Assembly: GCA_001940895.1 (NCBI GenBank)
Contig: MSGY01000023.1
Span: 62,001-126,000 of the forward strand
Length of the DNA stretch: 64,000 nt
Reading direction: 5' to 3'
Source: Christensenellaceae bacterium Phil10
Lineage (GTDB): Bacteria; Bacillota; Clostridia; Christensenellales; CAG-917
The translations under genes were made by a program, and so were the position numbers. Of this stretch, positions 1-64,000 are shown in pieces. Under the pieces are notes generated by a model. It was not told the DNA's origin. It made no database searches and was given only the letters and a program-made list of their open reading frames with translations. Each line of letters begins with the position of its first letter. Position 1 is the first letter of the stretch.

Positions 1-627
1 ATAAAAAACTGTTCAAACGCCGCCGAAGTTCTGAAACTTCCGAAAGATATTTTCGATAAACTGGCGGAAATAGCGTCTTCTGCGGACAACGACAGACTTT
101 TGTACGTACTCGATTCGTTCAACGGTCTTTCGGGGGAGTTGCGATTCAGCACTCAACCGCGAATAATGTTCGAGGCGACTGCAGTCCGGGCGTGTTGCGA
201 TTACGGCACGAGCGAACTAGAAAACAGAGTCAGAAGACTTGAAGCGGCAATAGGCGGCGGCGCAACGGCAAAACCCGTAAACGCGCCGCAAAAAAAAAAT
301 GAGCGGTTAGAAGTCGTTCCCGAGGTATTGTGGGATAATTGTCGTACGGAGATAGTCGGAAAGGAAAAATGTTTCACGCTCGGAATAGCGATGAATAAGT
401 ATTCCACAATCAGCGCGGAAGGAAACGTATTCAAAGTTACGTTTCCAAACGAGGCGGACGCCGCGATAGTACGTATTTTTGCGAACGCCGCGCTTATAGA
501 AAACAAACTGGCTACCCTTTCGGGGGAAAAGTATAAACTGTCCGTATGCGTTGAAAAAGCGTCGGCGGACGACGTCGTTTCCCGACTGAAAAACGTGTTC
601 GGAGACGATTTTAAAATTACCAAATAA
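1..627 (+). CDS. dnaX: DNA polymerase III subunit gamma/tau, C-terminal part (5' truncated)
   Basis: The reading frame is open from base 1, so the start lies outside the window and only about 208 C-terminal residues are visible. The first 60 residues match the end of the clamp-loader core of DnaX, including a segment around LRFSTQPRIMFE that resembles the helical collar domain III of gamma/tau. A linker and a tau-like tail follow. DnaX is the ATPase subunit of the clamp loader that places the beta clamp on DNA. The order dnaX-ybaB-recR downstream is the standard bacterial arrangement and supports the call. The AAA+ ATPase motifs are not in the window. Confidence 0.85.
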   Translation: MKNCSNAAEVLKLPKDIFDKLAEIASSADNDRLLYVLDSFNGLSGELRFSTQPRIMFEATAVRACCDYGTSELENRVRRLEAAIGGGATAKPVNAPQKKNERLEVVPEVLWDNCRTEIVGKEKCFTLGIAMNKYSTISAEGNVFKVTFPNEADAAIVRIFANAALIENKLATLSGEKYKLSVCVEKASADDVVSRLKNVFGDDFKITK

Positions 628-640
628 CGGAGGTATTTAT

Positions 641-982
641 ATGGGTAAAGGCGGTTTTCCCGGCGGCGGTTTCGGCGGCGGAAATATGCAGCAGATTTTA
701 AAACAGGCGCAAAAAATGCAGGCCGATATGCAGCGCGCGCAGGAAGAACTTAAAAATTCCGAAGTAACGGGCAGCGCGGCCGGCGGAATGGTGGAAATTA
801 CGATGACGGGCGACAAAACGGTTACCGCCGTAAAAATCAAGCCCGAAGCGGTGGACCCGACGGATATCGAGATGCTCGAAGACCTTATCGTAGCGTCGTT
901 TAACGACGCCGTATCGAAAGTCGAAAGCCTTCAGGAGGAACTTATGGGGCCTCTTGCCGGCGGAATGGGCGGTCTGTTCTGA
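641..982 (+). CDS. YbaB/EbfC family nucleoid-associated protein
   Basis: A 113-residue protein with a glycine-rich N-terminus (residues 3-15), a helical stretch with [20 protein letters not shown], and the [16 protein letters not shown] strand region typical of YbaB/EbfC. These small dimeric proteins bind DNA and almost always sit between dnaX and recR, as here. An AACGGAGG-like ribosome binding site precedes the ATG. The stop codon overlaps the recR start as TGATG, indicating translational coupling. The exact biochemical role of the family is not settled. Confidence 0.95.
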
Positions 983-1566
983 TGCCGTATATCGAACCTC
1001 TTGCTAAACTCATCGCCGAGTTTACGAAATTCGAGGGAGTAGGCGAAAAAACGGCGGCTCGTTACGCTTATTCCATATTAAAGCGAAGCGACGCCGAAGT
1101 CGAGGACTTAATCGAGGCGCTCAGGGACGTCAAGCAGAAGGTCAGATTCTGCAAAGTTTGCGGAAATTATACCGACGGGGACGTATGCGATATATGCAAA
1201 ACGCGCGATAAGTCGGTTATCTGCGTAGTGAAGGAACCCAAAGACGTTCAGGCATTCGAAAAGGTAAAATCCTATAAGGGAGTTTACCACGTGCTTCACG
1301 GCGTAATAAGTCCTATCGAGCACGTCGGTCCCGACGACATAAACATCAGAGGTCTGCTTGACAGACTCGACGGAGTAAAAGAAGTTATCATCGCAACGAA
1401 CCCCGACGTTGAAGGGGAGGCGACGGCTTTATATATCGCACGACTTATTAAGCCTCTCGGAATTAAAGTAACCCGTATAGCGCGAGGCCTTCCCGAAGGA
1501 AGCGTAATAGAGTATGCGGACGAAATGACCTTATCGACGGCGCTTCGTACCCGCGTGGAATTGTAA
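982..1566 (+). CDS. recR: Recombination mediator protein RecR
   Basis: At 194 residues this is close to the usual 198. It has the helix-hairpin-helix region near residues 15-30 ([17 protein letters not shown]), a C4 zinc finger ([18 protein letters not shown], about residues 54-71) and a Toprim domain with [17 protein letters not shown]. RecR works with RecO and RecF to load RecA at gaps and breaks. It directly follows ybaB with a one-base overlap, so the two are co-translated. Confidence 0.97.
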
Positions 1567-1581
1567 GGACGACTGATTATT

Positions 1582-2217
1582 ATGGCAAAAAAATGTACAA
1601 TCTCGGAAGCGGTTATCAAACGACTTCCACGCTATTACAGATATATCAAACAGTTGGAGCGGGACGGCGTAAAACGCGTGTCCAGTTCGGAACTTGCAAA
1701 AAACCTGGGCGTTACGGCGTCGCAGGTAAGACAGGACTTTTCGAATTTCGGAGAATTCGGTCAGCAGGGATACGGCTACAGCGTCGGAAAACTGCGCTCC
1801 GAAATCGCGTCTATTCTCGGGCTTGACCAACAGCATAATATAATTATCATCGGTTGCGGCAATATAGGCAAGGCGCTTGCGAGATACATCGGCTTTGCCG
1901 ACGACGGATTTTTCGTAAGAGCCATGTTCGACGTCGACCCTACCGTTATTCAGAAAGTGCCGGAGGGCGTCGAGGTTCTGAACGTAAACAGGCTTGCGGA
2001 GTATATCAATACGCATCCGGTGGATATAGCCGCGATATGCGTTCAGAAGGAATATGCCAAAGACGTTGCCGAAAATCTCGTGCGACTTGGCGTAAAGCAC
2101 TTCTGGAATTTTGCTCCGGTTGACCTTTCGGGCGTTGCCGAGGGCGTTATTTGCGAAAATATCAACATGAGCGACAGCCTGTTCGTACTGTCGTACAGAA
2201 TTAACGAACAACAATAA
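1582..2217 (+). CDS. rex: Redox-sensing transcriptional repressor Rex
   Basis: A 211-residue protein with an N-terminal winged-helix domain (RLPRYYRYIKQL, then SSSELAKNLGVTASQVRQDF) and a Rossmann domain starting with IIIIGCGNIGKALA (about residues 86-99), the NAD(H)-binding loop. Rex senses the NADH/NAD+ ratio and represses fermentative and respiratory genes when NADH is low. Its length and domain order match Bacillus and Clostridium Rex. It lies 15 bp after recR. A possible Rex-type operator occurs in this window upstream of pgk (7249-7266). The gene is followed by the hairpin at 2238-2272. Confidence 0.97.
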   Translation: MAKKCTISEAVIKRLPRYYRYIKQLERDGVKRVSSSELAKNLGVTASQVRQDFSNFGEFGQQGYGYSVGKLRSEIASILGLDQQHNIIIIGCGNIGKALARYIGFADDGFFVRAMFDVDPTVIQKVPEGVEVLNVNRLAEYINTHPVDIAAICVQKEYAKDVAENLVRLGVKHFWNFAPVDLSGVAEGVICENINMSDSLFVLSYRINEQQ

Positions 2218-2237
2218 TTTGCATTGCATAATTACTT

Positions 2238-2272
2238 GCCTCCTGCGGATACTACCCTCGGGAGGTTTTTTT
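2238..2272 (+). terminator. Hairpin plus T7 ending at the spoVT start codon; contains the spoVT ribosome binding site
   Basis: CCTCC (2239-2243) pairs with GGAGG (2261-2265). The stem extends inward through a T-G wobble and a G-C pair, then past one mismatch to two more G-C pairs, with a seven-base loop. Seven T residues follow (2266-2272) and the ATG of spoVT begins at 2273. It looks like an intrinsic terminator for rex. However, its 3' arm is also the only good Shine-Dalgarno sequence for spoVT, so the same hairpin could terminate transcription or hide the ribosome binding site. Confidence 0.7.
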
Positions 2273-2803
2273 ATGCTTACTACCGGAATAACAAGAAGAA
2301 TCGACGAATTGGGACGCGTTGTGATTCCCAAAGAAATCAGACGTACGATGAGACTCAGAGAAGGCGAGGAAATGGAAATCTTCGTCGAAGATAACAGCCT
2401 GGTGCTGAAAAAGTATTCCAGTCTTGCAACGCTCGCGAGGTTTGCGGACGAGGTCGCCGAAAGCCTGTCCGTTGCGGCGGGCGGAACGGTTGTGATTACC
2501 GATAACGACAAAGTGGTTGCGGCGGCGGGTGAAAACAAAAAGGATTATATCGGCAGGCAGATTCTGAACAGAGTTACGAAAACCTTTTGCGAAAGGATTA
2601 CGCGCACTTTTCTTAAAGAGGACGGCATTGCTCTGACGGGCGACGACGTCAACGTTTTCAGAGCGCAGATTTTTGCGCCGGTCGTCGTCGGCGGAGACGT
2701 TGCCGGCGGAGTAATACTGCTTCTCACGAGCGAAGAAGGACTGTCGTCAAAGATTAAACTTATCGAGCTTTCCGCAAATATTTTAAGCAATATTATACAA
2801 TGA
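2273..2803 (+). CDS. spoVT: SpoVT/AbrB-type transcriptional regulator
   Basis: A 176-residue protein with an N-terminal swapped-hairpin AbrB domain (TTGITRRIDELGRVVIPKEI, then RRTMRLREGEEMEIFV) and a C-terminal GAF-like half, the architecture of SpoVT, a late forespore regulator in Bacillus. The ATG at 2273 is chosen over an upstream in-frame start at 2219 because it follows GGGAGG by seven bases and gives the canonical SpoVT N-terminus. The next two genes are yabM- and yabN-like, as in Bacillus, which supports orthology. The last four bases overlap the next gene (ATGA). Whether this organism sporulates cannot be told from this window. Confidence 0.92.
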   Translation: MLTTGITRRIDELGRVVIPKEIRRTMRLREGEEMEIFVEDNSLVLKKYSSLATLARFADEVAESLSVAAGGTVVITDNDKVVAAAGENKKDYIGRQILNRVTKTFCERITRTFLKEDGIALTGDDVNVFRAQIFAPVVVGGDVAGGVILLLTSEEGLSSKIKLIELSANILSNIIQ

Positions 2804-4374
2804 AAAAACGTACTATGGCGGGTAACGCGGCTTTACTCGCGATTTTTTCCGTCCTCGCAAAGGCGATAAGCGGTTGCTATCGCGTTCCGCTTACGGGTAT
2901 TCTCGGTGCGGAAGGAATGGGAATGTATCAACTCGTGTTTTCAATATACGCGCTGATACTTGCGTTTACTACCGGCGGCATTCCCGTGGCGGTTTCAAGG
3001 CTTACGAGCGAAAGAGCGGCGCTTGAGAAAGACAGCCGTCCGGTTTTGAAAAGCGCGCTTGTATGCGTATCGGTTTTATCGGTTTCGCTTAGTCTTATAA
3101 TTGCTTTTGCACGGAGATACGTTGCCGTATTGCAGGGCAATCCGGAAATCGCCGACGCCTATTTATTAACAGTGCCGAGTATCGTGTTTACGGGTGCGCT
3201 ATCAATGTACCGCGGCTGGTTTCAGGGCAATAACGACGTCGTGCCGTCTGCGGTATCGGGGCTTGTGGAACAGGTCGCCAAACTTGCCGCAGGCATAACG
3301 CTTGCATATCTTCTGGCGCCGCGCGGCGCGATATACGCGGTATACGGCGCGTTGACGGGGCTTGCCGTAAGCGAAGCCGCCGCTCTTTTGTATATGTTAA
3401 TTTCGTACTTTGTCAGAGGAAGGAAAAACATTCCCGTCAGCCTCGACGAAGAACGGTTTTCCGAAAACTGCAAAAGTATGCTCAAAACGTCCTCCGTTTT
3501 CGCTTTTGCGGGGTTTATCGTTCCGTTTTCACAGTTTACGGACGGTATACTGATAGTAAACCTGTTGAAAGTCGTCGGAAGCAGCGCGTCGTCGGCAACG
3601 GCTGCTTACGGAATTTTTTCGGGTACGGTAATGAGCGTTATAAATATGCCGGTGGTGCTTACTCTGTCGCTTGCAGCCGCGCTCGTTCCCGTTATTTCCG
3701 CATCCCGGATAAGACGCCAGACGGGTGAAATCATCTCAAAAAGCAACACGTCGATAAAAATAGCGTTTGCAACCGGCTTGCCCGCCGCGGCGTTGGTATT
3801 CGTTTTTGCGGAGCCGGTCGTAACGCTGTTGTATCCGCGGTTGTCCGCAATGGAAACGGCCGCCGCGATAAGACTTATGAAAATATGCAGTTTCAGCATT
3901 CCTCTGTGCGCGGCGAGAGAAATTTTTTCGACTATTCTTATGACTCTTGACAAGACGGGCAGGGTTATTGCAAACAACGTTTTCGCAGTAGTTCTTAAAA
4001 CGGCCGTCAGCGTGTTTTTAATTATTCGCACGGGAATTGAGGGCGCGGCTTACGGAGCGATAGTCTTCGGCGCGACGGGATTTATACTTAACGCGACGTC
4101 TTACGTTTCTCTCGTCGGAAAAAATCTTAAACTGATTAAAAACGTTAGTACAACGGCCGTCGGAAGTGCTATAATGGCAGGAGTGGCGACGCTTATGACG
4201 ACGATAATTCCGAATACTTTTGCGGCACTTGCGGCAGGAGCGCTGACGTCCGTTACGGTATACTTCATCGTGCTGTCCGCAACGCGGGTATTCGACGACG
4301 GCGAACTGAGCGGAATACCGCTTTCGCGTTGCTTTGACAGATTTTCGAAAAAACTCAGATTCTGGGAGAGATGA
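2800..4374 (+). CDS. Polysaccharide biosynthesis / lipid-carrier flippase (YabM/SpoVB/MurJ-like, MOP superfamily)
   Basis: A 524-residue integral membrane protein with about 14 hydrophobic segments. The N-terminus (AISGCYRVPLTGILGAEGMG, then MYQLVFSIYAL) is diagnostic of SpoVB/YabM-like proteins, which flip lipid-linked precursors for peptidoglycan or other envelope polymers across the cytoplasmic membrane. It overlaps spoVT by four bases and is followed after one base by the mazG gene, reproducing Bacillus spoVT-yabM-yabN. It could act as MurJ, since no other flippase is seen here, but the sequence alone does not fix the substrate. Confidence 0.9.
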   Translation: MKKRTMAGNAALLAIFSVLAKAISGCYRVPLTGILGAEGMGMYQLVFSIYALILAFTTGGIPVAVSRLTSERAALEKDSRPVLKSALVCVSVLSVSLSLIIAFARRYVAVLQGNPEIADAYLLTVPSIVFTGALSMYRGWFQGNNDVVPSAVSGLVEQVAKLAAGITLAYLLAPRGAIYAVYGALTGLAVSEAAALLYMLISYFVRGRKNIPVSLDEERFSENCKSMLKTSSVFAFAGFIVPFSQFTDGILIVNLLKVVGSSASSATAAYGIFSGTVMSVINMPVVLTLSLAAALVPVISASRIRRQTGEIISKSNTSIKIAFATGLPAAALVFVFAEPVVTLLYPRLSAMETAAAIRLMKICSFSIPLCAAREIFSTILMTLDKTGRVIANNVFAVVLKTAVSVFLIIRTGIEGAAYGAIVFGATGFILNATSYVSLVGKNLKLIKNVSTTAVGSAIMAGVATLMTTIIPNTFAALAAGALTSVTVYFIVLSATRVFDDGELSGIPLSRCFDRFSKKLRFWER

Positions 4375-4375
4375 T

Positions 4376-5794
4376 ATGATAACCGTAATAGGTATGGGTC
4401 TGCATCCCGACGACCTGACTGTGCGCGCCGCAAAAAAAATCGAATGCGCACAAAAGGTTTTCGTAAAAACGGCTAAGACGCCCGTTTTCGATTACTTTAT
4501 TAAAAACAAGTCCGACGTAAAGACTTTCGACAGTCTTTACGACGAGGCCGAGGATTTCGATACGCTCGACGAAAGGATAATCGATGCCTTGCTTTCCGAA
4601 AACGAAAAAGGCGACGTCGTTTTTTGCGTATGCGGAGGCGGTTTCGACGACGGAACCGTGTCGCGACTTGCAAAAAGGACGAGCGATTTCGAAGTAATAG
4701 CGGGCGTCAGTTACGCAGGCGCCGTTGCGGGCGTGTGTCCCGATACTTCGGTTATGAGCTACTCGGCATACGACGCCGTTGCTCCGGGCAGAGTTTTTGC
4801 GCCCGATAAACGACATACCGTCGTAATCCGCGAGATAGACAACAAATATCTGGCAAGCGATTTAAAACTGAAACTTATAGACGTTTACGGTGAGGATAAA
4901 AAAGTCGTTCTCGTAAATTCTGTCAAAAAGACGGATAAACTGACATACATATCTCTTGTCGACCTTGACAGAGAAAAAAAATATTCTTACGCAACTACTC
5001 TCGTCGTCCCTTCCGAGGATTATCTTGACGCCAAAAGACACGACGTAACCGACCTTCTTAACATAATGAACTATCTGCTTTCCGAAAAAGGTTGTCCGTG
5101 GGACAGAGCGCAGACGCACGAAAGCATAAGGGAAAACCTTATCGAGGAAGCGTACGAACTTGTGGACGCAATCGACCGCGACGACCTTGACGGTATGGTC
5201 GAGGAAAGCGGCGACGTACTGTTGCAGGCCGTATTTCACTGTATGCTCGGCAATCTCGACGGCGAATACGATTTCTGCGACGCCGTTTCGGGACTTTGTC
5301 ATAAACTCATAACGAGGCACACTCATATTTTCGGCAGCGACAAGGCGATGAATGCCGAAGAGGCCCTGAAATACTGGACCGAGGCAAAATCCGTCGAAAA
5401 AGAATACGCAGGTTACGCCGATAAAATGGATAAAATTCCCAAAAACCTTCCCGCGCTCTTATACGCGTATAAAATGCAGAAAGTCGCGGTAAAATGCGGA
5501 TTCGACTGGGAAAATATCGAAGGAACTTTCGATAAACTTTACGAGGAAATCGAGGAGTTCAGAAAGGCTCCCGACGACGAGGCGACGATGGAGGCGGGCG
5601 ACGTGCTCTTTTCGGCCGTAAATCCCATGCGTTGGCGCCATATCGAACCCGAACTCGCGCTGAAAGCGTCATGCGACAAATTTCTTAAAAGATTCAGATA
5701 TATGGAAAGCGAGATACTGAAAGCGGGAAAGGATTTGTCCGACGCCGCGGTGCTTGACGAATACTGGCGCAAGGCTAAGGAAATCTATAAGTAA
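4376..5794 (+). CDS. mazG: Tetrapyrrole methylase-like / MazG nucleotide pyrophosphohydrolase fusion (YabN)
   Basis: A 472-residue protein with two parts. Residues 1 to about 215 are a SAM-type tetrapyrrole methylase fold (start MITVIGMGLHPDDLT; CVCGGGFDD; VSYAGAVAG). The rest is MazG with two repeats: KGCPWDRAQTHESIRENLIE followed by EAYELVDAID and EESGDVLLQAVFH, then EEIEEFRK and EAGDVLFSAVN. MazG hydrolyses nucleoside triphosphates to monophosphates, which cleans damaged nucleotides. The ATG at 4376 follows GGGAGAG and starts at the domain boundary; an upstream in-frame TTG at 4334 lies inside the preceding gene. The role of the methylase half is unknown. Unlike Bacillus, no rqcP/yabO gene follows. 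Confidence 0.93.
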   Translation: MITVIGMGLHPDDLTVRAAKKIECAQKVFVKTAKTPVFDYFIKNKSDVKTFDSLYDEAEDFDTLDERIIDALLSENEKGDVVFCVCGGGFDDGTVSRLAKRTSDFEVIAGVSYAGAVAGVCPDTSVMSYSAYDAVAPGRVFAPDKRHTVVIREIDNKYLASDLKLKLIDVYGEDKKVVLVNSVKKTDKLTYISLVDLDREKKYSYATTLVVPSEDYLDAKRHDVTDLLNIMNYLLSEKGCPWDRAQTHESIRENLIEEAYELVDAIDRDDLDGMVEESGDVLLQAVFHCMLGNLDGEYDFCDAVSGLCHKLITRHTHIFGSDKAMNAEEALKYWTEAKSVEKEYAGYADKMDKIPKNLPALLYAYKMQKVAVKCGFDWENIEGTFDKLYEEIEEFRKAPDDEATMEAGDVLFSAVNPMRWRHIEPELALKASCDKFLKRFRYMESEILKAGKDLSDAAVLDEYWRKAKEIYK

Positions 5795-5808
5795 CCGAAG
5801 AGAAAAAT

Positions 5809-6753
5809 ATGAAAATCGGAAACGTTGTTCTGAAAAACGATTTGATTCTTGCCCCGATGGCAAATTATACCGACGCGGGTTTCAGGCGGCTTGCGTCGCT
5901 TTACGGCGCGGGACTGACGGTAACCGAAATGGTATCGGCAAAAGGGTTGTGTTACGGAAATCCCAATACAAATGCGCTTCTTAAAATCGCCGAAGAGGGA
6001 TGTCCCGTCGCGGTGCAACTTTTCGGAAGCGACCCCGAATACATAAAAAGGGCGGTTGAACATCCTCTTTTAAAGCCGTTTGACATAATAGACATAAATA
6101 TGGGTTGTCCCGTCCCGAAAATAGTCAAAAACGGCGAGGGCAGCGCGCTTATGAACGACCCCGAAAAAGTGTATGCGATTGTGAAATCGGCGGTAGAAAA
6201 CACTGATAAACCCGTTACCGTAAAAATACGGGCGGGCTTTTCGGGAGACAGCGTCAACGCTCCCGAAATCGCAAAGGTCATCGAGGAAGCGGGCGGCAGC
6301 GCCGTCAGCGTGCACGCAAGAACGAGAGAGCAGTTTTATTCGGGCAAGGCCGACCGCGACGTTATAAAGCGGGTAAAAGAAAGGGTGAAAATACCAGTAG
6401 TAGGCAACGGCGACGTAATATGTAAAAACGATTATCTCGAAATGAAAAAAGAAACGTCGTGCGACGGCGTCATGATAGGACGGGGTGCGTTGGGTAGACC
6501 TTATATATTTTCGGAAATACAGGATAAACCTTACGAATTTAACGTTAAAGACGCGATTATGCAGCATATTGCCGTATTGAAAACGTATCTTCCCGAACGC
6601 ACGGTTATAAATCAGATGAAGGCGCAACTGTGCTGGTACGCAAAAAACACGCGCCACGCGAAAGAGGTCAGAAGGGCGATTACCGATATGAACGATATGG
6701 AAAAACTTATCGAAACGACAGACAAATATTTCACTGGAGAAAACTTATTATGA
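5809..6753 (+). CDS. dusB: tRNA-dihydrouridine synthase (DusB-type)
   Basis: A 314-residue flavoenzyme that reduces uridine to dihydrouridine in tRNA. Diagnostic motifs are LILAPMANYTDAGFRRL at the N-terminus, DINMGCPVPKIVKNGEGSAL with the catalytic cysteine (about residue 99), VKIRAGF, VHARTREQFYSG, and the FMN phosphate-binding parts VVGNGDV and MIGRGALGRPYIF. The C-terminal tRNA-binding helical domain is complete. It starts 14 bp after mazG and ends with a four-base overlap (ATGA) with trmL, so the two tRNA-modification genes are coupled. Confidence 0.95.
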   Translation: MKIGNVVLKNDLILAPMANYTDAGFRRLASLYGAGLTVTEMVSAKGLCYGNPNTNALLKIAEEGCPVAVQLFGSDPEYIKRAVEHPLLKPFDIIDINMGCPVPKIVKNGEGSALMNDPEKVYAIVKSAVENTDKPVTVKIRAGFSGDSVNAPEIAKVIEEAGGSAVSVHARTREQFYSGKADRDVIKRVKERVKIPVVGNGDVICKNDYLEMKKETSCDGVMIGRGALGRPYIFSEIQDKPYEFNVKDAIMQHIAVLKTYLPERTVINQMKAQLCWYAKNTRHAKEVRRAITDMNDMEKLIETTDKYFTGENLL

Positions 6754-7238
6754 ACATTGTTCTGGTGGAACCCGAAATTCCGCAAAACACCGGCAATATT
6801 GTAAGAACCTGCGCGGCAACGAAAAGCAGATTGCATCTTATCGAACCTCTCGGATTCGAAATATCGGACAAATATTTAAAACGGGCTGGGCTGGATTACT
6901 GGAGCGAGTGCGATATCAGCATATATAAAAATCTCGACGAATTTTTCGAAAAAAACCCCGGCGAATACTTTTTTGCTTCCACGAAAGCAAAACGGTGCTA
7001 CTCCGAGGTATCGTATCCCGACGACGCGTATCTGTTTTTCGGAAAGGAAACGAAAGGTCTGCCCGAAGAACTTCTGCACGATAATTACGACCGCGCCGTA
7101 AGAATTCCTATGGGAACGGGCATACGAAGCCTCAATCTTTCAAACAGCGTGGCGATAGTGCTTTACGAGGCTCTCAGACAGCATTCCTTTTACGATTTAC
7201 AGGAAGAAGGCCGTCTTACGAGATACGACGATAAATAA
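6750..7238 (+). CDS. trmL: tRNA (cytidine/uridine-34 2'-O)-methyltransferase TrmL
   Basis: A 162-residue SPOUT methyltransferase that methylates the ribose of the wobble base in certain leucine tRNAs. Motifs are IVLVEPEIPQNTGNIVRTCA at the start, LFFGKETKGLPEELL, and IPMGTGIRSLNLSNSVAIVL, which forms part of the trefoil knot and SAM site. The ATG at 6750 is chosen because it opens directly on the conserved N-terminal strand and overlaps the dus stop; an extended frame from 6630 would lie inside dus. No clear terminator follows before the pgk promoter. Confidence 0.96.
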   Translation: MNIVLVEPEIPQNTGNIVRTCAATKSRLHLIEPLGFEISDKYLKRAGLDYWSECDISIYKNLDEFFEKNPGEYFFASTKAKRCYSEVSYPDDAYLFFGKETKGLPEELLHDNYDRAVRIPMGTGIRSLNLSNSVAIVLYEALRQHSFYDLQEEGRLTRYDDK

Positions 7239-7248
7239 TCGGCGTCAA

Positions 7249-7266
7249 TCGTCAAAATATTAACAA
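7249..7266. promoter_or_regulatory. Possible Rex operator upstream of the pgk promoter
   Basis: The 18-bp site reads TCGTCAA-AATA-TTAACAA. Compared from memory with the clostridial Rex consensus TTGTTAA-N4-TTAACAA, the right half matches 7 of 7 and the left half 5 of 7. It ends four bases upstream of the -35 element of the pgk promoter, and rex itself lies 5 kb upstream in this window. The site is seen; its function is inferred. Confidence 0.35.
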
Positions 7267-7270
7267 ACGA

Positions 7271-7299
7271 TTGCATTATAAGGTAAATTATGGTATTAT
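7271..7299 (+). promoter_or_regulatory. Promoter of pgk-tpiA-gpmI
   Basis: TTGCAT (7271-7276), a 17-bp spacer and TATTAT (7294-7299). Transcription should start near 7305. The predicted 5' end falls in an eight-pair hairpin, GACGCTCG (7303-7310) with CGGGCGTC (7317-7324), which could protect the mRNA 5' end. An AGGAGA ribosome binding site precedes pgk. Confidence 0.75.
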
Positions 7300-7362
7300 A
7301 TAGACGCTCGTTTTTCCGGGCGTCATTAAATATATCAGCAAATAAAATTCAGGAGACGGATT

Positions 7363-8682
7363 ATGAACAAAAAAACGATAACCGACATTGACGTAAAGGG
7401 CAAAAAATGCCTTGTGCGCGTTGACTTCAACGTGCCTATGAAAGACGGTGTCATCACCGACGAAAACCGTATCGTCGGCGCGCTTCCCACCATAAAGTAT
7501 CTTATGGAACACGGCGCGAAAGTCGTGCTTTGCTCGCATATGGGGAAACCGCACAACGTGCTTGACGAAAAACTCAAACTCAACAAAAAGGAAAAGGCGA
7601 AAATCGAGGCCCTTCCCGAAGACCAACGCGCCGCAGCCACCGAGGAAGCTCTCGAAAAGGCTGGGAAAGACATTAAAAAACTTTCTCTCGCGCCCGTCGC
7701 GAAAAGACTTAACGAGCTTCTCGACAATAAAGTTACTTTCGCAACCGACGTTATCGGACCCGACGCTAAGGCAAAGGTTGCCGCTCTTAAAGAGGGCGAA
7801 TGCGTTCTTCTCGAAAATCTGCGTTTCCACGCCGGCGAAGAAGGTCGCGACGAGAATTTCTGCAAAGCGCTTGCGGAGTACGCCGACGTTTACGTCAACG
7901 ACGCTTTCGGCACGGCGCACCGTTCGCACGCGTCCACCGCGGCAATCGTCGAATACGGTTTCGTAAAGACTGCGGTATGCGGGTTCCTTATCGAAAAGGA
8001 ATTATCGGTAATGGCCGACAGTCTCGAGCATCCCGTCCGTCCGTTCGTAGCCGTACTCGGCGGCGCGAAAATCGCCGACAAACTCAACGTCATAAACAAT
8101 CTGCTTGACAAATGCGACGCGCTTATCATCGGCGGCGGTATGGCATATACGTTCCTGAAAGCGGAAGGCGGCAGCGAAGGGCAGTCGCTTATCGACGATG
8201 AAAAAATTCAGTACTGCACCGATATGCTCGATAAGGCGGATATCCTCGGCAAGAAAATTTATCTTCCCGTCGACAGCACCGTCGTATCCGCGTTCCCCGA
8301 CCCCATTGACGCTCCCGTAGAAGTCGAATACGTTGACAGCAAGAGTATTCCCGACGATAAAATGGGTCTCGATATCGGCGTTAAAACCCAAAAACTTTTC
8401 GCAGACGTAATAAAAGACGCCAAAACCGTTATCTGGAACGGACCTATGGGCGTTTTCGAAAATCCCACGTTATCGAAAGGCACGTATGCCGTTGCGGAGG
8501 CTCTTGCCGCGTTGCACGGCACGGGCGCAACGACGATAATCGGCGGCGGCGACAGCGCGGCGGCGGTACAGCAACTGGGATTTGCCGATAAAATGACTCA
8601 TATTTCGACGGGCGGCGGCGCTTCTCTCGAACTTTTTGAGGGTAAGGTACTTCCCGGCATCGCATGCTTAAACGACAAATAA
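7363..8682 (+). CDS. pgk: Phosphoglycerate kinase
   Basis: A 439-residue glycolytic enzyme that transfers phosphate from 1,3-bisphosphoglycerate to ADP. Motifs are [11 protein letters not shown] near the N-terminus, [51 protein letters not shown], and the C-terminal [16 protein letters not shown] and [11 protein letters not shown]. Typical bacterial Pgk is about 390-400 residues. The extra length is a charged Lys/Glu-rich insertion of roughly 35-45 residues between CSHMGKPHN and [10 protein letters not shown] (about residues 65-108) that does not touch the catalytic motifs. It is first in an operon with tpiA and gpmI. Confidence 0.98.
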
Positions 8683-8725
8683 ACGTTATTTTGAATTATT
8701 TATAAGGATATAAAGGAGAAACATT

Positions 8726-9487
8726 ATGCGTAAACCCATTATCGCAGGAAACTGGAAAATGAACAATACGATAGCGGCGACGAAGGCTCTCGTTACCGAA
8801 CTTATTCCTCTCGTCAAAGACGCGAAAGCCGACGTCGTAATATGCACGCCGTATACCGACCTCGCAACCGCCGTCGAACTTACGAAAGGCACGAATATTC
8901 ACGTAGGCGCCGAAAACGTGCATTGGGCGGAAAAGGGCGCTTTTACGGGCGAAATTTCCGCAGATATGCTTAAAGAACTGGGCGTCGAGTACGTCATTAT
9001 CGGACACAGCGAACGCCGCCAGTATTTCGGCGAAACCGACGCTACCGTCAACGCACGCGTTAAAGCCGCGCTTGCAAAAGGACTTAAACCCATTATCTGC
9101 GTAGGCGAACTTCTTGAAGAACGCGAGGCGGGCAAAACCGACGAAGTCGTTATTCGTCAGACTACCGAGGCGTTTAAAGACGTCGATAAATCCGAACTTG
9201 AAAACATCGTCGTCGCATACGAACCCGTATGGGCAATCGGCACGGGTAAAACGGCTACCGCCGAAGACGCGAACGCGACAATCAAAGTCATCCGCGATAC
9301 GCTTGCAAACCTTTATTGCAGAAATTGCGCCGATACGAAAATCCGTATTCAGTACGGCGGCAGTATGAACACCAAAAACGTAGACGAACTTATGGCTATG
9401 CCCGAAATAGACGGCGGTCTTATCGGCGGCGCGTCGCTTAAAGCGGCCGATTTTGCGCGCGTGGTAAATTTTGAGGAAGTAAAATGA
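8726..9487 (+). CDS. tpiA: Triose-phosphate isomerase
   Basis: A 253-residue TIM barrel that interconverts dihydroxyacetone phosphate and glyceraldehyde 3-phosphate. Catalytic elements are GNWKMNNT (Lys), GHSERR (His), YEPVWAIGTGKTA (Glu and the flexible phosphate loop) and QYGGSMN and GGASL near the end. Length is standard. An AAGGAG ribosome binding site precedes the ATG, and the gene overlaps gpmI by four bases. Confidence 0.98.
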   Translation: MRKPIIAGNWKMNNTIAATKALVTELIPLVKDAKADVVICTPYTDLATAVELTKGTNIHVGAENVHWAEKGAFTGEISADMLKELGVEYVIIGHSERRQYFGETDATVNARVKAALAKGLKPIICVGELLEEREAGKTDEVVIRQTTEAFKDVDKSELENIVVAYEPVWAIGTGKTATAEDANATIKVIRDTLANLYCRNCADTKIRIQYGGSMNTKNVDELMAMPEIDGGLIGGASLKAADFARVVNFEEVK

Positions 9488-11052
9488 CGAAACAGGTTGT
9501 TCTGGTTGTTATGGACGGCGTGGGCAAATCGACGACGGGTCTCGGAGACGCCGTCGCGAAAGCCAACACCCCCACTCTCGACAAATTGCTTGCCGCTTGC
9601 CCGCACACTTACATAAAAGCGCACGGTACGGCGGTGGGACTTCCTTCCGACGACGATATGGGCAACAGCGAGGTAGGACATAACGCGCTGGGATGCGGTC
9701 AGGTTTATTCGCAGGGCGCGAAACTCGTTGAAGAAGCCATCGAAAGCGGCGATATTTTTAATTCTTCCGCCTGGCGAGAACTTAAAGACAACTGCGTCGC
9801 GAATAACGGAGCGATGCATTTTATCGGTCTTCTGTCGGACGGCAACGTTCACAGCAATATAAATCATCTCATCGCCCTTATAAAAGGCGCGAAAAAAGAT
9901 GGCGTAAAAAAGGCGTTCGTTCACGTTCTTCTTGACGGACGCGACGTACCCGCAACCAGCGCGCTTCAATACGTCGATATCCTCGAAAAGGCGATGGCGG
10001 CACTGAACGACGGCGATTTCAAAGCACGCATCGCGTCGGGCGGCGGCCGTATGAAAATCACGATGGACAGGTATTTCGCCAACTGGGATATGGTAAAGCA
10101 GGGTTTTTATACTCACGTTTACGGCGAAGGCAGACAATTCGCAACCGCGACGGACGCCATCGAAACTTTCCGTAAAGAGACCCCCGGTATAATAGACCAG
10201 GATCTTCCCGCTTTCGTCATCGCGGAAGACGGAAAACCGGTGGGCGCGATGCGCGACGGCGACAGCGTGATTCTGTTCAACTTCAGGGGCGACCGCGCTA
10301 TAGAAATCTCAATGGCGTTCGATAACGCCGATTTCACCGCTTTCGACAGAGGAAATATGCCGAAGGTTTTATATGCGGGTATGTTGCAGTACGACGGCGA
10401 TATGCGTCTGCCGAAACGTTTTCTTGTGGAGCCTCCGAAAATCAGATATACTTTGTCGGAGTTTCTCGTGAACAAAGGCGTTAACGAATACGCTGTATCC
10501 GAAACGCAGAAATACGGCCACGTAACGTATTTCTGGAACGGCAACCGCAGTGAAAAATTCAGCGACGCGCTTGAAACGTTTGAAGAAATTCCGTCCGATA
10601 AGGTGTCCTTCGACGAGCGTCCCTGGATGAAATCCGCCGAAGTTACCGATAAAGTCATCGAGGCCGTAGAAAGCGGTAAATACGGATTTATAAGATGCAA
10701 TTATCCCAACGGCGATATGGTAGGACATACGGGAAATTTCGACGCAACGGTTATAGGCGTCGAAGCCGTAGACCTCGGTTTGTCGAGACTTTTGCCCGTA
10801 ATCGAAAAAAACGGCGCGAAACTCGTCGTTACCGCAGATCACGGCAATGCCGACGAGATGCTTGAAAAAAACAAAAAAGGCGTCGTTTCGGTGCGTACCG
10901 CGCACAGCCTTAACCCCGTGCCTTTTATAATTTTTAACGCCGACGCGGAAATTGCGGATGGGGAGTTCGGATTGTCGAACGTCGCGGCAACCGTCGCGAA
11001 ACTTATGGGATTCGAGCCCGACGAACACTGGGATGCCCCGATAATTAAATAA
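9484..11052 (+). CDS. gpmI: 2,3-bisphosphoglycerate-independent phosphoglycerate mutase
   Basis: A 522-residue alkaline-phosphatase-superfamily enzyme that converts 3- to 2-phosphoglycerate with two Mn ions. Visible are VVLVVMDGVG (metal Asp), DDMGNSEVGHNALG with the phosphorylated serine, HVLLDGRDVPATSA, FNFRGDRAIEIS, GNFDATVIGVEAVD and VVTADHGNADEM with metal Asp/His. It ends the pgk-tpiA-gpmI operon. No gapA or eno is in this window. A strong terminator follows within 20 bp. Confidence 0.98.
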   Translation: MTKQVVLVVMDGVGKSTTGLGDAVAKANTPTLDKLLAACPHTYIKAHGTAVGLPSDDDMGNSEVGHNALGCGQVYSQGAKLVEEAIESGDIFNSSAWRELKDNCVANNGAMHFIGLLSDGNVHSNINHLIALIKGAKKDGVKKAFVHVLLDGRDVPATSALQYVDILEKAMAALNDGDFKARIASGGGRMKITMDRYFANWDMVKQGFYTHVYGEGRQFATATDAIETFRKETPGIIDQDLPAFVIAEDGKPVGAMRDGDSVILFNFRGDRAIEISMAFDNADFTAFDRGNMPKVLYAGMLQYDGDMRLPKRFLVEPPKIRYTLSEFLVNKGVNEYAVSETQKYGHVTYFWNGNRSEKFSDALETFEEIPSDKVSFDERPWMKSAEVTDKVIEAVESGKYGFIRCNYPNGDMVGHTGNFDATVIGVEAVDLGLSRLLPVIEKNGAKLVVTADHGNADEMLEKNKKGVVSVRTAHSLNPVPFIIFNADAEIADGEFGLSNVAATVAKLMGFEPDEHWDAPIIK

Positions 11053-11069
11053 TCCGGGAATTGAAAAAG

Positions 11070-11090
11070 ACCGCCTTCGGGCGGTTTTTT
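11070..11090 (+). terminator. Intrinsic terminator of the glycolytic operon
   Basis: ACCGCC (11070-11075), a TTCG loop and GGCGGT (11080-11085) running into six T residues (11085-11090). The loop is a classic stable UUCG tetraloop. Confidence 0.93.
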
Positions 11091-11164
11091 AATGCACGGA
11101 AGTATTTTTTTGTACTCAAATGTAAAAATTTCGATAATATGCGCCGAAAGTACCGTCAAGTTTG

Positions 11165-11193
11165 TTGACCTGACGCGTCGGACATAATATAAT
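11165..11193 (+). promoter_or_regulatory. Strong promoter of the ECF S-component gene; transcript predicted leaderless
   Basis: TTGACC (11165-11170), exactly 17 bp, then TATAAT (11188-11193). The ATG is at 11203, nine bases after the -10 box, so transcription should begin within two or three bases of the start codon. No Shine-Dalgarno sequence is present. Confidence 0.8.
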
Positions 11194-11202
11194 TAAGTCA
11201 TT

Positions 11203-11883
11203 ATGAAAACCGACGATAAAATCAGAAACAGAACTTTAAGAATTGCGTTTACGGGCGTTATGTGCGCTTTAACGGTTGTTGCAACTGCTGTCGGCGCTCT
11301 TACGATACCCATGCCCGCTACCGAAGGATACATCAATTTCGGCGACGCCATAATAATGCTTACCGCGCTTTTTGCCGGTCCCGTACCCGCGCTTATCGTG
11401 GGAGGAATAGGCAGTATGCTTGCCGACCTCATCTGCGGATACGTGCACTGGGCCGGCTTCACCCTTGTTATTAAAGGACTCGAAGGGCTTATTGCCGGTC
11501 TGTTTGCGAAAACGATAAATAAAAAAGGCAGATATTATATTGATTTTATCGGTCTTATTCTGTCGGCGTTGTTCATGGTATTGGGCTATTATCTGGCGGG
11601 CGCTCTTATGTACGGTTGGGCGGGATCGTTCAGCAGTCTCGGAGGAAACTTCATTCAGGGCGGCGTATCGGTTGCCGTTTCGTTCGTGCTGTATATTGTT
11701 CTGGACAGGATAAAAGCCGTCAGGAGTTTTACGGAAAAATTATACAAAGACGCGACCGTTTCCGATGAGGGAAAGACGGCGGACGCGGCGATTTCAGAGG
11801 AAAAAGTCGACGAGGTTGCGGCGGACGAAGGAAATGACCGGACGGACGTCAGCGACGGTTGCGAAACAGAGGATAAAAAATAA
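11203..11883 (+). CDS. ECF transporter S component (substrate-binding membrane protein)
   Basis: A 226-residue membrane protein. Residues 1 to about 175 form five or six hydrophobic segments with the pattern of ECF S components (RIAFTGVMCALTVVATAVG; EGYINFGDAIIMLTALFAGP; GGIGSMLADLICGYVHWAGF). These proteins capture vitamins or similar solutes and dock to a shared EcfAAT energy module, which is not encoded nearby. The Gly-rich second and third segments are closest to the HmpT/ThiW-like group, but the ligand is not identifiable. The last 50 residues are an unusual acidic, presumably cytoplasmic tail. The gene seems to be transcribed alone and leaderless. Confidence 0.85.
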   Translation: MKTDDKIRNRTLRIAFTGVMCALTVVATAVGALTIPMPATEGYINFGDAIIMLTALFAGPVPALIVGGIGSMLADLICGYVHWAGFTLVIKGLEGLIAGLFAKTINKKGRYYIDFIGLILSALFMVLGYYLAGALMYGWAGSFSSLGGNFIQGGVSVAVSFVLYIVLDRIKAVRSFTEKLYKDATVSDEGKTADAAISEEKVDEVAADEGNDRTDVSDGCETEDKK

Positions 11884-11915
11884 ACTTTACGATAGGCGGT
11901 TTTTTCTGATATGTG

Positions 11916-11944
11916 TTGATTTTTGTCTTCCGTTATGGTAAACT
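11916..11944 (+). promoter_or_regulatory. Promoter of pilT
   Basis: TTGATT (11916-11921), 17 bp, TAAACT (11939-11944) preceded by an extended -10 TGG (11936-11938). The same ATGGTAAACT element occurs in the rplS promoter. The predicted leader is about 48 bases, with AGGTGGA before the ATG. Confidence 0.7.
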
Positions 11945-11998
11945 GAATTTGTAGTTTTTTATTAAAACTTATAAATTTCAGGTGGATATACGGATTTT

Positions 11999-13057
11999 AT
12001 GAAAGATAACACACTTATCAAATATCTAAAACTTTGCGAAAGAATCGAGGCTTCGGACCTGCACATCAAATCGGGAAAATGCGCGATAGCACGAGTTGCC
12101 GGCGCGCTGAAACAAATCGACGACACCGTTTTGACGAGAGAGCAGGTCTTTTCTTTTATTCAGGATATTCTTACCGAAAAACAGATGGTGGAATTCGAGC
12201 AATTCTGCGACGTCGACAGTTCATTCTCGATAGGCGACAGGCGTTTCAGGTGTAACATCTACCGCGAATTCAACGGTTTTTCCATATCGATAAGGCGCAT
12301 AATCAACGAAGTGGGAGATTTCAGAGCGCTGGGTATTCCCGAGGTTCTGAAAAATCTTTCGGTCAAAAAAAGCGGTCTCATTCTTATCACCGGGCCTACG
12401 GGAAGCGGCAAAACCACGACGCTTGCAAGCATTATCAACTATCTTAACCGCGTCATAACGGCGCATATAATCACTATTGAGGACCCTATAGAATATACTT
12501 ACACCGGCAACCGATGCGTCATCACGCAAAGGGAAATAGGTCGTGACGCGAGCGATTATCCCCGCGCGCTGCGTGCGTCGCTCAGACAGGACCCCGACGT
12601 AATTATGCTTGGCGAGATGCGCGACCTCGAAAGTATCCGCACCGCTTTGACTGCCGCAGAGACAGGACATCTCGTGTTATCGACTTTACATACTACGGGC
12701 GCGGCGAATTCCATCGACCGTATTATCGACGTATTCCCCGCCGACCAGCAACAACAGATAAGAGTGCAGTTATCGATGGTTCTTCTTGGCGTCGTCTCGC
12801 AGCAGCTCGTGCCTAACGTCAAGGGCGGGCGTTCGCTCGCAACCGAGGTTATGATTTGTAACGGTGCCATTAAAAATATCATAAGAGAGGGCAAAAACTA
12901 TCAGTTGCAGAACGCTATGATGACAAGCCGAAGCGCGGGAATGTACAGTATGGAACAGTGCCTCGACGCTATGTGCAGACAGGGTATAATCAGCCCCGAA
13001 AATTGTCAGTTATATACGCCCGCAAGCGCGGCTAACAGCGGCGCGAACAGACAATAA
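11999..13057 (+). CDS. pilT: Type IV pilus twitching motility ATPase PilT
   Basis: A 352-residue secretion-superfamily ATPase that powers pilus retraction. The N-terminal PAS-like domain contains EASDLHIKSG. The RecA-like domain has Walker A ITGPTGSGKTTTLASI, Asp box ITIEDPIEYTY, Walker B VIMLGEMRDLESI and His box TGHLVLSTLHTTGA. The C-terminus is shorter and less conserved than in proteobacterial PilT. No pilin, pilB or pilC gene is in this window, so the ATPase is an orphan here, transcribed from its own promoter. Confidence 0.93.
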   Translation: MKDNTLIKYLKLCERIEASDLHIKSGKCAIARVAGALKQIDDTVLTREQVFSFIQDILTEKQMVEFEQFCDVDSSFSIGDRRFRCNIYREFNGFSISIRRIINEVGDFRALGIPEVLKNLSVKKSGLILITGPTGSGKTTTLASIINYLNRVITAHIITIEDPIEYTYTGNRCVITQREIGRDASDYPRALRASLRQDPDVIMLGEMRDLESIRTALTAAETGHLVLSTLHTTGAANSIDRIIDVFPADQQQQIRVQLSMVLLGVVSQQLVPNVKGGRSLATEVMICNGAIKNIIREGKNYQLQNAMMTSRSAGMYSMEQCLDAMCRQGIISPENCQLYTPASAANSGANRQ

Positions 13058-13099
13058 TATTTTACGAAGTCCCGTCCAGGCGGGCAAAGAGGAGAACGT

Positions 13100-14320
13100 A
13101 TGAGTTTTGAAAAAATTCGCGAAAACAAAAAAGAAAGCGTCGATTTCATAATCGACCATATCGGCAAAGTTATTAAAACTTTCGGAAAACGCTCTTCGGG
13201 CAGCGAAGGCGAAAAAAAAGCGGCCGAATATATGGGAGAACTTCTGAAACCCTATGCGGACGAAGTTCGTCTCGAGCCGTTTCCCGTGCATCCGTCGGCT
13301 TTTTACGGTTGGATTTATCTGAGCGTAACGCTGTATCTTATAGGTCTTGTCGCGTATTTCTTTCAACCCGTCGCGTCTCTCGTGCTGTTTGTCGTCGCGA
13401 CGTTTATAATGGCGGGCGAGTTCGTGATGTATAAAAAGCTTGTTGATAATCTTTTCGTAAAAAAGACGTCTTATAATCTCTATGCCGTAAAACATCCGTC
13501 GGGCGAAGTAAAAAGAAGAATTCTGTTCAACGGACATATGGACGCCGCGTTCGAGTGGACGTTCAATTACCATCTCGGCGGAAAGGGTTATATCGCGCAC
13601 GTCGTTACGAGTATGGTGGGAGTGTTGTATTTCTTCGTAGTGATTATCCTCGGCATAGCGAACAAATATGCGGCTTCGCCTTTTTTACACGGCAACGTCG
13701 CGAATATTTTAGGATACGTCTGTCTTGTTTTCGTTCCTCTCTGGATAGGCATGTACTTTATGTGGAACGAAAAAATCGTATCCGACGGAGCAAACGACGA
13801 CCTTACGGGTTGCTTTATGAGCATTGCTCTTATGAAAGCGCTTAAAGATAACGGAGTAACGCTTGAAAATACTGAAATCGGCGTAATACTGACAGGAAGC
13901 GAAGAGGCCGGACTTCGCGGTTCAAAGGCCTTTTGCGAGGCGCATAAAAACGAATTTAAGGACGTCGAAACGTTGGTGTTTTCCATCGATACCATTCACA
14001 ATGCGGATTGCCTCGGCGTAAACGTCGCCGACCTTAACAATACCGTGCCTTCCGACCCTCACGCAATCGACCTGTTTTATAACGCGGCGCTCGACGTAGG
14101 CGTACCCATAATCAAAACCAGCGTGCCTTTCGGAGCAACGGACAGCGCGGGGTTCAATCAGGGAGGCCTTAAAGCGGTCGGAATAACCGCTATGAGCCAC
14201 GAGCTCGAAGATTATTATCATACGAGAAGAGATACCGCGGATAACCTCGACAGAACGGGGCTCGAAAATTGTTTCGAGGCGGCGGTAAGAACAATCGAAA
14301 GATTCGACGAAGGACTTTGA
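13100..14320 (+). CDS. M28-family zinc aminopeptidase with internal membrane segments
   Basis: A 406-residue protein with a co-catalytic zinc site of the M28 type: FNGHMDAAFEW (His, Asp), SDGANDDLTG (bridging Asp), TGSEEAGLRGS (catalytic Glu and zinc Glu), SIDTIHN (Asp) and YYHTRRDTADNLD (His). Unlike secreted M28 enzymes it has no signal peptide. Hydrophobic pairs interrupt the fold at about residues 73-112 and 172-222, so it is probably membrane-embedded. The substrate is unknown. AGAGGAG precedes the ATG, and it may be co-transcribed with pilT 42 bp upstream. Confidence 0.85.
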   Translation: MSFEKIRENKKESVDFIIDHIGKVIKTFGKRSSGSEGEKKAAEYMGELLKPYADEVRLEPFPVHPSAFYGWIYLSVTLYLIGLVAYFFQPVASLVLFVVATFIMAGEFVMYKKLVDNLFVKKTSYNLYAVKHPSGEVKRRILFNGHMDAAFEWTFNYHLGGKGYIAHVVTSMVGVLYFFVVIILGIANKYAASPFLHGNVANILGYVCLVFVPLWIGMYFMWNEKIVSDGANDDLTGCFMSIALMKALKDNGVTLENTEIGVILTGSEEAGLRGSKAFCEAHKNEFKDVETLVFSIDTIHNADCLGVNVADLNNTVPSDPHAIDLFYNAALDVGVPIIKTSVPFGATDSAGFNQGGLKAVGITAMSHELEDYYHTRRDTADNLDRTGLENCFEAAVRTIERFDEGL

Positions 14321-14375
14321 TAAAACGTAAGCGCAGGCTTACTGTGTATAAATTATCAGAGAGAGGTGTGAAATT

Positions 14376-15389
14376 ATGAGTAAACAAATCGAGATAACCG
14401 CGCCGATGAAACTTCTTAACGAAGACGGCACGCTCGCCCAGCCCGGTTATGCAAAACGCAATATCATCGAGTATAACAGGGAATGCATTTCCGCATCGAA
14501 ATGGAGAATCAAGGAATGGGATTTTTATCAGGTCGGTTGCAAAGATTTTATCGTGCAATTTAACTTCTTCAACATTTCGCTTGCTTCCGCGGCTACGGTC
14601 GGATACGTAAATCTCAGGACGGGCGAAACCGTATCGGATATGATACTCGACCTTGCGACGGCGGATAAATTCCCGGTAAACCGCAACGGCGAGAAACCCT
14701 ATACTTTCGAGCGTACAAAGGGCAAAAAGACTTTGAAATTCGAAGTCACCGAGAAAACGAGACGTCTTTACTGGAAAAGCCCTAAAATCGAATGCGAATT
14801 CGTAATGGACAATTATACGGGCGAAAGTATCGTCATTATGAATCCTTTCGACCGGCATAAAAACCGTTTCTTCTTTACGGAAAAAATCAACTGTATGCCC
14901 ACGAAGGGTTTCGTGAAATTCGGCGACACCGTTATCGACGGCAACCGCGACGACCTTTTCACCGTTCTCGACTGGGGACGCGGAGTATGGGAACATAAAA
15001 ACTTCTGGTTCTGGGGCAACGGCACGACTTATATCGACGGCAAATTGTTCGGTTTCGAAATCACCTGGGGAATAGGCAATCCCGAAAAGGGTTACGAAAC
15101 GGCGCTTATGTACGACGGAAAATGCCATAAACTCGGCAAAGTCGACGTCGAATATCAGCCCGACAAACGCTGGATTGAACCGTGGAAATTCCACGAAGAG
15201 AACGGCAGATTCGAACTTACGATGACGCCTTATTACGATAATCATTCGGGCGTAATGCTGCCTAACGTGGGAATGCTTTCTCATCAGGTGCACGGATTGT
15301 GGAACGGTACGGTAACGCTTGACGACGGCACCGTACTCGAAATCAAAGATATGTACGCATTCTGCGAGAAAGTTTATAACAAGTGGTAA
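14376..15389 (+). CDS. DUF2804 domain-containing protein
   Basis: A 337-residue soluble protein, rich in aromatic residues and with no signal peptide. It resembles the DUF2804 family from start to end (LLNEDGTLAQPGYAKRNIIE; WRIKEWDFYQVG; TVLDWGRGVWEHKNFWFWGN, then FGFEITWGIG). The family is probably a beta-rich fold and its function is unknown; no catalytic motif can be assigned. A GAGAGGTG ribosome binding site precedes the ATG. The 55-bp gap upstream contains a small perfect hairpin (14327-14342) without a T-run. A terminator follows. Confidence 0.85.
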   Translation: MSKQIEITAPMKLLNEDGTLAQPGYAKRNIIEYNRECISASKWRIKEWDFYQVGCKDFIVQFNFFNISLASAATVGYVNLRTGETVSDMILDLATADKFPVNRNGEKPYTFERTKGKKTLKFEVTEKTRRLYWKSPKIECEFVMDNYTGESIVIMNPFDRHKNRFFFTEKINCMPTKGFVKFGDTVIDGNRDDLFTVLDWGRGVWEHKNFWFWGNGTTYIDGKLFGFEITWGIGNPEKGYETALMYDGKCHKLGKVDVEYQPDKRWIEPWKFHEENGRFELTMTPYYDNHSGVMLPNVGMLSHQVHGLWNGTVTLDDGTVLEIKDMYAFCEKVYNKW

Positions 15390-15410
15390 AATAAACTTAT
15401 TGTTGCGGGG

Positions 15411-15437
15411 AAAAACGACAGCGACGCTGTCGTTTTT
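15411..15437. terminator. Bidirectional terminator after the DUF2804 gene
   Basis: A 12-bp perfect inverted repeat, AAAAACGACAGC (15411-15422) and GCTGTCGTTTTT (15426-15437), around a three-base centre. It has an A-run on one side and a T-run on the other, so it can work on both strands. Confidence 0.9.
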
Positions 15438-15454
15438 GCCTGTACGGTGAAATT

Positions 15455-16783
15455 ATGGTCAAGTGGAAAGTGGCTCTGTTTTTTCTCGTCGTGTTGTTAA
15501 CGGCGTTTATATTGCCCGTCGGCGTCGATATGCTGGTGGGCTATACCGCCGTTGTTTCGAACGAAGGCCTCGTATCGAAGCACGAGGATATAGGCTTTTA
15601 CTGCGACGACGTTTATATAGGAACAAGCGTCGTAGGCGACGACGGCGTGCAGAGCAACAGATTCGATATTTTCGATTGTACGGGAATTTCCGGGGAAAGC
15701 GAAGTTATCGTTACCCCTTCGGCCGCTTTTTCGGACGGTATCGTGGATTTTTCCCGTAACGTCGAAAGCATTTTTATCGACGGTAAAAACGCGATAATCG
15801 TCGAGGGTCTTAACGTAACGTCGGCGTCGGATATTCTGTATTACGTCAGCGAGTACGGCTATCTAAACGGGAACGTCGTGCTGCAAAAGGATATATCGCT
15901 CGGAGAAATATCGTCGTCGTTGTTTTTTAACGAAGGAAAGGACGACGTGGCTTTTAAATCGGAATACGGTATTTACGGAAACGGACATACGATAACGGGG
16001 CCCGAAAACAATCGCTCTTATTTCAACGCGCTGTTCACGTTTTCGGGGACGAACGAGATTGAAATCCGGGATACGAAATTTACGGGAAGGGATTTCGAGA
16101 CAGGCGCCGATATCGTGCTTGACGATTTGTGCGACGCGGGTATAATGGTCGAAATTTCCAAGTGTAAAGACGTAAACGTCGAAAACTGCATATTCCAGAA
16201 CGCAAACCGGCACGTAGGAATTAAATCTTCCGACGTTTGTTTCGTAAACTGCATTTTCGTAAACGCCGCCGATACGGGTATATCGCTTAAAACGGTAAAA
16301 GGAAAAAAATCGACGGTGAGCGTCGAAGATTGCATATTCTATAATCTCGTCGTATCGGGGATAACGAACTGGTGCTCCGACGCGGTTACTTCCGAAAGTT
16401 ATTGCACGATAAATCTTCTCGGAAAGGTGTCTTTTTACACCTGGAAGAAAGACGATACCGCGCAGATTATGCCCGGTTACAGCGATTATTCCTCGCTTGC
16501 CAACTCGTATTTCCAGTCGGTTATGAAAAAAAACGAGATGAAGAAATACCTTGTCGCTTACGGCGAACACAATTATCTTTCAAGCGCGATAATGGTTTTG
16601 TGCTCGGCGGGAGGCGACTCGAGAAACTTACCCGAAATAAACGGCGCGGCGGAACAGGGCATAACGAAAATCACCACACCCATTAACGCGATTGTCGCGT
16701 CTTTTCTTACCACATCGGATTTATACGGCTATACCGATACTTCCGTTATCCGACCCGACGAAACGCCAGATTTCGCATTCTGA
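15455..16783 (+). CDS. Secreted or membrane-anchored right-handed parallel beta-helix protein
   Basis: A 442-residue protein with an N-terminal hydrophobic segment (residues 4-27) that acts as signal peptide or anchor; no lipobox is seen. The middle (about residues 165-330) has repeating short strands with Asn/Asp/Gly turns and regularly spaced Cys residues (YGIYGNGHTITG; IEIRDTKFTG; VNVENCIFQNA; VCFVNCIFVNAADTGISL; VSVEDCIFYNL), the pattern of pectate-lyase-like beta-helices. No catalytic site is identifiable, so substrate and activity are open. The ribosome binding site is weak (GGTGA). It lies alone between two regulatory regions. Confidence 0.7.
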   Translation: MVKWKVALFFLVVLLTAFILPVGVDMLVGYTAVVSNEGLVSKHEDIGFYCDDVYIGTSVVGDDGVQSNRFDIFDCTGISGESEVIVTPSAAFSDGIVDFSRNVESIFIDGKNAIIVEGLNVTSASDILYYVSEYGYLNGNVVLQKDISLGEISSSLFFNEGKDDVAFKSEYGIYGNGHTITGPENNRSYFNALFTFSGTNEIEIRDTKFTGRDFETGADIVLDDLCDAGIMVEISKCKDVNVENCIFQNANRHVGIKSSDVCFVNCIFVNAADTGISLKTVKGKKSTVSVEDCIFYNLVVSGITNWCSDAVTSESYCTINLLGKVSFYTWKKDDTAQIMPGYSDYSSLANSYFQSVMKKNEMKKYLVAYGEHNYLSSAIMVLCSAGGDSRNLPEINGAAEQGITKITTPINAIVASFLTTSDLYGYTDTSVIRPDETPDFAF

Positions 16784-16845
16784 ATAACAAAGGCGTTTTT
16801 TGGCGTTTTACGGTTTTTTATTTCGTTTTCCAATGCGTTTTTTCC

Positions 16846-16874
16846 TTGCCATAAATAAAAAAATAATATATACT
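16846..16874 (+). promoter_or_regulatory. Promoter of guaA
   Basis: TTGCCA (16846-16851), a 17-bp spacer and TATACT (16869-16874). The start site would be near 16881, giving a leader of about 22 bases that contains GTGAGG. There is no room for a purine riboswitch. Confidence 0.7.
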
Positions 16875-16902
16875 GTTCCATAGAAAAGTGAGGTTTACGA
16901 CA

Positions 16903-18429
16903 TTGAGTAATCAAACTATTTTAGTCCTCGATTTCGGAGGACAGTACAAAGAGTTGATTGCCCGCAGCATAAGGGACGCAAAGGTCTATTCCCTTGTTAA
17001 ATCGGGCAGTATAAGCGCGGACGAAGTGCGAAAGATTAATCCTATCGGTATCATTCTGACCGGCGGTCCCAACAGCGTATACGGGGACAGCGCGCAGGAA
17101 TTCGATGCCGATATTTTATCGTTGGGCGTTCCCGTTCTCGGAATATGTTACGGAATGCAACTGTTGTGCCATACGCTTGGCGGGCACGTCGTCAGTTGCA
17201 AAACGAGCGAGTTCGGCGTTACGAAAGCCAATCTCGATAACTCGTCGGAAATTTTTAAGGGAGTAAGCGCCGTAACGAAGGTTCTGATGAGCCACAGCGA
17301 CCGCGTCGAACGCGCTCCCGAGGGATTTAAAGTAATAGGACATACCGCAAAATGTCCCGTTTGCGCCGTCGAAAATCCAGAAAAGAGACTCTACGGCGTC
17401 CAGTTCCATCCCGAGGTGGAATTATCCGTCGAGGGGCAACAGGTGTTGCGCAATTTTCTGTTTAACGTCTGCAAGGCGTCGGCAGATTACGACCTCGGCG
17501 ATTATATCGAAAGAAAAATCAAGGAAGTGCGGGAAACCGTCGGTAACGATACGGTTATCCTCGGACTTTCGGGCGGAGTCGACAGCAGCGTCGCGGCAAC
17601 TCTTCTGAGCCGCGCGATAGGCAAACAACTTATCTGTATTTTCGTCGACCACGGCCTTATGCGCGAAAACGAAGGCGACGAAATCGAAAGTATTTTCTCT
17701 AAAATGGACCTGCACTTCGTACGCGTCGACGCAGAAGCCCGTTTTCTCGAAAAACTCAAGGGAGTTACCGACCCCGAGAAAAAACGCAAGATAATCGGCG
17801 CCGAATTCGCATACGTTTTCGAGGAAGAAGCGCGAAAATTCGAAAACGCGCGCTATCTCGCTCAGGGAACCATTTATCCCGATATCATCGAATCGGGAGG
17901 CAAACATAACGCCGTAATTAAATCGCATCACAACGTCGGAGGACTTCCCGAAAAACTGAATTTCAAGGGCGTTGTCGAACCGCTGAACGGACTGTTCAAA
18001 AACGAGGTCCGCATAGTCGGTAAAAAACTGGGCCTTCCCGATTATCTGATTAACCGTCAGCCGTTCCCAGGGCCCGGTCTTGCGGTAAGGGTTATGGGCG
18101 AAGTTACGAAAGAAAAATGCGATATTTTAAGAAAAGCCGATAAAATATACCGCGACGAAATAGAAAAATCCAACGTCAAGGTTTCGCAGTATTTCGCTGT
18201 GCTTACAGGCGTTCGTACGGTAGGAGTAATGGGCGATTATCGCACGTACGATTATCTCGTTGCGCTTCGTGCGGTCAACACAAGCGATTTTATGACGGCG
18301 CAATATACGCCCATACCGCACAGATTGCTGCAAAAAATTTCATCGCGGATAGTCAACGAGGTCAAGGGCGTAAACAGAGTCTGCTACGATATAACCAGCA
18401 AACCGCCCTCAACAATCGAATGGGAGTAA
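16903..18429 (+). CDS. guaA: GMP synthase (glutamine-hydrolysing)
   Basis: A 508-residue enzyme that aminates XMP to GMP. The class I glutamine amidotransferase domain has GICYGMQLLCH (catalytic Cys) and QFHPEVELS (His, Glu). The ATP pyrophosphatase domain has LGLSGGVDSSVAATLL, followed by the C-terminal dimerisation domain ending KPPSTIEWE. The start is a TTG at 16903, chosen because it follows GTGAGG by nine bases and yields the usual N-terminus SNQTILVLDFGGQYKELIAR. An in-frame GTG at 16888 is possible but lies on the ribosome binding site itself. The gene is monocistronic: promoter before, terminator after. Confidence 0.96.
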   Translation: MSNQTILVLDFGGQYKELIARSIRDAKVYSLVKSGSISADEVRKINPIGIILTGGPNSVYGDSAQEFDADILSLGVPVLGICYGMQLLCHTLGGHVVSCKTSEFGVTKANLDNSSEIFKGVSAVTKVLMSHSDRVERAPEGFKVIGHTAKCPVCAVENPEKRLYGVQFHPEVELSVEGQQVLRNFLFNVCKASADYDLGDYIERKIKEVRETVGNDTVILGLSGGVDSSVAATLLSRAIGKQLICIFVDHGLMRENEGDEIESIFSKMDLHFVRVDAEARFLEKLKGVTDPEKKRKIIGAEFAYVFEEEARKFENARYLAQGTIYPDIIESGGKHNAVIKSHHNVGGLPEKLNFKGVVEPLNGLFKNEVRIVGKKLGLPDYLINRQPFPGPGLAVRVMGEVTKEKCDILRKADKIYRDEIEKSNVKVSQYFAVLTGVRTVGVMGDYRTYDYLVALRAVNTSDFMTAQYTPIPHRLLQKISSRIVNEVKGVNRVCYDITSKPPSTIEWE

Positions 18430-18433
18430 GAAT

Positions 18434-18465
18434 AAACTTTGCGCGTTAAAAGCGCAAAGTTTTTT
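18434..18465 (+). terminator. Intrinsic terminator of guaA
   Basis: An 11-bp stem, AAACTTTGCGC (18434-18444) with GCGCAAAGTTT (18452-18462), a seven-base loop and a T-run to 18465. Confidence 0.93.
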
Positions 18466-18490
18466 AATAAGTAAATAAAGGAGAACGAAT

Positions 18491-19186
18491 ATGAAATTAC
18501 TGTACGAAGGAAAGGCAAAAGAAGTTTTTTCAACCGACGACCCCGATAAACTCATTATTAAATACAAAAACAGTCTTACCGCCGGTAACGGGGCAAAAAA
18601 AGCCGATATGGAAGGTAAAGGCGCATTGAATTGCAGAATCTCGAACATTATCTTCGGATATCTCGAGAGCAACGGCGTGCCCACTCATTTCGTCCGTGAA
18701 ATCGACGAAACCGCTATCGAAGTGAAAAAAGTTGAAATCGTACCCCTCGAAGTTATCGTGAGAAACGTCGCCGCGGGAAGCTTTTCAAAAAGATACGGCG
18801 TGGAAGAAGGAAGCGCGCTGAAATGTCCCGTTCTCGAATACAGTTATAAATGCGACGAGCTGGGCGACCCGTTAATCAACGATTATCATATTATGGCGCT
18901 GGGGCTCGCTACGAGAGAAGAGCTTGACGAAATCGCCGCTATAACGTTCAGAGTAAACGAACTTCTGAAAGCGTTTTTCGATAAAGTGGGCGTAAGACTT
19001 ATCGACTTTAAAATAGAACTGGGTCGTTATCACGGCAAAATAATTCTTGCCGACGAAATATCTCCCGACAGTTGCAGACTCTGGGAGAAAGGAACCGACG
19101 AAAAACTCGATAAGGATCGTTTCCGCAGAGATATGGGCGGCGTACTCGAAGCGTATGAAAAAATCCTTAAAAAGATTGACTGTTAA
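18491..19186 (+). CDS. purC: Phosphoribosylaminoimidazole-succinocarboxamide synthase (SAICAR synthetase)
   Basis: A 231-residue enzyme of the purine pathway that joins aspartate to CAIR using ATP. Motifs are KLLYEGKAKEVF at the N-terminus, ALNCRISNIIFGYLESNGVP, VEIVPLEVIVRNVAAGSF, DYHIMALG, LIDFKIELG and LADEISPDSCRLW. Length is normal for Firmicutes. It stands alone after the guaA terminator rather than in a pur operon, and a terminator follows it. AAAGGAGA precedes the ATG. Confidence 0.98.
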   Translation: MKLLYEGKAKEVFSTDDPDKLIIKYKNSLTAGNGAKKADMEGKGALNCRISNIIFGYLESNGVPTHFVREIDETAIEVKKVEIVPLEVIVRNVAAGSFSKRYGVEEGSALKCPVLEYSYKCDELGDPLINDYHIMALGLATREELDEIAAITFRVNELLKAFFDKVGVRLIDFKIELGRYHGKIILADEISPDSCRLWEKGTDEKLDKDRFRRDMGGVLEAYEKILKKIDC

Positions 19187-19218
19187 ATTGACATTAAAGT
19201 CGTATATTCCGACACACC

Positions 19219-19247
19219 GACGCGCATTTTTGCGCGTCTTTTCTTTT
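19219..19247 (+). terminator. Intrinsic terminator of purC
   Basis: GACGCGCA (19219-19226), a TTTT loop and TGCGCGTC (19231-19238), followed by TTTTCTTTT. The T-run merges into the first 11-bp repeat of the array that follows. Confidence 0.9.
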
Positions 19248-19285
19248 GTAATACTTTTGTAATACTTTTGTAATTCGCACGTAAT
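19243..19285 (+). repeat. Array of 11-bp-period direct repeats (TGTAAT cores), possible OmpR/PhoB-type operator
   Basis: Two identical 11-mers CTTTTGTAATA (19243-19253, 19254-19264) and a third, CTTTTGTAATT (19265-19275), are followed by a weaker CGTAAT core at 19280. The TGTAAT cores start at 19247, 19258, 19269 and 19280, an exact 11-bp period. A -10-like TATTAT lies at 19296-19301, ten bases after the last core, which is the spacing used at Pho-box promoters where the regulator replaces the -35 element. The repeats are seen; the regulator is inferred. Confidence 0.6.
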
Positions 19286-19311
19286 TGTTATGAAGTATTA
19301 TAAAAACAGAA

Positions 19312-19340
19312 TTGAAACAGGCCTAAACTTGTAATAAAAT
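19312..19340 (+). promoter_or_regulatory. Possible sigma-A promoter between the two repeat arrays
   Basis: TTGAAA (19312-19317), a 17-bp spacer and TAAAAT (19335-19340). If used, transcription would start near 19347 and place the hairpin at 19350-19381 at the very 5' end of the mRNA leading to the epimerase gene. Confidence 0.45.
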
Positions 19341-19349
19341 TCCTCTTTA

Positions 19350-19385
19350 TGCAACGCGTCCGTATTATCGGGCGCGTTGCATTTT
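19350..19385 (+). terminator. Thirteen-pair hairpin followed by TTTT: terminator, attenuator or end of a small RNA
   Basis: TGCAACGCG (19350-19358) pairs with CGCGTTGCA (19373-19381). The stem continues through a T-G wobble into CCG/CGG around a six-base loop. TTTT follows at 19382-19385. There is no gene between the array at 19243 and this hairpin, so a transcript from the first array would be only about 78 bases long. Confidence 0.6.
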
Positions 19386-19392
19386 ATATAAA

Positions 19393-19420
19393 TGTAATAA
19401 ATTTGTAATTATTTTGTCAT
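19393..19420 (+). repeat. Second array of 11-bp-period repeats upstream of the epimerase gene
   Basis: TGTAAT (19393), TGTAAT (19404) and TGTCAT (19415), again spaced exactly 11 bp. It shares the core and period of the array at 19243, so one regulator probably recognises both. No well-placed -10 follows at ten bases; -10-like TATACA (19450) and TAAAAT (19457) lie farther downstream. Confidence 0.55.
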
Positions 19421-19474
19421 ATCGGAGTAATCGTATTTTTTTACAATTGTATACAGTAAAATCACGGAGTAGGT

Positions 19475-21040
19475 ATGGGAATTATCGTAGCACTTACCGG
19501 CTCGAGCGGAAACATGGGAAGAGAGACTCTTCCCGCGCTTATGAGCCTGCCTTTTATAGACAGAATCAACCTTCTTTATCTCGACAACCGTCGGGAAAGA
19601 CGTTTTGCAAGAAAAATCAAACGCAGATACGGCGACAGAGTTTTTCAGATTTTCGGAAATATCGCAAACGAAGACGATTGCGAGAAACTTATCTCGGACG
19701 CCGATTACGTTATTAATCTTGCGGCCGTTATACCGCCCGCGTCCGACAGCGAACCGGAAAAGACGCGGGAATGTAACGTTACGGGCGTAAAAAACCTTGT
19801 TAAAGCTATCGAAAGACGGGAAAAACAGCCGGGATTCATACATACGTCGACGGTTGCGGTGTACGGCAACCGCAATTACCTGCATCCGTGGGGAAGAGTG
19901 GGCGACCCTCTTCTCCCGAGCGTTTACGACGTTTACGCCGCAACGAAAGTAAAGGGAGAGAGAATTATTCTCGACAGTAATATCGAAAAATGGAGCATAC
20001 TTCGTCAGACGGCAATCCTGCACAACAGAATGCTTACGGACAATATGAAAGACGGACTTATGTTTCATACCTGTTTCAACGTCCCGCTCGAATGGGTTAC
20101 CTCGCGCGACAGCGGTCTGCTGATTAAAAACATAATAAAACGTGATTACGAAGAAGGCGGCGTAGAAAATTACTGGAATCGGGTTTTCAATATCGGCGGC
20201 GGCGACAAAAACAGAGTGACGGGTTACGATACCTTTGAGGAAGGTTTCGGAATAATAGGCGGAAGCGCCGAAAAATTTATGCGTCCAGGCTGGAACAGCA
20301 TCAGAAATTTTCACGGAATGTGGTTCAGCGACAGCGACGAACTGCAGGATATGTTCGATTTTCAGCGCGAGAGCGTAAAGGATTACTGGCTTGAAATACT
20401 GAAAAGTCATCCTTATTATAAAATAGCGAAAATACTGCCTCCGGTAATAATCAGAAAACTGGCAATCGAAAGACTCCTTCCCGACCCGAACAGTCCGTCG
20501 CGATGGATAAAAAACGGCGACGAAGGAAAGGTCAAGGCATATTTCGGAAGTAAGGAGAATCTCAAATGCATGCCCGAAGACTGGAAGGATTTCGCCGTTC
20601 TTGCGAAAGGCCGCCTGCCCGACGGCGACGTAAATTACCGCGAACTCAAAAATATTAAAAATCTGAAGAAGTACGGATTTGTGCTTCCGCACGGATACGA
20701 TGAAACGAAAGCCGATTCCGAGCTGGATTTGGACGATATGCGCGCCGCCGCGGAATACAGAGGGGGCGAAGTCGTCAGCGAAGAAATGAATAAGGGCGAT
20801 TTATATACGAAACTGCTTTGGCGCTGTCACGACGGACACGAATTTTACGCTTCTCCCTATGCGGTGCTGAAGGCGGGACACTGGTGTCCCGAATGTACCG
20901 AACCCGAGCCGTGGGACTTCGACAGACTGAGCAAGTTTATGCCTTATTACGCAAACGTCTGGTACGATACTCACGCAAAGGGCGAAAACGTCGTTTACTT
21001 TTTCGACGACGAACACCACGCGAAATTTACAAGATTCTGA
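19475..21040 (+). CDS. NAD-dependent epimerase/dehydratase (extended SDR) with C-terminal zinc-ribbon-like segment
   Basis: A 521-residue protein. The N-terminal 300 residues are an extended short-chain dehydrogenase: nucleotide loop TGSSGNMG (residues 8-15), LAAVIPP, HTSTVAVYG and catalytic YAATK (Tyr154, Lys158). SDRs of this type act on nucleotide sugars or similar substrates. The remaining 200 residues are unusual and end in a likely metal site, CHDGHEF (Cys451, His455) with CPEC (Cys471, Cys474). I do not recognise the substrate. It follows the repeat arrays and is separated by one base from the EFR1-type gene, so the two are probably made together. GGAG precedes the ATG. Confidence 0.8.
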   Translation: MGIIVALTGSSGNMGRETLPALMSLPFIDRINLLYLDNRRERRFARKIKRRYGDRVFQIFGNIANEDDCEKLISDADYVINLAAVIPPASDSEPEKTRECNVTGVKNLVKAIERREKQPGFIHTSTVAVYGNRNYLHPWGRVGDPLLPSVYDVYAATKVKGERIILDSNIEKWSILRQTAILHNRMLTDNMKDGLMFHTCFNVPLEWVTSRDSGLLIKNIIKRDYEEGGVENYWNRVFNIGGGDKNRVTGYDTFEEGFGIIGGSAEKFMRPGWNSIRNFHGMWFSDSDELQDMFDFQRESVKDYWLEILKSHPYYKIAKILPPVIIRKLAIERLLPDPNSPSRWIKNGDEGKVKAYFGSKENLKCMPEDWKDFAVLAKGRLPDGDVNYRELKNIKNLKKYGFVLPHGYDETKADSELDLDDMRAAAEYRGGEVVSEEMNKGDLYTKLLWRCHDGHEFYASPYAVLKAGHWCPECTEPEPWDFDRLSKFMPYYANVWYDTHAKGENVVYFFDDEHHAKFTRF

Positions 21041-21041
21041 T

Positions 21042-21917
21042 ATGAAAAAAATAAAGATTTACTTTTTTTCGGGAACGGGAAATACAAAAAAAGCGGCAAA
21101 CCTGTTCAAAAACGAATTCGAGGCGAAAGGCGTCGTGACAAAAATCACGGAAATAAAAAAAGACGTCTGCGATTTCGATACCGAAGATTGCGACGCGGTC
21201 GGAATATTCTATCCCGTACACGCATTCAACGCGCCTTACGTCGTGCTTGATTTTGCACGTAAACTGCAGAAAACGCACGATAAACCGCTGTTTATAGTAA
21301 AAACGTCGGGAGAACCGGTGAGACTGAACAACATATCGTCGCTTAAACTTATCTCCGTCCTGAAAAAGAGAGGTTACGATTTTTTCGCGGAGTATCACTA
21401 CGTGATGCCGTACAATATGATTTTCAGACACGGCGACAAAACCGCCTTCCGTATGTGGGATACAATGAAAAAACTCGTTCCCGTCGACGCTTCGGAGGTG
21501 CTTGAAAAAACGCCTCGTAAACCGCGTAAAATTCCCTTCGGGGGAGTAATCGCGTTTCTATTCAGAATCGAGCATCCGGCAATGAGAGTTAACGGCAGAT
21601 TTTTCAAAGTAGATTACGAAAAATGCGTCGGCTGCGGCAAATGCGTCAGGAACTGTCCTATGAACAATATTGTTTACGAAAACGGGAAATTCCGCTTTAA
21701 TGGAGACTGCGCATGTTGCGTGGCGTGCAGTTTCAACTGTCCCGAAAACGCAATCTCCATAGCGTTGCTTAACGGATGGAAAGTTAACGGACCGTATAAT
21801 TTCGACAATCCTTGCGGCGAGGACGACGGCAGTCATTCCCGTTATTGCAAAAAGGCCTACGACAGATATTTCAGGGAAGCGGAAATCAAAACGGCCTTGC
21901 AAAAACTTGATAATTGA
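21042..21917 (+). CDS. EFR1-type flavodoxin/4Fe-4S ferredoxin fusion
   Basis: A 291-residue redox protein. Residues 1 to about 150 are a flavodoxin domain with phosphate loop FFSGTGNTKKAA. The C-terminal part carries two 4Fe-4S motifs, CVGCGKCVRNCP and CACCVACSFNCP (about residues 200-240). This matches the EFR1 family common in gut Firmicutes, whose electron partners are undefined. It begins one base after the epimerase stop. The two-component promoter lies inside its last codons. It probably supplies or accepts electrons for the upstream dehydrogenase, but that is inference from adjacency. Confidence 0.88.
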   Translation: MKKIKIYFFSGTGNTKKAANLFKNEFEAKGVVTKITEIKKDVCDFDTEDCDAVGIFYPVHAFNAPYVVLDFARKLQKTHDKPLFIVKTSGEPVRLNNISSLKLISVLKKRGYDFFAEYHYVMPYNMIFRHGDKTAFRMWDTMKKLVPVDASEVLEKTPRKPRKIPFGGVIAFLFRIEHPAMRVNGRFFKVDYEKCVGCGKCVRNCPMNNIVYENGKFRFNGDCACCVACSFNCPENAISIALLNGWKVNGPYNFDNPCGEDDGSHSRYCKKAYDRYFREAEIKTALQKLDN

Positions 21918-21935
21918 AGTTATTGTCTGTATAAT
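21907..21935 (+). promoter_or_regulatory. Promoter of the two-component system genes
   Basis: TTGATA (21907-21912), exactly 17 bp, TATAAT (21930-21935). It overlaps the end of the preceding gene. The start site would be near 21942, leaving a very short leader that contains AGAGG eight bases before the ATG. Confidence 0.78.
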
Positions 21936-21954
21936 AAAAACAGAGGAAAACATT

Positions 21955-22635
21955 ATGCAAAGAAGAATTCTGATTGCAGAGGATAATATTGAAATTTCGG
22001 ATACGATGCGTAATTATCTTATCCGTGCGGGATACACCGTATATCAGGCTTTCGACGGCGGCGACGCGCTCGAACAGGCGAGGAAACTCTCACCCGACCT
22101 CATATTGCTGGATATTATGATGCCCGTTGCCGACGGCTACGAGGTATGCGAAAGCATAAGACGCGATATGAACGTGCCCATTATCGTCGTCAGCGCAAAG
22201 GTTGCGGAGGAAGATAAGGTCAGACTTTTCGAGCTTGGAGCCGACGATTATATCACGAAACCTTTTTCTTTTAAAGAAATGGTATGCAGGGTGAACGCGC
22301 AGATAAGACGCTATTACGACCTGAACCGCACGGCGGCAAACGCCGACAGATACCTCGGCGACCTTATGATTTCGCCCGACAGATTCGAGGCAAAAGTTAA
22401 AGGGGAGCCTCTCAATCTCACGGCAAAGGAGTTTAAGATTCTCGATTATCTCACCCTCAACCGCAATCAGATTTTCAGCAAGCAGAAACTCATCGACGCC
22501 GTATGGGGCATCGACGAATACATAGATGAAAATACCGTTGTGGTAACGATAGCGCGTCTGCGCGAAAAACTTGAAAAGGCGGGCGTTCAGAACGTCGTTA
22601 CCATATGGGGTCTGGGATATAAGTGGCAGGACTGA
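21955..22635 (+). CDS. OmpR-family response regulator
   Basis: A 226-residue protein with a receiver domain (acidic pair AEDN at residues 9-10, phosphoacceptor Asp53 in LILLDIMMP, and Lys in DYITKPFSF) and a C-terminal winged-helix DNA-binding domain (LNLTAKEFKILDYL, VVVTIARLREKLE and IWGLGYKW). OmpR-type regulators bind direct repeats with a 10-11 bp period, like those 2 kb upstream. The ATG at 21955 is chosen over an upstream in-frame start because of the ribosome binding site and the conserved N-terminus. The kinase gene follows immediately. Confidence 0.95.
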   Translation: MQRRILIAEDNIEISDTMRNYLIRAGYTVYQAFDGGDALEQARKLSPDLILLDIMMPVADGYEVCESIRRDMNVPIIVVSAKVAEEDKVRLFELGADDYITKPFSFKEMVCRVNAQIRRYYDLNRTAANADRYLGDLMISPDRFEAKVKGEPLNLTAKEFKILDYLTLNRNQIFSKQKLIDAVWGIDEYIDENTVVVTIARLREKLEKAGVQNVVTIWGLGYKWQD

Positions 22636-22636
22636 A

Positions 22637-23710
22637 TTGAAACGAAAAACGAGAAAAAGCGTTTACGACGCAATCGCACAACTTAATCGTTTCGAAATCG
22701 ATACGCCCATTTCGATAGAGGGCGACGTTTACGAGCGCAGAATGTTCAAACAACTGGAAACGTTGCGACGCACTATGCGTGACGCGCGCGATTCCTATCA
22801 GGAACGCGAAGAAAAAGGGAAGGTAATGCTTGCGTCGGTCGTGCACGATTTAAAAACGCCGTTACAGGTTATTTCGGGGTATGCGGAAAGTCTCGAGGAC
22901 GGTATGACGGATAAGAATTACTGTGCGCTTATCTTGCAGAAAACCGCCGAGATGAACACTCAGGTTCTGTCTCTCGTCGAGTCGTCGAAAAGGGAAATCC
23001 AGACTATCGGGGAAAGAAAACAGAGCCTTCTTATGAGTGAGTTTTTCAGAAAAGAGGCCGAAAAATATACCAAACTCGCAAAAAGCAAAAAAATCGAGTA
23101 TATCGTAAAAGACGCTCCTTACGTTACCGTTTACGCAAACGCTCAGCACCTTTCGCGAGCCATTCAGAATCTTATAAGCAATGCGATAAAGTACACGCCG
23201 TACGGCGGTAAAATCGTCGTCAAAGCAAAAAAAGTGGCGAAAGAACTGAGAATTATCGTAAAAGACAACGGAATAGGAATATCGAAAGACAGTCTGCCGT
23301 TTATATTCGATAAGTTTTATATGGAAGATAAATCCCGCGGTTCGGGAAGTAACGGTCTCGGTCTTTATATCACTAAGGAAATAGTCGAGGACCATAAAGG
23401 GGTTATTGAAGTCAAAAGCAAAAAGGGCAAAGGAAGCCGTTTCGTCGTCCGACTGCCGATTGAAGAGGGAAAAATCCGTCGTACGATTACCGAAGGATTC
23501 GACGCGCTTCCCCGCAATATAAAAATGCTTGTATATTTTTTATTCGGCGGTATTCTGTGCAGTCTTTACCGTTTCCAGAAGTATTACGAAACACGCAAGA
23601 AATCCACGCTTGCGGCAGGACTTTTGCTGATACCGTTGTTTCTGCTCGGCTGGGCGGCGGATTTGTTCAGTATCACGGTATGCAACAAAATAACGATGGC
23701 TGCCGACTGA
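22637..23710 (+). CDS. Sensor histidine kinase with C-terminal membrane hairpin
   Basis: A 357-residue kinase from a TTG at 22637, one base after the regulator stop, with GCAGGA just upstream. There is no N-terminal membrane segment or sensor domain: about 60 charged, coiled-coil-like residues lead straight to the H-box (SVVHDLKTPLQV, His70). The N-box (NLISNAIKYTP), G1 (DNGIGIS), F-box (FDKFY) and G2 (GSNGLGLYI) are intact. After the ATPase domain come two hydrophobic segments, residues 297-313 and 323-344, so the kinase would be anchored by its C-terminus. Any stimulus must act through this membrane hairpin, the short N-terminus or a partner. Confidence 0.9.
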   Translation: MKRKTRKSVYDAIAQLNRFEIDTPISIEGDVYERRMFKQLETLRRTMRDARDSYQEREEKGKVMLASVVHDLKTPLQVISGYAESLEDGMTDKNYCALILQKTAEMNTQVLSLVESSKREIQTIGERKQSLLMSEFFRKEAEKYTKLAKSKKIEYIVKDAPYVTVYANAQHLSRAIQNLISNAIKYTPYGGKIVVKAKKVAKELRIIVKDNGIGISKDSLPFIFDKFYMEDKSRGSGSNGLGLYITKEIVEDHKGVIEVKSKKGKGSRFVVRLPIEEGKIRRTITEGFDALPRNIKMLVYFLFGGILCSLYRFQKYYETRKKSTLAAGLLLIPLFLLGWAADLFSITVCNKITMAAD

Positions 23711-23746
23711 CAAACATATAAATATTAAAATACCATTTTAATCGCA

Positions 23747-23775
23747 AAAAAAAGACGCCTACCGGGCGTCTTTAA
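23747..23775. terminator. Bidirectional terminator after the histidine kinase gene
   Basis: AAAGACGCC (23751-23759) pairs with GGCGTCTTT (23765-23773) around a five-base loop, preceded by an A-run and followed by T residues. Confidence 0.85.
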
Positions 23776-23790
23776 TATTGTCGGAAAAAA

Positions 23791-24100
23791 TATTTGTTCA
23801 AACTTTCCCGAACGGCAACCGCACAAGCAACGGTATAAATAAACCAAAAAAGGCACTCATACGAGCGCCTTTTGATGTCAAAGCAAGGGGCAGGTTTATA
23901 AAAAACCTTCCGTTGCTTTAATTATTTGTTCAAACTTTCCTGAACGGCAACCGCACAAGCAACGGTATTAAATAAACCAGAAAAGGCACTCATACGAGCG
24001 CCTTTTGATGTCAGGGCAAGGGGCAGGTTTATAAAAAACCTTCCGTTGCTTTTGTTATTTGTTCAAACTTTCCTGAACGGCAACCGCACAAGCAACGGTT
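23791..24100 (-). repeat. Tandem duplication of the 3' end of the GGGtGRT gene with its terminator
   Basis: A unit of 132-133 bp occurs twice in full (23791-23922 and 23923-24055). A third, partial copy of its first 45 bases (24056-24100) is the true 3' end of the gene coding on the minus strand. Each copy holds the last 14 or so codons including the stop, then a spacer with a hairpin (23848-23873 and 23981-24006, stem AAAAGGC/GCCTTTT with an inner CTC/GAG). The copies differ by only a few substitutions and one indel. This fills the gap between the kinase and GGGtGRT genes; I see no open gene in it. Confidence 0.9.
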
Positions 24101-25065
24101 GCGCCTACCATGGGGTTATTGCCCATTCCGATAAGGCCCATCATTTCCACGTGAGCGGGCACGGAACTGCTGCCTGCAAACTGTGCGTCGCTGTGCATAC
24201 GGCCCATCGTGTCCGTCATGCCGTAACTTGCGGGACCCGCTGCCATATTATCGGGGTGCAGCGTGCGACCCGTGCCGCCGCCCGACGCAACCGAGAAATA
24301 CTTTTTGCCGTTATCCCAGCACCATTTTTTATAAGTGCCTGCAACCGGGTGTTGGAAACGGGTGGGGTTAGTGCTGTTGCCGGTGATGGAAACGTCCACG
24401 CTTTCGTGACGCATAATGGCAACGCCTTCGTTGACGTCGTTTGCGCCGTAGCAACGTACTTTTGCGCGTTCGCCGTCGCTGTAAGCGGTGGTTTTTACGA
24501 TTTTGAGAGTATCGGTGTACTGGTCGTACTCGGTCTGAACGTAGGTGAACCCGTTGATACGGCTGATGATGTAAGCCGCGTCTTTGCCGAGGCCGTTAAG
24601 AATTACCTGCAAAGGCTCTTTACGAACTTTATTTGCCGAGCGCGCGATGCCGATAGCGCCTTCTGCCGCCGCAAAACTTTCGTGACCGGCGAGGAATGCA
24701 AAGCATTTTGTTTCGTCGCGCAGGAGCATTGCGGCGAGATTGCCGTGTCCGAGACCGACTTTGCGGTTTTCGGCAACCGAACCGGGAATGCAGAAGGATT
24801 GCAGACCTATACCGATTGCCTCGGCGGCGTCGGCGGCGTCGGCGGCTTTTTTGCAGTTTTTCTTAATAGCGATAGCGCAACCGACGGTGTAAGCCCATAC
24901 CGCGTTATCAAAAGCGATTGGCTGAATGCCTTTTACGAGCGCTTCGCAATCTACGCCTTTATCGAGGCAGATTTTCTGCGCTTCTTCGAGGGAAGAGATG
25001 CCATATTCTTTAAGGACGCCGTTGATTTTGTCAATGCGTCTTTCGTAACCTTCAAATCTTACCAT
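24055..25065 (-). CDS. GGGtGRT family protein
   Basis: A 336-residue protein that carries the family's name motif ASGGGTGRTLHPD (about residues 275-287) and is collinear with it (FEGYERRIDKINGVL; LGHGNLAAMLL; GHESFAAAEGAIGIARSA; SITGNSTNPTRFQHPV). The ATG at 25065 is chosen because GGAGG lies eight bases upstream; an in-frame TTG at 25080 overlaps that ribosome binding site. The function of the family is unknown. It is consistently paired with the scaffold-like gene that precedes it by 15 bp here, which suggests iron-sulfur or metal-related work, but this is inference. Confidence 0.93.
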   Translation of the reverse strand: MVRFEGYERRIDKINGVLKEYGISSLEEAQKICLDKGVDCEALVKGIQPIAFDNAVWAYTVGCAIAIKKNCKKAADAADAAEAIGIGLQSFCIPGSVAENRKVGLGHGNLAAMLLRDETKCFAFLAGHESFAAAEGAIGIARSANKVRKEPLQVILNGLGKDAAYIISRINGFTYVQTEYDQYTDTLKIVKTTAYSDGERAKVRCYGANDVNEGVAIMRHESVDVSITGNSTNPTRFQHPVAGTYKKWCWDNGKKYFSVASGGGTGRTLHPDNMAAGPASYGMTDTMGRMHSDAQFAGSSSVPAHVEMMGLIGMGNNPMVGATVACAVAVQESLNK

Positions 25066-25080
25066 AGCGGTATCCTCCAA

Positions 25081-25773
25081 TTATTCCTTGCGGGGATCGA
25101 TGTATTTGGCAGCGGTGGCGAAACGGCCGTAACTGCCGGTGCATTTTTTGAGTGCTTCGTCGGCGGGAGTGCCTTTTTTAATCATATCCATCATTTTTCC
25201 GAGGTGCACGAATTCGTAACCGATGATTTCGCCTTCTTCGTCAAGACCGACGCGGGTAACGTAGCCTTCGGCCATTTCGAGATAGCGCACGCCTTTTTTC
25301 TTTGTGGAAAACATAGTGCCGACCTGACTTCTCAGACCTTTACCGAGGTCTTCGAGAGAAGCGCCTACCACAAGTCCGTCGTCGGAAAACGCCGATTGAG
25401 TGCGTCCGTAAACGATTTGCAGGAAAAGTTCGCGCATGGCGGTGTTGATGGCGTCGCATACAAGGTCGGTATTCAACGCTTCGAGAATGGTTTTCCCCGT
25501 AAGAATTTCGGCAGCCATAGCCGCGGAATGAGTCATACCGCTGCAACCTAATGTTTCGACGAGAGCTTCTTCGATAACGCCGTTTTTGACGTTAAGAGTG
25601 AGTTTGCAGGCGCCTTGCTGAGGAGCGCACCAACCTACTCCGTGGGTGAAACCGCTGATATCGCTGATTTCTTTGGCCTGAATCCATTTTCCTTCCTCGG
25701 GTATGGGGGAGGGACCGTGATTCGGACCTTTTTTTACACAGCACATTTGCTCAACTTCGTTAGAGTATTGCAT
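25081..25773 (-). CDS. Iron-sulfur cluster assembly scaffold-like (NifU/IscU-like) protein
   Basis: A 230-residue protein with an IscU/NifU-type core (KLTLNVKNGVIEEALVETLG, then CSGMTHSAAMAAEILTGKT), where the conserved Cys of CSG sits as in scaffold proteins. The N-terminus (CCVKKGPNHGPSPIPEEGKW) and the long C-terminal part set it apart from canonical IscU. It is the first gene of a two-gene minus-strand operon with the GGGtGRT protein. GGAGG precedes the ATG. No cysteine desulfurase is nearby. Confidence 0.88.
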   Translation of the reverse strand: MQYSNEVEQMCCVKKGPNHGPSPIPEEGKWIQAKEISDISGFTHGVGWCAPQQGACKLTLNVKNGVIEEALVETLGCSGMTHSAAMAAEILTGKTILEALNTDLVCDAINTAMRELFLQIVYGRTQSAFSDDGLVVGASLEDLGKGLRSQVGTMFSTKKKGVRYLEMAEGYVTRVGLDEEGEIIGYEFVHLGKMMDMIKKGTPADEALKKCTGSYGRFATAAKYIDPRKE

Positions 25774-25818
25774 TTGTCGTACCTCCGAAAAATGTTTGTT
25801 ATTTTTTTAACTTTGTTC

Positions 25819-25827
25819 AGTATACCA
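25819..25827 (-). promoter_or_regulatory. Extended -10 promoter of the scaffold/GGGtGRT operon
   Basis: Read on the minus strand the site is TGGTATACT, an extended -10. The -35 region at the normal distance is weak. It lies about 45 bases before the ATG at 25773. Confidence 0.5.
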
Positions 25828-25890
25828 TAATAGTAAAAAAAATAAAAGCAATATTTATGGGTTAAACGGAAAAATATCGGGCAATTTACT

Positions 25891-25918
25891 TTGCATTACG
25901 GGTTGCAGGTGGTATAAT
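25891..25918 (+). promoter_or_regulatory. Promoter of the aminotransferase-tyrS-yigZ-ilvE operon
   Basis: TTGCAT (25891-25896), a 16-bp spacer and TATAAT (25913-25918) with an extended TGG directly before it. Predicted start near 25925, about 20 bases before the ATG. The leader is too short for a T-box. Confidence 0.75.
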
Positions 25919-25944
25919 ATCAAAAAAAGATTTCGGAAAACACC

Positions 25945-27135
25945 ATGAATTACGAATTTTCTGACAGACTGAAAAACCTTCAGGGCAATGCCATAAGGGA
26001 AATTTTCAAATTGTTGTCTCAACCCGGCGTTATCAGTTTCGCCGGAGGTTTCCCGGCAAAGGAAACCCTGCCCGTTGCCGAAATAAAGGATATTACAAAC
26101 CGTATTCTCGACGAGAACGGCGCTGAAATCCTTCAATACGGCGGCACCGAAGGATACTATCCTCTGATTGAGTCTTCCTGCGAATACGTAAAGAGAGACG
26201 GCATTGTCGCAACTCCCGACAAAACGCTCGTAATCTCGGGAGGACAACAGGGCATAGACCTGACTTTCAAAGCTTTTATCAATAAAGGCGACAGGATTCT
26301 CGTCGAGAATCCCACCTACCTTGCCTGTCTTCATATTCTGAAAACGTACGAGGGCGAGGCGATAGGCGTGGACAGCGACGAGGACGGCATAAATATAGTG
26401 GACCTTGCGAAAAAACTCGTACTGTATTCGCCAAAGATTCTGTATCTCGTGCCGAACTTCAGCAATCCTACGGGAAAAACGTTGTCCGTTGAAAAAAGAC
26501 AGGCCGTTTACGAACTTTGCAAAAAGCACGGGTGTATAATTCTCGAGGACAATCCTTACGGCGAAATCCGTTTTTCGGGAAACAGAGTGCCTGCGATAAA
26601 GTCTTTCGACCGCGACGGAATCGTCATTTATATCACCAGTTTTTCGAAAGTCATCTCGCCGGGATTGCGCACGGGCATCGCCGTTGCATCCCCCGAAATC
26701 ATCAGGAAACTTACGATAGGCAAACAGGCGGCGGACGTGCATACCGCGTCTTTGTCGCAGGCGATAGTCGACAGATACCTCCGCGAGGGAAGAATCGACC
26801 CGCATCTTAAAGAAATCGTGCCCGTTTACAAAATGAAAAAGGACGCAATGCACGACGCTATCGGAAAATATATGCCCGAAGGCATCCGGTTTACCGACCC
26901 CGACGGAGGATTGTTCATCTTTGCCGAGTTTGCTAGAAAAGGCGTCAATACCGACGAGATTTTCAAAGACGTCGTCGAAAAAACGGGTTGCGCGTACGTT
27001 CCCGGAAGTTCTTTTTACGCCGACGGAAAAACTTTCAACGCCTTACGTCTGAATTACAGCAACGCAACGCCCGCCGAAATAGAAAAGGGCATAAAGGCTC
27101 TCGGCGGATACTTTACGAAACTATTGGAGGATTAA
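25945..27135 (+). CDS. PLP-dependent aminotransferase (class I/II, 2-aminoadipate/MocR-catalytic type)
   Basis: A 396-residue aminotransferase. Motifs are VISFAGGFPAKETLP near the N-terminus, LQYGGTEGYYPLIE, VISGGQQGIDLTFKAF, ENPTYLAC, LVPNFSNPTGKTLS, EDNPYGEIRF and the PLP lysine in YITSFSKVISPGLRTG. This is the LysN/KAT-like fold that handles aromatic, aminoadipate or branched-chain amino acids; the sequence does not fix the substrate. It is first in a tight cluster, three bases before tyrS, with a weak ribosome binding site. Confidence 0.9.
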   Translation: MNYEFSDRLKNLQGNAIREIFKLLSQPGVISFAGGFPAKETLPVAEIKDITNRILDENGAEILQYGGTEGYYPLIESSCEYVKRDGIVATPDKTLVISGGQQGIDLTFKAFINKGDRILVENPTYLACLHILKTYEGEAIGVDSDEDGINIVDLAKKLVLYSPKILYLVPNFSNPTGKTLSVEKRQAVYELCKKHGCIILEDNPYGEIRFSGNRVPAIKSFDRDGIVIYITSFSKVISPGLRTGIAVASPEIIRKLTIGKQAADVHTASLSQAIVDRYLREGRIDPHLKEIVPVYKMKKDAMHDAIGKYMPEGIRFTDPDGGLFIFAEFARKGVNTDEIFKDVVEKTGCAYVPGSSFYADGKTFNALRLNYSNATPAEIEKGIKALGGYFTKLLED

Positions 27136-27138
27136 AAT

Positions 27139-28332
27139 ATGCAGAACGTTTTTGACACGCTTAAGGAAAGAGGATTTATAAAACAGACCGTTTACGAAGA
27201 CGAACTTTACAAAAAACTCGGTTCCGAAAGTATGTCGTTTTATATCGGATTCGACCCTACCGCAGACAGTCTGCACGTAGGCCATTTTCTGCAACTTCTC
27301 GTTATGAGCTGGATGCAGAAAGCGGGACACCGTCCCATTATTCTTATAGGCGGCGGCACGGGTATGATAGGAGACCCGTCGGGGCGCAGCGACCTACGCA
27401 AGGTAATGACGCGCGAAGACGTAATGCATAATTGCGAGTGCTTTAAAAAACAGATGAGCAAGTTTTTGTCTTTCGAGGGCGAAAACGCCGCGATTATGGT
27501 AAACAACGCCGACTGGCTGAGCAATCTCAATTATATCGATTTTTTAAGGGAAATCGGAAGCAGTTTTTCAGTCAATAAGATGCTTACCGCCGAGTGCTAT
27601 AAACAGCGCCTCGAAAAGGGACTTACCTTCCTCGAATTCAACTATATGTTGATGCAGGCGTACGATTTTCTCGTTCTTAACAGAGAGTTCGGCTGCGAAC
27701 TCGAGTGCGGCGGCGACGACCAATGGTCGAATATGCTTGCGGGCGTAGACCTTATCAGACGGAAAGAGGGCAGGGACGCTTACGCGATGACGTTCACCCT
27801 TCTTACCACGTCCGAGGGCAAAAAAATGGGCAAGACCCAGAAAGGTGCGGTGTGGCTTGACCCCGAAAAGACAAGCCCTTACGAGTTTTTCCAGTACTGG
27901 CGCAATATCGACGACGCCGACGTGGAAAAATGTCTGAAACTTCTTACTTTCCTCGACCTCGACGAAATAGCGGAACTCGTGAAATACAAGGACGAACGCA
28001 TCAATCGGGCAAAGGAAGTTCTTGCCTACGAACTTACCCGAATCGTTCACGACGAAAACGCGGCCGAACTTGCGCTCAAACAGTCGAAAGGCGCTTTCGG
28101 AAGCGGCGAGGACATGCCCGAAAAAACCATAAGCGAAGGAACTGTTAAAATCACCGATATTCTCGTCGCGGCGGGCGTTGCTCCCAGCAAAAGCGAGGCG
28201 AGAAGACTTATCGAGGGCGGCGGCATAAAAGTCAACGACGACAAAATCACCGACGTCAACGCAGAAATTACGGATAAGGAATTCGTCCTTCACAAGGGCA
28301 AAAAAATCCATTTCAGAATCTCCGTGAAATAA
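27139..28332 (+). CDS. tyrS: Tyrosyl-tRNA synthetase
   Basis: A 397-residue class I synthetase. The HIGH motif is in [16 protein letters not shown], the KMSKS-equivalent is KMGKTQKGA, and the C-terminal S4 RNA-binding domain is visible ([20 protein letters not shown]). The KMGKT form and length place it in the TyrZ/E. coli-like long-spacer group. GGAGG lies eight bases before the ATG. There is no T-box leader, since the upstream gene ends three bases before it. The stop overlaps the next gene by one base. Confidence 0.97.
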
Positions 28333-28958
28333 TGGATTGTTTCTACTCCGTAAAATGCGAATTCACGAGAGAAATCGTCATTTCGCGAAGCCGGTTTATC
28401 TGTACGCTGAAACCCGTATCCGACGCCGCCGACGCGCAGGAATTTATAAAAAGCATCAGAAAACGTTATCCCGCGGCAACTCACTACTGTTACGCTTATA
28501 TTGCAAACGAAGGGGGTACCGAACAAAAATTTTCCGACGACGGCGAGCCGCAGGGGACTGCGGGGCAACCTATGCTCGAGGTGCTGAAAAAGCGCGCGAC
28601 GTATAAGACGGCAGCCGTCGTAACGCGGTATTTCGGCGGCATAAAACTGGGCGCGGGAGGACTTGTGTCGGCATACACGAGGTCGGTTGCGGAAGCATTG
28701 GACGAAGCCGACGTACAGAAATTCGTTTACGGGACAAAGTATACGGTAACGTGCGGATACGAAATGTATAACGTGCTGTTACAGATACTTAAAAATATCG
28801 TCAGTTCGGTTTTAAGTACCGATTTCGGCAATATCGTGTCAATCGATATTGCTGTTCCCAAAGACGGAGAACGCGCTTTCCCTTCGGTTGTGAACGACGC
28901 TCTTATGGGGCAGGCAACCGTTACGAAGGGGGAAGACGGTTATTATATATTCGATTAA
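28332..28958 (+). CDS. YigZ/IMPACT family protein
   Basis: A 208-residue protein with the IMPACT N-terminal core (SRSRFICTLKPVSDA; FSDDGEPQGTAGQPMLEVL; VVTRYFGGIKLGAGGLVSAY) and the C-terminal DUF1949 ferredoxin-like part. Family members bind RNA or ribosomes in eukaryotes and are of uncertain function in bacteria. It is co-translated with tyrS (TAATG overlap) and lies 16 bases before ilvE. Confidence 0.93.
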   Translation: MDCFYSVKCEFTREIVISRSRFICTLKPVSDAADAQEFIKSIRKRYPAATHYCYAYIANEGGTEQKFSDDGEPQGTAGQPMLEVLKKRATYKTAAVVTRYFGGIKLGAGGLVSAYTRSVAEALDEADVQKFVYGTKYTVTCGYEMYNVLLQILKNIVSSVLSTDFGNIVSIDIAVPKDGERAFPSVVNDALMGQATVTKGEDGYYIFD

Positions 28959-28974
28959 ATTTTGAGGTTGAAAT

Positions 28975-30030
28975 ATGAAAATCACATTGGCAGAAACGTT
29001 GAAACAAAAACCCGATTTCACAAAACTCGGTTTCGGTAAATATTTTACCGACCATATGCTCTATATGGAGTACGACGACGGAAAGTGGGGCGAACCCGAA
29101 ATAAAACCGTTTTCGGCCATTCCCGTAGATCCGGCAAGCGTCGTTCTGCATTACGGTCAGGAAATATTCGAGGGTATGAAAGCCTATAAAAACGCCGAAG
29201 GAAAAATAACGATGTTCCGTCCGCGCGACAATATTTTAAGAATGAACAGAAGCGCGAAAAGACTTTGCATGGCCGAGCTTCCCGTCGACGAAGTTCTCGA
29301 GGCGATTTTCGAACTCGTGCGCATCGAAAAAGACTGGATTCCCACCGACCCCGGTACGAGTCTCTATATCAGACCTACCATGATTGCAAACGAAAACTTT
29401 CTCGGCGTGCATCCCAGTAAGAAATACATTTTCTTCGTGATTTTAAGTCCTGTCGGAAGTTATTACGCAAACGGACTTCAACCCACGAAAATTTACGTCG
29501 AGGACGTATTTAACCGCGCGGCTCTCGGCGGCACGGGCGAATGCAAATGCGGCGGAAACTACGCGTCGAGTCTTATGGCGGCGGAAGTGGCAAAGAAGAA
29601 AGGTTACGACCAGGTTCTCTGGATGGACGCAAAAGAAAAGAAATACGTCGGAGAAGTGGGCAGTATGAATATGTTTTTCGTACTTGACGGGAAAGTAGTT
29701 ACTCCGTGGCTCGACGGCACCATTCTTCCGGGTATAACGCGCGACAGCGCAATCAAAGTGCTTAAAAAAGCGGGTTACGTCGTGGAAGAACGCGCCGTGT
29801 CGATAGACGAACTCGAGGACGATTATAAAAACGGCAAACTCGACGAGGCGTTCGGTACGGGAACCGCCGCGGTAATTTCGCCCGTAGGCACGATAGGATA
29901 CAAAAACGATATTATGACCATAAACAACGGCGAGATGGGTAAAATTACGGCGTGGCTTTACAATACTCTTACGGGTATTCAGTACGGACGAATCGAGGAC
30001 GATTTCGGCTGGGTTGTCAGGCTTAACTGA
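28975..30030 (+). CDS. ilvE: Branched-chain amino acid aminotransferase
   Basis: A 351-residue class IV PLP enzyme that interconverts branched-chain amino acids and 2-oxo acids. Motifs are LHYGQEIFEGMKAYKNAEG, MFRPRDNILRMNRSAKRLCM, YIRPTMIA, GGTGECKCGGNYASSL with the PLP lysine, VGEVGSMNMFFV and GTGTAAVISPVG. The length suits the BCAT II type of Gram-positive bacteria. It is last in the cluster begun at 25945; the oadB promoter begins seven bases after its stop. Confidence 0.95.
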   Translation: MKITLAETLKQKPDFTKLGFGKYFTDHMLYMEYDDGKWGEPEIKPFSAIPVDPASVVLHYGQEIFEGMKAYKNAEGKITMFRPRDNILRMNRSAKRLCMAELPVDEVLEAIFELVRIEKDWIPTDPGTSLYIRPTMIANENFLGVHPSKKYIFFVILSPVGSYYANGLQPTKIYVEDVFNRAALGGTGECKCGGNYASSLMAAEVAKKKGYDQVLWMDAKEKKYVGEVGSMNMFFVLDGKVVTPWLDGTILPGITRDSAIKVLKKAGYVVEERAVSIDELEDDYKNGKLDEAFGTGTAAVISPVGTIGYKNDIMTINNGEMGKITAWLYNTLTGIQYGRIEDDFGWVVRLN

Positions 30031-30036
30031 TATCGG

Positions 30037-30065
30037 TTGACAATTTTCAATTGACGACATATTAT
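30037..30065 (+). promoter_or_regulatory. Strong promoter of the oadB leader
   Basis: TTGACA (30037-30042), exactly 17 bp, TATTAT (30060-30065). Predicted start near 30072, giving a leader of about 120 bases before the ATG at 30192. Confidence 0.82.
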
Positions 30066-30071
30066 TATTTT

Positions 30072-30181
30072 AATAGGGAGTAGCCGTCGCCGTGAGGCGA
30101 GATTAAGTCACTATCACGAATTTTTAATTCTGGTTTAATCACAATTGGCAAGACTGTTGATTCAGTCTTGCCGATTTTTTT
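30072..30181 (+). ncRNA. Structured leader RNA (riboswitch candidate) upstream of oadB
   Basis: The leader begins with GGGAGTAG (30076-30083). A hairpin TCGCC-GTGA-GGCGA (30087-30100) follows. GATTAA (30101-30106) can pair with TTAATC (30135-30140), enclosing a hairpin GAATT/AATTC (30118-30130). A full terminator follows (30147-30181). GTCGCC (30086-30091) can pair with GGCAAGAC (30147-30154) with an AA bulge, which would break both the first hairpin and the terminator. This is the logic of a riboswitch. GGGAGTAGC at the 5' end and TTGGCAAGAC at the 3' end recall, from memory, the conserved ends of yybP-ykoY manganese riboswitches. However, the inner ATACT loop is not seen and the target is a sodium pump. 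The class is unassigned. Confidence 0.6.
30147..30181 (+). terminator. Intrinsic terminator inside the oadB leader (attenuator)
   Basis: GGCAAGACTG (30147-30156) and CAGTCTTGCC (30163-30172) form a perfect 10-bp stem with a six-base loop, then GA and seven T residues (30175-30181). AGGAGGA and the oadB ATG follow within ten bases, so it sits between promoter and gene rather than after a gene. Confidence 0.92.
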
Positions 30182-30191
30182 AGGAGGAAAT

Positions 30192-31286
30192 ATGGAATTT
30201 TTGTATGAAACCGTTGCCGCGGTAACCTGGCAACAAATCGTAATGTGGATAATAGGCGCGACGCTTATTTTCCTTGCGATTAAAAAAGATATGGAACCTG
30301 CGCTTTTATTGCCCATGGGATTCGGCGCCATACTTATCAATATTCCTTTTTCGGGCGCGGAAGGCGTTATGAGCAGTCTGTTTAAAATAGGAATCGAGAT
30401 GAACGAAATTATGCCGCTTATTCTGTTTATAGGAATAGGGGCAATGATAGATTTCGGACCGCTTCTTGCAAATCCGAAGTTGTTTCTGTTCGGGGGCGCG
30501 GCGCAATTCGGCATATTTCTGACGATACTGTTGGCGGCGGCGTGCGGTTTCGGAATCGAGGACGCCGCGTCGATAGGTATTATAGGAGCCGCGGACGGGC
30601 CTACCTCGATAGTCGTTGCGCAGACGTTAAACAGCAATTACGTCGGACCGATAATGGTTGTAGCGTATTCGTATATGGCGCTTGTGCCCATAATTCAGCC
30701 TGCCGTGATAAAACTGACGACAACAAAAAAAGAGAGATTGATAAGAATGGATTATAAACCCGGCGCGGTTTCGAAACGTACGAAAATACTTTTTCCCATA
30801 CTCGTTACCGTCGTTTCGGGTCTGATAGCGCCGGCGTCGTTATCGCTTGTCGGTATGCTGATGTTCGGAAATCTGATACGCGAATGCGGAGTGCTCGATT
30901 ATCTCGGCGACACGGCAAAAAACGTGCTTGCAAATCTCGTAACACTGTTTCTCGGCATTACGATAGCGTTTACGATGAAAGCCGAAAATTTCGTTACCGT
31001 GCAGACTCTTATGATAATGGGATTAGGACTTTGCGCTTTCGTTTTCGATACTTTTTCGGGTATAATGCTTGCAAAAGTAATAAATCTGTTTGCAAAACAA
31101 AAGATTAATCCTATGATAGGCGCCGCCGGAATTTCGGCTTTTCCCATGAGCGCGCGTATCGTGCAGAAAATGGGAATAAAAGAGGACCCGACGAATCATC
31201 TGCTGATGCACGCCGTCGGGGCAAACGTCTCGGGACAGATAGCGTCGGCGATTGCGGGCGGACTGATAATCGGGCTCGTAGGGTGA
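30192..31286 (+). CDS. oadB: Sodium ion-translocating decarboxylase subunit beta
   Basis: A 364-residue membrane protein with about nine hydrophobic segments and the family signatures IGAADGPTSIVVAQTL and GAAGISAFPMSARIVQKMG, the sites that carry Na+ during decarboxylation of carboxybiotin. It is the beta subunit of oxaloacetate, methylmalonyl-CoA or glutaconyl-CoA decarboxylase pumps. The carboxyltransferase and biotin-carrier subunits that would decide which are not in this window. The ATG at 30192 follows AGGAGG; an in-frame start at 30168 would lie inside the terminator. A gamma-like gene follows 13 bases later. Confidence 0.95.
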   Translation: MEFLYETVAAVTWQQIVMWIIGATLIFLAIKKDMEPALLLPMGFGAILINIPFSGAEGVMSSLFKIGIEMNEIMPLILFIGIGAMIDFGPLLANPKLFLFGGAAQFGIFLTILLAAACGFGIEDAASIGIIGAADGPTSIVVAQTLNSNYVGPIMVVAYSYMALVPIIQPAVIKLTTTKKERLIRMDYKPGAVSKRTKILFPILVTVVSGLIAPASLSLVGMLMFGNLIRECGVLDYLGDTAKNVLANLVTLFLGITIAFTMKAENFVTVQTLMIMGLGLCAFVFDTFSGIMLAKVINLFAKQKINPMIGAAGISAFPMSARIVQKMGIKEDPTNHLLMHAVGANVSGQIASAIAGGLIIGLVG

Positions 31287-31299
31287 AGGAGGCAACGCT

Positions 31300-31563
31300 A
31301 TGAAATACATTTTTTCAGCAACTTGCGCCGTTAAAGCAAACGTTTTGAAATCACTTGAGATAACGGGATACGGAATGCTTGCGATTTTTATCGTAATCGC
31401 CGTTCTTATACTTCTCGTAAAACTGATGCAGTACTCTGAAAAAATCGCAGAAAAGAGAAAATCTGCCGAAGGTTATAAATCTTTTAAAGAAAGAGCGGCC
31501 GAAAAATCAGAAAAAAAACGCGGGCGGAAAGAAATCGGGGAAAGCGACGACGAAAATAATTGA
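31300..31563 (+). CDS. OadG-like small membrane subunit of a sodium-pumping decarboxylase
   Basis: An 87-residue protein with a single membrane segment (about residues 21-43: LEITGYGMLAIFIVIAVLIL) followed by a highly charged cytoplasmic tail. This is the pattern of decarboxylase gamma subunits, which stabilise the pump. Sequence identity in this family is low, so the call rests on size, topology and position 13 bases after oadB. GAAGGAGG precedes the ATG. Confidence 0.7.
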   Translation: MKYIFSATCAVKANVLKSLEITGYGMLAIFIVIAVLILLVKLMQYSEKIAEKRKSAEGYKSFKERAAEKSEKKRGRKEIGESDDENN

Positions 31564-31592
31564 CGCAATCTTTTACTTCCGACACAACGGTA

Positions 31593-31621
31593 TTGAAAGT
31601 TTTTGAGTAATGTGGTATACT
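31593..31621 (+). promoter_or_regulatory. Promoter of the HAD gene; transcript predicted leaderless
   Basis: TTGAAA (31593-31598), a 17-bp spacer and TATACT (31616-31621) with an extended TGG. The ATG is at 31631, so transcription should start within about three bases of it, and no Shine-Dalgarno sequence is present. Confidence 0.75.
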
Positions 31622-31630
31622 TAATATATT

Positions 31631-32485
31631 ATGAAAAAACCTATTGTTGCTCTTATTTACGATTTCGATAAAACTCTGACCGACAGAGACATGCAGGATT
31701 ACGGCTTTATCCCGGGACTCAATATGACGCCCGAGGATTTCTGGCGCGAATGCAACGGTATGGCGCACGAAAAGAAAATGGACGGCATACTCGCAATGAT
31801 GTTTTTCATGATAGAGCAGGCGCGCGGAAAGTCCGTTATCACCGCCGATACGCTTAAGGCTCTCGGAAAAGACGTTAATTATTATCCCGGCGTTCAGGAA
31901 TGGTTTAAAATTATTAACGATTACGGCAAAGAAAAAGGCGTTGTAATCGAGCATTACATTATAAGCAGCGGTCTGAAGAAAATCATAGAAGGTACGAGTA
32001 TTGCCTTCAATTTCAAGGAAATATTCGCAAGCGATTTCGTTTACGACGGGTACGGCACGCCGTACTGGCCCGCGATTGCGTTGAATTATACCAGTAAAAC
32101 GCAGTTTCTGTACCGCATAAACAAGGGCATTTTCGATATTTCCGAGGACGAAGCTTTAAACGATACCATGGACGAACGCCGTCGGCGCGTGCCGTTTTCC
32201 AATATGATTTATATCGGCGACGGTCTTACGGACGTCCCGAGTATGAAACTTACAAAACTTAACGGCGGACACAGTATAGGCGTTTACGCCGAAAAATCCG
32301 AGGGCGTAAGAAAAATGATGTCGGCGGGTCGCATTAACTTTATGGCGAAGGCCGATTACGGAAAAGACGGTGAACTGATGAAAATCGTAAAGCGTATTAT
32401 AGATATGCTCGCCGCCGAAAACGAACTGAACGAACTGAGTCATTTCCAGTTTGACAAATCGATAATGCCACCTTCGACCGATTAA
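31631..32485 (+). CDS. HAD-superfamily phosphatase
   Basis: A 284-residue hydrolase with HAD motif I LIYDFDKTLTDRD (nucleophile Asp), motif II around HYIISSGLKKIIEG, and motif IV YIGDGLTDVPSMKL with two metal-binding aspartates. The cap lies between motifs I and II, as in phosphoserine-phosphatase-like HADs. The substrate is not evident. It is monocistronic, from a leaderless-type promoter to the terminator at 32501. Confidence 0.85.
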   Translation: MKKPIVALIYDFDKTLTDRDMQDYGFIPGLNMTPEDFWRECNGMAHEKKMDGILAMMFFMIEQARGKSVITADTLKALGKDVNYYPGVQEWFKIINDYGKEKGVVIEHYIISSGLKKIIEGTSIAFNFKEIFASDFVYDGYGTPYWPAIALNYTSKTQFLYRINKGIFDISEDEALNDTMDERRRRVPFSNMIYIGDGLTDVPSMKLTKLNGGHSIGVYAEKSEGVRKMMSAGRINFMAKADYGKDGELMKIVKRIIDMLAAENELNELSHFQFDKSIMPPSTD

Positions 32486-32500
32486 AAAATATCAAACGCC

Positions 32501-32527
32501 AAAACCTCCCCGAAACGGAGGTTTTTT
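32501..32527 (+). terminator. Intrinsic terminator of the HAD gene
   Basis: AAAACCTCC (32501-32509), a seven-base loop and GGAGGTTTT (32517-32525), with the T-run to 32527. About 220 AT-rich bases follow before the next gene; I see only a weak imperfect hairpin there. Confidence 0.9.
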
Positions 32528-32755
32528 CTTAAACGTTTCACGCATATCGCAATAAGTTTACATAATTTTACGATTTATCGCAAAAAAGTATAAAGATTTC
32601 CCTTAAAACCGACAAGTTGAACATTTATCGGATTTAGAACAATATTTTCCTATAAACTGATGTAAACGCCCGTAAATCCGTATATTCAGCAACGCGGTAT
32701 TGTCTGAAAAATGTTAAAATATTACCATAGTATGATAAAAAGAAGGGGGAATTCT

Positions 32756-33088
32756 ATGGCAAAATCAACGTTCAAACAATATGCGAGGGAGGCGAAATCC
32801 CGAATGCTCAGAAACGGAAATTTTCCCACGTTCGTGGGCGTTATTCCTTTGAGGAAATACGACGTATTGCTTAAACTTGTCGAAAACAACGAAACTTTGT
32901 GTAAAATGTGCAGTCTTATCGAAAGCGGAAACGACCTTAATCCTTTAACCTGTCTTATCGATAACGAAAGATTTGCCGCTATGACCGAAACCGAAAGGCA
33001 GAGATATATTTTCCGTCTTGCGGAAGCGTACAAATGCGTAAAACAGTTGTACAGGGAAATGTACGACGAGATGAAAGTTTACGGTTAA
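32756..33088 (+). CDS. Hypothetical protein, 110 residues
   Basis: A small soluble, basic and charged protein, predicted mostly helical (KSTFKQYAREAKSRMLRNGN; ETERQRYIFRLAEAYKCVKQ). It has three cysteines (two in LCKMCSLI), no signal peptide, no membrane segment and no recognisable domain. The ATG at 32756 is chosen because AAGGGGGA lies five bases upstream; the frame extends to 32711 without a better start. A possible extended -10 (TGTTAAAAT, 32712-32720) precedes it. Codon use is like its neighbours. The gene is probably real, with unknown function. Confidence 0.65.
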   Translation: MAKSTFKQYAREAKSRMLRNGNFPTFVGVIPLRKYDVLLKLVENNETLCKMCSLIESGNDLNPLTCLIDNERFAAMTETERQRYIFRLAEAYKCVKQLYREMYDEMKVYG

Positions 33089-33103
33089 TATTATATAAAA
33101 TGT

Positions 33104-33132
33104 TTGTTTTAAAAAGGGTTTTATGCTATAAT
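33104..33132 (+). promoter_or_regulatory. Promoter of pcrA; transcript predicted leaderless
   Basis: TTGTTT (33104-33109), exactly 17 bp, TATAAT (33127-33132) with a perfect extended TGC. The ATG is at 33140, only seven bases after the -10 box, so the start codon should be at or next to the first transcribed base. The AAAAAGGG upstream lies inside the spacer and cannot be a ribosome binding site. Confidence 0.78.
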
Positions 33133-33139
33133 TTCAAAT

Positions 33140-35332
33140 ATGGCAGATTTATCCCTACTCGACAATTTAAACGAAGTGCAGAAGCGTGCCGTCACGGATA
33201 CCGACGGTGCGCTTTTGGTGCTTGCGGGAGCGGGTAGCGGTAAAACGCGCGTACTGACGACGAGAGTCGCTTATCTTGTAAAAGTTATGGGCGTCGACCC
33301 TTACAATATTCTTGCCATCACGTTTACGAACAAAGCCGCAGGCGAGATGAAACAGCGCATTTCGCAGATGCTCGGCGAAAATCCCGACGTCTGGATAAGC
33401 ACTTTTCACAGTATGTGCGCGCAGATTCTTTTCAGGGAGTGCGAGCGTATCGGTTACAATAAAAATTTCAGCATTTATTCGGAAGCGGAAAGCGCAAGAT
33501 TGCTGAAACGCATTATGAAAGCGCCCGCAGACGGCGCCGACAGCGATAAAAACGCCAAACTTTTCGACACGTATTTCGGACATATCAAAAAAATTAAAGG
33601 ATTTAACCGCAATCCCGAGGACTATGCGGCGTCGATAGGCGAAAGTAAAATCAGGAAGGAAACGCTAAGATTGTATTATCTTTACGAGGAGGAACTCAAA
33701 AAGAGCAATGCGATGGATTTTGACGACCTTCTCATAAACACGGTACGTCTTTTCGAGGAATGTCAGGACGTTCTCGAACGCTATCAAAGGCGATTCAGAT
33801 ATATTCACGTCGACGAATTTCAGGATACAAACCGTATACAGTACAGGCTTATAAAACTTCTTGCCGCGGGAAGCGGTAATATTTTCGTCGTGGGCGACGA
33901 GGACCAGAGCATTTACGGCTGGAGAGGCGCGGATATAAGCAATATTCTCGATTTCAAAAACGACTTTCCCGACGCCAAAGTCTATAAACTCGAAGAAAAC
34001 TATCGCAGTACGGCGCAGATTCTCAACGCCGCGAACCGCGTTATTTCAAATAATAAAAAACGTTTCGACAAGATACTTTATACTTCAAAAACAGGCGGTA
34101 AACGCGTTGAAGTGTTCAATGCGTACAATGACCGCGAAGAAGTCGATTACGTAATGCGCAACATAAACGACCTCGTTACTCTTGCCGGAATGAATTACGG
34201 CGATATTGCCATACTTATGCGCGCCAACTCGTTATCGAGGCAATTCGAGGAGGCTCTTACGCTTTATAATATGCCTTACCGCGTTTACGGAGGCATAAGG
34301 TTTTACGAGCGCAAGGAAATAAAGGAGTTGCTGTCATATCTAAGAATCGCGCTTAATCCGAAAGACACGGACAGCGCGACGAGAGTAATAAACGTTCCGC
34401 GGCGCGGAATAGGGGATACGACGGTACAGAAACTTCTCGATTACGGCGATGCGGCGGGTAAAAACTTTTTCGAGGTAGTGGGGGATATTGAGAACAATCC
34501 CGTCGTAAATCAGGCGGCAAAACAAAAAATCGCGGCATTCGGAAAAATCTGGCGCGATATCATAGACGCGTCGGAAAAAACGGACGCGCCGCAATTTGCC
34601 GAATACGTGCTTAAAGCATCGGGCCTTCTCGATATGTATAAAGCCGACGACGCCGAACCCGACCGGGTTGAAAACCTTAAAGAATTCGTATCCGCGGTAA
34701 CTTTGTTCAAGAAGGACAATCCAGGAAAGACCATCGAAGACTTTATGCGGATGGTGGCTTTGATTTCCGACGCCGACGAAATGGACGGCAGCAACAGCGT
34801 CACGCTTGCCACTATCCACGCCGTGAAAGGACTGGAATTCAAAGTAGTGTTTATCGTAGCGCTTGAAGAGAATATTTTTCCGTCGTCTCACGCAGTCATA
34901 GAAAGCGACGATAATATCGAGGAAGAAAGGCGGCTTATGTACGTCGCTATAACGAGAGCGCAGGAAAGACTTTACGTTTCGTCGTCGCGCAGCCGCTTCA
35001 GATTCAATCAGCGTCAAAGCAATCTGCGCAGCAGATTCGTCGCGGAAATGATAGGCAACGTACCGGTAAAAACTCCGACGGCGGCGCAAAGCGAAAGCAA
35101 ATCCGCGGGTAAAGCGAGTGTGTTCAGACCGTCTTTCACTCCGACGACCGCGTCGGGCGACACTTCGGGTTACGTAGTGGGCAGGAAAGTTATGCATACG
35201 AAATTCGGAGAAGGCGTTATCGTATCGGTTAACGGAGAGGGCAAAGAGAAAATCGCCGGTATAGAATTTCCCGGATTGGGCATAAAAAAATTCGTGGTGG
35301 CCGTAGCGATGGCGAATATGAGGTTGTTATGA
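33140..35332 (+). CDS. pcrA: ATP-dependent DNA helicase PcrA (UvrD/Rep family)
   Basis: A 730-residue superfamily 1A helicase that unwinds DNA 3' to 5' in repair and plasmid replication. Motifs are Q-motif LNEVQKRAV, Walker A LAGAGSGKTRVL, Ia ITFTNKAAGEMKQR, II HVDEFQDTNRIQYRLI, III VVGDEDQSIYGWRGAD, IV EENYRSTAQIL, V TIHAVKGLEFKVVF and VI RRLMYVAITRAQERLY. The C-terminal Tudor-like RNA-polymerase-binding domain (VGRKVMHTKFGEGVIVSV) is present. It overlaps ligA by four bases, the usual pcrA-ligA pair. Confidence 0.97.
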   Translation: MADLSLLDNLNEVQKRAVTDTDGALLVLAGAGSGKTRVLTTRVAYLVKVMGVDPYNILAITFTNKAAGEMKQRISQMLGENPDVWISTFHSMCAQILFRECERIGYNKNFSIYSEAESARLLKRIMKAPADGADSDKNAKLFDTYFGHIKKIKGFNRNPEDYAASIGESKIRKETLRLYYLYEEELKKSNAMDFDDLLINTVRLFEECQDVLERYQRRFRYIHVDEFQDTNRIQYRLIKLLAAGSGNIFVVGDEDQSIYGWRGADISNILDFKNDFPDAKVYKLEENYRSTAQILNAANRVISNNKKRFDKILYTSKTGGKRVEVFNAYNDREEVDYVMRNINDLVTLAGMNYGDIAILMRANSLSRQFEEALTLYNMPYRVYGGIRFYERKEIKELLSYLRIALNPKDTDSATRVINVPRRGIGDTTVQKLLDYGDAAGKNFFEVVGDIENNPVVNQAAKQKIAAFGKIWRDIIDASEKTDAPQFAEYVLKASGLLDMYKADDAEPDRVENLKEFVSAVTLFKKDNPGKTIEDFMRMVALISDADEMDGSNSVTLATIHAVKGLEFKVVFIVALEENIFPSSHAVIESDDNIEEERRLMYVAITRAQERLYVSSSRSRFRFNQRQSNLRSRFVAEMIGNVPVKTPTAAQSESKSAGKASVFRPSFTPTTASGDTSGYVVGRKVMHTKFGEGVIVSVNGEGKEKIAGIEFPGLGIKKFVVAVAMANMRLL

Positions 35333-37272
35333 GCGTTCTCGAAAAAATGCAAAATCTTGTAAAAGAACTTAATTTTCACGCCGAACAGTATTATAAATTC
35401 GATAGTCCCGTAATTTCCGACGGAGAATACGACAAGCTTTACGACAGACTCGTCGCTCTTGAAAAGGAGACGGGTTTCGTTTTGCCCGACAGTCCCACAA
35501 GGCGTGTCGGCGACGATGTTTTAAAAGAATTCAAACAGTACAGACATACTCATAAACTTTACAGCCTGGATAAATGCCAGAGTTACGAGGAATTGCTTGC
35601 CTGGCGCGCAAGAACGGAAAAGGCGCTCGGCAGGAAATACGATATGACCGCCGAATATAAATTCGACGGTCTTACAATAAACCTCACGTATGAAAACGGA
35701 GCGCTTGTATCGGCGGCGACGCGCGGCAACGGACTGGTGGGCGAAGACGTCACATCACAGGTTAAAACTATCAAAAACGTACCGTTAACCATTGAATATA
35801 AGAATCACGTCGAAATTCAGGGCGAAGGAATAATGAGACTGTCTGTGCTTGAAAAATACAACAGAACGCACGACGAACCTCTTAAAAACGCAAGAAACGG
35901 CGCGGCGGGAGCAATAAGAAATCTCAATCCGAAAGTTACAGCGGAAAGGCGTCTCGACGTAATGTGCTATAACGTTTACGGTCCTCGTTTCGACACGCAG
36001 GCAGAGATGCAGGAATTCCTTAAAGAACAGGGATTCGAAACGGGAGATTATTTCAGAATCGTAAAGACAGACTCCGACGCGGAAAAATGCGTGGAGGAAC
36101 TGGAAAAGAAAAGACCTACGCTCGATTTTCTCATCGACGGAATAGTTTTTAAAATAAACGAAGTAGAGCTTCGCGACATTCTCGGCGAAACCGAGAAGTT
36201 TCCGAAGTGGGCTGTCGCGTATAAATTCAAGGCCGACGAAGCTACGACCGTTCTGCGCGACGTGATTTGGCAGGTTTCCCGCACGGGAAAACTCAATCCT
36301 CTGGCGGTGCTCGACCCCGTGGAACTGGCGGGAGTTACCGTAAAGCGCGCGACCCTTAACAATTTTGCCGATTACGAAAAAAAAGGATTGAAAATAGGAA
36401 GCAGAGTGTTTATAAGGCGCAGTAACGACGTCATTCCCGAAATCCTCGGCATAGCGAGCCATACTTCCGAAAGCAGAGAAATAGAAAAACCGAAATTCTG
36501 TCCTTATTGCGGCGCGCCGGTAGAGGAAAAAGGCGTGTTTTTATATTGTACGAATAACGAAACGTGCGCCCCGCAGATTGTTCAGAAACTTACGCATTTC
36601 GCCGAAAAAGGAGCAATGGATATAGAAGGTTTTTCGGATAAAACCGCCGAACTTCTTTTGAACGAGCTGAAAGTCAGAGACTTTTCGGATATATATAAGC
36701 TGAGAAAGGAAGACCTGACGGGACTTGAAGGTTTCGGCGATTTGAAAGCAGGTAATCTGATTGCGTCAATCGAGAAAAGCAAGAACGTCGGGCTTTCGGA
36801 TTTTCTCTATGCGCTGGGAATAAAAAATATCGGCAAAAAAGCGGCCAAACAACTGGAAACAAGGTTTAAAACGTTAAACGGCGTTATGAACGCAGGTTTT
36901 GAAGAGCTGACCGCAATAGACGATTTTGGCGAAGTTATGGCGAAAAGCGTTGTCGAATACTTTTCGGACGAGGCGAAACGGCAGGAAATCGATAAGCTGA
37001 CGGCTCTCGGTATAAACGTAAAAAGCGCCGAAAAAAAGGAAGGAGTTTTCAGCGGAATCAACGCCGTGCTTACGGGAAGTCTTTCGGGGTACAAACGAAG
37101 CGAGGCCGAAAAACTGATAGTCGAAAGGGGAGGAGAATGTTCTTCGTCCGTATCGAAAGCGGTGAATCTCGTGATTGCGGGCGAAGAAGCGGGAAGCAAG
37201 CTGGAAAAAGCGAAAAAACTGGGAATAAAAATTATCGGCGAAGACGAGTTCACAAGAATGCTTGAACAATGA
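35329..37272 (+). CDS. ligA: NAD+-dependent DNA ligase LigA
   Basis: A 647-residue ligase that seals nicks using NAD+. The Ia domain (EQYYKFDSPVISDGEYDKLY), the adenylation site EYKFDGLTINLTYENG with active lysine, the OB fold, a C4 zinc finger (CPYCGAPVEEKG, then CTNNETC), helix-hairpin-helix repeats and a C-terminal BRCT domain are all present. The KFDG form of the KxDG motif is less common than KIDG or KVDG but keeps Lys, Asp and Gly. Translation is coupled to pcrA. A terminator follows. Confidence 0.98.
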   Translation: MSVLEKMQNLVKELNFHAEQYYKFDSPVISDGEYDKLYDRLVALEKETGFVLPDSPTRRVGDDVLKEFKQYRHTHKLYSLDKCQSYEELLAWRARTEKALGRKYDMTAEYKFDGLTINLTYENGALVSAATRGNGLVGEDVTSQVKTIKNVPLTIEYKNHVEIQGEGIMRLSVLEKYNRTHDEPLKNARNGAAGAIRNLNPKVTAERRLDVMCYNVYGPRFDTQAEMQEFLKEQGFETGDYFRIVKTDSDAEKCVEELEKKRPTLDFLIDGIVFKINEVELRDILGETEKFPKWAVAYKFKADEATTVLRDVIWQVSRTGKLNPLAVLDPVELAGVTVKRATLNNFADYEKKGLKIGSRVFIRRSNDVIPEILGIASHTSESREIEKPKFCPYCGAPVEEKGVFLYCTNNETCAPQIVQKLTHFAEKGAMDIEGFSDKTAELLLNELKVRDFSDIYKLRKEDLTGLEGFGDLKAGNLIASIEKSKNVGLSDFLYALGIKNIGKKAAKQLETRFKTLNGVMNAGFEELTAIDDFGEVMAKSVVEYFSDEAKRQEIDKLTALGINVKSAEKKEGVFSGINAVLTGSLSGYKRSEAEKLIVERGGECSSSVSKAVNLVIAGEEAGSKLEKAKKLGIKIIGEDEFTRMLEQ

Positions 37273-37294
37273 TGCGTCACGTAAAATATTTTGC

Positions 37295-37319
37295 ACCGCG
37301 GGATTTCCCGCGGTTTTTT
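37295..37319 (+). terminator. Intrinsic terminator of pcrA-ligA
   Basis: ACCGCGGG (37295-37302), a four-base loop and CCCGCGGT (37307-37314), with the T-run at 37314-37319. Confidence 0.92.
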
Positions 37320-37363
37320 AACGGTAAATTTTTGAAAAAGATTTAATAGCATACGGCAAATAT

Positions 37364-37392
37364 TTGTAAATAATAATATTTTGTGATAAAAT
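37364..37392 (+). promoter_or_regulatory. Promoter of the AIR-synthase-to-rpe gene block
   Basis: TTGTAA (37364-37369), a 17-bp spacer and TAAAAT (37387-37392) with an extended TGA. No other promoter or terminator is obvious from here to 49278, so a very long operon is possible. Confidence 0.65.
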
Positions 37393-37425
37393 ATTAATAA
37401 TTTACCGAAAAAGGGAGGGCGCATC

Positions 37426-38400
37426 GTGAGAAACGGAAAACTGAGTTCGGAAGAACTGAAAGAATACGTTCTTAAAAAAACTTCTTTAAGAAATCCCGAA
37501 ATAATACAATCGGCGGGACTTGCCGAAGATTGCGGCGCAGTCAGAACGAATAAAACTCTGTTGCTCACCACCGACCCGATCACCGCTTCGGGAAGAAACG
37601 CCGGGAAACTGGCGATTTACGTTTCGGCTAACGACATTGCGGTTTCGGGAGGCAAGCCGTTGTGCTGTCTTCTGACCGTTATCGCTCCTCCGTCCGCAAC
37701 TGCCGAAGACGTCGGCGCGTTTATGAACGAAGCGTCGGATACCGCACGGAGTATGGGCATTGATATTATCGGCGGACACACGGAATTTTCGGACGCCGTA
37801 AACCGTATGGTCGTTTCGTGCGCAATGGTCGGCACAACGTCTAAAATCGTAAAATCTTCGGGAGCAAAAGCGGGCGACAGCATAGTTATGACTAAGTCTG
37901 CCGCCTTAGAAGCCACCTGTATTATGGCAAACGATTATGCGGACAGGCTTATTGCAGGCGGACTTACTTCCGACGAACTTGAAGAAGCGCGCGGATATAT
38001 TGACAAAATTCCCGTATTGAAAGAGGCCGAAATAGTGAAAAAGGCAAACGTAAGCTGTATGCACGACGTCACGGAAGGAGGCGTTTACGGCGCTGTTTGC
38101 GAACTTGCGGAGGCTTCGGGACTTGGCGCGACGATATACGCCGACAGAATTCCCGTTACGCACGTTACCGCAAAAATATGTCGCGTTCTCGAGGTGTCGC
38201 CCATGAGACTTATAGGCAGCGGAAGCGCGTTAATCGTTACCTCCGAGCCCGAAAAAATCATTAAAGCGCTCGGGAAGGCTCGTATCGAAGCAACCGTTAT
38301 CGGCACTATGCGCAGTAAAAAAGAAGTTACGGCAATCGGCGTGGGCAAAACCGAAAAGGTCAAAACGGCTCCCGACGAATTGCTGCGGATAAAAAAATAA
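37426..38400 (+). CDS. AIR synthase-related protein (HypE/ThiL/SelD-like)
   Basis: A 324-residue ATP-binding protein of the PurM/HypE superfamily. Signatures are LLTTDPITASG, YVSANDIAVSGGKPLCCLLT, IDIIGGHTEFSDAV, GAKAGDSIVMTKSAALEAT, SCMHDVTEGGVYGAVCELAE and LIGSGSALIV. It is closest to HypE but lacks the C-terminal Pro-Arg-x-Cys tail that receives the carbamoyl group, and no other hyp gene is nearby. It is therefore not a true hydrogenase maturation HypE and the substrate is unknown. It starts with GTG after GGGAGGGC and heads a run of tightly packed housekeeping genes. Confidence 0.88.
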   Translation: MRNGKLSSEELKEYVLKKTSLRNPEIIQSAGLAEDCGAVRTNKTLLLTTDPITASGRNAGKLAIYVSANDIAVSGGKPLCCLLTVIAPPSATAEDVGAFMNEASDTARSMGIDIIGGHTEFSDAVNRMVVSCAMVGTTSKIVKSSGAKAGDSIVMTKSAALEATCIMANDYADRLIAGGLTSDELEEARGYIDKIPVLKEAEIVKKANVSCMHDVTEGGVYGAVCELAEASGLGATIYADRIPVTHVTAKICRVLEVSPMRLIGSGSALIVTSEPEKIIKALGKARIEATVIGTMRSKKEVTAIGVGKTEKVKTAPDELLRIKK

Positions 38401-38424
38401 ATAAAAGCAAAGGAGCAGCAAACC

Positions 38425-39300
38425 ATGAACAGTATGACGGGCTACGGCAAAGCCGCGGCCGAAAGCGACGGCAGAATAATCACCGTCGAAATGAAAAGCG
38501 TCAATCACCGTTTTCTGGACGTTACGGTAAAAATACCGAAAGTTCTGGCGTTTCTCGAAGACGGCATAAGAAAGGCGGTTGCGGAAAACTTTTCGAGAGG
38601 GCATTTCGACGTGTACGTTACATACGAAAACACGCGCGAAGACAACCTGTCGCTGTCGATTAACGAAGGCGTTGCGAGGGAATATCTGAAAATCAAGGAT
38701 ATTCTCGTGCTGAAATACGGAGTGACCGACGATTTTTCGGTAACGGCAATGATGAAAACTCCCGATCTCATCACCGTAGAGGCGAAAGACGAGGATGAAG
38801 AAGCTCTGAAAACGCTGGCGGTTACCGCCGTCGGCGAAGCCTGCGCGCAGATGAAACGGATGCGCGCGTTCGAAGGAGAAAAATTAGGTTGCGACATTCT
38901 TAAAAAAACCCGGGTAATCGAAGAAACCGTTGCCGAAATCAAAAAACTTTCGGGGGGCGTCGTCGAAAACTACCGTGAAAAACTGCGCGAAAGAATAGAG
39001 GAGGCTCTTAACGGAGTTGCCGTTGACGAAGCGAGACTTTTAAACGAGGTGGCCTTTTTTTCGGATAAGGCGTCCATCGACGAGGAAATCACGAGACTCG
39101 AATCTCACTGCAATCATCTGAAAGACATGGTTGCCGCACAAACCCCTATGGGAAAAAATATGGATTTTCTCGTACAGGAATTCAACAGAGAAGCAAATAC
39201 CATCGGCAGCAAGTGCAACGATATTGCGATAACTAAACTCGTGCTGGTGCTGAAAAACGAAATCGAAAAGATAAGGGAGCAGGTTCAGAATGTCGAATAA
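38425..39300 (+). CDS. YicC/YloC family endoribonuclease
   Basis: A 291-residue protein collinear with YicC: MNSMTGYGKAAAESDGRIIT and VEMKSVNHRFLDVTVKIP at the start, GHFDVYVTYEN, and the C-terminal SIDEEITRLESHCNHLKDMV and GKNMDFLVQEFNREANTIGS with NDIAITKLVLVLKNEIEKIR. Members have been reported as RNases acting on small RNAs and mRNAs. It stands first in the conserved yloC-remA-gmk-rpoZ-coaBC-priA order. AAAGGAG precedes the ATG, and the end overlaps the next gene by 11 bases. Confidence 0.96.
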   Translation: MNSMTGYGKAAAESDGRIITVEMKSVNHRFLDVTVKIPKVLAFLEDGIRKAVAENFSRGHFDVYVTYENTREDNLSLSINEGVAREYLKIKDILVLKYGVTDDFSVTAMMKTPDLITVEAKDEDEEALKTLAVTAVGEACAQMKRMRAFEGEKLGCDILKKTRVIEETVAEIKKLSGGVVENYREKLRERIEEALNGVAVDEARLLNEVAFFSDKASIDEEITRLESHCNHLKDMVAAQTPMGKNMDFLVQEFNREANTIGSKCNDIAITKLVLVLKNEIEKIREQVQNVE

Positions 39301-39550
39301 TTCGGGAGTTATCAGTATAGGTTTTGACAACTTCGTTAATTTTCAGAAAGTAGTCGCGGTGCTTACGCCATCGGGTTCGGGTGCCAAAAAGCGCGTAAGT
39401 TGCGCAAAAGAGGACGGTACGCTTCTCGACGCGGCCATGGGCAGAAAAAACCGTTCGGTGATTGTACTCGAAAACGGTTACGTGATTCTTTCGGCGCTTT
39501 CTCCCGAAACAATCGCGATGCGAGCGAGAGACGAGGAGGACGACGAATGA
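39290..39550 (+). CDS. RemA-like DUF370 regulatory protein
   Basis: An 86-residue protein of the DUF370/RemA family (VISIGFDNFVNFQKVVAVLT; KEDGTLLDAAMGRKNRSVIV; GYVILSALSPETI). In Bacillus RemA binds DNA and activates matrix and osmoprotection genes; here the role is inferred by family and by position between yicC and gmk. It overlaps both neighbours, so all three are translationally linked. The middle is somewhat longer than in Bacillus RemA. Confidence 0.92.
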   Translation: MSNNSGVISIGFDNFVNFQKVVAVLTPSGSGAKKRVSCAKEDGTLLDAAMGRKNRSVIVLENGYVILSALSPETIAMRARDEEDDE

Positions 39551-40164
39551 AAAAGGGTGTTTTTTTCGTATTGTCGGGTCCTTCGGGTTGCGGCAAAGGC
39601 ACGGTGTTGAAAGAAGTGTTGAAACGTGGCGGGGACAGCGTTGCGTATTCGGTATCGGCAACGTCCCGCGCGCCGAGAGCCGAGGAAACAGAAGGAAAGA
39701 ATTATTACTTTAAAACGAGGTCCGAATTCGAAAGTCTCATTGCCGCAGGCGCTTTCGTGGAATATACCGAAACTTACGGAAATTATTACGGCACGTTGAA
39801 ATCTGAGGTCGAAAAAAGCATGTCGGCGGGCAAAAACATTATTCTCGAAATCGACCCCGTGGGCGCCCGGAACGTACGACGCGAATATCCCGACGCGGTT
39901 CTTGTGTTTCTCGTTGCGCCCGACCTCGAAATACTGAAACAACGTCTTAAAGGACGCGGAAGCGAGGACGAAAATACGTTCAGAATCAGACACGAAGCGG
40001 CGTTATCCGAAATGGAAAACGCGACTTTATACGACTACGTGGTAGTCAACGACGAGGTCTCGCGCGCGGCGGACGATATTCTTGCGATAATACGCGCCGA
40101 AAACCTCAGAACCAAAAACAGCATAGAAATTTTATCCGGAATAAAAGGAGGCAAACAATTATGA
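39547..40164 (+). CDS. gmk: Guanylate kinase
   Basis: A 205-residue kinase that makes GDP from GMP. The P-loop is LSGPSGCGKGTVLKEV and the GMP-binding region includes SVSATSRAPRAEETEGKNYY, FVEYTETYGNYYGTLKSEVE and EIDPVGARNVR. The last replaces the common EIDVQGA, a mild variant. The ATG at 39547 overlaps the previous stop (ATGA); the longer frame from 39400 lies inside the DUF370 gene in another phase. It overlaps rpoZ by four bases. Confidence 0.97.
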   Translation: MKKGVFFVLSGPSGCGKGTVLKEVLKRGGDSVAYSVSATSRAPRAEETEGKNYYFKTRSEFESLIAAGAFVEYTETYGNYYGTLKSEVEKSMSAGKNIILEIDPVGARNVRREYPDAVLVFLVAPDLEILKQRLKGRGSEDENTFRIRHEAALSEMENATLYDYVVVNDEVSRAADDILAIIRAENLRTKNSIEILSGIKGGKQL

Positions 40165-40370
40165 TGGTAGAACCCCCCATCGATAAACTCATCAAAAAAG
40201 CCGAATGCAGATACGCATTGACTTGCGCCGTTGCCAAACGCGCTCGCACCATTATCGCCCAGGAACCCGAACTTATCGAGAAGACCGGCGAGAAACCCAT
40301 TTCCATTGCCTGCAAAGAAATATACGAAGGCAAACAGAAAATAGTAAAGGAACAAAATGTTAAAGGGTAA
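40161..40370 (+). CDS. rpoZ: DNA-directed RNA polymerase subunit omega
   Basis: A 69-residue protein with the omega core (PPIDKLIKKAECRYALTCAV, then AKRARTI) and its usual place between gmk and coaBC. Omega helps assemble the beta' subunit. Two adjacent ATG codons (40161 and 40164) follow AAGGAGG; either could start it. It overlaps coaBC by 14 bases in a different frame. Confidence 0.95.
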   Translation: MMVEPPIDKLIKKAECRYALTCAVAKRARTIIAQEPELIEKTGEKPISIACKEIYEGKQKIVKEQNVKG

Positions 40371-41541
40371 GACCGTCGTATTGGGCGTTACCGGTTGCAT
40401 CGCCGCCTATAAAGCGTGCGAAATCGTCAGCGCCTTAAGAAAAAAAGACGCGAACGTAGTCGTAATCATGACTCCGCACGCGACCGAATTCGTGCAGCCG
40501 TTATCTTTCGAAACGCTGTCGGGGAATCGAGTCGTAACAGACCTTTTTGACAGGGATTTCGACTTTGAAGTCGAACACGTTTCTCTTGCCAAAAAAGCCG
40601 ACGTTTTCGTTATCGCGCCCGCTACTGCCAACACAATCGGTAAAATTGCCAACGGCATTGCGGACGATATGCTCACGACCACGATTATGGCCTGCAAAGC
40701 GCCGAAAATCGTGTGCCCCGCAATGAATACGAATATGTACGAGAACGAGAATACCGTCGAAAATATCGAAAGGCTTAAAAAGCAGGGATATAAGATTATC
40801 GAACCTATTTCGGGACGTCTTGCCTGCGGCGACGTGGGAAAGGGCAAAATGGCCGAGCCCGAGACAATTGTCAAAGCCATCGAAGATACCCTTATGCCTA
40901 ATCAGGATTACGAGGGCGTAAAGATGCTCGTTACCGCCGGCAGTACCGAGGAAAAAATTGACGGCGTACGCTATATCACTAATCACAGCAGCGGAAAAAT
41001 GGGTCTTGCGATTGCGACCGCCGCGGTTGCGCGCGGCGCCGAAGTTACCCTTATCGCGGGCAGATTAAGCGTTTCCGTTCCCGATATATTCGAAAAGGTG
41101 GTGCGTGTAAAATCCACTAACGATATGCTTGAAGCGGTTATGGACAATTACGAAAAATGCGAATATATCGTAAAGGCGGCCGCTCCCGCGGATTATCGCG
41201 TAAAAAACTTTTCGGTGCATAAAATCAAAGCGCAGGAACTTAAGCTCGAACTTGAAAAAACGCCCGATATCGCAAAAGCCGTAGGAGAGGTGAAAGGCGA
41301 CAGAAAACTGATTATTTTCAGCGCCGAAACCGACGACCTTATCGAAAACGCGAAAAAGAAACTCGTTTCTAAAAACGCCGATATGGTGGTTGCTAACGAC
41401 GTTACGAAAGAGGGCGCGGGCTTTAACGTCGATACGAATATAGCGACAATTATCACGCGCGACGGCAAGGTTTTCGATTATGACATCATGCCGAAAAACC
41501 GACTTGCCGAGATTATTCTTGACAGAATGCTCGAACTTTGA
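40357..41541 (+). CDS. coaBC: Bifunctional phosphopantothenoylcysteine decarboxylase / synthase
   Basis: A 394-residue enzyme for two steps of coenzyme A synthesis. The N-terminal CoaC flavoprotein has GVTGCIAAYKACEIV, EHVSLAKKADVFVIAPATAN (active His), PAMNTNMYEN and GRLACGDVGKGKMAEP (substrate Cys). The C-terminal CoaB part has VTAGSTEEKIDGVRYITNHS followed by SGKMG, VKAAAPADYRV and VVANDVTKEGAGFN. It sits between rpoZ and priA as in Bacillus. AAAGGA precedes the ATG, and the stop overlaps priA as TGATG. Confidence 0.97.
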   Translation: MLKGKTVVLGVTGCIAAYKACEIVSALRKKDANVVVIMTPHATEFVQPLSFETLSGNRVVTDLFDRDFDFEVEHVSLAKKADVFVIAPATANTIGKIANGIADDMLTTTIMACKAPKIVCPAMNTNMYENENTVENIERLKKQGYKIIEPISGRLACGDVGKGKMAEPETIVKAIEDTLMPNQDYEGVKMLVTAGSTEEKIDGVRYITNHSSGKMGLAIATAAVARGAEVTLIAGRLSVSVPDIFEKVVRVKSTNDMLEAVMDNYEKCEYIVKAAAPADYRVKNFSVHKIKAQELKLELEKTPDIAKAVGEVKGDRKLIIFSAETDDLIENAKKKLVSKNADMVVANDVTKEGAGFNVDTNIATIITRDGKVFDYDIMPKNRLAEIILDRMLEL

Positions 41542-43727
41542 TGATTGCCGAGGTAATTGTTGACATAGCCTTGTCCGAAACGGACAAAATTTTCGATTAC
41601 GCTCTTACGGACGAACTCGACGTCGGGCGTCGCGTGCTCGTGCCGTTCGGCAACAAGCAAATCGAAGGTTTTATAATAGGGCTGAAAGATTCGACCGATT
41701 ACCCCGACAAAATTAAAAACGTAATCGCCCCTCTTGACGATTTTACCGCCGTTACGCCCGAAATGATTGCGCTTATGCGCGAGTTTTCCGAAAGCAGGCA
41801 TTTAAGGTATATCGATATGCTGAGGCTTTGCCTTCCCGCAGGGCTTCGGGGCGGACAGATAAAACCGGCCACCGCGGAGTACGCAAGGTTAACGGGCGAC
41901 GCGGATACTTTTCTCGATACCATATCGTTGCGCGCAAAACAGCAACGCGCGGCGGTTTCGTATCTTAAGGAACACGGCGAGGTCAGAAAACCCGAACTGA
42001 CGAAGGCTTTCGGTAATTCTGCCGTCAACGCTCTTATCGACTGCGGTTATATCGAAATTTCTACGGTCGAGCGCCGGCGTACCCCGAAAAGTGCGGACAC
42101 GAAAAACCTTTCGCGACCCACCCTGAACGCCGACCAACAACACGCCGTCGACGAGATAATATCGGGAAAAGGCACTTTTCTTCTGCACGGCGTTACGGGA
42201 AGCGGAAAAACCGAAGTGTATATGCATTGCATAGAGGAAATGCTCTCCCGCGGGAAAAGCGCGATAATGCTTGTGCCCGAAATATCGCTGACTCCCCAGG
42301 TGTTTTCGCTTTTCAGAAACAGATTCGGCGACAGAGTTGCGATATTGCACAGCGGACTTTCTCAAGGCGAAAGATTTGACGAGTGGCGTCGTTTAAGAAA
42401 CGGCGAGGCCTGCGTGGCGGTAGGAGCGAGGTCGGCGATATTCGCACCCGTCGAGAACGTGGGAGTTATTATTATAGACGAGGAGCACGACGGAAGTTAC
42501 GTATCGGAAGGAAATCCGCGCTACGACACCGTGGACGTTGCGGAATTCAGAGCGAAGTATAACGACTGTCCCGTGATTTTAGGAAGCGCCACACCGTCGA
42601 TAGGCTCGTATTATAAAGCCGAACAAGGCGAATACAAGCTGCTCGAACTGCCTAAACGCATAAACAATCTATTGCTTCCCGAAATGGAAATCGTGAATAT
42701 GAGCGCGGAGTTGCGTCTTGGTAATCGCGACGTATTTTCGGCGGCGCTGAAGGACGCTTTGAAAAACACCGTCGAAAAAGGCGAACAGGCAATTATTTTC
42801 CTTAACCGCAGAGGCTACGCGAGTTTCATAATGTGCAAGGATTGCGGATATATCCCTAAATGCAGGGACTGCGACATCTCGCTGACTTACCACAGGGAAG
42901 ACAATCAGCTGAAATGTCACTACTGCGGCAGAAGATACGAAATGATTGAGCGCTGTCCCGTTTGCGGGAGTACGAATATCCGACAGGGACGAATAGGCAC
43001 AGAAAGAGTGGTGGCCGAAGTGAAAAAACTGTTGCCCGAAGCGCGGATTCTGCGTATGGACAACGATACGACAAACGAAAAAGGCGCCCATCAGCGTATC
43101 CTTAACGAATTTTCCGAAGGGAAAGCGGACGTACTTGTGGGAACGCAGATGATAGCTAAGGGACACGATTTTCAGAACGTGACTCTCGTTGGCATTCTCG
43201 ACGCCGATTTCAGCCTGTATCTGTCCGATTACCGCAGCAACGAAAGGACTTTTCAGCTAATTACGCAGGTTGCGGGACGGGCGGGACGCGCGGGAAAAAG
43301 CGGCAAGGTTATAATTCAGACGTATACGCCGCGCCATTACGTTTTCAGATACGCCGCGGCCTACGACTATAAAAACTTTTATTTAAAAGAAAAAAATACG
43401 AGAGAAGTTACCAAATTTCCTCCGTTTACGAATATAGTGAGGATACTCGTAACCTCGTTGTCCGATAAAAAGGCGATGGATACGGCGAGGGGAATCAACG
43501 ACAGAATAAAGGACGTAATCGCAAAATATAAAGACGATTTCGTCTATTATAAGGGAGCGAAGGCCCCTATTACGCGTATCCAGAACAAATACCGTTATCA
43601 GCTTCTGATGCGCGTCAAACCCGTCCGTTACGAGGAAATAAAACGGGAAATATTTAAAATAACGGACTGTTATAAAGGCAAAGCCCTGTGGGTGTTTACC
43701 GAACTTGACCCGCAGACTTTAATCTGA
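41541..43727 (+). CDS. priA: Primosomal protein N' (replication restart helicase PriA)
   Basis: A 728-residue superfamily 2 helicase that reloads the replisome at stalled forks. It has the N-terminal 3'-DNA-binding domain (AEVIVDIALSETDKIFDYAL), Walker A LHGVTGSGKTEVYMH, DEEH box IIIDEEHDGSY, and eight zinc cysteines (CKDCGYIPKCRDC, CHYCGRRYEMIERCPVC). GTQMIAKGHDFQNVTLVGIL and TQVAGRAGRAGKSGKVIIQT complete the helicase core. ATG 41541 is preferred to the TTG just before it. Coupled to coaBC. Confidence 0.97.
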   Translation: MIAEVIVDIALSETDKIFDYALTDELDVGRRVLVPFGNKQIEGFIIGLKDSTDYPDKIKNVIAPLDDFTAVTPEMIALMREFSESRHLRYIDMLRLCLPAGLRGGQIKPATAEYARLTGDADTFLDTISLRAKQQRAAVSYLKEHGEVRKPELTKAFGNSAVNALIDCGYIEISTVERRRTPKSADTKNLSRPTLNADQQHAVDEIISGKGTFLLHGVTGSGKTEVYMHCIEEMLSRGKSAIMLVPEISLTPQVFSLFRNRFGDRVAILHSGLSQGERFDEWRRLRNGEACVAVGARSAIFAPVENVGVIIIDEEHDGSYVSEGNPRYDTVDVAEFRAKYNDCPVILGSATPSIGSYYKAEQGEYKLLELPKRINNLLLPEMEIVNMSAELRLGNRDVFSAALKDALKNTVEKGEQAIIFLNRRGYASFIMCKDCGYIPKCRDCDISLTYHREDNQLKCHYCGRRYEMIERCPVCGSTNIRQGRIGTERVVAEVKKLLPEARILRMDNDTTNEKGAHQRILNEFSEGKADVLVGTQMIAKGHDFQNVTLVGILDADFSLYLSDYRSNERTFQLITQVAGRAGRAGKSGKVIIQTYTPRHYVFRYAAAYDYKNFYLKEKNTREVTKFPPFTNIVRILVTSLSDKKAMDTARGINDRIKDVIAKYKDDFVYYKGAKAPITRIQNKYRYQLLMRVKPVRYEEIKREIFKITDCYKGKALWVFTELDPQTLI

Positions 43728-43776
43728 CAATACGTCGGATATACGAAAGAAAATATCAACTCGGAAAGAGGTTAAT

Positions 43777-44235
43777 ATGGCTATAAGACAAATCACAATC
43801 GACGGGGACCCCGTGCTTCGCAAAAAGTGCCGTCCCGTTACCGAATTCAACGAAAGACTTCACGTTCTTATCGACGATATGTGGGAAACAATGTACAAAG
43901 CCGACGGAGTAGGTCTTGCCGCGCCGCAGGTCAACGTGCTGAGACGTATCGCCGTGGTCGACCCCGAGGACGGCAACAAATACGAACTCGTCAATCCCGT
44001 TATCGTAAAAAGCGAGGGATTTCAGGTCGGACAGGAAGGGTGTCTTTCCATTCCCGGTTTCAACTGCAACGTGCGCAGGCCGTATAAAATATCGGTCGAG
44101 GCGCAGGACAGAAACGGCAATCGGGTAAAATACGACGTCGAGGGTTTCCCGGCGGTAGTTTTCTGCCACGAAATAGACCATCTCGACGGTATCCTTTTTA
44201 AAGATAAACGCACCGAAGAGGAGCCTACGAGATAA
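43777..44235 (+). CDS. def: Peptide deformylase
   Basis: A 152-residue metalloenzyme that removes the formyl group from nascent proteins. All three motifs are present: GVGLAAPQV, EGCLSIPG (metal Cys) and CHEIDHLDGILF (two metal His and catalytic Glu). The short form suits a type 1 enzyme. GAAAGAGGT precedes the ATG. It is one base from fmt, so deformylation and formylation enzymes are made together. Confidence 0.98.
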   Translation: MAIRQITIDGDPVLRKKCRPVTEFNERLHVLIDDMWETMYKADGVGLAAPQVNVLRRIAVVDPEDGNKYELVNPVIVKSEGFQVGQEGCLSIPGFNCNVRRPYKISVEAQDRNGNRVKYDVEGFPAVVFCHEIDHLDGILFKDKRTEEEPTR

Positions 44236-44236
44236 C

Positions 44237-45160
44237 ATGAAAGTGGTTTTTATGGGTACGCCCGATTTTGCTGTGCCGTGTCTCGAAACACTTACGCAAA
44301 GCCGACATAAAGTTATTGCCGTCGTTACTCAACCCGACCGGCCGCGAAACCGCGGACAAGTTACGTTTTGTCCCGTTAAGGAGCGCGCGCTTGAACTCGG
44401 TATTCCCGTTCTGCAATACGAGAAGGTAAGCAGAGAAGGCGTCGACGATATCCGCGCGCTTAATCCCGACGTCATCGTTACCGCGGCTTTCGGACAGATG
44501 CTTTCGTGCGAATTTCTGGAAATAGCGCCATACGGCGTTATAAACGTGCATGCTTCGTTACTTCCGAAATACCGCGGAAGTTCGCCCATTCAATGGGCGG
44601 TGATTAACGGCGAAACCGAAACGGGTATAACCATAATGAAAACCGCTTATAAAATGGACAGCGGCGATATAATCACGCAGAAAGAAGTTGCGATAGGCGA
44701 GGACGAAACCGCCGGCGAACTTTTTGAAAAACTGTCTCGTGCGGGGGCGCCCGAACTGGTGAAGGCGCTTGACCTGCTTGAGGACGGTAAAGCGACGTTT
44801 ACGCCGCAGGACGAAAGCAAAGCAACCTATTTTCCCATGCTTAAAAAAGAGGACGGAGAAGTTGATTTTTCGCTTCCGGCGCACGACGTCGTATGCAGAA
44901 TCAGGGGATTTAATCCGTGGCCGTCGGCATTTACCTCGGCAGGCGGCAAAAGAATTAAAATTTTCAAGGCTGCCGTTGTGGAAGGGAAAGGGAAACCCGG
45001 CGAAGTAATTGCGGCAGAGCGCGACGGTATAACGGTTGCGTGCGGCGATAACGCTGTAAAAATTACCGAATTGCAGCCCGAGAACGGCAAAAAAATGAGC
45101 GCGAGAGACTATCTTGCGGGACATAAAATCACGGTCGGTACGGTTTTCGGAAATGTCTGA
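44237..45160 (+). CDS. fmt: Methionyl-tRNA formyltransferase
   Basis: A 307-residue enzyme that formylates initiator Met-tRNA. Motifs are VVFMGTPDFAVPCLETL, VTQPDRPRNRGQ, the catalytic VINVHASLLPKYRGSSPIQW, AVINGETETGITIMKTAYKM (then DSGDII) and a C-terminal OB-like domain. The ribosome binding site lies in the end of def. It overlaps rsmB by eight bases. Confidence 0.97.
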   Translation: MKVVFMGTPDFAVPCLETLTQSRHKVIAVVTQPDRPRNRGQVTFCPVKERALELGIPVLQYEKVSREGVDDIRALNPDVIVTAAFGQMLSCEFLEIAPYGVINVHASLLPKYRGSSPIQWAVINGETETGITIMKTAYKMDSGDIITQKEVAIGEDETAGELFEKLSRAGAPELVKALDLLEDGKATFTPQDESKATYFPMLKKEDGEVDFSLPAHDVVCRIRGFNPWPSAFTSAGGKRIKIFKAAVVEGKGKPGEVIAAERDGITVACGDNAVKITELQPENGKKMSARDYLAGHKITVGTVFGNV

Positions 45161-46397
45161 TTATCTTTACGAAAGTTATAAAATACTCGACAGAGTTTTT
45201 CGCGACAAAGCGTACGGAGGCGAAACTCTTTACAAAGCCCTCGAAAACGCCGAAAACGCCGACGTAGTTTACCGGATAGTAATGGGTGTGCTTGAAAGAA
45301 ACGAGGAACTCGATTATATCGTTTCCGCGCTTACCGAAAAGCGTCCGAAAAATGCAGTGTCGATTATCCTGAAACAGGGCATATATTGCCTGAAATATAT
45401 GGATTCTCTGCCCGACTACGCCGTTGTGAACAACAGCGTGCAACTGACGAAACGCATAGGTAAATCGTCGCTTGCGGGATTCGTCAACGCCGTGCTGAAA
45501 GGCGCGCGCGACGGAAAATACGAATTGCCGTCGGGAGACGGGGAAGAGGCGTTGGCGATAAAATACAATAAGCCTGCGTGGATTGTCCGGAAAGTGATTT
45601 CGGATTACGGACGGGAAACGGGCGGAAAAATACTGTCCGAAAAACCGTTCGACGGCGTACATTTAAGGACAAATTCGCTGATTTACAACGACCAACGGTT
45701 CGAACGGGATATGAAAGATAACGGCGAACGGTATGAAAAAACCGCCACCGGTTATATTGCGAAAATATCACCGTTGTTGAAAAAACTGTTTATCGAGGGA
45801 AGAATTACTTATCAGTCGTATACGTCGACGCTTGCCGTCAAGGCGCTGGACGTTTCCGACGGAATGAAGGTTCTTGACGTTTGCTCGGCTCCCGGAGGGA
45901 AAGCGGTGCTTATCGCCGAGAAAAATCCTTCGGCCGAAGTTACCGCCTGCGATATTCACGCCCACCGCGTCGGACTCATAGGCGCGTACGCAAGAAGAAT
46001 GCACGTCGATAACGTGAAACCCACTCTTGCCGACGGCACGCAATTCAATAAGCAATGGGAGAGTGCTTTCGACAGAGTACTCGTCGACGCGCCTTGCAGC
46101 GCTTCGGGCATTATGAGAAAACATCCCGATATTCTGCTTAATCGTAAACCCGAAGACGTTATCTCGCTGAAAAACTTGCAGAAGAAGATTTTGCATAACG
46201 CGGCAAAATACGTTAAAAGCGGCGGATTGCTCGTATACGGCACCTGCTCGGTTTTCAAGGAAGAAAACGAAGAAAACGTAGCGGATTTTCTGAAAAACGA
46301 AAATGAATTCGAACTGTTTCCGTCCGACTGTGACGGACAATATATTCCCGACGGATACGTCGACGGGTTTTATATCCGAAGAATGAGGCGCAAATGA
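45153..46397 (+). CDS. rsmB: 16S rRNA (cytosine-967-C5)-methyltransferase RsmB
   Basis: A 414-residue enzyme with an N-terminal NusB-like RNA-binding domain (about residues 1-130) and a Rossmann methyltransferase domain: LDVCSAPGGKAVLIAEKNPS (SAM site), VLVDAPCSASGIMRKHPDIL (catalytic Cys) and YGTCSVFKEENEENV (second Cys). The ATG at 45153 has a poor ribosome binding site and overlaps fmt, so translation probably depends on termination of fmt. The end overlaps rlmN by four bases. Confidence 0.95.
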   Translation: MSDYLYESYKILDRVFRDKAYGGETLYKALENAENADVVYRIVMGVLERNEELDYIVSALTEKRPKNAVSIILKQGIYCLKYMDSLPDYAVVNNSVQLTKRIGKSSLAGFVNAVLKGARDGKYELPSGDGEEALAIKYNKPAWIVRKVISDYGRETGGKILSEKPFDGVHLRTNSLIYNDQRFERDMKDNGERYEKTATGYIAKISPLLKKLFIEGRITYQSYTSTLAVKALDVSDGMKVLDVCSAPGGKAVLIAEKNPSAEVTACDIHAHRVGLIGAYARRMHVDNVKPTLADGTQFNKQWESAFDRVLVDAPCSASGIMRKHPDILLNRKPEDVISLKNLQKKILHNAAKYVKSGGLLVYGTCSVFKEENEENVADFLKNENEFELFPSDCDGQYIPDGYVDGFYIRRMRRK

Positions 46398-47425
46398 AAA
46401 CGGCATTATCGGGTTTCGATACCGAAGGTCTTAAAAAAGTTCTGGCGGATTGCGGACAACCGCCATATCGCGCAAAACAACTGCGCGAATGGGTTAATCG
46501 CGCCGTTTCTTTTGATAAAATGTCTAATTTGCCAAAACCGCTTATTGCGACTCTTTCGGAAAAATACTCGGTTACGGGCGTTGAGATAATAAAAAAACTT
46601 ATAAGTCGCGACGGTACGGTGAAATATCTTTTCGCGCTCGGAGACGGCAACGTCGTCGAGGGCGTGTTAATGCGTTATAAGTACGGCAACACCCTTTGCA
46701 TATCGACGCAGGTCGGTTGCAGGATGGGCTGCGATTTCTGCGCGTCGGGAATCGACGGCCTTATCAGAAATCTTACGGCGGGCGAAATTCTGGGCGAGGT
46801 GCTGGAAGTAAATCGCGACGAGGGCGGCACGCCCGAAAAGCGCGCCGTTACGAACGTAGTGCTTATGGGCAGCGGCGAGCCGCTCGACAATTACGACAAC
46901 GTTACGTCTTTCTTAAGACTTCTGAACGATAAAGAGGGACTCAATATCAGCGAAAGAAACGTTTCGCTTTCTACCTGCGGAATAACCGATAATATCAAAC
47001 GACTTGCCGACGACGGCTTTTCGGTAACGCTTACGATATCGCTGCACGCGGCGGACGACGAAACGCGCAAAAGAATCATGCCTACCGCAAACAAATACAA
47101 AATTGCGGACATTGTTTCGGCTGCAAAATATTATTTCGAAAAGACGGGAAGGCGGTATATTTTCGAATATTCGCTGATAAAAGGCGTCAACGACGGAAAA
47201 GACAATATGCTTGCGCTTGCGAAACTTCTTAAAGGTCTGCCTTGCCACGTCAATCTCATAAGGCTGAATTACGTTAAGGAAAAGGGCCTTAAAGGCTCGG
47301 ACAATGCCGAAGAGATGAAAAAAATTCTCGAAAACGAGGGAATATCGGCAACGGTCAGAAGGACGATGGGAAGCGATATCGACGGCGCGTGCGGACAACT
47401 GAGACGGAGATTTCTGAATGATTGA
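46394..47425 (+). CDS. rlmN: 23S rRNA/tRNA adenine-C2 methyltransferase RlmN
   Basis: A 343-residue radical SAM enzyme that methylates A2503 of 23S rRNA and A37 of some tRNAs. The cluster motif is CRMGCDFCASG. QPPYRAKQLREWVNRA at the start, VLMGSGEPLDNYDNV, LSTCGITDNIKRLADDGF, SLHAADDETRKRIMPTANKY, INDGKDN-like VNDGKDNMLAL and the C-terminal Cys in GACGQLRRRF support the call. In Bacillus prpC and prkC follow; here rsgA follows directly with an eight-base overlap. Confidence 0.97.
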   Translation: MKTALSGFDTEGLKKVLADCGQPPYRAKQLREWVNRAVSFDKMSNLPKPLIATLSEKYSVTGVEIIKKLISRDGTVKYLFALGDGNVVEGVLMRYKYGNTLCISTQVGCRMGCDFCASGIDGLIRNLTAGEILGEVLEVNRDEGGTPEKRAVTNVVLMGSGEPLDNYDNVTSFLRLLNDKEGLNISERNVSLSTCGITDNIKRLADDGFSVTLTISLHAADDETRKRIMPTANKYKIADIVSAAKYYFEKTGRRYIFEYSLIKGVNDGKDNMLALAKLLKGLPCHVNLIRLNYVKEKGLKGSDNAEEMKKILENEGISATVRRTMGSDIDGACGQLRRRFLND

Positions 47426-48290
47426 AGGCGTTGTGATTAAAGGAGTGGCGTCACGTTTTACGACGGATACCGAGGAGGGAATAAAGGAGTGTTTTGCCCG
47501 CGGTAAACTGAAAAAGGACGGCGATATCCGCGTAGGCGACAGGGTTTTAATCCAAAAAGAAGGCAAAGATTTCGTCATCACGAAAGTGCTTGAACGAAAA
47601 AACCGACTGATAAGACCTTACGTTGCGAACGTCGATTTATGTTTTATCGTGATAGCGCCCGTGCCCGCGCCCGATTTTATGCTTGTCGATAAAATTATCG
47701 TCAATGCGAGAATGAACGGTATAACGCCCGTAATTATTGTAAATAAAACGGATATTGCCGACGAACGGTTTTTAAACGGCGTCGAAAACGATTATAATAA
47801 CGTTGCAAAGGTCCTAAGGACAAGCGCGCTTACGGGACTTAATAAAGACGTTATCCTTGAAATGTCAAAAGGTAAAACGGCGTGTCTTGCGGGACAGTCC
47901 GCAGTCGGAAAATCCAGCCTTATGAATGCGCTGCTCGGCGCCGACAAGCAGGAAACGGGCGGACTTTCCAAAAAAACGGAAAGAGGAAGACATACCACAA
48001 GACAGTCCGAAATACTTAAAATCGGAGACGCGAGAATAATTGATACGTGCGGTTTTTCGATGCTGGAATTGCCCGAAGACTTTCGTCCGCAGGACCTCGT
48101 TTATTATTACGAAGAGTTTGCCGATTACGCCCTCGGCTGCAGATTCAGAACGGGATGCACCCACGTTTCGGAGCCCGACTGCGCCGTGCGGAAGGCCGTT
48201 AACGAAAACAAAATTTCCAAAAACCGATACGAAAGGTATTGCGTATTATACAGCGAACTGAAAGAAAAATGGAGGAAGCGATATGAGTAA
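47418..48290 (+). CDS. rsgA: Small-subunit ribosome biogenesis GTPase RsgA
   Basis: A 290-residue circularly permuted GTPase that checks late 30S maturation. It has an N-terminal OB fold, G4 VIIVNKTDI, G1 LAGQSAVGKSSLMNALLG, G2-like RGRHTTRQSE, G3 IIDTCGFSML and the zinc site CRFRTGCTHVSEPDC. The order of G motifs (G4 before G1) is the family hallmark. It overlaps rlmN and rpe by eight bases each. Confidence 0.96.
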   Translation: MIEGVVIKGVASRFTTDTEEGIKECFARGKLKKDGDIRVGDRVLIQKEGKDFVITKVLERKNRLIRPYVANVDLCFIVIAPVPAPDFMLVDKIIVNARMNGITPVIIVNKTDIADERFLNGVENDYNNVAKVLRTSALTGLNKDVILEMSKGKTACLAGQSAVGKSSLMNALLGADKQETGGLSKKTERGRHTTRQSEILKIGDARIIDTCGFSMLELPEDFRPQDLVYYYEEFADYALGCRFRTGCTHVSEPDCAVRKAVNENKISKNRYERYCVLYSELKEKWRKRYE

Positions 48291-48930
48291 AGTTAAAGTT
48301 GCGCCGAGCATACTGTCGGCCGATTTCGCAAGGATGGGCGAGGCCGTCCGGAATCTTGACAAATGGAATGCGGACCTTATTCACTGCGACGTTATGGACG
48401 GCGTTTTCGTGCCTAACATAACCTTCGGTATGGATATGATTAAGGCTTTGCGAAAATGCACAAACGGCATTTTAGACGTACATCTTATGATAGTAAAACC
48501 CGAAAAGTACATACCGCAGTTTATCGCGGCGGGCGCAGACACGGTAACTTTTCATCCCGACGCGTCCGATGACGTGAGAGGCGCGCTTACCGTGATAAAA
48601 GACGCGGGAAAGAAATGCGGACTCGTGCTTAATCCCGATAAACCTCTTTCTATGATAGAGCCCTATCTCGATATAATCGACATCGTGATAATAATGGGCG
48701 TGTACGCGGGATTCGGCGGACAGTCGTTCATACCCGAGACTCTCGACAAAATAAGGGAAGCGAAAAAACTTATCGGAAACAGAAATATCGAAATCGAAAT
48801 GGACGGCGGGGCGTGTCCCGATAATTTTGCAAAACTTGCCGAGGCCGGCACCGATATAATAGTTGCGGGCAGCGCGGTTTTCAAAGCGGCGGACCCTGCC
48901 GCGGTAATAAAACAAATACACAGCATTTAA
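48283..48930 (+). CDS. rpe: Ribulose-phosphate 3-epimerase
   Basis: A 215-residue TIM barrel of the pentose phosphate pathway. Motifs are VAPSILSADFARM, IHCDVMDGVFVPNITFG, LDVHLMIVKPEKYIPQFIAA and MDGGACPDNFAKLAEAGTDI with IVAGSAVF. The loop usually written VNPGFGGQ reads GVYAGFGGQSF here, losing the Asn-Pro pair; the phosphate-binding Gly residues remain. It ends the conserved rlmN-rsgA-rpe block. Confidence 0.96.
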   Translation: MSKVKVAPSILSADFARMGEAVRNLDKWNADLIHCDVMDGVFVPNITFGMDMIKALRKCTNGILDVHLMIVKPEKYIPQFIAAGADTVTFHPDASDDVRGALTVIKDAGKKCGLVLNPDKPLSMIEPYLDIIDIVIIMGVYAGFGGQSFIPETLDKIREAKKLIGNRNIEIEMDGGACPDNFAKLAEAGTDIIVAGSAVFKAADPAAVIKQIHSI

Positions 48931-48942
48931 AGGAGATTTGAA

Positions 48943-49278
48943 ATGTCGGACATCGAAAAAGAAAAACTCGAAGAAAATTACAACCTCGACGAAGATTTCG
49001 AGGATGAAGAAGAAATTATCACTCTTTACAACGAGACGGCGAAAAAGGACGAGGATTTCCGCGTGGTCTGGTATCTCGAGGACGGCGACAGAAGTTACGT
49101 TCTGCTTAACCCCGTGGAGCCCAGTGATGATATCGCGGAGGACGAAGTGCTTATCTGCGAATACGGCGAGACGGAAAACGGCGAGGAATTCGTCGAACCC
49201 GTTGAGGACGAAAGCGAACTCGACCGCATTTATAACCTTTACGTCAGGGAATACGAAGAGGCCTGCAAGGAAGATTGA
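48943..49278 (+). CDS. DUF1292 domain-containing protein
   Basis: A 111-residue very acidic protein (IITLYNETAKKDEDFRVVWY; RSYVLLNPVEPSDDIAEDEV; RIYNLYVREYEE), matching the small DUF1292 family common in Firmicutes. Function is unknown. The N-terminal 25 residues are almost all charged. AAAGGAGA precedes the ATG and it follows rpe by 12 bases, so it is probably in the same transcript. The 220-bp gap after it holds the rplS promoter and leader. Confidence 0.85.
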   Translation: MSDIEKEKLEENYNLDEDFEDEEEIITLYNETAKKDEDFRVVWYLEDGDRSYVLLNPVEPSDDIAEDEVLICEYGETENGEEFVEPVEDESELDRIYNLYVREYEEACKED

Positions 49279-49383
49279 CGTTTTCAATGCGTTTTTTGCA
49301 TAGTTCAGGGCGTTTTCACGCGGCGTATTTATATAAAATATATAAAAAAGGCCGATTTTTGTTTAAAAATGCCCGAAAAACGC

Positions 49384-49412
49384 TTGTCGGTTTTGCATTT
49401 ATATGGTAAACT
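49384..49412 (+). promoter_or_regulatory. Promoter of rplS
   Basis: TTGTCG (49384-49389), a 17-bp spacer and TAAACT (49407-49412) with an extended TGG. Predicted start near 49419, giving a leader of about 80 bases. Confidence 0.68.
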
Positions 49413-49430
49413 CTTTGAGTATGACTTCGG

Positions 49431-49468
49431 GCGGTCCTCTGTTACGGACAATTCGGGAACACGAACGC
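49431..49468 (+). ncRNA. Ribosomal protein L19 leader (candidate)
   Basis: A small three-way junction can be drawn: GCG (49431-49433) with CGC (49466-49468), GTCC (49434-49437) with GGAC (49446-49449), and TTCG (49452-49455) with CGAA (49462-49465). It lies in the 5' leader of rplS, where Firmicutes carry the L19 autoregulatory leader. The fit to that family is by position and shape; the stems are short. Confidence 0.55.
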
Positions 49469-49498
49469 TTAGTTTAATTTATCGGAGGTAAAGTCACA

Positions 49499-49846
49499 AT
49501 GAGCAATGTTATTGATTTAATCGAAAGCGAAGGTATCAGAAAAGATATTCCCGATTTCCAGGCCGGCGACACCGTCAGAGTGTTCGTTAAAGTCGTCGAG
49601 GGCAACCGCGAACGTTTACAGGCTTACGAAGGTCTCGTAATCGCAAGAAAGAACGGCGGCATCCGCGAGACGTTCACCGTAAGACGTATTTCCTACGGCG
49701 TAGGCGTCGAACGTACGTTCCCCCTTCATTCGCCGAAAATCGACCACATCGAAATAGTGCGTTACGGCAAAGTACGCCGCGCCAAACTGTACTATATCCG
49801 CGAACTCAAAGGCAAGGCCGCAAAAGTCGAAGAAATCAGAAAGTAA
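49499..49846 (+). CDS. rplS: 50S ribosomal protein L19
   Basis: A 115-residue ribosomal protein at the 30S/50S interface, collinear with L19 ([20 protein letters not shown] followed by [33 protein letters not shown], then [20 protein letters not shown] and [11 protein letters not shown]). ATCGGAGGTAAAG precedes the ATG. Unlike Bacillus it is not next to trmD or rimM but has its own promoter, leader and terminator. Confidence 0.98.
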
Positions 49847-49862
49847 TATCGTTAAAAATAAG

Positions 49863-49892
49863 TTGCAGTTTGCCTTGGCAGACTGCAATTTT
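49863..49892 (+). terminator. Intrinsic terminator of rplS
   Basis: TTGCAGTTTGCC (49863-49874) pairs with GGCAGACTGCAA (49877-49888), with one T-G wobble and a tight loop, followed by TTTT. Confidence 0.8.
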
Positions 49893-49909
49893 GCTATATT
49901 GAGGACTGT

Positions 49910-51913
49910 ATGAAAAAAACAATATGCGTCATTCTTACCGTAATGCTTCTCGTCGGATGCGTTTTTGCGTTCGCAGGGTGCAACGACGACGATTACGGTC
50001 GTGAATTAGTTAAAGACGGCACGTTCGACAGCGGCAACTATTACTGGTATATCAGCCGCGAAATCGACAGCAGCAAAGACGGAACTACGATAAGTAAAAC
50101 GGAAGGAGATAACCCTTATCTCGTACTGAATAACGGAAGTAATTCGGGCAATTACGTAAAACTGTATCAGAGGATAGACGTCAGAAAAGGCGGTATCTAT
50201 AAGGTTTCCGCGCGTATCAGAAACGACGTTCTGAGTCAGGGTGCCGACGACTCCTATCAGGGCGGCGGTATCGAGATTCTCGAGGGTAACGCCCGCATAA
50301 TCGTTACAGGCACCGAAATCAACGGGGATTTCGTAACGTATACCGCTTACGTCAAACCAACGAATACGAACGTTTTGACCGTCGCGATGACGCTGGGTGC
50401 GTCGGGAGAAAGAACGAAAGGTCAGGCCGCTTTCGACGACGTGTCCGTTGTCCGCGTCAGAAAGGACGAAGTTCCTGCCGGTGCTGAAATCGTAAACGTG
50501 AAAAAGGTGCGCGAAAAAGCGTATCCGATGTCGACGACTTCGGGAACCGTTTATATTACTTTGCTTACAATAGCGACGGCAGCGCTCGTGGCAGGCGCAT
50601 ATTTCGCGCTTCGCCGCCTTTTGTCCGCGGGAGACGATAAACCTTTATTCAAAAAAACGTGGATTACCGCAGGATTGATCGGTCTTGTTACCGCCGGCGT
50701 CAGACTTGTCATTGCCGGCACTATGTTCGATAAAGCGGGCACGGCGGCGCTTCGCGCTACGGCGTGGAATATTGCGGGAGGCAGTATAGGTGCGGCCGGC
50801 CTCGAATATACGAACTTTGCGCCTTTGCAATTGTATTACACGTGGGTAGTAGGAAAAATCACTCTGGGCAATTACAGTCTGTCGGCATTCAACGTATTGT
50901 TGCAAATTCTGCCGATTATTGCCGAGTGCGCGACGGCGGTGCTGCTTTACGTATTCGCTAAAAAATACGTGTCGGACAAGCAAGCCGCTCTGTTCGGAGC
51001 GTTGTATGCGCTTCTTCCCGTTTCGTTTACGCTTTCGGCAGGATACAGCGTCGAAATACCCGTGCTTATCTTCCTGTTGTTCGTAACTTTCTATGCGCTT
51101 ACCGAAAAAGATTTCGTTATGCTTCTCGCAAGCAGTCTCATAACCTGTTTATGGTCGCCCATAGGCATTTATATTCTGCCTTTCGTGATTGCGTTCGAAA
51201 TTTATATTATGATTAAAACCAAAGATAAAAAAATCATTCTCACGATTTGCATAGGCTGGTTTGTCAGTTTCTGGCTGTTCATACTTATTTCGGCTGGTTC
51301 GGTTGCGCCTATGTTCAAAGAAGGACATATTGTGTATATATTCAAAAACTATTATCTCAATATGTTCAATAAGCAGATGTGCGTAAGCAACGCGTTCAAT
51401 CTGTACGCTCTCTTCGGACTTAACGGTTCTACGGTAAACAATACGGCCTTCGGACTCAATATAGCGTTCAGCATTATTCTTATTGCCTATACCGTATCGC
51501 TGTACTTCAAAAACTTCAACAGGGCGGAACTGGTGCTTATAGCGGGATTCTTCCTTAACGCAATGTCGGTATTCAGCCTCAATATGGACGAAACGTCGCT
51601 TGCGATGGGTCTTATCCTTTTGCTGATGTACGTCGTCATCTCTGGAGAGGAAAGACTTTACTGGATTTTCGGCGTATTGAGCGTGCTTGCTTTTGCAAAC
51701 GTCGCGGTAGTTATGAATTATACCGGTATTATCGGAGATATTTCGGGAAGGGTGTTCTTCAATAAAGGAGACGCGGGATATATTATCGCAAATACCATTG
51801 CAAGCGTAACCGTAATTTATTACGGCTGGGTAGTTTACGATATTACTACAAACGACAAACGCGTTTTCATTCAGCCTTTACGAAAAGGCAAGGAAGGAGA
51901 CGCAACGCTGTAA
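49910..51913 (+). CDS. Lipid-anchored carbohydrate-binding-like domain fused to a GT-C-type membrane glycosyltransferase-like protein
   Basis: A 667-residue protein in three parts. Residues 1-24 are a lipoprotein signal (VFAFAGC, Cys24). Residues 28-182 look like a jelly-roll carbohydrate-binding module of the CBM4/9 type (ELVKDGTFDSGNYYWYI; YQRIDVRKGGIYKVSARIRN; end AAFDDVSVV). From about residue 213 there are roughly a dozen membrane segments. The stretch after the second one (FDKAG with Asp274, AWNIAGGS, then NFAPLQLYYTWVVGKI) resembles the Asp and YPPLYLY regions of GT-C mannosyltransferases. The donor would be a polyprenyl-phosphate sugar. Activity is inference. It is monocistronic. Confidence 0.6.
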   Translation: MKKTICVILTVMLLVGCVFAFAGCNDDDYGRELVKDGTFDSGNYYWYISREIDSSKDGTTISKTEGDNPYLVLNNGSNSGNYVKLYQRIDVRKGGIYKVSARIRNDVLSQGADDSYQGGGIEILEGNARIIVTGTEINGDFVTYTAYVKPTNTNVLTVAMTLGASGERTKGQAAFDDVSVVRVRKDEVPAGAEIVNVKKVREKAYPMSTTSGTVYITLLTIATAALVAGAYFALRRLLSAGDDKPLFKKTWITAGLIGLVTAGVRLVIAGTMFDKAGTAALRATAWNIAGGSIGAAGLEYTNFAPLQLYYTWVVGKITLGNYSLSAFNVLLQILPIIAECATAVLLYVFAKKYVSDKQAALFGALYALLPVSFTLSAGYSVEIPVLIFLLFVTFYALTEKDFVMLLASSLITCLWSPIGIYILPFVIAFEIYIMIKTKDKKIILTICIGWFVSFWLFILISAGSVAPMFKEGHIVYIFKNYYLNMFNKQMCVSNAFNLYALFGLNGSTVNNTAFGLNIAFSIILIAYTVSLYFKNFNRAELVLIAGFFLNAMSVFSLNMDETSLAMGLILLLMYVVISGEERLYWIFGVLSVLAFANVAVVMNYTGIIGDISGRVFFNKGDAGYIIANTIASVTVIYYGWVVYDITTNDKRVFIQPLRKGKEGDATL

Positions 51914-51924
51914 TATGAATCGCG

Positions 51925-51951
51925 ACCCTCTCGCAAGAGAGGGTTTTTTTT
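51925..51951 (+). terminator. Intrinsic terminator after the GT-C-like gene
   Basis: ACCCTCTC (51925-51932), a GCAA tetraloop and GAGAGGGT (51937-51944), then eight T residues. CGCGA and TCGCG flank it and could extend the stem. Confidence 0.94.
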
Positions 51952-52048
51952 CGCGTCGGAAAGACTGTATATATATTATACAAATATATATAATAAAGTT
52001 TTCAATATAAAGTCGAAAAAAAATGTGCAAAAAATCTTCGGAAACAGT

Positions 52049-52076
52049 TTGCAATTTTCAAATTATTCGCTATACT
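52049..52076 (+). promoter_or_regulatory. Promoter of comM-dprA-topA-trmFO
   Basis: TTGCAA (52049-52054), a 16-bp spacer and TATACT (52071-52076). Start near 52083, with GAGGGGG before the ATG at 52104. Confidence 0.65.
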
Positions 52077-52103
52077 CTATCTGTATAAGCGAGGGGGAAG
52101 AAA

Positions 52104-53636
52104 ATGTTATCGAAGGTATTGTGTTATGCGTTATCCGGCATCGAAGGTTTCGACGTCGACGTCGAAACCGATATTTCGTCGGGACTTACCGGCATCGAAA
52201 TAGTCGGTCTTGCGGGAACAGCCGTCAAGGAATCGAAGGAAAGACTGCGCTCCGCCATTAAAAACAGCGGATTTATTTATCCTGCAAAAAAGATAACGAT
52301 AAACCTTGCGCCGGCAGACACGAAAAAGGACGGACCGTCGTTCGATTTGGCGCTGGCTGTCGGAATACTTGCCGCGTCCGAACAGATTGTTACGCGCGAG
52401 TATAAGAAATACGTGTTTCTCGGCGAGTTGTCGCTGGACGGAAAACTGCGTGCGGTATGCGGCGTTATGCCTTTGCTGATATCGGCTGTTCAACAGGGAT
52501 ATAACCGTTTCATATTGCCGGCGGATAACGCAAAAGAAGCGGCTTATATCGACGGTACGGAAGTTTACGCCTGCGACAGACTTTCGGAAGTCGTAGATTT
52601 TATTAACGGAAACGTTCAGCTGACGCCCGTTCGGCACACGACCTACGAAAGTTCGTTAAAAAACTGTCCGTACGACGTGGATATGTCGGATATCAAAGGA
52701 CAGACGGTTGCGAAACGCGCCGTTGAAATAGCGGTAAGCGGCGGACACAATATATTGCTGATGGGACCTCCCGGCGCGGGCAAAACCATGCTTGCGCGCT
52801 GTATTCCCACAATTATGCCCGATATGACTTTCGAAGAGGCCATAGAGGTAACCAAAATACATTCAATCGCAGGTATTCTCGACGGAGATACGGGAATAGT
52901 AACGAAAAGGCCTTTCAGGACTCCGCACCATACGGCAACCATACCCGCGCTGATAGGCGGCGGCGCAAAGGCTATGCCCGGCGAGGTAAGTCTTGCGCAT
53001 AACGGGGTGCTGTTTCTGGACGAAATGCCCGAATATCAAAGGCATACTCTCGAGGCGCTCAGACAGCCTCTCGAAGACAAAAAAGTCACCGTTTCGAGAG
53101 TTCAGCGCACGGTCGATTATCCCGCAAACTTTATGCTTGTGGCAAGTATGAACCCGTGTCCGTGCGGAAATTACGGCAGTAAAACCGCCGAATGCAAATG
53201 TACGCCGCGCGAAATAAGAAATTATCTCGGCAAAATATCGGGACCGTTGCTGGACAGAATAGATTTGCAGATAGAGGTCGATAACGTAAGCTATTCGGAA
53301 TTTACCGACAGGACCGCGCTTGAAACGTCGAAGGACGTAAAAGAGCGCACGGACCGCGCGAGAGAAATACAGCGGTTGCGTTTTGCCGATAACGGTACGA
53401 TATGCAACGCGCAGATGACCAACGCGATGATAAAAAAATTCTGTCCGCTTGACGATAACTGCGAAAGACTTTTAAAAAGAGCTTTCGAAAAACTTAATCT
53501 CTCGGCAAGGGCAACAACGAGGATAATCAAGGTCGCACGCACTATTGCCGACCTCGACGGGCAGGAGAACATAAGCGAAAAACATATTGCCGAGGCAATT
53601 CAGTACAGGAGTTACGACAGGAAGTTCAATGACTGA
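52104..53636 (+). CDS. comM: YifB/ComM family Mg-chelatase-like AAA ATPase
   Basis: A 510-residue protein with an N-terminal ChlI/Lon-protease-like domain (LPADNAKEAAYI; LSGIEGFDVDVETDISSGLT), a central AAA+ domain with Walker A LLMGPPGAGKTMLARCIPTI and Walker B NGVLFLDEMPEYQ, and the ChlI C-terminal domain with a Cys cluster (NPCPCGNYG, then CKC). In naturally competent bacteria ComM promotes branch migration during transformation. Its position directly before dprA supports a role with incoming or recombining DNA. It overlaps dprA by eight bases. Confidence 0.95.
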   Translation: MLSKVLCYALSGIEGFDVDVETDISSGLTGIEIVGLAGTAVKESKERLRSAIKNSGFIYPAKKITINLAPADTKKDGPSFDLALAVGILAASEQIVTREYKKYVFLGELSLDGKLRAVCGVMPLLISAVQQGYNRFILPADNAKEAAYIDGTEVYACDRLSEVVDFINGNVQLTPVRHTTYESSLKNCPYDVDMSDIKGQTVAKRAVEIAVSGGHNILLMGPPGAGKTMLARCIPTIMPDMTFEEAIEVTKIHSIAGILDGDTGIVTKRPFRTPHHTATIPALIGGGAKAMPGEVSLAHNGVLFLDEMPEYQRHTLEALRQPLEDKKVTVSRVQRTVDYPANFMLVASMNPCPCGNYGSKTAECKCTPREIRNYLGKISGPLLDRIDLQIEVDNVSYSEFTDRTALETSKDVKERTDRAREIQRLRFADNGTICNAQMTNAMIKKFCPLDDNCERLLKRAFEKLNLSARATTRIIKVARTIADLDGQENISEKHIAEAIQYRSYDRKFND

Positions 53637-54720
53637 ATTCAACGATACCGAAGCTTTACTGCTTTTAAATACGATAGACGGTATAAGGCTTAAACGCCGT
53701 CATGCTCTGCTTGCGATAGCCCGACCCGGCGAATTGCTGACGAGGATTGATTATTACCGTGAAAAAATCGTCGGGATTATAGGCTCGGACCTGTTTGAAA
53801 AGCTGAAAGACGCATTGCGTAGAAACTTACTCGACAGGGAAAAAGACGACCTGTATAAACACGGTATAACCGCAATAAGCGTTTACGACGCGAGATACCC
53901 CGAAAATCTGAAAGAGATTTACGAATTTCCCGCATTGCTTTATTGCAAAGGCGATATATCACTTTTGAAGAAACGCGGAATATCGGTCGTCGGAACGAGG
54001 AACGCGAGCAGATACGGCCTGAACGTTACCCGCGACTTCGTAACCGAATTTTCGAGGGCGGGACTTAACGTAACGAGCGGGTTTGCACGCGGCATAGATA
54101 CGATGGCGCATAAATCCGCGCTGGACGCCGAAGGAAGCACGACGGCGGTTATCGCGTCGGGACTCGATATATGTTATCCTGCCGAAAACAGAAGTCTTGA
54201 GGACAGAATACTCAAAGAGGGCGGTTTGTTCGTTTCGGAATACAGGTTGGGCACCGCGCCCGCGCAGTTCAACTTTCCCGAAAGGAACCGTATTATAAGC
54301 GGTTTGTCGGAAGCTCTGTTCGTTCCCGAAACACGCATTAAGAGCGGCACTATGATAACGGTAAATCACGCCGTCGAACAGGGCAAAGATATTTTTATCG
54401 TACCGGCTAACATAAATCAGCCGTCGGCGGAAGGAAGCAATTTGCTTCTTAAACAGATGCAGGGCGCTCTCGTGTTGTCTCCCGACGACGTGCTTGACGA
54501 AATGGGCGTACCGCACGGAGTCAAGGAGCAGAAAGAAACTTTGCAACTTAATATATACGAAATGAAAATCCTTGAAATTCTCGAAAAAAGCGAGGCGCAT
54601 TTCGAGGAACTTATCGCGGCGACGGGGCTGAACGCCAACGAACTTCAGAACGTCGTTTTCAATATGGAAATGAACGACCTTATAGAAAGAACTTCGGGTA
54701 ATTACTTTACCTTGAAATAA
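53629..54720 (+). CDS. dprA: DNA-processing protein DprA
   Basis: A 363-residue Rossmann-fold protein that loads RecA on incoming single-stranded DNA. The core is clear: SVVGTRNASRYGLNVTRDFV, NVTSGFARGIDTMAHKSALD, TTAVIASGLDICYPAENRSL, PAQFNFPERNRIISGLSEAL and SGTMITVNHAVEQGKDIFIV. A helical N-terminal domain and a C-terminal winged-helix-like DML1 domain flank it. The ATG at 53629 inside comM is chosen because it opens the conserved helical domain; a longer frame starts at 53587. Confidence 0.96.
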   Translation: MTEFNDTEALLLLNTIDGIRLKRRHALLAIARPGELLTRIDYYREKIVGIIGSDLFEKLKDALRRNLLDREKDDLYKHGITAISVYDARYPENLKEIYEFPALLYCKGDISLLKKRGISVVGTRNASRYGLNVTRDFVTEFSRAGLNVTSGFARGIDTMAHKSALDAEGSTTAVIASGLDICYPAENRSLEDRILKEGGLFVSEYRLGTAPAQFNFPERNRIISGLSEALFVPETRIKSGTMITVNHAVEQGKDIFIVPANINQPSAEGSNLLLKQMQGALVLSPDDVLDEMGVPHGVKEQKETLQLNIYEMKILEILEKSEAHFEELIAATGLNANELQNVVFNMEMNDLIERTSGNYFTLK

Positions 54721-54729
54721 CGGAGATAT

Positions 54730-56868
54730 ATGAAAACACTTGTAATAGTCGAGTCGCCTTCGAAGGCAAAAACAATTCAGAAGTATCTCGGACAGGGATT
54801 CACCGTGCTCGCTTCGGGAGGACACGTATGCGACCTTCCTCAGCGCACGCTCGGAATTGACGTCGACAACCGTTTCGAGCCTCAGTACGAAATCAATCCC
54901 GAAAAGAAAGAGACCATTAAAAGACTTAAAGCGGCGTTGAAACAGAACGACGTCGTTTACCTTGCAACCGACCCCGACCGCGAAGGTGAGGCGATAAGCT
55001 GGCATCTGAAAAACTGTCTGGATATTCCCGACGGGAAAAATCGCATAGTTTTTAACGAAATCAGCAAGAAAGCCGTCAATAACGCGCTTGAAAATCCGCG
55101 CGAGCTGGATATGAATCTCGTAAACAGTCAGCAGGCGCGCCGCGTTCTCGACAGACTTGTCGGTTATAAAATTTCGCCTATCATCGGCAGAAAAATCAAG
55201 TCGGGCAGTTCGGCGGGTCGCGTTCAGTCGGCGGCTCTCGAAATGGTTGTGAACAGGGAACGCGAAATCCGCAATTTCGTGCCCGAGGAATACTGGACGA
55301 TTAACGCGTTTTTATCTAAAAATAAAATACCGAAAACGAAAAAGGACGTATTCAAATGCGCTTTCGTCGATATCGACGGCAAGAAGTGGAAAGTTAAAAA
55401 TCAGCACGACGCCGAAAGAATCGTGGAGGCAACGAGGGGCGCGAGATTGTACGTGGATACCGCAAAACGCGCGGTTGCGAAAACTCACCCCGCACCTCCC
55501 TTTACGACGTCAACCTTGCAGCAGGACGCAAGCAGTAAACTGTCTTTGACCGCGCCGCAGACTATGCAGATTGCGCAACAGCTTTACGAAGGAGTGGACA
55601 TTCCCGGAGAGGGCGCAACGGCACTTGTAACGTATATCCGTACCGACAGCGTGCGTATATCGCCCGAAATGCAAAATAATGCGCTGAATTACATTAAAAC
55701 GCGCTACGGCGAAGAGTATGCCCCCGCAAAACCCAATTTTTATAAAACGAAATCCGACGCACAGGACGCTCACGAGGCGATACGACCCATTTCGCTTGAA
55801 CGCACGCCCGAAAGTCTGCAGAACAAAATCAGCCGTAATCAGTACAGACTTTATAAGCTGATTTACGAAAGATTTCTTGCAAGTCAGATGTCGGAAGCCG
55901 TGTACAATACCCTCAACGTGCATATTACGGCGGACGACAATCCCATGCTTAAAGGCACGAAACTCGGCTACAAGGTTACGGGGCGCGCAATGGTGTTCCC
56001 GGGATTTACGGCCGTGTATAACACCGTCGCCGAAACAGACAAGGACGACGAGGAAACCGCCGAAAAGACGCTGCCCGATATGAATGAGGGCGACGAAATG
56101 TTTTTGCAGGATATGAAACACGAGCAGAAATTCACTAAACCTCCTCAAAGGTTTACCGACGCGACTCTCGTCAAGACTATGGAAGAAAACGGAATAGGGC
56201 GTCCTTCGACTTATGCTTCGATAATTTCGGTAATCGCAAAACGAGAATATACGCAAAAAGACGGTAAAGCAATCGTCCCGACCCCTCTCGGCGAAGCCGT
56301 ATGCGACTATATGGTAAAGAACTTCCCGCCAATAATGGACCTGAAATTTACCGCCAATATGGAAAGTCAACTGGATAAAGTCGAAGAGGGAGGCGTCGAG
56401 TGGCAAAATATAATAGAAAGTTTTTATCCCGAACTTATGAAACTTGTCAAACATGCGATGACAAGCGGCGGAAAAGTTCATCTCGATGCGGAAGAAAGCG
56501 ACGTTGTGTGCGATAAATGCGGCGCGAAAATGGTTATCCGCGAGGGAAAATACGGAAAATTCCTTGCTTGCCCCAATTTTCCTAAATGTAAAAACATCAA
56601 ACCTCTTGTTGAGGAAGAAGGCACTTGCCCGAAATGCGGCGCACCCTTGGTAAAAAAGAAAAGCAAAAAAGGAAAAGAGTTTTACGGATGTACGGCTTAT
56701 CCAAACTGCGACTTCATAAGTTGGGATTTGCCCGCTCCCTACTTGTGTCCCGAATGCGGCCACGTGATGAAAATGAGCAAGACGAAAGAGGGTAAAAAAT
56801 ATACCTGTCTTAACAAAGAATGCAATCACACAGAGGTTATTAAGGAAAGTGAAAATCAGCCGAAATAA
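54730..56868 (+). CDS. topA: DNA topoisomerase I
   Basis: A 712-residue type IA topoisomerase that relaxes negative supercoils. The Toprim domain (LVIVESPSKAKTIQKYLGQG; ATDPDREGEAISWHL), the active tyrosine region (LVTYIRTDSVRIS) and VGYKISPIIGRKIKSGSSAG with RVQSAA are intact. Three C4 zinc ribbons close the protein (CDKCGAKM with CPNFPKC; CPKCGAPL with CTAYPNC; CPECGHVM with CLNKEC). It follows dprA, as in Bacillus. Its end overlaps trmFO by 20 bases. Confidence 0.98.
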   Translation: MKTLVIVESPSKAKTIQKYLGQGFTVLASGGHVCDLPQRTLGIDVDNRFEPQYEINPEKKETIKRLKAALKQNDVVYLATDPDREGEAISWHLKNCLDIPDGKNRIVFNEISKKAVNNALENPRELDMNLVNSQQARRVLDRLVGYKISPIIGRKIKSGSSAGRVQSAALEMVVNREREIRNFVPEEYWTINAFLSKNKIPKTKKDVFKCAFVDIDGKKWKVKNQHDAERIVEATRGARLYVDTAKRAVAKTHPAPPFTTSTLQQDASSKLSLTAPQTMQIAQQLYEGVDIPGEGATALVTYIRTDSVRISPEMQNNALNYIKTRYGEEYAPAKPNFYKTKSDAQDAHEAIRPISLERTPESLQNKISRNQYRLYKLIYERFLASQMSEAVYNTLNVHITADDNPMLKGTKLGYKVTGRAMVFPGFTAVYNTVAETDKDDEETAEKTLPDMNEGDEMFLQDMKHEQKFTKPPQRFTDATLVKTMEENGIGRPSTYASIISVIAKREYTQKDGKAIVPTPLGEAVCDYMVKNFPPIMDLKFTANMESQLDKVEEGGVEWQNIIESFYPELMKLVKHAMTSGGKVHLDAEESDVVCDKCGAKMVIREGKYGKFLACPNFPKCKNIKPLVEEEGTCPKCGAPLVKKKSKKGKEFYGCTAYPNCDFISWDLPAPYLCPECGHVMKMSKTKEGKKYTCLNKECNHTEVIKESENQPK

Positions 56869-58171
56869 AGTTGCGGTAATAGGTGCGGGGCTTAGCGGAT
56901 GCGAGGCCTCGTATCAGTTATTAAAGAGAGGTTTTGCAGTCGATTTGTACGAAATGCGGCCTTTAAAGTCCACTCCCGCGCACAAAACGGGCGATTTTGC
57001 CGAGTTAGTGTGCAGTAACAGTTTAAAGTCGGACGTGGCCGACACTTCGTCGGGACTTCTGAAAACCGAACTGAAAATGCTTGACAGTCTGCTTTTGAAA
57101 TGCGCTTACGAAACCCGCGTCGAGGCGGGCGGAGCACTTGCGGTGGACAGAAAACTTTTTTCGGAAAGCGTAAGAAAGAATCTTGAAAAGTATGAAAGAT
57201 TCAATCTTATTACCGAAGAGGTCGAACGCATTCCCGCCGCGCCGGTAATCGTCGCAACGGGTCCTCTTACCGGCGAGAAGCTTTTTGACGATATTAAATC
57301 CCGTACTTCAGACAGGTTGTTTTTTTTCGACGCCGTTGCGCCTATCGTCGACGCGTCGTCCGTCGACCCCGAAAAATCATTTGAAAGCGGTCGTTATGGC
57401 AAAGGCGACGGTTATATCAATTGTCCGATGAACAAGGAAGAGTACGACGCTTTTTACAACGCCCTTGTAAACGGCGAGACCGTACCTCTTAAAGATTTCG
57501 AAGGAAAGGAAGTTTTCGAAGGCTGTATGCCCGTCGAAGTTATGGCGAAACGAGGATACGATACCATGCGTTTCGGAATGCTGAAACCCGTCGGTCTTAC
57601 CGACCCTAAAACCGGGCGGCGGCCTTATGCCGTTTTGCAGTTGAGAAAGGAAACACAGGACGGAAGCGCGTATAATCTCGTAGGTTTTCAGACTAATCTG
57701 AAATTTTCAGAACAGAAGAGAATTTTTTCGATGATTCCCGCGCTGAACCACGCCGAATTTCTGCGTTACGGAGTTATGCACAGAAACAGTTATCTGTATT
57801 CGCCCGACTGTCTTACAAGGACTTTCAGGCTAAAGGGAGACGACGCCGTTTATTTCGGCGGTCAGATAACGGGCGTTGAAGGTTACGTCGAAAGTATTAT
57901 GAGCGGACTTCTTGCGGCAATACATCTTTCGAGGGAGCTTGACGGATTACCCGAACTCGTGCCGCCGAAAACGACAATGTGCGGCGCACTTTCGAGGTAT
58001 ATAACTTTGCATAACAAGAATTTTCAGCCCATGAACAGCAATTTCGGAATTCTGCCGGCTGTTGAAGGCAGGGATAAAAACGAAAGGCGCACGAATTACG
58101 TCGCGCGTGCGGTAAGCGATATGGAAAACTACGTAAACGCATTGAACTGCGACGAAGAGTTATCGAGATGA
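56849..58171 (+). CDS. trmFO: Methylenetetrahydrofolate-tRNA-(uracil-5-)-methyltransferase TrmFO
   Basis: A 440-residue flavoenzyme that makes ribothymidine-54 in tRNA using methylene-THF. It has an FAD-binding N-terminus (VAVIGAGLSGCEASYQLLKR), ELVCSNSLKSD, RYGKGDGYINCPMNKEEYDA, EGCMPVEVMAKRG, FQTNLKFSEQKRIF and QITGVEGYVESIMSGLLAAI. It starts with GTG after AAGGA, inside the end of topA. In Bacillus xerC/codV follows; here the gene is followed by a terminator and then hslV. TrmFO is typical of Gram-positive bacteria. Confidence 0.97.
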   Translation: MKISRNKVAVIGAGLSGCEASYQLLKRGFAVDLYEMRPLKSTPAHKTGDFAELVCSNSLKSDVADTSSGLLKTELKMLDSLLLKCAYETRVEAGGALAVDRKLFSESVRKNLEKYERFNLITEEVERIPAAPVIVATGPLTGEKLFDDIKSRTSDRLFFFDAVAPIVDASSVDPEKSFESGRYGKGDGYINCPMNKEEYDAFYNALVNGETVPLKDFEGKEVFEGCMPVEVMAKRGYDTMRFGMLKPVGLTDPKTGRRPYAVLQLRKETQDGSAYNLVGFQTNLKFSEQKRIFSMIPALNHAEFLRYGVMHRNSYLYSPDCLTRTFRLKGDDAVYFGGQITGVEGYVESIMSGLLAAIHLSRELDGLPELVPPKTTMCGALSRYITLHNKNFQPMNSNFGILPAVEGRDKNERRTNYVARAVSDMENYVNALNCDEELSR

Positions 58172-58185
58172 CGAAACGGAAAGAG

Positions 58186-58214
58186 TTCCCCGTATTTTAC
58201 GGGGAATTGTTTTT
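58186..58214 (+). terminator. Intrinsic terminator after trmFO
   Basis: TTCCCCGT (58186-58193), a five-base loop and ACGGGGAA (58199-58206), followed by TTGTTTTT. The remaining 170 AT-rich bases before the hslV promoter hold no gene that I can see. Confidence 0.9.
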
Positions 58215-58381
58215 GTCTGCCTAATATTCGACCGTGTTTTTTCGGACAACGACGTATTTTTCCGTAACGATATCAAAATGCGACTATCAAAACGTATGCC
58301 GTTTTAAAAACGCAAAAAAGGTCGAAAAATTTTTCTTAAGTTTTACATATTGTCTTGATATAAAGATATAGGTTATAACAG

Positions 58382-58410
58382 TTGATTTTAAGGCTAAAAT
58401 ATGATATATT
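58382..58410 (+). promoter_or_regulatory. Promoter of hslVU-hisS-aspS
   Basis: TTGATT (58382-58387), a 17-bp spacer and TATATT (58405-58410) with an extended TGA. Start near 58417; AAGGAGAAG precedes the ATG at 58450. I see no CIRCE element or CtsR heptad in the region. Confidence 0.65.
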
Positions 58411-58449
58411 TTACGTTAACGAAAAGCCCGACGGCATCAAGGAGAAGAA

Positions 58450-58989
58450 ATGACCACTTTTAAAGGAACTACTATATGCGCCGTTAAGAAAAACGGCATA
58501 ACCGCAATAGCCGGCGACGGACAGGTTACCATGGGCGAAAGCGTGATTTTCAAGGGCAATGCGGTAAAAGTAAAAAGAATTTTCAACGATAAAGTTGTGA
58601 TAGGCTTCGCGGGGTCTGTCAGCGACGCGTTCGCATTGAGCGAAAAATTTGAAGAAATGCTGCAAAAATACAGCGGCAATCTTATGCGCGCCGCGGTAGA
58701 ACTTGCCGAATTGTGGAGAAACGATAAGGCAAGAAAACTGGAAGCGATGATGATTATTGCCGATAAGGACGTAATGCTTATCGTAAGCGGCACGGGCGAG
58801 GTTATCGAGCCCGAGGGAGGAGTTGCCGCGATAGGAAGCGGCGGTAATTACGCATACGCCGCGGCGAGAGCGCTGTATGAAAATACCGAGCTCGGCGCCG
58901 AGGAAATCGTCCGCCGCGCCATGAAAATCGCAAGCGACCTTTGCGTTTACACCAACGACCGTCTTACGGTCGAGGTACTGGAGGCATAA
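58450..58989 (+). CDS. hslV: ATP-dependent protease subunit HslV (ClpQ)
   Basis: A 179-residue proteasome-like peptidase. GTTICAVKKNGITAIAGDGQ, KVKRIFNDKVVIGFAGSVSD and EGGVAAIGSGGNYAYAAARA are diagnostic. Canonical HslV starts its mature chain with the TT of TTI, which here would be Thr7. The N-terminus MTTFKG is a six-residue extension like that of Bacillus ClpQ, so either removal of six residues or use of Thr2 as nucleophile is possible. The hslU ATG begins directly after the stop. Confidence 0.97.
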   Translation: MTTFKGTTICAVKKNGITAIAGDGQVTMGESVIFKGNAVKVKRIFNDKVVIGFAGSVSDAFALSEKFEEMLQKYSGNLMRAAVELAELWRNDKARKLEAMMIIADKDVMLIVSGTGEVIEPEGGVAAIGSGGNYAYAAARALYENTELGAEEIVRRAMKIASDLCVYTNDRLTVEVLEA

Positions 58990-60300
58990 ATGGAATTTAC
59001 CCCTAAACAGATTGTGGGCGAACTCGACCGTTATATTATAGGTCAGGACGAGGCGAAAAAAGCGGTTGCAATCGCGCTTCGCAACAGATACAGACGCAGC
59101 AGACTGTCCGAAGAACTTCGCGAAGAAATAACGCCCAAAAACATTATAATGAAAGGCCCTACGGGAGTAGGTAAAACCGAAATCGCAAGACGGCTCGCAA
59201 GGCTCGTAAAGGCGCCGTTCGTCAAGGTGGAAGCCACTAAGTTTACCGAAGTCGGCTACGTCGGACGCGACGTCGAAAGCATCGTGCGCGACCTTGTCGA
59301 GGCGTCGATAAGGCTCGTCCGCGAAGAAAAATTCAAGGAAGTTCAGCCTAAAGTTACCGACATCGTCGAAAAGAAACTCGTCAATATAATTCTGCCGATA
59401 CGCAAACAGGCGGGAAGCGACGAACCCGACGCCTCGCTGAAAGAGGAAATATTGCAGGAACTCAGAAAGGGCAATCTCGACAAACTGCAGGTGTCGGTCG
59501 AGGCCGTCGACGAGCCTAAAAATATGCAAATCGACGTCGGACAGGGGCAGGAAATAAATATCGGCAGCATTTTCGGAAACTTTATGCCGAAGAAAAAGAA
59601 AATGCGCACCGTTACCGTCAAACAGGCAAGGGATATTTTCGTTGCCGAAGAAAGCGCGAAACTGGTTGACAGCGACAGCATAGCGTCGGAGGCGTTGCGC
59701 AGAGCCGAACAGGACGGCGTAATTTTCATCGACGAAATCGATAAAGTTGCGGCGCGCGGCAACACTCAAGGACCCGACGTATCGCGAGAGGGCGTTCAGC
59801 GAGACATCCTTCCCATTGTCGAAGGCTGCGCTGTTCAGACGAAATACGGCGTTATCCGCACCGATTTCATTCTGTTTATCGCGGCGGGCGCGTTTCATAT
59901 CAGCAAGGTGCAGGACCTTATTCCCGAACTTCAGGGAAGATTTCCCATTAAGGTCGAACTTAACAATCTGACGGAAAACGACTTTGTGCTTATTCTTACG
60001 CAGCCCGATAACGCAATATTGAAGCAATACAAGGAGCTTCTGAAAGTGGACGGAGTCGAACTGGAATTCACCGACGACGCCATTCGCGAAATTGCAAGAA
60101 TCGCCACCATGGAAAACGAGAACAGCGAAAACCTCGGCGCGCGTCGTCTGCACGCGGTTATGGAGGCCCTTCTCGAAGAAGTGAGTTACAATGCGGGAGG
60201 AAGCGAAGAAGAGGTCAGGGTAATCGTTGACAAGAATTACGTTGACGAACACCTTGCCGGTTCTCTCAAAACAATGAATTTAAGAAGATATATTATCTGA
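58990..60300 (+). CDS. hslU: ATP-dependent protease ATPase subunit HslU (ClpY)
   Basis: A 436-residue AAA+ unfoldase that feeds HslV. The N-terminus (FTPKQIVGELDRYIIGQDEA, then KKAVAIALRNRYRR), Walker A MKGPTGVGKTEIARRLARL, the GYVGRDVES pore loop, the I-domain (about residues 110-235), Walker B GVIFIDEIDKVAARG and sensor 2 NLGARRLHAVMEALLEE are visible. The C-terminal tail ends RRYII, the type that inserts into HslV. No gap to hslV; six bases to hisS. Confidence 0.98.
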   Translation: MEFTPKQIVGELDRYIIGQDEAKKAVAIALRNRYRRSRLSEELREEITPKNIIMKGPTGVGKTEIARRLARLVKAPFVKVEATKFTEVGYVGRDVESIVRDLVEASIRLVREEKFKEVQPKVTDIVEKKLVNIILPIRKQAGSDEPDASLKEEILQELRKGNLDKLQVSVEAVDEPKNMQIDVGQGQEINIGSIFGNFMPKKKKMRTVTVKQARDIFVAEESAKLVDSDSIASEALRRAEQDGVIFIDEIDKVAARGNTQGPDVSREGVQRDILPIVEGCAVQTKYGVIRTDFILFIAAGAFHISKVQDLIPELQGRFPIKVELNNLTENDFVLILTQPDNAILKQYKELLKVDGVELEFTDDAIREIARIATMENENSENLGARRLHAVMEALLEEVSYNAGGSEEEVRVIVDKNYVDEHLAGSLKTMNLRRYII

Positions 60301-60306
60301 GGAAAT

Positions 60307-61569
60307 ATGAGTTTCAATATCCCGAAAGGCACTAAAGACGTCCTCCCCGAGGACAGTTACAAATGGCATTATATCGAAGACGCCGTGCGTGAAGTCACGC
60401 GGCTTTTCGACGTCAGGGAAATCCGCACGCCCACTTTCGAACATACCGAACTGTTTTTAAGAGGCGTCGGCGACACCACCGATATCGTCAATAAGGAAAT
60501 GTATACATTTATCGATAAGGGCAACCGTTCGATTACGCTGAAACCCGAAGGCACGGCGGGCGTTGCGAGGAGTTTCGTCGAAAACAGCCTTTACGCCGGT
60601 CCTTTGCCCGTTAAAACCTATTACGTTACGCCGGTATTCCGTTACGAAAGGCCGCAATCGGGCAGACTTCGTGAGCATCATCAGTTCGGCGTGGAGTTAT
60701 ACGGAAGTTACGGCGCAGAAATGGACGTCGAAGCAATTTCTATAGCGAAAGCGTTGTTCGACAGACTCGGGCTCGATTCGCTTGTTCTCAACATAAACAG
60801 CATAGGTTGTCCCGTTTGTCGCAAGGAATATAATAAGGCGCTTAAAGCGTATTATTCCGAGCGCGTCGATTCGTTGTGCGAAACGTGCAGAGGCAGGCTT
60901 GAAAAAAATCCTTTGAGAATTCTCGACTGCAAGGAAGAAAAATGCATAGAAATCAATAAGGACGCGCCCGTAATCACCGATTATCTGTGCGACGACTGCA
61001 AAAAGCATATGGAGGATTTGAAAAAAGGCCTCGATACCCTCGGTATTGCGTACGAGGTCAATCCCCGCATCGTGCGCGGACTCGATTATTATACCCGTAC
61101 GGTTTTCGAATTCGTTTCGGATTCCCTCGGCGCGAAAAGCACCGTTTGCGGAGGAGGAAGATACGATAATCTCGTCGAGGAAGTGGGCGGAAAACCCTGC
61201 CCGTCGGTGGGATTCGGTATGGGAATCGAAAGGCTTATACTTACGCTCGAAGCCACGGGAAAAATGCCCGCTCCGAACGATTGCGTAGATATGTTTTTAG
61301 GCTATGCGGGTGAAGAACTCAAATACGCCGCGCTTAAAATCGTGAACGATTTAAGGAAAAGCGGAATTTCCGCAGATACCGAGTTTACGGGAAGAAGCGT
61401 AAAGGCGCAGATGAAATACGCGGGAAAAATCGGCGCGAGATTTACCGCCATTCTCGGTGCTGACGAGATTGAAAGCGGAATCATCAATATTAAAAATATG
61501 ACGGACGGCAGCGTAAAGGCCGTCGCTATATCGGATATAACAGGTTTTTTTAAAGAGGCAGATTTATGA
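60307..61569 (+). CDS. hisS: Histidyl-tRNA synthetase
   Basis: A 420-residue class II synthetase. Motif 1 region (REIRTPTFEHTELFLRGVGD), motif 2 (FRYERPQSGRLREHHQFGVE), the histidine motifs RGLDYYTRTVFEF and GGGRYDNLVEEVGG, motif 3 (VGFGMGIERLIL) and the C-terminal anticodon domain are complete. A Cys-rich segment (CPVCRKEY; CETCRGRLEKNPLRILDCKE) sits in the insertion domain, as in many Firmicutes. There is no T-box leader. It overlaps aspS by four bases, the classic hisS-aspS pair. Confidence 0.98.
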   Translation: MSFNIPKGTKDVLPEDSYKWHYIEDAVREVTRLFDVREIRTPTFEHTELFLRGVGDTTDIVNKEMYTFIDKGNRSITLKPEGTAGVARSFVENSLYAGPLPVKTYYVTPVFRYERPQSGRLREHHQFGVELYGSYGAEMDVEAISIAKALFDRLGLDSLVLNINSIGCPVCRKEYNKALKAYYSERVDSLCETCRGRLEKNPLRILDCKEEKCIEINKDAPVITDYLCDDCKKHMEDLKKGLDTLGIAYEVNPRIVRGLDYYTRTVFEFVSDSLGAKSTVCGGGRYDNLVEEVGGKPCPSVGFGMGIERLILTLEATGKMPAPNDCVDMFLGYAGEELKYAALKIVNDLRKSGISADTEFTGRSVKAQMKYAGKIGARFTAILGADEIESGIINIKNMTDGSVKAVAISDITGFFKEADL

Positions 61570-63374
61570 CGGAATTACTTAACGGTTTAAAACGCACTAA
61601 CATGTGCGGCACATTGAGAAAGAACGACGAGGGCAGAGAGGTCGTCGTTATGGGATTCGTTCAGAAAACCCGTGACCTCGGCAATCTCGTTTTCGTGGAC
61701 CTGAGGGACAGAACGGGTATCGTGCAACTTGCGTTCGACGCGGGCGTCAATTCTTCGCTTACGGACAAAGCGCGTTCCCTCCGCGGCGAGTTCGTCGTTG
61801 CGGCGAAAGGCGAGGTAAGACTTCGCACGGGAAAAAATATAAATGAAAATATGCCTACGGGCGAAGTGGAAATCGACGTCGCCGATTTAAGAATTCTGGC
61901 GGAGGCCGAAATACCTCCTTTCGTAATTTCGGAAAAAGCCTCTGTCGGCGAAAATCTTGCGCTTAAATACCGCTATCTCGAATTGAGAAAGGCATATTTA
62001 CAGAATAATCTGATAATGCGCGATAAAATCACGCGCGCCGCAAGGGATTATCTGTCCGCAAACGGTTTTCTGGAAATCGAGACGCCTTTTCTCGGAAAAT
62101 CCACGCCCGAGGGCGCAAGAGACTATCTTGTTCCCAGCCGTATAAAACACGGTGCGTTTTACGCTTTGCCGCAAAGCCCGCAACTCTATAAACAGTTATT
62201 GATGATTGCCGGTTTCGACCGCTATTATCAGATTGCAAGATGTTTCCGCGACGAGGATTTGCGCGCGAACCGTCAGCCCGAATTTACTCAGATAGATATA
62301 GAAATGAGTTTCGTCGAGGAAGACGAGGACGTTATGGCAATTGCCGAAGGAATGATTAAAGAGGTCTTTGCGAAATGCAAGAACATTACCTTCACGAAAC
62401 CTTTCAGGCGTATGACCTGGGCCGAGGCGATGAACCGTTTCGGCAGCGATAAACCCGACACTCGTTTCGGACTGGAACTTCACGATATTTCGTCGGCGGT
62501 AAAGAACACTGAGTTTTCGGTGTTCAGACAGGCTCTCGAAACGGGCAGCGTGCGCGCGATATGCGTAAGAGGCGGCGCCGATAAGTTTACCCGTAAAGAA
62601 ATCGACGGTTTTAGTGATTTCGTAAAAGATTACGGCGCGAAAGGACTTGCTTGGGCCTCCAAAAAAGAAGACGGAAGCACTACTTCGAGCTTTTATAAAT
62701 TCCTTACCGAAAAAGAGATTGCCGATATCGAAGAAATTCTGTCGGCGGATAAGGGCGACCTTATTCTTGCGATTGCGGATAAAAAGAATAAAGTCGTGTT
62801 CGACAGTCTCGGCGCGTTGCGCGTTCACATTGCGGACAAACTTCATCTGTACGATAAAAACGAATACGATATCCTTTGGGTTACCGAATTTCCTTTGCTC
62901 GAATGGAGCGATGAGGACAACAGGTTTTACGCCATGCACCATCCGTTTACCAGCGTAAACGTCAAGGACCTCGATAAAATCGACAGCAAGGATCGCGAAG
63001 TGCTTGCAAGTATCCGTGCGAACGCGTACGACCTCGTAATAAACGGACAGGAAGCGGGAGGCGGAAGTATTCGTATTCATACGCCCGAAATGCAACGTAA
63101 AATGTTTGAAATTCTCGGAATGAGCGAAGAGACTATTAAAACTCGTTTCGGATTTTTCGTAGACGCTTTCAAATACGGAGCACCTCCTCACGGAGGTCTT
63201 GCATTCGGTCTCGACAGGCTCGTAATGCTTATCACGGGCGACGACAATATCAAAGACGTTATCGCTTTCCCGAAGGTTCAGAATGCTTCGTGCCTTATGA
63301 CGGGCGCTCCCGATTTCGTCGAGGAAATTCAGCTTAAAGAACTGGGTCTCGACGTTCCCGAGGAAGATAAATGA
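61566..63374 (+). CDS. aspS: Aspartyl-tRNA synthetase
   Basis: A 602-residue class IIb synthetase of bacterial length. It has the N-terminal OB anticodon-binding domain (VVVMGFVQKTRDLGNLVFVD), motif 1 (ETPFLGKSTPEGARDYLVPS), motif 2 (ARCFRDEDLRANRQPEFTQI), the GAD insertion and motif 3 (HGGLAFGLDRLVMLITGDDN). Whether it discriminates tRNA-Asp from tRNA-Asn cannot be told here; no gat genes are in the window. It overlaps hisS and the RseC-like gene by four bases each. Confidence 0.98.
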   Translation: MTELLNGLKRTNMCGTLRKNDEGREVVVMGFVQKTRDLGNLVFVDLRDRTGIVQLAFDAGVNSSLTDKARSLRGEFVVAAKGEVRLRTGKNINENMPTGEVEIDVADLRILAEAEIPPFVISEKASVGENLALKYRYLELRKAYLQNNLIMRDKITRAARDYLSANGFLEIETPFLGKSTPEGARDYLVPSRIKHGAFYALPQSPQLYKQLLMIAGFDRYYQIARCFRDEDLRANRQPEFTQIDIEMSFVEEDEDVMAIAEGMIKEVFAKCKNITFTKPFRRMTWAEAMNRFGSDKPDTRFGLELHDISSAVKNTEFSVFRQALETGSVRAICVRGGADKFTRKEIDGFSDFVKDYGAKGLAWASKKEDGSTTSSFYKFLTEKEIADIEEILSADKGDLILAIADKKNKVVFDSLGALRVHIADKLHLYDKNEYDILWVTEFPLLEWSDEDNRFYAMHHPFTSVNVKDLDKIDSKDREVLASIRANAYDLVINGQEAGGGSIRIHTPEMQRKMFEILGMSEETIKTRFGFFVDAFKYGAPPHGGLAFGLDRLVMLITGDDNIKDVIAFPKVQNASCLMTGAPDFVEEIQLKELGLDVPEEDK

Positions 63375-63877
63375 ACGAAACGGGTACGGTAACAAAACTG
63401 AAAAGAGGAAACGCAACCGTCAGTTTCGACAGAAAATCGGCGTGCGACCAATGTCGTATGTGCGCCGTTTCGAAAAGCGGAAAAACCGTCGAGGTAGTTC
63501 TGCCGAATACGCTGAACGCCGGAATAGGGGATAAAGTCGAAGTAACGATGGGAAGCAGATACGTGCTGACCGCAGCGGTCGTTGTTTACGTAATACCTCT
63601 TATCCTTGTGGTAATAGGAGTTTTCGCTTTTCAGACGCTCGGTGAGATAGCGCAGATTATCGCAAGCGTCGTTGCGTTGTTCATAGGGCTTGCGCTTGCC
63701 GTTGTTTTGGATAAATTCGTAATCAGAAAGAAAAAAGGCTTCGTCCCCGAAATTACGCGCATCGTGCTGCGGGCGGGCGAAGAAGAATGCGAAGAAGAAA
63801 ACGTCGAAGAGGATTCAAATGAAAATAAAGAGCCTTCCGAAGACGGTTTAAACGGCAAAGAAAACGAAAACAATTAA
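63371..63877 (+). CDS. SoxR-reducing/RseC-family membrane protein
   Basis: A 168-residue protein. Residues 1-60 hold a compact domain with a CDQCRMCAV cysteine motif. Two membrane segments follow (about residues 66-85 and 92-113), then a long acidic tail. This is the layout of RseC/MucC-like proteins linked to Rnf-type electron transfer and SoxR reduction in other bacteria; the role here is inferred. It is translationally coupled to aspS and lies 31 bases before a thioredoxin gene, so a redox link is plausible. Confidence 0.85.
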   Translation: MNETGTVTKLKRGNATVSFDRKSACDQCRMCAVSKSGKTVEVVLPNTLNAGIGDKVEVTMGSRYVLTAAVVVYVIPLILVVIGVFAFQTLGEIAQIIASVVALFIGLALAVVLDKFVIRKKKGFVPEITRIVLRAGEEECEEENVEEDSNENKEPSEDGLNGKENENN

Positions 63878-63908
63878 TATATTCGGATTTTTAAAAGGAG
63901 ATTAACTT

Positions 63909-64000
63909 ATGTCGGACAGAATTATTCACGTTACAGCAAAAGATTTTGACGAAGCCGTTAAAAAAGACGGACTTTGCCTTGTTGATTTCTGGGCTAACTG
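63909..64000 (+). CDS. trxA: Thioredoxin, N-terminal part (cut by window end)
   Basis: The last 92 bases encode about 30 residues beginning MSDRIIHVTAKDFDEAV and ending LVDFWAN, the strand that leads into the WCGPC active site, which lies just outside the window. AAAAGGAG precedes the ATG. The N-terminus is that of a standard thioredoxin, although a related thioredoxin-fold protein cannot be excluded. Confidence 0.85.
   Translation, partial: MSDRIIHVTAKDFDEAVKKDGLCLVDFWAN

Follow-up and report, generated by a model that had tools for sequence, protein, structure and literature searches.

The window, a 64,000-nucleotide stretch of DNA within which all coordinates given here are positions, carries an oadB gene on its + strand (30192–31286); the RNA leader that precedes this gene is hereafter called the window leader. 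The encoded protein of 364 amino acid residues matched PF03977 (E 1.9e-148) and 6IVA (E 6.9e-92), which bears out the initial annotation of a sodium-pump beta subunit gene and identifies the product as the beta subunit of a Na+-transporting decarboxylase. An alignment with 6IVA showed that D203, N373, G377, S382, and R389 (K. pneumoniae/Salmonella numbering), which we take to be important OadB residues, are kept, and the OadB motifs were present in every window-type relative checked. A gene for a small gamma-like subunit of 87 residues follows (31300–31563, + strand; PF04277, E 2.5e-6, just over the cut-off), and oadB otherwise stands alone, with no alpha subunit adjoining. A second, complete set, comprising a carboxyltransferase, gamma, biotin carrier, its own beta, and an OadA-like alpha, is located at C11 and holds the sole PYC_OADA domain found in the 55%-complete assembly. 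Full decarboxylase operons with two carboxyltransferase kinds (Carboxyl_trans and HMGL-like/PYC_OADA) were observed at G000:C11 and at L210 (4473–9281); in both, the two kinds flank one beta, gamma, and biotin carrier.

Upstream of oadB, a sequence match to a sigma-70-type promoter (TTGACA-17-TATTAT, 30037–30065, + strand) agrees with the consensus at 11 of 12 positions and was the best among 12 found (4.9 expected), which supports its earlier description as a strong promoter. Transcription is predicted to start at approximately 30070–30073, where the aptamer described below begins. The intrinsic terminator (30143–30181, + strand) has 14 bp altogether (30143–30176) with a 6-nt loop, followed by a T run, and its core is a perfect 10-bp pairing of GGCAAGACTG with CAGTCTTGCC. 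By sequence, the ribosome binding site AGGAGG (30182–30187, + strand) follows directly, and the ATG of oadB is at 30192. The terminator and the ribosome binding site had been proposed in the initial annotation and are present as described, as is its conserved-looking 5′ box, GGGAGTAG (30076–30083), whose GGGAGTA columns are invariant in 14 of 14 leaders. The claim that the leader is structured also held: its fold energy was −37 kcal/mol, compared with −22.1 ± 3.2 kcal/mol for shuffled sequence (z −4.7), and the terminator contributes most of this excess over the shuffles.

All elements of the leader lie on the + strand. The switch helix P1.1 has UUAAUAG (30070–30076) as its 5′ strand, pairs with 30154–30160, and covaries in relatives. 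It is followed by the L1 loop box, of which the 5′ side, GGAGUA (30077–30082), is invariant and the 3′ side is AAGA (30150–30153); its role is taken from PMC6754395. P1.2 pairs GCCG (30083–30086) with UGGC (30146–30149), as indicated by covariation, and P2 is a UCGCC-GUGA-GGCGA hairpin (30087–30100) found by a covariance model of exporter leaders and by folding. Covariation and folding also support P3.1 (30101–30110 with 30131–30140) and the P3.2 hairpin GAAUU-UUU-AAUUC (30118–30130), between which aligned leaders and PMC6754395 place the metal-site loop L3, CUAUCAC (30111–30117). The 3′ strand of P1.2, the AAGA of L1, and the 3′ strand of P1.1 together occupy 30146–30160, and 30146–30156 doubles as part of the 5′ arm of the terminator. 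The P4 arm is absent: 5 nt separate P3 from P1.2, and the junction is three-way rather than four-way.

Apart from the missing P4, these features are those of the yybP-ykoY class. In the crystallized aptamers, L3 is ACA48UACU (Xanthomonas oryzae) or UCA41AUUC (Lactococcus lactis); its third base is an invariable adenosine whose N7 contacts Mn2+, the other inner-sphere contacts are phosphates, and A10 of L1 docks onto the C–G pair that ends P3.1 (PMC6754395). The window leader contains the L1 box GGGAGUAG/AAGAC with its extruded adenosine and a 7-nt L3 with adenosine in third place (A30113, corresponding to A41 and A48); its A-minor adenosine is A30079, and the receptor pair is C30109–G30132. 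All 152 leaders classified had A as their third L3 base; aptamer relatives among them precede mntP (63), P-type ATPases (46), and CaCA exchangers (16). The second L3 base is U in the window leader and 11 further leaders, not C as in both crystallized aptamers. The inner loop, which the initial annotation had considered unlike yybP-ykoY, is homologous after all, and the likeness that it saw at both ends of the leader was correct.

An Rfam scan at its own cut-offs gave no match for the window leader. In a permissive scan, RF00080 (Manganese) scored 25.9 bits (E 1.6e-5), short of the gathering cut-off of 45 bits, and the best Rfam bit score was that of SSRC10 (RF02617), 33.7 bits. Used as a genome search with strict filters, RF00080 missed the window leader and most relatives. 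Across 100 relatives, the leaders that it found lay before mntP, CaCA exchangers, and P-type ATPases, and each of them scored below the cut-off; no genome of the order among these 100 passed it, mntP and ATPase leaders included. This cut-off is set by curation and does not describe the structure, and a lineage-specific model does accept the window leader. This covariance model, R2, was built from 24 leaders of exporter genes and no oadB leaders; scores from a model that had included the window leader (R1) were left out of the membership evidence. R2 matched the window leader with 53.1 bits (E 1.8e-13), compared with 14.3 bits for the runner-up in the 64 kb (58809–58895, E 0.11), which we took as chance, and it recovered all 20 oadB leaders offered. 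Class membership accordingly has a firmer basis than a general resemblance. The missing P4 is not disqualifying, because a three-way form is accepted for the Streptococcus pneumoniae mgtA riboswitch (PMC9495176).

There is a precedent of another kind for ion riboswitches ahead of genes for Na+-pumping decarboxylases: Na+-I (DUF1646) riboswitches precede genes of oxaloacetate decarboxylase, among them Acetivibrio pycB (PMC9337991). This precedent favors placing the window leader in the Na+-I or the Li+ (nhaA) class, but the architecture is that of yybP-ykoY, and Na+-I is an unrelated RNA to which the window leader shows no match in sequence or structure. The Rfam comparison with Na+-I, nhaA-I, and nhaA-II that the initial annotation had suggested yielded no hit at E values up to 10, even with permissive filters; the sequence refutes this membership, and we regard it as extremely improbable. 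Of the readings left open earlier, a divergent known class or a new one, the known manganese class is the best supported, whereas membership in a Na+ riboswitch class and a new class do not stand. Given that Na+-I is known before such genes, a switch of the Mn2+ type in this place is a real contrast.

Comparison among homologues pointed in the same direction. Inspection of the loci of relatives' oadB genes yielded three further oadB leaders (L005, L013, and L020), and 14 leaders, including that of the window, aligned end to end with GGGAGTA, AGAC, and the third L3 base invariant; the L3 of L005 and L013 was aligned in the register that shares the third A rather than as a deletion. RNAalifold on these 14 leaders found P1.1, P1.2, P3.1, and P3.2, with changes on both sides in 19 of 21 pairs, and 16 oadB leaders gave a covariation of 0.594, compared with 0.249 ± 0.020 when shuffled. 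The initial annotation had named a lack of conservation or covariation in related oadB leaders as a refuting result; both are present. Its antiterminator, GTCGCC with GGCAAGAC, was rejected: in 14 homologues, this pairing forms in just 57% of cells and shows scant covariation, whereas P1.1 and P1.2 around the GGAGUA/AAGA loop are paired in 95% of cells, with a covariation of 0.85 (0.32 ± 0.05 shuffled).

When the RNA was folded without constraints as far as 30160, it formed P1.1, P1.2, P2, and P3, with a difference of 0.1 kcal/mol between the aptamer arrangement and the MFE in P3; on extension to 30170, the terminator displaced P1.1. The 3′ strand of P1.1 sits in the 5′ arm of the terminator in the window leader; an automatic search found this overlap in at least 21 of 24 oadB leaders and chose another hairpin in the remaining three. 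The same layout occurs in L. lactis, where Mn2+ stabilizes P1.1 and permits read-through (PMC11087558). Because P1.1 (30070–30076 with 30154–30160) shares bases with the terminator, the ligand should switch oadB on. An ion, most likely Mn2+, would bind between L1 and L3; the bound ion would hold P1.1 and keep the GGCAAGACUG arm out of the terminator, and oadB would then be transcribed. In the absence of the ion, transcription would end at 30177–30181. The covarying helices, the metal-site nucleotides of L1 and L3, and the overlap of P1.1 with the terminator are read from the sequence itself; the ion-binding and switching steps are what we infer. Taken together, the window leader is very probably a short three-way-junction yybP-ykoY (Mn2+) riboswitch that would induce oadB and the gamma-like gene by antitermination, with Mn2+ as its most likely ligand.

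Compared with the yybP-ykoY riboswitches (RF00080; L. lactis 4Y1I and X. oryzae 6N2V), the window leader shares the L1 box, P1.1/P1.2, P2, P3 with its 7-nt L3 and invariant adenosine, the C–G pair that receives the A-minor contact, the AAGAC 3′ box, and the competition between P1.1 and the terminator. It differs in lacking P4, in having CUAUCAC instead of ACAUACU or UCAAUUC as L3, in controlling oadB rather than an Mn2+ exporter, and in scoring below the Rfam cut-off. The three-way-junction form is shared with the streptococcal mgtA Mn2+/Ca2+ riboswitch and with SSRC10 (RF02617); however, the gene of the former is a P-type Ca2+/Mn2+ ATPase, and the latter is filed in Rfam as an sRNA. SSRC10, which resembles a yybP-ykoY leader, precedes a putative calcium transporter in Streptococcus pyogenes; from this position, it is probably the mgtA riboswitch under another name.

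To our knowledge, oadB is not a known Mn2+ gene, which, like the low Rfam score, the U in L3, and the missing P4, speaks against the manganese class. We describe here how often the pairing recurs, in genomes that are mostly metagenome-assembled and with downstream genes assigned by BLAST against six seed proteins. According to a lineage model, 205 of 396 genomes of the order carry leaders of the class, and window-type OadB is encoded in 124 of the 396. A leader lies directly before oadB in about 19 of these 124, in five families, and a probable twentieth is at a contig end (G135); most window-type oadB genes have no leader. A class-wide sample outside the order added 13 genomes from seven families, so the pairing of an Mn-type leader with oadB, as judged by sequence, is a recurrent one in at least 12 families of Clostridia. 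On the OadB tree, about seven gains or losses of the leader are needed. The rarity of the leader among window-type oadB genes, together with a score far under the Rfam cut-off, could be explained by a plain attenuator or a constitutive leader with a terminator, devoid of a ligand-binding aptamer, in which the likeness to yybP-ykoY has decayed. This is very unlikely, given that the L1 and metal-site bases are retained, that every helix covaries, and that P1.1 and the terminator co-vary across families. One oadB leader outside the order (L232) carries UCAAUUC as its L3, identical to that of L. lactis; this argues for Mn2+ as the general signal for oadB.

The survey also returned several other arrangements. 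At L206 (2260–3522) in G231, genes for a ferritin-like protein and a ZIP metal transporter are found close to the riboswitch-controlled oadB, on the opposite strand. Mn-type leaders precede genes for Band_7/SPFH-domain membrane proteins, an association not known to us, at L164 (L3 UCAGUAC; assigned by Pfam) and at L167 and L187 (UCAAGAC and UCAGGAC; assigned by sequence similarity), and at L190 such a leader (UCAGUAC) precedes a Na+/Pi-cotransporter gene (PF02690). Two Mn-type aptamers at G412:C60 (4834–4924 and 4978–5064) could form a tandem riboswitch, and another pair at L112 (61–150 and 855–945) is separated by about 700 bases.

The L3 sequence of the window leader belongs to a variant, [C/G]UANCAC, that is unevenly distributed among genes. 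Within the order, the second L3 position was C in all 125 leaders before mntP, ATPases, or CaCA exchangers, and the variant occurred in 11 of 19 oadB leaders, including that of the window, compared with 0 of these 125 exporter leaders; a twelfth variant leader is at a contig end. In the order sample, the variant was found only before oadB (Fisher p 8e-12 for the association of L3 with the gene, a figure that ignores shared descent). G298, G331, G118, and other genomes keep an mntP leader with ACAUACU beside a variant oadB leader. A search of the window's own genome found no mntP, which, in an assembly that is 55% complete, is no evidence of absence. When 84,980 species were scanned for the variant, 19 stretches turned up; the independent model confirmed 18 of them, of which 16 precede oadB and 2 precede CaCA exchangers. 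The latter (L216 and L229, from rumen Clostridia) have the oadB-type L3 CUAACAC and are the sole non-oadB carriers found.

This distribution, the coexistence of standard and variant leaders in the same genomes, and the Na+-linked nature of both oadB and the CaCA exchangers raise the alternative that the variant leaders retain the yybP-ykoY fold with a shifted ion preference (Na+, Ca2+, or other) and induce a Na+ pump in response to another signal. The Mn2+-specific adenosine is retained, however, and the inner-sphere contacts besides A41 are phosphates (PMC6754395). The variant leaders also belong to one clade of OadB and represent one change, so that descent by itself can explain the pattern, although selectivity or affinity may have changed. 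Other oadB leaders have UCAAUUC or UCAUCAC, as do accepted Mn2+ switches or exporter leaders. We therefore consider a shifted preference unlikely, and it is similarly doubtful that [C/G]UANCAC marks a distinct subclass of altered selectivity, recruited for a Na+ pump and Na+-coupled exchangers beside a normal Mn2+ switch within one cell.

With Mn2+ as the most likely signal, the recurrence of such a switch before oadB suggests a so far unreported connection of manganese with the control of a sodium pump. On the most economical guess, Na+-coupled exchangers would deal with an excess of Mn2+, and the beta-gamma pair would help to renew the Na+ gradient; alternatively, the pair would serve a metal-dependent decarboxylase. 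This OadB type may also take part directly in Mn2+ export. In the open-access literature, we found no report of a link between Mn riboswitches and oadB or of the L3 variant, although such absence is weak evidence. Few clues to what a poorly understood transporter does are as good as the riboswitch paired with its gene. A manganese switch found repeatedly before stand-alone oadB would mean either that this OadB is involved in manganese stress or that sodium bioenergetics is under manganese control, neither of which we found in the searchable literature. The natural L3 variant, retained in genomes that also have the standard loop, would offer a test of how the Mn2+ site sets selectivity. Finally, Rfam misses the leaders of this order (none over the cut-off in 100 genomes, compared with 205 of 396 by a lineage model), and the manganese regulon of these bacteria would therefore be largely unannotated.
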